Source: a virus. Taken from it: 20,034 nucleotides of DNA. Shown here piece by piece: positions 1-20,034 of the stretch; position 1 is the first letter of the stretch; every line of letters starts with the position of its first letter. A program made the translations under genes and the position numbers. The stretch is from positions 1-20,034 of the IMG/VR virus record IMGVR_UViG_3300030110_000660. The stretch is one strand, 5' to 3'. The notes under the pieces are model-generated. The model did not search any database. It was not told the origin of the DNA and saw nothing but the letters and a program-made list of their open reading frames with translations.

Positions 1-45
1 TTCGGCTAATTGTAATGCTCTTTTATAACTCCATTTTTTTTCCAC
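1..45 (-). CDS. Unknown protein, N-terminal 15 codons only (runs off the left edge)
   Basis: A GTG start at 45 shares its last base pair with the TAG stop of the upstream nuclease gene (TAGTG junction). It is preceded by an AAAGGAG ribosome binding site about 6 bases upstream. The visible residues read (M)EKKWSYKRALQLAE, with no stop before the edge. The nearby ATG, three codons in, is out of frame and stops after three codons, so GTG is the better start. It continues the replication/recombination operon. Nothing about its function can be said from 15 residues. Confidence 0.55.
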   Translation of the reverse strand, partial: MEKKWSYKRALQLAE

Positions 46-737
46 TATCTTTCTCCTTTACATTTACAATACCACATACCTGTGCATTTTGTAGGTGCTT
101 CTGACATATTCATTATACTTTCACATCTATTTAGTATACCAGTCCAAACTTCTTTGTCAACGTCTACTTTAAAAGCTTTTAATTTTTGGTCATTCTTGTT
201 TTCATACATAACTACACCATACTTTCTATCAGTTAAGTTAAGATATATTTGTAACTGTATCATGTGTTCGTGTTTTGGGGCTTCTTTTAAATCTCTGAAG
301 TCTTCATCTTTTATAGTTTTTAACTCTAATAAGGCTTCTTTATGCTTATCATGTTTTATTATAAAGTCAATCCTGCCTGATATAGGAGGGTCTTCATTTT
401 TTATAGATACTTCATCATCAATATAAATGTCAGCTTTCTTTAAATACTTTTTCATGCGTTCTTCAAAAGTTCCACCATGGTCAAATATTCGTTTTATTCT
501 ACCATCTATTTCATCCCAATCTAGTAAACCATTGTAAGCCATGTATATGTATCTATCACAAGGATTACCAAACAAAGATGGATAAAACTTACCTTTACTT
601 GGAGGTCTGTTCTTATACGCTATGGCATTATCAATAGATTTAAGTAACCACCTATCTTGGTTTTTAGTTCTACCACTAGCTTTTTTAGCTTTAGGCTCAT
701 TACTTATCGCATTGTTTATAGCTTCAATTCCTGCCAT
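45..737 (-). CDS. Cas4/RecB-like PD-(D/E)XK exonuclease with probable Fe-S cluster cysteines
   Basis: This 230-residue protein has the RecB/Cas4 nuclease motif set. H87 and E92/E93 lie in the first helix region, D124 is in a GRIDFII strand, E138-x-K140 is in LLELK, and HMIQLQIYL (Q161, Y165) matches the family's C-terminal Q-Y motif. C60 in an NPCDRYIY context, with C218, C224 and C226 near the end, gives the one-plus-three cysteine layout that binds an Fe-S cluster in Cas4 and AddB relatives; the spacing here (C-x5-C-x-C) is somewhat unusual. Its likely role is DNA end processing or resection for recombination-dependent replication. It lies downstream of a RecA-like gene and overlaps a second small nuclease by 22 bases. 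The ATG has AAAGGA upstream. Nuclease assignment is firm; the cluster and exact polarity are inferred. No CRISPR array or other cas gene is visible. Confidence 0.85.
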   Translation of the reverse strand: MAGIEAINNAISNEPKAKKASGRTKNQDRWLLKSIDNAIAYKNRPPSKGKFYPSLFGNPCDRYIYMAYNGLLDWDEIDGRIKRIFDHGGTFEERMKKYLKKADIYIDDEVSIKNEDPPISGRIDFIIKHDKHKEALLELKTIKDEDFRDLKEAPKHEHMIQLQIYLNLTDRKYGVVMYENKNDQKLKAFKVDVDKEVWTGILNRCESIMNMSEAPTKCTGMWYCKCKGER

Positions 738-1003
738 AATCTATCCTTTATATCTTTGTATGTCTTTTCTTCAAGATGCCAAACCTCTTCAAACCCCATG
801 TCAATTATATCAGCATCTCGTTTCGCATCTCGTTTTGCTAAATGCCCAAATGGACCATCTGCTTCTATTATAACATTCATTTCAGTTATAAGGAAGTCGA
901 CAGTATAGTTTCCTATGGGCACTTGTCTTGCATAACGAAGTCCTGTCTCGTCAAGAACTTTTGCTATCAGATTCTCCTGTGGTGTAAAACTTTTCGGTCT
1001 CAT
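716..1003 (-). CDS. DUF559/Vsr-like small PD-(D/E)XK endonuclease
   Basis: This 95-residue protein matches the compact DUF559/very-short-patch-repair-like endonuclease fold. E10 is in the first helix (TPQEN). A YARQVPIGNYTVDFLI strand pair carries D36, followed by VIIEADGPFGH with E47-x-D49 as the E-x-K/D-like catalytic pair. A basic helix and MGFEEVWHLEE complete the core. The start ATG has GAGG nine bases upstream and lies 53 bases inside the end of the RecA-like gene, so translation is probably coupled. Family members are DNA nicking or structure-specific endonucleases. Placed between a recombinase and a Cas4-like exonuclease, it may cut recombination intermediates or host DNA. The substrate cannot be read from the sequence. 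Confidence 0.75.
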   Translation of the reverse strand: MRPKSFTPQENLIAKVLDETGLRYARQVPIGNYTVDFLITEMNVIIEADGPFGHLAKRDAKRDADIIDMGFEEVWHLEEKTYKDIKDRLWQELKL

Positions 1004-1952
1004 CTTTAAATACCTCGTACTCTTCAGGATTTTCTTTGAACCAGTCTACTACTTTATTAATACCTGCAACCTTACTAGGCATTTTTTCATAGGTGTACCA
1101 AGCTCCTGTTTGTTTAATAAGACCGTACTCTAATCCTAATCTTACATAAGTTTCTACTATATCTACTCCACCTTCGACACGGAATGGTACAACTACTTCT
1201 TCCCACTTCTCCCCACCGAACTTATCTTTCAATAGTTTTACTTTAATTTCAAAGCCTACTCTATTAGTAGATGATGATGGTTCATTTATCCACCCACCTT
1301 TGGATACCTGCATACAACAGTGTGAAAAGAACTTTTGCCCTTCTCCACCGGGCATAGTTTCCATAGCAGTGACTGGTCCCATTGCTCCCCTTGTTTGGTT
1401 AATAGCAACCAATGAACTACCATATGTCAGGTCTGGGAGTAACCTAATTAACATTTGATTCCATGTTCTTGACTGCCATGCAATGGGACTATAGTCGATT
1501 CCTTTATCATTGTTAAATATATCTGCGGGTATAATACCAGCAGCACTATCTAACACGATTAAATCAACACCACTTCGTAATCCTTTTTGTGCAACTTTAA
1601 ATGATTCTTCTGCAGTTGCTGGGTCTGCAACTAATATTTTAGTTATATCCACACCAACTTTTTCCATCCATGCGGGGTCCCAAGATTTTTCCAAGTCTAT
1701 CCACATTGGTACTCCACCATCTTCTTGCACAGACTTACATAATTGTGATGCTATATAAGACTTACCAGATGACCATCCACCAAATAAAAGAGTAAATCTT
1801 TTTCGTGGTATACCTCCATTTGTAATCTTATCTAGTTGTGGGATGTTAAAAGGTATTCTACCGTAAGCAAAACTTTCATCATCTCCACGCTTTGTAGCGA
1901 GTTTTTTATCATTTAATAAATCATTAAATATTGCTTCTGCATTTTCTTTCAA
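951..1952 (-). CDS. RecA/UvsX-like recombinase (TTG start)
   Basis: The product is about 333 residues when started at the TTG at 1952. It has a RecA core: Walker A GGWSSGKS at residues 58-65, the catalytic-glutamate strand WIDLEKSWDP (E88), Walker B LIVLDSAAG (D135), and the sensor motif AINQTRGAMG (Q186) followed by a glycine-rich loop. It should form nucleoprotein filaments on single-stranded DNA for homologous recombination and recombination-dependent replication. The TTG overlaps the TGA stop of the MazG-like gene (TTGA) and has AAAAAGGAG about 12 bases upstream. A longer reading from 2036 would add a cysteine-rich and basic leader lying wholly over the MazG-like gene, and I reject it. 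The downstream neighbours are two nucleases, making a recombination cassette. Confidence 0.88.
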   Translation of the reverse strand: MKENAEAIFNDLLNDKKLATKRGDDESFAYGRIPFNIPQLDKITNGGIPRKRFTLLFGGWSSGKSYIASQLCKSVQEDGGVPMWIDLEKSWDPAWMEKVGVDITKILVADPATAEESFKVAQKGLRSGVDLIVLDSAAGIIPADIFNNDKGIDYSPIAWQSRTWNQMLIRLLPDLTYGSSLVAINQTRGAMGPVTAMETMPGGEGQKFFSHCCMQVSKGGWINEPSSSTNRVGFEIKVKLLKDKFGGEKWEEVVVPFRVEGGVDIVETYVRLGLEYGLIKQTGAWYTYEKMPSKVAGINKVVDWFKENPEEYEVFKDETEKFYTTGESDSKSS

Positions 1953-2230
1953 AGTAAATCGTCTCCTTTTTCTATTCGTCTTTCCATATTTCTTTTTTGT
2001 ATTGCTTCCGCCCAAGCCATGCATACAGCACCACATTGAATAAGTTCATTATACAACTTAGGTGTATTTTTTTCGTATACTTCTCTAGCCACTTCCCCAA
2101 ACTCTTCCGCTAGAATTACAGTCCAATGTTCATCTGAGTGGTGTATTTGTTCACCCCATGTATTTTCCTGTGACTCTCGTTCAGATAAAAACTGTTCAGT
2201 AATTATAGCTCTAACATGTTCAGCTTCCAT
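1949..2230 (-). CDS. MazG-like nucleotide pyrophosphohydrolase
   Basis: This 93-residue, mostly helical protein carries the all-alpha NTP pyrophosphatase signature: W36TVILAEEFGEVARE with metal-binding E42, E43 and E46, then NELIQCGAVCMAWAEAI with E62. The second metal motif is usually ExxD; here it reads ExxQ (Q65), a change I believe is common in phage members. The expected activity is hydrolysis of NTPs, dNTPs or the alarmone ppGpp to monophosphates, shaping the nucleotide pool or stringent response in infected cells. The gene overlaps its upstream neighbour by 11 bases and the recombinase TTG start by the TTGA junction. The ribosome binding site is AAGAAGG close to the ATG. Confidence 0.75.
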   Translation of the reverse strand: MEAEHVRAIITEQFLSERESQENTWGEQIHHSDEHWTVILAEEFGEVAREVYEKNTPKLYNELIQCGAVCMAWAEAIQKRNMERRIEKGDDLL

Positions 2231-2453
2231 CCTTCTTCTTTCCCTTCGTTAGGATATTCTTGATTTCTTCATCCACCCTATCATGTATTGCAGTGTATGC
2301 TTTATCTATAGTCAATCCTGCTTCTGTTAGTTGTTCATCTATTGGTAACTCAGTATCAATGTCATGTATTTCCATGTCCATTCTTGCATACTGATTTGTA
2401 TCTAGTGGACCTACTCTAAATGTAAATCCTAATTTTACTCCGACTTTCGCCAT
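2220..2453 (-). CDS. Small conserved-looking phage protein, unknown function
   Basis: I do not recognise this 77-residue protein. The N-terminal half looks like beta strands (VGVKLGFTFRVGPLD, then MDMEIHDIDTEL). The C-terminal half is a probable amphipathic helix (IDKAYTAIHDRVDEEIKNIL) with a basic end. The ATG follows an AGAGG site and lies just past the stop of the preceding gene. Overlap with the MazG-like gene and tight spacing show it belongs to the replication operon. No metal-binding or nucleotide-binding motif is visible. Confidence 0.6.
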   Translation of the reverse strand: MAKVGVKLGFTFRVGPLDTNQYARMDMEIHDIDTELPIDEQLTEAGLTIDKAYTAIHDRVDEEIKNILTKGKKKDGS

Positions 2454-2454
2454 A

Positions 2455-2985
2455 TTAAAATCCTCTTTCTTTCATTAGTTTTTTTAAATAGTCTGCGTTT
2501 TTACCTTTACTAAAATTAGCCGCATCTTTTGGACTCATACCTTCAACAAGAGTTTGATACATACCTAGACGTTTAACTCTTTTCTTCAAAGGTAGTTCGT
2601 TACCATTTTCATCTTTTTTGTTTTCCTCTGCAATCATGCCATAATAAATCACAGTCATTCGTATTTTCCAACCATCTGAATCTTCGTATTCTTTTGATAA
2701 GTCAGCTATTTTTTTAACTGTTGGTAATTCTATTTTATTAGTGGTTATATCATATATTTTTACAAAGTCTTGATAGGTTCTTTCTTGTTCTTCTTCAGTT
2801 AAACCTTGAAAATAAGTAAAGTATTGTTCATCTCTTAGATATATAGGTTTTTTATTTCCCGGCATATCTAGTCCTACAAGGTAACCATCAAAATCACCGT
2901 CAGTAAAATAAACACTAGCTACACGTTTATCATACAATAATGTTACTAAATCTCGTTTTTCTTTTTTATTTATTGTTGTTGTCAT
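2455..2985 (-). CDS. Unknown phage protein, 176 residues
   Basis: I do not recognise the family. The start is the ATG at 2985, with AAGGAG seven bases upstream; two in-frame TTG codons just before it (to 2991) sit too close to that site. The sequence begins with a TTTINKKEKRDLV segment and a beta-like stretch (VASVYFTDGDFDGYLVGLD). A highly charged helical middle follows, and the C-terminal 40 residues are basic (LKKRVKRLGMYQTLVEGM, ending LKKLMKERGF), which could suit nucleic acid or polymerase contact. It overlaps the DUF3310 gene by 20 bases, so translation is probably coupled. It lies among replication genes, but its role is unknown. Confidence 0.65.
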   Translation of the reverse strand: MTTTINKKEKRDLVTLLYDKRVASVYFTDGDFDGYLVGLDMPGNKKPIYLRDEQYFTYFQGLTEEEQERTYQDFVKIYDITTNKIELPTVKKIADLSKEYEDSDGWKIRMTVIYYGMIAEENKKDENGNELPLKKRVKRLGMYQTLVEGMSPKDAANFSKGKNADYLKKLMKERGF

Positions 2986-3403
2986 CAACAAGCTCCTTAG
3001 CTATCAACATATCTATATATTGTTTCGCTTTATAAAGGTCTTCAATACCATTCTCTTTGTATCTCCACCTTGTTATATATTTTACCACATTCCCCTCTGC
3101 AAAACCCATCTGATTGTCATGTATATAATCAAAAGGTTCTATATCAAAGTGATAGTGCACAGGGTCAGTAGCTTCCATTTGCTTTGCATATGATTCTGCA
3201 AAACTATATTTTTTATTAGCTGGGTAAGCCCTATTGTTAGAGTCTTGATTTGCTTGTGGTTGTGCCATTCTTTCCTCCACATTCCATTCTTTCATTTGTT
3301 TATATTCTTCCCAAGATAAATTAGAATAGTTTTTCTTGTAGTCTTCCCACTCCCCTTGTGTAAAATCATAAGGAGCTTTCGGGTTTTTCCATCCTGATGC
3401 CAT
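2966..3403 (-). CDS. DUF3310-family phage protein
   Basis: This 145-residue protein has a C-terminal DUF3310-type domain at about residues 80-142. Its hallmarks are HYHFDIEPFDYI, then GFAEGNVVKYITRWRYK, then EDLYKAKQYIDMLI. This small helical family is widespread in phages, and some members are labelled nucleotide kinase-like without firm biochemical proof. The first 80 residues are an extra region rich in W, Y, K and E, with a polar Q/N/S linker, and have no recognisable domain. The ATG directly follows the preceding stop (TAAATG) and has a strong AAGGAGG. Its position beside a pyrophosphatase gene and polymerase suggests a nucleotide-metabolism or replication accessory role, which is inference. 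Confidence 0.75.
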   Translation of the reverse strand: MASGWKNPKAPYDFTQGEWEDYKKNYSNLSWEEYKQMKEWNVEERMAQPQANQDSNNRAYPANKKYSFAESYAKQMEATDPVHYHFDIEPFDYIHDNQMGFAEGNVVKYITRWRYKENGIEDLYKAKQYIDMLIAKELVDDNNNK

Positions 3404-3724
3404 TTATAAATCCTCCTTAGTAGTTGCTATAAATATAGGAGTGCCTTCTCCATGCCATGCTCCTACACTATTGTAATCAAAATATTCTATAGCCATTTCT
3501 TCTGCAGCATCTCTGCTTTCACAGTCAGGGTCTAACATGAACTCATCAGTTAATATTTCTACACATTTCTTCGCATCGTATATAGCTATCGGACCTTTAT
3601 ATTGTTGATATCCTAATCCTACAAAGGCATCTTCATAATTGTCATATAACATGACGGATTCTTCAGACGCTTGTAGATATGAATCTAATTTATCTTTTAA
3701 CGATTCCTTTTTATCCTTTGCCAT
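3404..3724 (-). CDS. Unknown small acidic phage protein
   Basis: This 106-residue protein starts at the ATG at 3724, 14 bases inside the bS21 gene end, after a weak AGAG site. A longer GTG-started reading to 3775 lies over bS21 and has no better site. It begins with a lysine-rich helix (MAKDKKESLKDKLDSYL). An acidic alpha/beta body follows with segments YEDAFVGLGYQQYKGPIAIYD and AAEEMAIEYFDYNSVGAWHG. The last of these, with a GTPIFIAT strand, is a pattern often seen in small phage proteins of unknown function. No catalytic motif is evident. It is co-transcribed with bS21 and DUF3310. Confidence 0.6.
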   Translation of the reverse strand: MAKDKKESLKDKLDSYLQASEESVMLYDNYEDAFVGLGYQQYKGPIAIYDAKKCVEILTDEFMLDPDCESRDAAEEMAIEYFDYNSVGAWHGEGTPIFIATTKEDL

Positions 3725-3896
3725 TTTCTCTGCTCTTTCGTAATTTATCTTTAATTTTTTGTTGTCTTTCCACACTTTTCGGTGTGAACTCTGACTTTTT
3801 TCTATATGTTTTAATTATATCATCTTTTTCTATAGACTTTTTAAACCTTCGTAATAATTTTTCAAAAGGTTCATTTTTCCTCGCTGTTACTTTCAT
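3711..3896 (-). CDS. rpsU: Ribosomal protein bS21 homologue encoded by the virus
   Basis: This 61-residue basic protein aligns by eye along its length with bacterial small-subunit protein S21. The N-terminal MKVTARKNEPFEKLLRRFKK mirrors the family signature V.....NEPF...LRRFKR. SIEKDDIIKTYRKKSEFTPK and a basic helical tail follow. bS21 sits near the anti-Shine-Dalgarno end of 16S rRNA and affects translation initiation; it exchanges on ribosomes, so a viral copy could be incorporated during infection. The start is the ATG at 3896, overlapping the polymerase stop as ATGA, with AAGGAAG ten bases upstream. An upstream ATG nine codons earlier is unlikely. bS21 is the ribosomal protein most often reported in phage genomes, including phages of aquatic bacteria. 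Because bS21 is bacterial, it excludes an archaeal host for practical purposes. Confidence 0.9.
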   Translation of the reverse strand: MKVTARKNEPFEKLLRRFKKSIEKDDIIKTYRKKSEFTPKSVERQQKIKDKLRKSRENGKG

Positions 3897-5899
3897 AGTT
3901 TGTAATCTTCCTTTACTGCCCACGATGGCTTACATACTTCCATATCTACGCCAAGTGGGATATTTAATGTGTTTTCTTTCATTAGTTGTTTAATCTTAGG
4001 TGCTACCTCATCTAGCTCTGACTTATGTATCTCACATATAACTTCATCGTGCACTTGAAGTAGTAAATTACTTTTCTTATCTTTTAAATAATCATGTATT
4101 TCTACTATTCTTTCACTCATAATATCAGCACTTGTCCCCTGAATCAAATAATTTACACCTCTATATGCATAATCTTTTGGAACTTTGTATATTCTTCCAT
4201 ACTTATTTCTAACCCAGCCTTTAGTTTCTATTGTTTTAACTACAGAATTAAAAAACTCTTTTGAGCCTTTCATATTCTCTAAATAAGTTTGCTTGTATCT
4301 AAATGCTTCAATAGGACTAGTATTTAATTGCATGGCTAGTTTATCTTTTCCTATACCATATATGACTCCAAATGTAATGGACTTCGCTAACTGTCTATAA
4401 AACTTAAATTCAGGATTCTCCTCATCCATGTGAAAAGCTATCTTAGCCGCCTCACCATGAAAGTCCACATCTTCCTGTTTCATTAATTCATTCATCTCAG
4501 CATTATCTACATAGTGCATAAATACTCTAACTTCCATTTGTGAGTAATCATATGCCATAAGTGTGTAATCTTTACGAGGCACGAATAGATGTCTTATAGC
4601 AATCTGTGTTTTATCTTTGACATCAAACTTGTCTCCACCTAAGAAACTCCATGTATCTATCACATCATCTGTAAGTGTTACAGTAGAATCTCCCCCTTTA
4701 CTTGATACAAGTGCGGATATTCTACCTTTAACTTCATTACGTTGCTCTTCATCAAGTTCTCTATCCGCAACATATATGACATCTCTAGGTATGTTCTGTA
4801 AGTTAGGGTTGCTAGATGACAGTCTGCCTGTAACAGTGCCCCAGTTTTTAAATCCTGTATGTAATACGGGCATCTCTAAATAAGGCTCTATGTAAGTAGA
4901 GTTGAATTTATTAAGTGTTCTATATTGTCTTATTAACCCTGCTAGTGGGTGGTTGACTTGAACTAAGACAGCTTCATTCCATGCCTCAGCTCCCGTGCTA
5001 GTTTGAACAGGGGAGTGTATCCCCATCTTATTAAATATCTCCCCTATCTGTGATGGACTACTGATATTAAACTTAAAGTCTATCTTATCAAAACCTAACT
5101 CACTTTTGCCTAAATCGTATATACGTTGCTCTAGTTTATTTAATCGTGTAAGGATTTTTTTATTAGCAGTTTGTGCATACTTATTATCTACAGCAACTCC
5201 CCTGCTTTCCATATCATATAAAGCCTTACTTAATTTACATTGTAGTTTTAGTAAATCAGTCATTCCTGCTTGTTTTATTTTAGCTAATCTATCAACGTAT
5301 AGTCTTTTAGTGCATTTAACGTCTTCTATACAGTATGGACCTAACACGTCAACTGGTGCTAATGAATAGTTATCTTTCCATCTCACGCCATCAGTGCGAT
5401 TAGACTTTAAAATTTTATCAGTGTCTAAATCATACTGACCTGCAACTTCCCCATAGTCTTTTATTGTTATATCTAATAAACTTAATTTGTTTACTGTAGT
5501 CGCTTCAGTCATTCTAACCATAACTAATACGTCAATCATCTGCATATTAGAAATATCCATGCCCTGTTTTTCTAAAAACTTAGCATCAAATTTAATATTA
5601 TACCCAATAAGTATGTGACATGCCTCATTTAAAAACTTCATCAACTCATTTATATCCGACATTTCTAGATTATCCCCTTCCTCGTGTCTTACAGGAAAGT
5701 AATAAGTAGGTGCAATATCTAATATTTCATGGTTCGTTACGGGGGTAAGTCCTATACCACATAATTTAATATCGGAGTCATAAACATCTAAACCATTAGT
5801 TTCTACGTCTATTATCCAAGTGTTTATGCCACTATAGTTATTCTTAAGTGAACTAAATGTATCTTTAAAATTATCTGTATTTACTATTAATGAGTCCAT
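3893..5899 (-). CDS. polA: Family A DNA polymerase with 3'-5' exonuclease
   Basis: The 668-residue replicative polymerase has two domains. The exonuclease (about 1-210) shows DVETNGL (D31, E33), IGYNIKFDAKFL (D105) and Y189CIED193. The polymerase domain shows TGRLSSSNPNLQNIPR (357-372), motif A DYSQMEVRV (D451), the O-helix RQLAKSITFGVIYG (R502, K506, F510, Y514) and motif C QVHDEV (D618). F510 aligns with Phe762 of E. coli Pol I; Phe or Tyr there has been linked with lytic marine viruses and Leu with temperate ones. There is no 5'-3' nuclease domain. An extra stretch of about 60 residues (about 373-432) separates NIPR from the IRHLFVPRKDY strand before motif A, where E. coli Pol I has only about 15. 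The ATG at 5899 has GGGGAGGA ten bases upstream, inside a hairpin (see 5909-5940). The stop overlaps bS21 as ATGA. Confidence 0.97.
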   Translation of the reverse strand: MDSLIVNTDNFKDTFSSLKNNYSGINTWIIDVETNGLDVYDSDIKLCGIGLTPVTNHEILDIAPTYYFPVRHEEGDNLEMSDINELMKFLNEACHILIGYNIKFDAKFLEKQGMDISNMQMIDVLVMVRMTEATTVNKLSLLDITIKDYGEVAGQYDLDTDKILKSNRTDGVRWKDNYSLAPVDVLGPYCIEDVKCTKRLYVDRLAKIKQAGMTDLLKLQCKLSKALYDMESRGVAVDNKYAQTANKKILTRLNKLEQRIYDLGKSELGFDKIDFKFNISSPSQIGEIFNKMGIHSPVQTSTGAEAWNEAVLVQVNHPLAGLIRQYRTLNKFNSTYIEPYLEMPVLHTGFKNWGTVTGRLSSSNPNLQNIPRDVIYVADRELDEEQRNEVKGRISALVSSKGGDSTVTLTDDVIDTWSFLGGDKFDVKDKTQIAIRHLFVPRKDYTLMAYDYSQMEVRVFMHYVDNAEMNELMKQEDVDFHGEAAKIAFHMDEENPEFKFYRQLAKSITFGVIYGIGKDKLAMQLNTSPIEAFRYKQTYLENMKGSKEFFNSVVKTIETKGWVRNKYGRIYKVPKDYAYRGVNYLIQGTSADIMSERIVEIHDYLKDKKSNLLLQVHDEVICEIHKSELDEVAPKIKQLMKENTLNIPLGVDMEVCKPSWAVKEDYKL

Positions 5900-5908
5900 A
5901 ATTATTAA

Positions 5909-5940
5909 TCCTCCCCAAGCTGAGTCAAACTTAGGGAGGA
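5909..5940 (-). promoter_or_regulatory. RNA hairpin sequestering the ribosome binding site of the DNA polymerase gene
   Basis: In the minus-strand transcript, UCCUCCC (5940-5934), then U and AAG, pair with CUU, G and GGGAGGA (5915-5909). This gives an unbroken 11-bp helix with a ten-base loop UUUGACUCAG (5929-5920). The single G-U pair (5933/5916) would be a mismatch in the plus-strand sense, so the structure suits the mRNA. The 3' arm is exactly the Shine-Dalgarno of the polymerase, ten bases before its AUG. No U-run follows, so it is not an intrinsic terminator. It sits in the only gene-free stretch in the window longer than 50 bases. The likely role is translational control of the polymerase; the regulator is unknown. 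Confidence 0.7.
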
Positions 5941-5956
5941 AATTGAGAGGAGGTTA

Positions 5957-6709
5957 CTAAAAAGGCATCTCTACATCATCTGATGATTCAGACTTTGTAG
6001 ATACTGCATCTTTAGGTGTTTCCGTAGATGTATTGTTGTTAGAAGATGGTACGAATTTTTTACCATATCTATTGGCAAAATATTCATCGAGAGGAGTCAA
6101 TTCAGATGTCTCCTTAATTCTATCTTCCGGTATTTCAATACTCTTATCAGAAACAGTTGTAATGGTATAAGTAGTATCAGTACTCAAACCATTTCTTTTT
6201 ATTCTAAGAACACCTTTATCTAGTCCTTGCCAATCATTGTATATGTCAACAAGTTCATTCCATAGGTATCTGCCTCTTCCGAAGCTTAGAGTAATAATTC
6301 TAAAATCGTTTATAGGCTCTACGAACACCACTTTACCTGATGGTAATGTGCGTTCTTCCCAATCTAAGTCTCCTGCGAGTCCTAAGTTTGGTTTCTCAGG
6401 GTGTACGACCTCTGATACATATGCCCATAAAGCAAACTTTCTTGAAGGTACACTTCCTTCTGGAACTTCATCTGCAGGTCCTTCTTCAGTATGTAGAACA
6501 GACTGCCATCTTCCATCTTCTCTGAAAGTATGTAATCTAATCTCTGCTAGATAAGGGTCTTCAGGTGTTCCTGTTGCTATTGATTTTATGAAGGCTTGGT
6601 CACCATCTTGTTTCAAGAACAGTTCCCTGCCTAAGCTATTGTTTGATACAGAGTTTCTATTCTTTTGATAACTCTCATATCTATTTTGTATGTCGGCTAT
6701 TCCTGCCAT
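5957..6709 (-). CDS. Probable single-stranded DNA-binding protein with SSB-type acidic tip
   Basis: The protein is 250 residues and is not matched to a named family by eye. The N-terminal 180 residues are beta-rich with alternating aromatics (DPYLAEIRLHTFREDGRWQSV, RKFALWAYVSEVV, DFRIITLSFGRGRYLWNELV), compatible with an OB-fold. The last 35 residues are a low-complexity S/T/N/K linker ending in SSDDVEMPF. That tip closely resembles the bacterial SSB C-terminus DDDIPF, which recruits replication and repair enzymes. The gene sits between primase and polymerase, the usual place for a phage SSB. The ATG has AAAGGAG six bases upstream. The SSB role is inferred from tail, composition and context. 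An alternative is a polymerase accessory protein. Confidence 0.7.
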   Translation of the reverse strand: MAGIADIQNRYESYQKNRNSVSNNSLGRELFLKQDGDQAFIKSIATGTPEDPYLAEIRLHTFREDGRWQSVLHTEEGPADEVPEGSVPSRKFALWAYVSEVVHPEKPNLGLAGDLDWEERTLPSGKVVFVEPINDFRIITLSFGRGRYLWNELVDIYNDWQGLDKGVLRIKRNGLSTDTTYTITTVSDKSIEIPEDRIKETSELTPLDEYFANRYGKKFVPSSNNNTSTETPKDAVSTKSESSDDVEMPF

Positions 6710-6719
6710 CTTTTCTCCT

Positions 6720-7631
6720 TTACCAGATTCTCCGGTTTTCTATTGTTTCTTTTATTGTATCATAGTTTTTAACTTCTTGTACATCTTTATATCCTGTAGG
6801 AAGCTTTAGATAAGATATATTAACACGACCTCCTAGTCTTGTCAAGATATAATCTCTACCTTTTTCGCCTGCTTGGTCATTATCTAAACATAATATAATT
6901 TCTTTGGATGGTAATTGTAATATTAAGTCCTCTTGAACTTTAGACATTTGCATACCTAGCAAAGCAACTGCTTGATATCCTAGTTGATTTAACCACATTG
7001 CATCCAATGCTCCTTCAGTTATACATACTGCATTAGATGTATCCACTAATGGTTGCCCAAATAGTATATGAGACTTCTTAAATCCTTTGGCGTATACATA
7101 CTTTGGTACCCCAAACTCTCTTCTAATTATCCACCCAACTAGTTTTGCATCTTTATCATGAGCTGGGATTACTAATCCATTACTAGGTGTTATGCCACAC
7201 CCCCATCTATTTAATGTAAACTTATCAAACCCTCTATCAAATATCCATTTAGGCACTACATATTGTTTATATGGAAATACTTTTTCTTCAAGTGCGGGTA
7301 GTCCAAGAGGGGCGGGAGTATCTATCTCAAACATTTTTGCAGGGTCGTAACCCTCTGAGTTCTCTACCAAAAAGTCTATTATTTTACGAGCACTCCATCC
7401 CATACGTTTCCTAATAAAACTTTTTAAACTACCTTGACCACAACCAGCAAAGCATATCCATACACCTTTTTCAGTGTTTATGGCTAATGATGGTTTATCA
7501 TCCGTATGAAACGGACACTCTATATTAAACTGCTCTGCACCTAATGGTACATCTACACCAATCTTGTGTAAGATTTCAGTCCAGTCTATCATATTTTGTT
7601 TTTGTTGGTCTAATCCTGTATATGATATCAT
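6720..7631 (-). CDS. DnaG-type primase (CHC2-like zinc finger plus TOPRIM)
   Basis: This protein of about 303 residues would lay RNA primers at the replication fork. The N-terminal zinc-binding domain has CPFH (C39, H42), DKPSLAIN, and C60-FAG-C64 followed by GQGS; the second half has one residue more than the usual CFGC spacing. The TOPRIM core has VCITEGALDAMW (E206) and ILCLDNDQAGEKG (D250, D252). No helicase domain is fused; the helicase is a separate gene two genes upstream. The first ATG (7631) overlaps the zinc-ribbon gene by 56 bases and has only AAAAG nearby. The second ATG (7592, residue 14) is also possible and keeps every motif. The stop is ten bases before the SSB-like start. Confidence 0.93.
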   Translation of the reverse strand: MISYTGLDQQKQNMIDWTEILHKIGVDVPLGAEQFNIECPFHTDDKPSLAINTEKGVWICFAGCGQGSLKSFIRKRMGWSARKIIDFLVENSEGYDPAKMFEIDTPAPLGLPALEEKVFPYKQYVVPKWIFDRGFDKFTLNRWGCGITPSNGLVIPAHDKDAKLVGWIIRREFGVPKYVYAKGFKKSHILFGQPLVDTSNAVCITEGALDAMWLNQLGYQAVALLGMQMSKVQEDLILQLPSKEIILCLDNDQAGEKGRDYILTRLGGRVNISYLKLPTGYKDVQEVKNYDTIKETIENRRIW

Positions 7632-7860
7632 CTTTTACTTGTCTATATCCTTCTGGAAATGTAGTCCCACATTTTATACATGATGGGTCATCTTTTATTA
7701 TTCCTAATATTTTAACTTTTGCTGTGCCATCTGACTTTAATATCGGTACTCTCACTGTCAATCCAGTTTTAAGTTTACCATTAGCACTACATTTACCACA
7801 CCTTAATTGTAAAAAAGTTTGGTCTTTATATTTATGCATTAGCTTGCTCAATGTGTCCAT
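7576..7860 (-). CDS. Small zinc-ribbon protein between helicase and primase
   Basis: This 94-residue protein has two CxxC knuckles, C21-GK-C24 and C61-IK-C64, about 36 residues apart with beta-like sequence between (TGLTVRVPILKSDGTAKVKILGII), as in a zinc ribbon. The tail is basic (RQVKDDIIYRIRPTKTKYDRLD). The ATG at 7860 has GGAGGG seven bases upstream and lies 29 bases inside the end of the helicase gene. The end overlaps the primase start. The position suggests it helps the primase-helicase pair or binds nucleic acid. No enzyme motif is visible and I do not recognise a named family. Confidence 0.65.
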   Translation of the reverse strand: MDTLSKLMHKYKDQTFLQLRCGKCSANGKLKTGLTVRVPILKSDGTAKVKILGIIKDDPSCIKCGTTFPEGYRQVKDDIIYRIRPTKTKYDRLD

Positions 7861-9073
7861 TGTTTACCCTCCATATAAAGTCAAAATCATTAAATGCTAA
7901 ATCTCCATCTCTATATTTTTGAAATTGTATTTGTCTTTTATCTGCTATCGGCATATCTAAATCATCTTTCATCATTGACATAGATACTGCCACATCTGAT
8001 GCTCTAATCAATGCATCACCAAATGCCACTTGACTAGGAGCAGGCGGCACATACATGTCAGCTGCATCTCTAGTGGCTTGAGTTGATGCCATTATCGCCG
8101 TGTTAGTAGATAGTGCTAAATTCTTTAGTCCATAAAACAATGAATGTGATTGCTCCCATGCAGCTTTATTACTATCTTGAGATATTAAGTATACACCATC
8201 TATAACTAATAGGTCAGGAGAGTATTTCCTAACTAAATTGTTTATACTAGGTAGAGATATACTATCTTCCCCACTAATATGGTCACATATCAATAAGTTC
8301 TTAGAATCAGTCTCGGTTAGAAACCTTTTATATTCACTCTCATCTATTTCATTACCGTTTCGTATCGCAGAATGTGATAGATTAAAACCTCTCATCTGAC
8401 CTAATATAACATCCATCCTTAGATTTATAGAAGCTCTAGTCATTTCTGTAGATACTAATAATGTCTTAAATCCTTTTTCTACTGCTATTGCTGCTATCTT
8501 ACAACATAACCAAGTCTTACCTACAGTCGGTCTAGCATATGCAGTAATTAAGTCTCCCGGTTGCCATCCCATACCTGTTGAGTTTATAACATTAAATGGA
8601 GTAGGGATACCAATCATGCCATCGCCTAACTCTCTCTTTGCATTTTTTTCTTTCCATACCTCAAATCTATCTAACTCACCTGAATCATACTGAACCACAT
8701 CAGCATCATGTAATATTTCTACATCATGTAAGCCATCCATAATTAATGATAAAGCTTTCTTTGGGTCTTCTCTCAGTATTGGTTTCTGTTCAGAAAATGC
8801 AGAGATAATATTTCTGTACATTACATGTTTCTTAAATTCACCTAATGCATATTGAAAGTTTATGTCTTTTGCATCCTTTGATAATTGAGGAAACTTTTCT
8901 AATAATACTTCACACTTAGGGAACTCTTTGTATTCATCTAAATGCTCTTGAATAAATTTATATGCTTCTCCATGATTAGCAAAGTCTTTTACAGGATGCG
9001 TAAAAGCTTTGTAATTGTTTGACTCACATAATCCAAATATGAGTCCCGACTCTATGAAATTAAAATTTTCCAA
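7832..9073 (-). CDS. DnaB-type replicative helicase (TTG start)
   Basis: This 413-residue protein has an N-terminal helical domain (about 1-125) and a RecA-fold motor. GDLITAYARPTVGKTW carries the Walker A lysine K186 and T187; LLVSTEM gives the catalytic glutamate (E210). PDLLVIDGVYLI (D292) is Walker B, and AIMASTQATRDAA (Q332) is the sensor strand. The last segment (QIQFQKYRDGDLAFNDFDF) matches the DnaB C-terminal motif 4 region. It should be a hexameric 5'-3' helicase unwinding the fork with the separate primase downstream. The TTG start lies directly after the TAG of the sigma-like gene with AAGGAG five bases upstream. There is no ATG-led alternative that keeps the N-terminal domain and has a ribosome site. 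Confidence 0.92.
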   Translation of the reverse strand: MENFNFIESGLIFGLCESNNYKAFTHPVKDFANHGEAYKFIQEHLDEYKEFPKCEVLLEKFPQLSKDAKDINFQYALGEFKKHVMYRNIISAFSEQKPILREDPKKALSLIMDGLHDVEILHDADVVQYDSGELDRFEVWKEKNAKRELGDGMIGIPTPFNVINSTGMGWQPGDLITAYARPTVGKTWLCCKIAAIAVEKGFKTLLVSTEMTRASINLRMDVILGQMRGFNLSHSAIRNGNEIDESEYKRFLTETDSKNLLICDHISGEDSISLPSINNLVRKYSPDLLVIDGVYLISQDSNKAAWEQSHSLFYGLKNLALSTNTAIMASTQATRDAADMYVPPAPSQVAFGDALIRASDVAVSMSMMKDDLDMPIADKRQIQFQKYRDGDLAFNDFDFIWRVNNGHIEQANA

Positions 9074-9601
9074 CTATTCTCCTTCTTTATACTTATTTCT
9101 TAAAGATTTCTTGACTTTATATATCGAAGTATCAGTCAAATTATCTTGTATACGTTCCATAGTATAATTTTTATACTTCATTGTCAAGAACTCTTTTTCA
9201 CTTTTTTCTAAGCCTAAAGAATTTAAAAAATGGTCTAACCTAATTTCATCTATGTGATTGTCTTCACTAGGTAATAAATCTTTTAATGTAAAATCATCAT
9301 TATCTGCATGACCAGATGAGTTATTTCTATCCATACTAACTGTCTGTACCTTTTTAGTAGACTTTGTATGTAAAGTTCTTAAGGTATTTACCATTGCAGT
9401 GTGTAAATAAGTGTGAAATGACGCATTTTTATTTGGATTATACTTTTTTGCCGCTCTAATTACTGTTAATCTAAGTTCTTGGACTAAATCTTCCTTCTCC
9501 CACCCCTCAATGTAAGCATTTTGCAACATTTTATAGATTTTTGGTTCCCATTTTTCAATTAACTCATCGTTTATTTGCATTGTATCGTCTGTATTCGGCA
9601 T
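9074..9601 (-). CDS. Sigma-70-family RNA polymerase sigma factor-like protein
   Basis: This protein of up to 175 residues has a two-part sigma layout. A region 2-like segment (about 35-85) reads EGWEKEDLVQELRLTVIRAA, then KKYNPNKNASFHTYLHTAM and NTLRTLHTK, matching the core-binding and -10-reading helices. An acidic linker follows. A shorter region 4-like segment (about 130-172) has LEKSEKEFLTMKYKNYTMERIQ, then a poor recognition helix. It would redirect host RNA polymerase to viral promoters. It sits at the boundary between tail genes and replication genes, next to an HTH/zinc protein. Neither the ATG at 9601 nor the ATG at 9580 has a good ribosome site; both lie in the upstream gene, so translation is probably coupled. 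Confidence 0.8.
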   Translation of the reverse strand: MPNTDDTMQINDELIEKWEPKIYKMLQNAYIEGWEKEDLVQELRLTVIRAAKKYNPNKNASFHTYLHTAMVNTLRTLHTKSTKKVQTVSMDRNNSSGHADNDDFTLKDLLPSEDNHIDEIRLDHFLNSLGLEKSEKEFLTMKYKNYTMERIQDNLTDTSIYKVKKSLRNKYKEGE

Positions 9602-9947
9602 AACACTTGTATGAACAGTAAATATTCTTTAATTTATTCTTTATCCTTACTTTTACTATCGTTTTTCTTCTATAAAAAGGTATTTTGCACCAAGAACATG
9701 TCAATCTCATAAATCTTGAGTTAAAAGTACATTCTCCCTTGTGTATTCTACCTTTATCGGTGGTTATATCCCCACACTCTTTACAGTATACCACCTTTTG
9801 AGGTTTTGGAACCTTAGTTTGTAGGTCATTTTGTTTTAAAATGTTATGAACATAGACACGACTGACTCCTACTTTTCTACTAATCTCCGCTGAAGACATT
9901 AAAGGATACTTATTACGCAACCTTACTATCTTGTTTTTGGCTTTCAT
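9564..9947 (-). CDS. Helix-turn-helix plus zinc-finger protein, putative regulator or DNA-binding protein
   Basis: This 127-residue, very basic protein has an N-terminal helix-turn-helix (about 5-40: IVRLRNKYPLMSSAEISRKV, then GVSRVYVHNIL) of the resolvase/homeodomain-like type. Two metal-binding clusters follow. The first is C55-KE-C58 with H69/C73 downstream; the second is C84-SW-C87 with C111-SYK-C115, which resembles a TRASH/MYM-like finger. The end is basic (CYAEYRRYNANKR). The start is at a TAATG junction with the 63-residue gene, with no clear ribosome site, so coupling is likely. It may be a transcription factor working with the sigma-like protein, or a remnant of an HNH-type endonuclease; no HNH catalytic pair is visible. 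Confidence 0.7.
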   Translation of the reverse strand: MKAKNKIVRLRNKYPLMSSAEISRKVGVSRVYVHNILKQNDLQTKVPKPQKVVYCKECGDITTDKGRIHKGECTFNSRFMRLTCSWCKIPFYRRKTIVKVRIKNKLKNIYCSYKCYAEYRRYNANKR

Positions 9948-10138
9948 TAGAAGTCATCTATTGATGCTTGCTCTTGCTCATAGCCTTTTACTGCTAAAAC
10001 TATCTCATTTTTCCACCGAGCTGCTAATTCATCCGTGGTTATGTCACTTGATTGAGCACCTAGCCCTAAAATCTTTACTGCAGCTGCTTGCATTCTAGTC
10101 CATTGTGCATCTGTGAATGATACTGTTACGTCTGGCAT
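9947..10138 (-). CDS. Small unknown protein after the tail fibre gene
   Basis: This 63-residue, mildly acidic protein has an N-terminal VTVSFTDAQWTRMQAAAVKI segment, a short polar loop (SSDITTDELAARW) and a helix (KNEIVLAVKGYEQEQA). It appears soluble and has no signal peptide or metal site. The ATG shares a TAATG junction with the tail fibre stop and has AAAGGAG about seven bases upstream, so it is translated with the tail genes. Position suggests a tail-associated or assembly role. I do not recognise the family. Confidence 0.6.
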   Translation of the reverse strand: MPDVTVSFTDAQWTRMQAAAVKILGLGAQSSDITTDELAARWKNEIVLAVKGYEQEQASIDDF

Positions 10139-13100
10139 TATTTATTCTCCTTTAGTTTTTCTATTTCTTCTTTTAGTTTTTTAATTTCCATTAATAATAT
10201 TACTGATAATTTGTCGTAAGAAACACTTTCTGGTGTTTCATCATTATTATAATTTACTATTTCTGGTAGTATTTCTGCTACTTCTTCGGCTATTAAACCA
10301 ATATCTTTCTTACCTTCCGTAGCGGATTTTTCGTTCCATTCAAAGTCCACAGGTCTTAAGTCATATAATTTATTTGAGTCTAAAACCATATCAACTACGT
10401 TTCTTTTATATTTTCTAGATGATGATTTTTTATGTACTACATTTGAACCATCAACAACTAAATCAGTACCTGAAGTTGTTCCTAAAGTATCCAACACTAA
10501 TCCACCACTATAAAATCTACCTCTTAAAGCTCCCCCTGTACTAAAACCTAATTCGTTTGCAGCTGATTGGAACATACCTGTATCTGTATCCCCGTTGAAG
10601 GTGTAAGCAGGAAAATTTACTGCGGCAGATGTACTAGCGTATACTATTCCAGAATACAGTGCCCAATAAGATAAACTCGGATGACCTAAAACAGTCCCAT
10701 CATTACCAAGGTCTACGTCATAAGTAGGAACAAAAAACATAGTTTTATCGACTTCATTTGGACCTATAACCATAGTATGAGCGAAATCTGTGTCAAATCC
10801 ACTACCACTTCCAGCTTGTTGTGTAGTAGATAGCCAATAAGTTGCTGGGACTCCTCCAGACCCTCCGTCAAAAACTGTTTGGTAATAAGTTGTCAACCCT
10901 TTAGCAGTTATTGTAGCACCGTTTGAATGCGTAGCAGGAGTTGTACCCTGACTTCCACGTTGAACAGTCAACGTGTTAGAATTTATCGCTATCACAGTCA
11001 TGTGTTCACTATCTATTACAATTATATTACCTAATCCAAATAATGCCCCATTAGAAACATCAATATCTTCTTCGCTATTATCTAAATCTTCTGCTAAAGT
11101 TGCTCCAGTAGCCCTATTCTTAGCTGATGACCCCATAAGAAACACCGAATCAATAGTTAGGTCATTAGTATCTTCCAAAATAGCCAACCCACCCTTATAT
11201 ATTATTACTTTATCTTCATTAGGTCCACTAGCTAATCTTCCTGTAAGAGGGCTTATTTTTATTTGTTGGGTTCCATCTGCATCAAAGGCTGTTATTCCAG
11301 AACTATTTATAATAAATCCATTTTGGTCTGTACCACTGCCATCATTAACTGTAGCACTTGTTTTTATAGTGGTTGCTAAAACTAACTCTGCCTCTAGTTT
11401 AGCTGCTGTAACTGCATTAGCTGCGATTTCACCTGCTGTAATTGTATTAGCTTTTATTTCGTCTGCTGTTATGGCTTTAGCAGAGATTGAATCTTTATCA
11501 AATTTGTAGTTACTCCCCGGTAACTCTATATGATTTAATTGAAAAGATGCCTCTGCAGCAGAATGACTAGCCTTATGAGCTGTTCCTAGTACTATTACGG
11601 CATCACCCTGATTTAAACTTGCAGTATTTCCTGAACCACCACCTTTAGTTATTGCTTCATTTTTAAAGTCAGTTTCATTTTGAAATATAAATTTTGTTTC
11701 AGACACATCTGGTTTAAAAGAAATTATGACATTTGTACTATCCGACATAGCTCCATTTAAACCCGTTGTGGCGTGTTCACTATCACCAGCTACAATGTCA
11801 TATTTTTCACCATCTACTTCAAGCGTACCTGCACTATGTGAAACAGCCGTATCTGTATTATTTCCGCTGGTATCACCCGGACTAAACGTACCTGTGAAGG
11901 TAGCTCTTTGTAGTCCTAATGGTATCCCTTCAGAATAAGTCTCATCATCATATTCAACAGCAGGTGTAGAAGGTTTTTGTCTTTCTCCAGCGTTTAAAGC
12001 TTTAGGATTACCTATATCACCTACAGTTTCAATATTAGTATTAAAACCTTTTTCACCTTCACTATACGCTATACTAGTAATTACATGAGTAAAAGGACTA
12101 GAGTTAATCGCTAAATTTTTAATCTGCACCGCATGTCCTGCTCTTAATGGTATATAAGTTCTGTAATAATCGTTAGTAGAAAAAGTTGCTGAGTTAGTTA
12201 ATGTAGCAGTTAAGTTATTATCTTCTGTCTTACTAATGTAACCAAATTCTTCCATAGTCCCACCTTGACCAGAAAGCTTATGTAAAACCATACCTGTTCT
12301 TATGCCTGCGGTAGGGAAACTATCTATATTAGCAGATGCTAAACCATCTGTTGTTGTAGAATGTTGATTAGCTATAGTGCTATCAGTTATAGTATTAGTA
12401 GATACAGAATTTACTTGCCCCTCTACGAAGTGATATGGATAACCGCTTGCCATAGAAAACTTACCTCTTACTCTTCTAACATCTTTATGTGCGAAAGCAG
12501 CAGCAACTGCTCTTCTAACTGTTAATATATCTCCAGTATCTACACTAAAGTTCTTTAACATTTTTTGTTTAAATACTTGTTGAGGTCTAAATATATCACT
12601 GCCATTAGCACTAGTAGTGTCTGACAATGTAATTGTCCCCACTGTGGTGCCACTTGAGTTTCTAATATGTAATTGCTCTCCAGCAGCTACAGTATGTTTT
12701 ATTGCTCCTGCATTATTAGTACCAGTTAAAAGAGCAAATCCTGCTCCACCTGTATTGCTTAAATATTGTAAGAACCCTACAGTATTACCACCACTGGCTG
12801 CATCAAATACCCCGCCTCCTTGTTGGTCAATAGTTTTACTAGTCTCAGTCCCACCTGTCCCTGTTCCACTAGGTTCATATAAATCTTGTATAGCATCACC
12901 ATTAGTTATAGCTTTGTAATTAAATACTTCAAATTCTAAATCTTTAGCATAGCCAGAAACCGGGTCAACAAAACGAGCATTAAGGTGCGTAACTCTTTCT
13001 CTAGCAATATCTTCAAATGAAAAAGAAGGTAACATTTTTAATGCTTGCCCTGTTTCAGTAATACTACTTCCAGTGCCAAACACCAAAGTTAACCCATCAT

Positions 13101-13929
13101 CTGCAGGGTTAGATACCGTATAACTTGTGCCTGATTGAGCCGCTGCTGGCATACATCCAGCCGGGAAGTAATTAAAAAAGTTATCAGTTCCCTCTGTACT
13201 AGTTGAAGTGGTTTTAAAATTAGTGTCTACATAAAAGTTGTAAGGTTTTAAACCACCTGTGATGGCTGCGGATGCTGTAGCTTCAATTCCTGCTTCAAGC
13301 TCTCCTAATCTTTTAATAGCATTTAAAAAATTACCACCTGAGTTACCAAAATCTATATCCTTTGTAGCTTTTTTACCTAATGACCCTTGAAATCTATATG
13401 CTCCCGTATCATCACTATCAGTGGTATTTACCACTTCAATTGACCTGTCACCAGTGCCTTGATTATAACTTCCAAAGTCTATCAACTTATCTACGTCATC
13501 TGAAATAAAATTACCTTGTAACTTTGTAGCATCATCATTTAAAAAATCTCTTTTTAAAACATTTTGCTGTAATTCAATTAAACTATCATAAGCTGTAACT
13601 GTTACAGTATAACCTCTTAAACTATTTTCTGGGGCTACATCCTCAACTTTACCCAAAAACAATATGCTTTTAGTAGCTTGGTCTGTAATTCTAATTTTCA
13701 TTTTATTTTTAAGCACGGTGTCAAAATCACCGGTTTCAAAAATATTAGAAGATGATGTTCTTGGATTAAATAAAGTAACTACAGCTGTTCTTGGTGTGTT
13801 TAATGAATCTTCTATTGATAGAGTTAATATTCTAGATGTGCCACCACTAGATGTAAGGCTGACCCAAGCAGAGCCACTCCAATACTCTACTAACATCCTT
13901 GCTGCTCTAGGATTAGTTCCAACTGGCAT
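10138..13929 (-). CDS. Tail tip/fibre protein with hub-like N-terminus and S74 intramolecular chaperone
   Basis: At 1263 residues this is the largest gene in the window. Residues 1-130 (ILTLSIEDSLNTPRTAVVTL, FLGKVEDVAPENSLRGYTV) look like the beta-rich hub domain of tail or baseplate proteins. The middle is a beta/low-complexity shaft rich in G, S, T and N. It includes a beta module (11098-10900), a ten-residue tandem repeat (11490-11401) and a fibre-type segment (NGDTDTGMFQSAANELGFS). The last 95 residues form the Peptidase S74 chaperone: SSSRKYKRNV holds the Ser/Lys self-cleavage site (about S1170), followed by LRPVDFEWNE, DIGLIAEEVAEILPEIV and a C-terminal coiled coil. The chaperone trimerises the fibre and then cuts itself off. 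The protein is the probable host-recognition device. It has TAATG junctions on both sides. Confidence 0.88.
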   Translation of the reverse strand: MPVGTNPRAARMLVEYWSGSAWVSLTSSGGTSRILTLSIEDSLNTPRTAVVTLFNPRTSSSNIFETGDFDTVLKNKMKIRITDQATKSILFLGKVEDVAPENSLRGYTVTVTAYDSLIELQQNVLKRDFLNDDATKLQGNFISDDVDKLIDFGSYNQGTGDRSIEVVNTTDSDDTGAYRFQGSLGKKATKDIDFGNSGGNFLNAIKRLGELEAGIEATASAAITGGLKPYNFYVDTNFKTTSTSTEGTDNFFNYFPAGCMPAAAQSGTSYTVSNPADDGLTLVFGTGSSITETGQALKMLPSFSFEDIARERVTHLNARFVDPVSGYAKDLEFEVFNYKAITNGDAIQDLYEPSGTGTGGTETSKTIDQQGGGVFDAASGGNTVGFLQYLSNTGGAGFALLTGTNNAGAIKHTVAAGEQLHIRNSSGTTVGTITLSDTTSANGSDIFRPQQVFKQKMLKNFSVDTGDILTVRRAVAAAFAHKDVRRVRGKFSMASGYPYHFVEGQVNSVSTNTITDSTIANQHSTTTDGLASANIDSFPTAGIRTGMVLHKLSGQGGTMEEFGYISKTEDNNLTATLTNSATFSTNDYYRTYIPLRAGHAVQIKNLAINSSPFTHVITSIAYSEGEKGFNTNIETVGDIGNPKALNAGERQKPSTPAVEYDDETYSEGIPLGLQRATFTGTFSPGDTSGNNTDTAVSHSAGTLEVDGEKYDIVAGDSEHATTGLNGAMSDSTNVIISFKPDVSETKFIFQNETDFKNEAITKGGGSGNTASLNQGDAVIVLGTAHKASHSAAEASFQLNHIELPGSNYKFDKDSISAKAITADEIKANTITAGEIAANAVTAAKLEAELVLATTIKTSATVNDGSGTDQNGFIINSSGITAFDADGTQQIKISPLTGRLASGPNEDKVIIYKGGLAILEDTNDLTIDSVFLMGSSAKNRATGATLAEDLDNSEEDIDVSNGALFGLGNIIVIDSEHMTVIAINSNTLTVQRGSQGTTPATHSNGATITAKGLTTYYQTVFDGGSGGVPATYWLSTTQQAGSGSGFDTDFAHTMVIGPNEVDKTMFFVPTYDVDLGNDGTVLGHPSLSYWALYSGIVYASTSAAVNFPAYTFNGDTDTGMFQSAANELGFSTGGALRGRFYSGGLVLDTLGTTSGTDLVVDGSNVVHKKSSSRKYKRNVVDMVLDSNKLYDLRPVDFEWNEKSATEGKKDIGLIAEEVAEILPEIVNYNNDETPESVSYDKLSVILLMEIKKLKEEIEKLKENK
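11401..11490 (-). repeat. 30-bp tandem repeat (three copies) in the tail fibre gene
   Basis: Three successive 30-base units (11401-11430, 11431-11460, 11461-11490) share ctgctgt in the same register and a largely common attagct. They encode a ten-residue unit of the pattern EI-x-AN-x-(I/V)-TA-x (for example EIKANTITAG). Such units occur in tail tip and fibre proteins and probably form a trimeric helical or beta-helical stalk. Copy number could change by slippage, altering stalk length. Confidence 0.75.
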
Positions 13930-14651
13930 TATGACTCCTGTCTATCTTTAGCTACAAATGATAATGAAAATTGAAATCTATCTTCTGTACCCGGAGCTAA
14001 ATCAAATCTACCTTGAGAAACAGCAACCTCGTATGTCGCATATGTTGTCCCAGCTTCAGTTTGCACTATTAATTGAAGTGGTGTGCTACCATCATCATAT
14101 ACACTACCTGTAACAAAGCTTTCTAGTTGTTTTTGTGTGGGTACGAAATAATTAGTTTTATTACCATCTGATGAATTACCTTTTGCTGGACCCGTAACTA
14201 CTTCTGGGGTATCTGATTGGTCTCTGTCTACAGTGCCTGAAATTGTTATATTAGGTCTAAACATTCCTAATTCTATTAATTCTGGTGAGTTTTGAGGGAA
14301 AGGTATTTGAATAGGTGTTTTAGTAATTGATACTCCAAATGAATCGGCTTTGAGTGCATATCTTCTAATCCCTGTTATAGCAGTATCATTTGAATGGGCT
14401 TTAATATTAGTATTGTTTATGCCTCTAACAATTGTATCAAATTGTGTACTACTACCTTTTGATGCATAACTGATTTCTTCACCTTCTATAAATATACTAC
14501 CAGAAGCTGGAAAAGCAGAGTTATTAGTATTGTCTATAGTAATGTCATCACTACTAGTGCCATTCGCATCTGCACCTAATGTACCATTAAGTAAACAAAA
14601 CTTTGAAGTAGTTAAAGAACCTATATCTGTTAATAATACTGATAATGCCAT
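13929..14651 (-). CDS. Distal tail/baseplate-like protein
   Basis: This 240-residue, beta-rich protein lies between the tape-measure-like gene and the tail tip gene, the usual place of a distal tail (Dit-like) protein. It begins MALSVLLTDIGSLTTSKFCL. Residues about 33-95 carry the shared beta module (ITIDNTNNSAF, SGSIFIEGEEISYASKG, DTIVRGINNTNIKAHSND). The rest (FGVSITKTPIQIPFPQNSPE, LIELGMFRPNITISGTVDRD, GRFDLAPGTEDRFQFSLSFV) looks like a tail-ring beta sandwich. The ATG has AAGGGG nine bases upstream. The stop forms TAATG with the fibre gene. The Dit role is inferred from order, not from a certain family match. Confidence 0.65.
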   Translation of the reverse strand: MALSVLLTDIGSLTTSKFCLLNGTLGADANGTSSDDITIDNTNNSAFPASGSIFIEGEEISYASKGSSTQFDTIVRGINNTNIKAHSNDTAITGIRRYALKADSFGVSITKTPIQIPFPQNSPELIELGMFRPNITISGTVDRDQSDTPEVVTGPAKGNSSDGNKTNYFVPTQKQLESFVTGSVYDDGSTPLQLIVQTEAGTTYATYEVAVSQGRFDLAPGTEDRFQFSLSFVAKDRQES

Positions 14652-14669
14652 TTTTTAAATCCCCTTATA

Positions 14670-15479
14670 TTAATCTGTTAAACCTTGTGAGTATGCTGCA
14701 TCTTCTTGAGCTCTGCCAGCTTGAGCATAAAAAAAATCTTTAATTGCAGCATCTATCATTGGAGCTACATATAATTCATATCCTGTTACTGCCCCTATAC
14801 CTGCAGGAACAGACGTTCCGAAGGTAGGTACTGCGAGAGCACCAGCACCAGCCATAATAGCACTCCCTACAGCGATACTTATAGCTGATTGTGTAGCTTT
14901 TACTGCCTTATCTAAATCGTCTGGTTCAGCAAAAGCCGATAAGAAATCAAGACCTTTCAACCCAGTACCCAAGATACCCAAGCCTTTGAGGTATTTGGAG
15001 CCGATAACTTTGCTATCCATGGTCCTTAGACCAGATAAAGGATTTCCAGCTTGACCAAGAAGGTCTTCACTATCACCTCCTCTACCAAAGTTCAAAACGT
15101 CTCCGATTTTAGAAAATATTTTCATTACAAACTCTACTATAGTACCAATACCAGCTGCTGCCTTTTTTAAAGGGTCAAAAAACTTCATTATAAACTTTAG
15201 TCCGCCTTTTAATAATGGGAAAAAACCCATTAACAAAGTGTCTACAAATGCACCAACTATTTGGAATAAAGACCCAATAAAACCAGTAAAAATAGATGAT
15301 TGTTTTAAAATACCGGCTAAAGTAAGTTGAATACCTATTTGTTGTTGCAGAGATTTTTTATTAGTTCTTCTGTTATCTTCTTTTTCCATGTCACCCTTTT
15401 TATCTTTAAGGGCATCATCTTGACCACCACCAGTAGAAAGAGCGTCTTGCATTAAAAATCTATATATTGACTCAGCCAT
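14670..15479 (-). CDS. Short tape-measure-like tail protein
   Basis: This 269-residue protein lies directly after the G/GT chaperone frames, the standard position of the tail tape measure. A charged N-terminal coil (about 20-45, KDKKGDMEKEDNRRTNKK) precedes several hydrophobic helices: SIFTGFIGSLFQIVGAFVDT (about 61-80), LLMGFFPLLKGGLKFIMKFF, and a glycine/alanine-rich SIAVGSAIMAGAGALAVP near 200. Tape measures set tail length at about 1.5 angstrom per residue and insert into the host membrane; by that rule this one would give a tail of only about 40 nm. An alternative is a minor tail or membrane-penetrating protein. The start is at a TAATG junction with the GT stop, with AGAGGA upstream. Confidence 0.6.
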   Translation of the reverse strand: MAESIYRFLMQDALSTGGGQDDALKDKKGDMEKEDNRRTNKKSLQQQIGIQLTLAGILKQSSIFTGFIGSLFQIVGAFVDTLLMGFFPLLKGGLKFIMKFFDPLKKAAAGIGTIVEFVMKIFSKIGDVLNFGRGGDSEDLLGQAGNPLSGLRTMDSKVIGSKYLKGLGILGTGLKGLDFLSAFAEPDDLDKAVKATQSAISIAVGSAIMAGAGALAVPTFGTSVPAGIGAVTGYELYVAPMIDAAIKDFFYAQAGRAQEDAAYSQGLTD

Positions 15480-16104
15480 TAGTATAATCCTCTAGAACTT
15501 GTATTAAATTTAGGTGCGGGCATACGAGTTGCAGATTGTTCTTTTAATTTTTCTGCTTCTTTTTCTTTAATTGCTATTTTTGTTGCTAAAATCATAATGT
15601 ATTCAATGTCTGTTAAATTTTTAATTTCAGAAAATGATAAACCCATCTCCATTAATGTGTTAACCATGGTCCAAAATTTATATAAAGCCGCTTCCTCTGT
15701 ACTGACCTGTACTCCCCTAAGAAAACGGTCTATCCTTTTTTTATTGAATCTATATCTAATTCTTCATTAGTAAATGCTTTAGGAACTACAGCTTCTAAAG
15801 CTTGTCCAAGTTTAGAGTCAATACTCATTAAAAAGGCATCTGTTGTTTTACCCCACGGAGCATCTGTAACTATTTCTTTTAATACTTCTTTGACGTACCT
15901 ACTTCCATCAAAATTAGTCTCTCCACCACTACCAAATGACATACATTCAGTAACAAGTTGATTTTTTCTAAACCATGTTAAAGGCTTAATCTCAACTTTA
16001 AACTTGTCCTCTCCTACCTCTACTTCTATTATTTCTCTGTCTGTCGCATTTATTTTGTATTTATTTACGTCAAAACTTTTCTGTGCTGGGTCTTGTGTTG
16101 TCAT
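15479..16104 (-). CDS. GT tail assembly chaperone made by -1 ribosomal frameshift
   Basis: The product is about 208 residues: residues 1-123 of the G protein, then a switch into the -1 frame at A AAA AAA (15742-15736). It continues RIDRFLRGVQVSTEEAALYK, FWT, and MVNTLMEMGLSFSEIKNLTD onward to the stop at 15479. The -1 frame has no stop between the heptamer and 15479, and the ATG at 15667 inside it has no ribosome site, so a separate T gene is unlikely. The T part is helical and charged (IMILATKIAIKEKEAEKLKE), as in gpT of lambda. In long-tailed phages a fixed G:GT ratio guides tail tube protein onto the tape measure. It lies between major tail protein and tape measure as expected. Confidence 0.85.
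15730..16104 (-). CDS. Tail assembly chaperone G protein (unshifted product)
   Basis: This 124-residue protein is produced when the ribosome does not shift. Its body FKVEIKPLTWFRKNQLVTEC and RYVKEVLKEIV, then SIDSKLGQALEAVVPKAFTN, has the helical make-up of gpG-type chaperones. The zero-frame end reads DSIKKG and stops at TAG, only two codons after the slippery run. The ATG at 16104 follows AAGGAG seven bases upstream, just after the stop of the major tail gene. It should bind unassembled tail tube subunits. The family call rests on position, size and the frameshift more than on a unique motif. Confidence 0.85.
   Translation of the reverse strand: MTTQDPAQKSFDVNKYKINATDREIIEVEVGEDKFKVEIKPLTWFRKNQLVTECMSFGSGGETNFDGSRYVKEVLKEIVTDAPWGKTTDAFLMSIDSKLGQALEAVVPKAFTNEELDIDSIKKG
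15736..15742 (-). promoter_or_regulatory. Slippery heptamer A AAA AAA for -1 programmed frameshift
   Basis: Seven A residues precede GGA TAG in the G reading frame (ATA AAA AAA GGA TAG). Both tRNA-Lys anticodons can re-pair after a one-base backward slip, entering the open T frame. A weak GACC/GGTC pairing (about 15730 to 15704) and a small GTAC/GTAC hairpin lie downstream and might stimulate shifting; neither is strong. Confidence 0.85.
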
Positions 16105-16113
16105 CTATTCTCC

Positions 16114-17895
16114 TTATATATAAACTCCTTTAGAGTCTGTTACTATTATTTTCATATTTCTAAACAGTATGTCTACATCAGTTTGAATTATAGGGTCTCC
16201 TGTTATATTATATGGAGCAGATAAAATAAATGCTCCTTGTTCATTTAACCCTGTACCCGCCCCTGTAGTCTCATCACCTGACGTATAGTCGTTAGGTATT
16301 AATATTTGAATTGTATCATTAGTTCCTCTAGTAAATGTCAACTCAATGTTAAATCCTTTCAATCCATTCCCATCTCCAAAATTACCTTCTAACAATAATT
16401 GTTTAAATATTTCGTTAGCACTATTTACAGTAGTCGCAGTATTAGCAACAGTATCTGGTAATGCGATTGTACAAGCCATTGAATATGACCTTCTACCTTC
16501 TCTAAATTCACTTGGTCCTCTATGTCTACCATGCCTTGGACTTATATAGTATCTAGGCTCTACTGAGTTAGCTATTGAAATAGAAATACTTCTTACTCTA
16601 GCAAACTCTTGCCCAAATAATTTAAAACTACCTTGAGAGAAATAATAAGGTTCAGTGCTTGGGAAATCAATATCAGAGCTTGTAATCTTGTTCATAAGAG
16701 CAAATCTTGGCATACCTGCTGGAGCATTACTTGAATTGAAAAGATTAGTTCCAACACTCCCTTGGTCTTCTTGATTATGAATCATATCTAAGAAGGGCAC
16801 AGAGTCATAACTCATCATTAACATTCCACCCTCAGCTGCACTTATAGTAGCACTATCTACAATACCGCCTACATATCTTCTTTGTAAATCATTATCAGCA
16901 GTTTCTGCAGTGTCTCTAAATAATACATTCCATGATAAAGTATCTAAATCAAAAGCTTCTTCAATTGTATGAGTAAAGACAGGACTTGCTGCACACTCTT
17001 GAAAGTGAGTATTCGCCAAATGGTCAAATCTTAGTGGCTGAGATAATTGAACAAACGTGCTAGTTCCGCTACCTGTTACACTTTGAACTTTTACTACTTC
17101 TGGATTTGTTCCAGATTGGACAGTCGTGCTACTTATAGCACTGCCAGCTTCATCTGTCATATGTACAAATTTTCCAGCACCTATATTAGTGTTCTCTTTT
17201 ACGTTAATCCACACATCACCTTTTTTCGCTGCTGTCTGTAACTCAGTTGAAATTTCACCTGAACCTAAATATAAATTAGGGTTAGTTTTCATTGTACCTA
17301 TTGGGAATCTCAAAGGAGTAGCGTCTACTACAACAAAACTTGATAATGCCCCATTGAAAGTCTGAGCCCCTGAATAAGCTGTGGTAAAGTTTCTAGCTGA
17401 TGATGTACCTAATAGATATCTAGGCTCAATAGCCGGTGTAAAATCTGGTAAAGTAACACCTTCATATATGCCGGGAACAGTTGTTATATAAGGATAAAAT
17501 GTATCTGCAGTAGTATTAGCTACGTTAGTTACTTCTTCTACATCGTCACCACTAGCATGGAAAAAAGCTAGAGGTCTATCTAAAAAGAAAGTGCCAGCTC
17601 CAGATGTAGCACTTGTGTGCACTATTCTTCTTATTTCAAATTCTTCTGATACATTGCTATCAATAGTTGCGTCTGCATTACTAGGACCACCAATACGAAT
17701 AAAATCACCTACAACGACATTTCCAGTTTCTGCCACTGTTATTTGGGTAGCTCCAGCATTTGCAGCAGCTGATAAAGTTGTGTCTATATCACTACCACCT
17801 CCAACACGAGTACCTGAAATTAATTCAGGGTCTCCTCCCGGTGCGGCTTCTGCTGACATTGTTAATTGTGCTTGGTCACTTCGATAGACTGCCAT
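16114..17895 (-). CDS. Probable major tail (tube) protein with inserted beta modules
   Basis: This 593-residue, beta-rich protein lies just before the G/GT chaperones, where the tail tube gene normally lies. Two copies of a beta module occur, at residues about 38-121 (ITVAETGNVVVGDFIRIGG, then FFLDRPLAFFHASGDDVEEV) and about 217-301 (WINVKENTNIGAGKFVHM, then QLSQPLRFDHLANTHFQEC). The C-terminal third (RSYSMACTIALPDTVAN, GNFGDGNGLKGFNIELTFTR, GAFILSAPYNITGDP) resembles tail tube beta-barrel sequence. It is longer than usual tube proteins of about 150-400 residues, so the modules may decorate the tail surface. The ATG at 17895 has AAGGAG six bases upstream and a candidate promoter before it. 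A tail sheath is an alternative, but I see no sheath motif and no separate tube gene. Confidence 0.6.
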   Translation of the reverse strand: MAVYRSDQAQLTMSAEAAPGGDPELISGTRVGGGSDIDTTLSAAANAGATQITVAETGNVVVGDFIRIGGPSNADATIDSNVSEEFEIRRIVHTSATSGAGTFFLDRPLAFFHASGDDVEEVTNVANTTADTFYPYITTVPGIYEGVTLPDFTPAIEPRYLLGTSSARNFTTAYSGAQTFNGALSSFVVVDATPLRFPIGTMKTNPNLYLGSGEISTELQTAAKKGDVWINVKENTNIGAGKFVHMTDEAGSAISSTTVQSGTNPEVVKVQSVTGSGTSTFVQLSQPLRFDHLANTHFQECAASPVFTHTIEEAFDLDTLSWNVLFRDTAETADNDLQRRYVGGIVDSATISAAEGGMLMMSYDSVPFLDMIHNQEDQGSVGTNLFNSSNAPAGMPRFALMNKITSSDIDFPSTEPYYFSQGSFKLFGQEFARVRSISISIANSVEPRYYISPRHGRHRGPSEFREGRRSYSMACTIALPDTVANTATTVNSANEIFKQLLLEGNFGDGNGLKGFNIELTFTRGTNDTIQILIPNDYTSGDETTGAGTGLNEQGAFILSAPYNITGDPIIQTDVDILFRNMKIIVTDSKGVYI

Positions 17896-17915
17896 TGTAT
17901 TCTCCTTATATTTAT

Positions 17916-17944
17916 ATTATACTCATTTTTCTTATGTTTCTAAA
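17916..17944 (-). promoter_or_regulatory. Candidate sigma-70 promoter before the major tail gene
   Basis: On the minus strand TTTAGA (17944-17939) and TATAAT (17921-17916) are spaced by 17 bases, in the short gap before the major tail gene. Transcription would begin near 17909, leaving a leader of about 14 bases containing AAGGAG. The -10 is perfect and the -35 matches four of six. TATAAT arises often by chance in AT-rich DNA, so this is weak evidence. Confidence 0.3.
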
Positions 17945-18381
17945 GATACAGAATTGTTAATTAACTCTATTTGAATTATACCATTCCACAAGTTTACTTG
18001 AGTATCTGTTGACTCATTAAAATTGACAAATCTAATTCTTTGAAAATTTGTTAAACTATGTATTCTAGAGTGGCATATTCTTCTTACTTCTCTCATTAAG
18101 TCGTATAATCGTTGTCTACTAGTGTTTGTATATATTTCTAAAGCAACGTAGTATATCCTATCTCCAAATTTGAAGTTACCTATTGGGTTTTCTTGTAAAG
18201 TAGGGTTACCTGCTCTACCTATAATCTGGTCATTTACATTTAGATTATATCTTAATGGTTCACTTGCTCCATTTACCTCAATAAAACCGGGTTTTTTAGA
18301 TGTACCACTAACATTACTGAAAGTCCATTGACCTTCTATATCAGTTAATAAATCTGTAACTGGTACTGGTTCTGTAGGCAT
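17932..18381 (-). CDS. Tail terminator/tail completion-like protein
   Basis: This 149-residue protein lies between the head-tail connector-like gene and the major tail gene, where siphovirus tail terminators are found. The N-terminal half has beta strands (GQWTFSNVSG, GFIEVNG, PLRYNLNVNDQII). The central strand-helix unit (DRIYYVALEIYTNTSRQRLY, then DLMREVRRICHSRIHS) is the alpha/beta arrangement seen in gpU-like terminators, and WNGIIQIELINN forms the last strand. The ATG follows GGAG ten bases upstream and begins one base after the previous stop. It should cap the tail tube and join it to the head. The family is assigned by position and fold impression. Confidence 0.6.
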   Translation of the reverse strand: MPTEPVPVTDLLTDIEGQWTFSNVSGTSKKPGFIEVNGASEPLRYNLNVNDQIIGRAGNPTLQENPIGNFKFGDRIYYVALEIYTNTSRQRLYDLMREVRRICHSRIHSLTNFQRIRFVNFNESTDTQVNLWNGIIQIELINNSVSLET

Positions 18382-18382
18382 A

Positions 18383-19519
18383 TTAGAATATCTCCACTGC
18401 TTTCAGAGACTCTATTCCTTCTGTAGTCTCTTGTGTAAACATTTGTAATTTTTGAGCTAATGGTACTCTGTCCATACCACTTACTGCCATATTTCCAAAA
18501 TCTGAGTTTTTCAATACTTCAATAGCTGCTAGTTTCTTAGCTATCTCGTGAACATAGTTTGCTTCTCTAGCATCAGTTCCAATATTTCTACCATATAGAT
18601 ATCTAACTCTTACAGGTGCTATAAATTCACCACCGCCGAATCTAAATGTAGGTGTATTAAATCCTCTAAATCTTGCAGGTAAAAAAAAGTATCTAGCAAA
18701 ATGTACCATTCCTGTATCTCTAACTAAAAAGTAATCTTGATTTCTACCTTGTGTCCTAGTGTCATATTCACTACCATCCCAGACTGATAAATCTAATATT
18801 TTATATGCGTCTGGTCTATCTAACTTAAATCCAAAAATATTAAAATCATGTTTTTCATCTGCAACATAATTTATTCTCCATGATTTTCTAGTCTGATAAT
18901 CTATCTGAGCTTGTGCCCCCGCTATATAAGTTTCTACTGTAGCTTTACTTGGAATAGTAGTAGTTGTAAAGTCTGTAGTGTTTGTTACATTAGCAAGTTG
19001 TAACAATTGAAATACTTCTTGTGTAGTACAATATGCTTCTACAGGTCTTTTTCTAATATTTTTAACAGTCGCACCAGTGGTTACACCATTCGGGGCACTT
19101 ATTCTTATCCAATATGCAGACTGTCCTTCATCAACAGTTGTTTTAGCCCAATCGCTTATCACTCTTAATGGGAATATTTCTACACCATCCCCTGCAAATC
19201 CATAGGCTTCACCCGTATATGTTCCACCATCATCTCTATTAAAATTAAATTCTTGAGTATCGGGAATAAATTCTTTAAAACTAGACCCGTTGAAATACTC
19301 GTATTTTAAAGGTGCTGTATAACTACCTGCTGAATCTATGTCAAATATTGCCATATCAAATTTAGCGTCATCCCCTAAATATAAAAAATCGGCAGTATCT
19401 TCTATTACTGTAAATGATGTACCAGTGAGAGACCTTGCTTCTAAATCCCTATTAGTAAAAACACCTCCACCAGTATCAATTCTGATGTAATCAAATTGTT
19501 CATTCGCCACTGTAGGCAT
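18383..19519 (-). CDS. Head-tail connector-like protein with extra N-terminal beta domain
   Basis: This 378-residue protein has a C-terminal part (about 165-378) that looks like a head-completion/connector adaptor. CTTQEVFQLLQLANV, then SKATVETYIAGAQAQIDYQT and RKSWR match the helical start of gp6-type connectors. The segment YVHEIAKKLAAIEVLKNSDF resembles their final helix. The first 160 residues are an additional beta domain (APLKYEYFNGSSFKEFIPDT, GQSAYWIRISAPNGVTTGAT), similar in style to phage surface-decoration domains. The ATG has GGAGGG about seven bases upstream. It follows a coiled-coil small gene and precedes the tail terminator-like gene, in keeping with a neck role. Confidence 0.6.
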   Translation of the reverse strand: MPTVANEQFDYIRIDTGGGVFTNRDLEARSLTGTSFTVIEDTADFLYLGDDAKFDMAIFDIDSAGSYTAPLKYEYFNGSSFKEFIPDTQEFNFNRDDGGTYTGEAYGFAGDGVEIFPLRVISDWAKTTVDEGQSAYWIRISAPNGVTTGATVKNIRKRPVEAYCTTQEVFQLLQLANVTNTTDFTTTTIPSKATVETYIAGAQAQIDYQTRKSWRINYVADEKHDFNIFGFKLDRPDAYKILDLSVWDGSEYDTRTQGRNQDYFLVRDTGMVHFARYFFLPARFRGFNTPTFRFGGGEFIAPVRVRYLYGRNIGTDAREANYVHEIAKKLAAIEVLKNSDFGNMAVSGMDRVPLAQKLQMFTQETTEGIESLKAVEIF

Positions 19520-19522
19520 TGG

Positions 19523-19759
19523 TTAACCCTCCGAGTTTTCCTCCGTTGTTTCTTCAGGCTTTTCTTCTGGCTGTTCTATTACTGGCTGTTCTTCAGGGGG
19601 TAATTTACCTCTTAAATATGCAGCTGCACCTGATAATTGATGGAGTTTTTGAAGTGTTTGATTTCTAGATGTCTCCATTTTTGCGAGTTCATCTTGAAGT
19701 TTTACCAACTCTTCTTCCATAATTTTTAAGTCTGCTTTTATGTCTATGCTTTCGCTCAT
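19523..19759 (-). CDS. Small coiled-coil protein, unknown function
   Basis: In this 78-residue protein, residues about 5-45 form a clear heptad-type coiled coil (DLKIMEEELVKLQDELAKME, then TSRNQTLQKLHQLSGAAAYL). The remainder is a proline/glutamate-rich acidic tail (PPEEQPVIEQPEEKPEE). The ATG overlaps the stop of the previous gene as ATGA and has AAGGAG just upstream. In the head-to-neck region it could be a scaffold-like or assembly helper, but no family is recognised. Confidence 0.6.
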   Translation of the reverse strand: MSESIDIKADLKIMEEELVKLQDELAKMETSRNQTLQKLHQLSGAAAYLRGKLPPEEQPVIEQPEEKPEETTEENSEG

Positions 19760-20034
19760 GCATTTCTCCTTGAACTAATGCCTCTTTTCATAGAGACTCT
19801 TCTTTTTCTTTGCGGTGGGGGCTCTCCCCACACAGGTCTAACCCCATTTAAAAAGGGTAGACAATTATTGACATATAAATAATGCCCTTCTTCTTTTTTA
19901 GTATACCATACATCTTTGCATTCTTCAGATGCATCATCACAAGGTTGAACCATTCCGTTAAACCCACTTACATATAGTATATCATCTCCAGTCAAAATAT
20001 TTGTATTAAGTATAAAAGATTTACCCCTTCTTAA
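19756..20034 (-). CDS. Small unknown protein, 5' end probably beyond the right edge
   Basis: The frame is open from the TGA at 19756 to the right edge, and no convincing start is present. The TTG at 19995 lacks a ribosome site, and the residues before it (RRGKSFILNTNIL) read smoothly into ILYVSGFNGMVQPCDDASEE. I therefore annotate it as truncated. Visible features are four cysteines (the last in NNCLPFLNG), a proline-rich stretch (WGEPPPQRKRRV) and a strongly basic end. It may be a neck or capsid-associated protein; the function is unknown. Confidence 0.5.
   Translation of the reverse strand, partial: LRRGKSFILNTNILTGDDILYVSGFNGMVQPCDDASEECKDVWYTKKEEGHYLYVNNCLPFLNGVRPVWGEPPPQRKRRVSMKRGISSRRNA

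Follow-up and report, generated by a model that had tools for sequence, protein, structure and literature searches.

What is the role of a stable RNA hairpin that lies just ahead of a phage's DNA polymerase gene, in the only gene-free gap of more than 50 bases that its genome contains? Most detailed knowledge of how phages regulate the translation of their replication genes comes from T4-type phages, and a preliminary description of this locus reasoned by analogy with them, proposing that the hairpin occludes the ribosome binding site of the polymerase gene. The window – the whole stretch of DNA analysed – is a complete 20,034-base virus record in IMG/VR, the main genes of which all lie on the minus strand; at the locus itself the gene order is sigma factor, DnaB-type helicase, small Zn-ribbon-like gene, primase, ssb, polymerase (pol) and bS21. 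Searches with the polymerase, SSB, helicase or tail-tube proteins found no isolated relatives. A gene at 16114-17895 (minus strand) encodes a protein whose C-terminal third resembles the tail tube proteins of the haloarchaeal viruses HCTV-5/HVTV-1 (26% identity, E 1e-7). The parts of the locus, all on the minus strand and given in the order of transcription, are as follows.

7576..7860, minus: small Zn-ribbon-like gene in the helicase/primase interval, encoding a CxxC...CxxC protein; its presence tracks the element
5957..6709, minus: ssb gene, the upstream cistron; stop codon 5959-5957; acidic ...DDVEMPF tail
5949..5954, minus: ACCUCC motif, single-stranded; present in 31/32 distinct leaders, UCUCCC in L066
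5941..5948, minus: linker joining the motif to the stem, variable in sequence; almost always 8 nt long (9 in L013)
5930..5940, minus: 5′ arm of the hairpin, UCCUCCCUAAG
5920..5929, minus: loop of the hairpin, UUUGACUCAG
5909..5919, minus: 3′ arm of the hairpin, CUUGGGGAGGA, which includes the pol Shine-Dalgarno (SD) sequence GGGGAGGA (5916-5909)
5900..5908, minus: AU-rich spacer from stem to start codon, 9 nt in the window
3893..5899, minus: family A DNA polymerase gene, led by the element; PF00476 E 9e-79, PF01612 E 1e-5, phrog_17 E 8e-113
3711..3896, minus: viral bS21 gene; PF01165 E 1.4e-9; its ATG overlaps the pol stop codon (AUGA)

By Pfam the polymerase combines a family A domain (PF00476) – the assignment already made in the preliminary description – with a 3′-5′ exonuclease domain. 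Pfam and PHROG searches gave no match for the ssb product. Its AlphaFold model (pLDDT 72.9), when compared with the PDB by Foldseek, returned T4 or RB69 gp32 at each of ranks 1-6, and VIA-align superimposed it on gp32 over 166 residues (Z 9.5, rmsd 4.5; the next unrelated row has Z 4.4). Because this structural match is joined by an acidic C-terminal tail, the modelled product is identified as a gp32-fold single-stranded DNA binding protein.

In the minus-strand transcript TCCTCCCTAAG (5940-5930) pairs with CTTGGGGAGGA (5919-5909), forming a helix of 11 bp, one of them U-G, around a loop of ten bases, TTTGACTCAG; this is the structure originally reported ahead of the polymerase gene. The minimum free energy fold of the leader reaches -20.8 kcal/mol (z -4.66; 0/200 shuffles as good), and folding of the plus strand was rejected (z -0.6). 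For the window alone the optimal fold adds two inner pairs, giving 13 bp and a 6-base loop; near relatives such as L002 adopt the 11-bp form only. Across both strands of the 20-kb window it is the only G+C-containing stem of at least 11 bp (at most one G-U pair, loop of 3-12), the one further stem within those length limits being without any G-C pair. Rfam 15 offered no family at gathering score, its best being a microRNA family on the other strand with 16 bits against 63. That the hairpin occupies the only gene-free gap longer than 50 bases also stands, since the one other gap of such length between open reading frames, 15668-15729 (62 nt), contains no stop codon in the -1 frame downstream of an A-rich slip site in a tail-chaperone gene. 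The tail-assembly-chaperone pair in question (15730-16104 and 15479-15667, minus strand, spanning 15479-16104 of the window) has the slippery sequence ATAAAAAAAGG ahead of the first stop and a -1 frame open into the second reading frame; a programmed -1 frameshift is likely.

A hairpin between two genes might simply be a transcription terminator, or mark a promoter or some other DNA-level element. A terminator is contradicted by what follows the stem, UUAAUAAUU, which has no T run and receives no terminator call. For a promoter there is a weak sigma-70-like match, TTGACT-16-AATAAT at 5928-5901, which overlaps the loop, but its hexamers are not conserved in relatives. The pattern of substitution in the stem, considered next, tells against selection on DNA, and we regard all readings of this kind as highly improbable.

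About 90 related loci emerged when the polymerase was used as a query. The hairpin is present in all 60 related leaders (32 distinct) whose polymerases are about 58% or more identical to that of the window. All but one of the polymerase lineages at about 58-61% identity or more carry the element; L021, the only close polymerase relative without it, has its pol start 116 nt from the end of the locus, with unrelated sequence upstream, and may represent either an assembly edge or a true loss. Polymerase relatives at about 50% identity lack it, and a profile search of genome contigs with the polymerase alignment added relatives at 23-28% only. Among the leaders that carry the hairpin the stem sequences diverge widely – UCCUCCCUAAG/CUUGGGGAGGA, GCAGCCCUCAG/CUGGGGGUUGC, AAGUCCUUCGG/CCGGAGGACUU and AGACUCUCCGG/CCGGGGGGUCU are examples, and there are others – and the pairing is maintained. 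MAFFT misaligned the repeated CCTCC, and the structural alignment was therefore made by hand, the real loops being swapped for one fixed string in the alignment that was counted. In the alignment of 23 leaders, standard pairs fill 96.8% of cells, a share that drops to 72.8% on shuffling and to 63.9% or less on sliding out of register; both sides have changed in 10 of the 11 pairs; and the covariation score is 0.854, against 0.359 for shuffles (0/500 reach 0.854) and at most 0.234 for slid alignments. Aligning stems by hand favours the chosen register, but the gap in scores is so large that this is unimportant. Since shuffles take no account of kinship, changes were also counted by parsimony on a polymerase tree of the 32 leaders, which required 30 double compensatory changes in the true register and 0-2 in slid ones. 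The hairpin is thereby confirmed as real and strongly conserved. The compensatory changes that the preliminary description had suggested seeking in related phages do exist, and homologous leaders retain the pairing on which its case depended.

The same alignment identifies the molecule on which selection acts. Among 352 cells, 41 are G-U and 3 are A-C, and because G-U pairs so far exceed A-C mismatches it is the folded mRNA, and not the DNA, that has been selected. Structure is also concentrated at one place in these genomes: the mean folding z is -4.12 at pol starts, -0.30 at ssb starts, and about -1.0 to +0.3 at the starts of genes other than pol, with the exception of g3404 (mean z -2.2), where the structure lies inside the coding sequence and is not conserved in the window's clade. 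Where the module was found it occurs once per record and always before pol, a count made with a covariance model (R1) that covers the distant clade only. R1 was built from that clade alone and detects it but not the window's clade, so it provides no independent detection of the window's copy. Further pattern scans revealed no new setting for the element.

The most conserved part of the leader is not the hairpin but a motif that the preliminary description missed, ACCUCC at 5954-5949, with a mean unpaired probability of 0.81. The one distinct leader that departs from it, L066, keeps the hairpin and has UCUCCC at the motif position. The distances from ssb stop to motif and from stem to AUG vary (the latter mostly 8-13 nt in relatives, up to 19) and the distance from motif to stem is fixed; motif and hairpin therefore constitute one module. 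The loop too has a consensus, AUGUCCU, in most of the distant clade. ACCUCC is identical to the core of the anti-SD sequence of 16S rRNA. A search from -400 to +300 of the AUG found no conserved pairing partner for the motif, which sometimes pairs with the element's own 3′ arm. Pairing of the loop or of ACCUCC with the ssb ribosome binding site looked suggestive by eye in some clades (loop UGUCCU against AGGACA); the idea was not adopted, since the match is lost in L034, L036, L038 and L066, in which the loop or the ssb site has changed.

Does the hairpin, then, act by hiding the polymerase SD? In the window's clade the SD GGGGAGGA, 9-10 nt from the pol ATG at 5899, lies wholly inside the stable stem at a functional distance from the AUG, and the 3′ arm has an unpaired probability of 0.01-0.03. 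To this extent the original claims – that the 3′ arm carries the polymerase SD, and that the hairpin occludes it – agree with the geometry. In sister clades the purine arm either lacks an SD-like GG (L057) or lies 12-18 or more nt from the AUG; at other genes of those genomes, by contrast, strong SDs are mostly found 3-10 nt from the start. With the arm too distant, or lacking an SD altogether, occlusion is not the whole conserved function; it fits the window's clade and would there be a local form of something wider. The interpretation first offered is thus partly supported. Regulation by temperature, a further possibility, would call for a different kind of helix: a perfect and very stable stem, preserved by covariation, is not what one expects of an RNA thermometer with a graded response.

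The leader could instead be a passive device, one that insulates pol from ssb translation, guards the 3′ end of the ssb mRNA against exonucleolytic attack or marks where the RNA is processed, and so yields much SSB and little polymerase with no regulator at all. The distribution of SDs is what such a device would predict, being strong on ssb (near-perfect and at 4 nt in sister clades) and weak or distant on pol, and the ssb-pol gap of some relatives without the element contains a different hairpin (L076/L077, L078, L083). But nothing in a passive role needs a conserved ACCUCC at 8 nt or a conserved loop, and we think it unlikely. The gap hairpins in those element-lacking relatives are strong and unrelated to the one described here; that of L078 looks like a terminator, and L083 has GGGGGGC-UUU-GCCCCCC before GGAGG, which may form alternative structures.

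In a sister clade (L152-L169) with polymerases about 50% identical to that of the window, the order ssb-pol-bS21 is the same, and there is neither hairpin nor ACCUCC; the pol AUG abuts or overlaps the ssb stop in most records (UUUUAAAUG, UAAAUG), an arrangement implying that pol is coupled to ssb. Between the two genes of the element-bearing clade, by contrast, lies a leader of about 55-85 nt, so that the element appears to replace coupling with a separate point of control for pol. Readthrough of the ssb stop codon, or an ssb-pol fusion, was considered and rejected, the pol frame upstream not being conserved as open. At the other end of pol, most element-bearing relatives have a bS21 start that either overlaps the pol stop codon or lies next to it; bS21 is probably translationally coupled to pol, and control of pol should therefore reach bS21. 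In L036 and L038 about 550 nt are inserted between pol and bS21, and the element before pol is kept.

Two genes accompany the element throughout. bS21 is found in 30/30 element-bearing records searched, and the Zn-ribbon-like gene in 25/25 element-bearing against 0/25 element-lacking records, the latter having unrelated small open reading frames in the helicase/primase slot. The element-bearing phages, however, all belong to a single clade of common ancestry, and such co-occurrence is consequently weak evidence; the Zn-ribbon protein is a candidate trans factor by co-occurrence only. Its AlphaFold model (pLDDT 41.5) was unusable. Separately, the gene at 9564-9947 (minus strand), ahead of the sigma factor, encodes a protein with weak HTH and Zn-finger-like matches that has no tblastn match in the element-lacking loci listed.

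The constant company of bS21 suggests one specific reader. ACCUCC and the CU-rich/GA-rich stem could imitate the anti-SD and the SD-anti-SD duplex of the 30S platform, in which case viral bS21, or 30S subunits bearing it, would bind the leader and regulate the pol-bS21 pair. The motif is the anti-SD core and bS21 belongs to the same operon, although the order of motif and hairpin in the leader is opposite to that of helix 45 and the tail in 16S rRNA. The sister clade L152-L169 has bS21 without the element, so bS21 does not need it, and the presence of bS21 as a sufficient cause of the element is refuted; L066, conversely, has bS21 and hairpin without ACCUCC. There are precedents: the bS21 of Halalkalibacterium binds a CCUCCU-containing mimic of the SD/anti-SD duplex in OLE RNA (PMC12054373), and that of Flavobacterium autoregulates by way of ribosome composition (PMC9976891). 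The Flavobacterium mechanism, however, needs strong SDs in a host otherwise blind to them, and these phages use SDs widely. On balance we consider binding by bS21 distinctly unlikely; a leader read as an anti-SD mimic by phage bS21 or bS21-carrying ribosomes might let ribosome remodelling feed back on the synthesis of polymerase and bS21, an idea we hold to be quite doubtful.

The gp32-fold SSB is another potential reader. Once single-stranded DNA is saturated it could nucleate on the hairpin, spread over the AU-rich pol start and repress pol. T4 gp32 represses its own mRNA by nucleating on a structured site that has AU-rich RNA after it, and the M13 SSB, gp5, represses the mRNA of another replication gene (PMC535899); here too a hairpin precedes an AU-rich start region, and the gene upstream encodes the gp32-fold product. 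Yet the element comes after ssb and not before it, no pseudoknot is predicted (by a folding method that does not predict pseudoknots), sister phages with related SSBs lack the element, and non-specific binding leaves the invariant ACCUCC unexplained. Repression by the SSB is therefore improbable.

Our preferred reading is that the element acts as a translational operator on pol and, through coupling, on bS21, read by a candidate trans factor; we put the probability of this at roughly 60%. The leader stem-loop is very probably a real and previously undescribed switch or brake on polymerase synthesis. In the operator model the ssb-pol intercistronic RNA would form a self-contained cis-acting element – ACCUCC, 8 nt, 11-bp hairpin – controlling translation of pol and, via coupling, of the overlapping bS21 cistron. 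In the window's clade the predicted pairing of the pol SD with the anti-SD, at about -11.4 kcal/mol, is far weaker than the stem, at -20.8; pol would therefore be poorly initiated by default, and ssb, with its strong, open SD, would be well translated. More broadly, the stem would by default leave the region where pol translation initiates either inaccessible or poorly positioned. A trans-acting factor would then read the single-stranded ACCUCC, the loop and the stem at their fixed geometry and so set the closed or the open state. Candidate ligands encoded by the phage are the gp32-fold SSB, the polymerase itself, bS21 or bS21-bearing ribosomes, and the Zn-ribbon protein. A compact element at the ssb/polymerase/bS21 junction of an abundant, uncultured and probably marine phage group provides a concrete, testable link between replication proteins and the still unexplained bS21 encoded by phages.

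How does the element compare with known systems? The T4/RB69 gp43 operator, which a family B enzyme binds, has a small hairpin of 16-18 nt whose loop is UAAC and which sits some 40 nt before the start codon, the operator reaching into the ribosome binding site (PMC3014915). In both systems a phage DNA polymerase gene is led by an RNA hairpin and the operator overlaps the ribosome binding site. Here, by contrast, the stem is of 11 bp with an SD-like arm inside it, the loop is UUUGACUCAG or of the AUGUCCU type, there is an additional ACCUCC motif, and the enzyme belongs to family A; binding has been shown for T4, the operator here being a predicted one. The T4-type parallel drawn in the preliminary description thus fails on architecture and on polymerase family, and the gp43 operator is an analogue at most: the leader hairpin is shared, but two other defining features, the small UAAC-type hairpin at its distance from the start and the family B enzyme, are not found here. 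A functional analogue, in which the family A polymerase binds its own leader, would be in keeping with an element found only before pol and in nearly every polymerase lineage above the identity limit given earlier. The unlike architecture, together with polymerase relatives at about 50% without the element, argues against it; so, as weak evidence of absence, does a small literature search in which no family A polymerase with autogenous translational control was encountered. We judge autogenous control to be rather remote.

With the operators of T4 gp32 and M13 gp5 the element shares structured RNA followed by an AU-rich start, as well as a gp32-fold SSB encoded next door, and with gp5 a possible action on the mRNA of another replication gene. 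It differs from the gp32 operator in leading pol and not ssb, and no pseudoknot with UUAAA-type repeats is seen in the ssb leader by folding that does not predict pseudoknots. Like SD-sequestering leader hairpins it has, in the window's clade, an SD fully within a stable stem; unlike them it has an invariant 5′ motif at a fixed distance, and its SD spacing is not conserved in sister clades. The OLE RNA mimic bound by bS21 and the autoregulatory leaders of ribosomal proteins offer a third likeness, in a CCUCC anti-SD-like sequence, a CU/GA-rich duplex and a bS21 gene in the same operon, and viral bS21 does enter ribosomes (PMC6375957). OLE, however, is a noncoding RNA of ~600 nt from Bacillota and ours a short leader predicted from genomes, and other bS21-bearing relatives do without the element. 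Viewed against all of these, it is an RNA element of a general kind already known, proven by covariation but not described before, and set apart by an unusual anti-SD-like motif.
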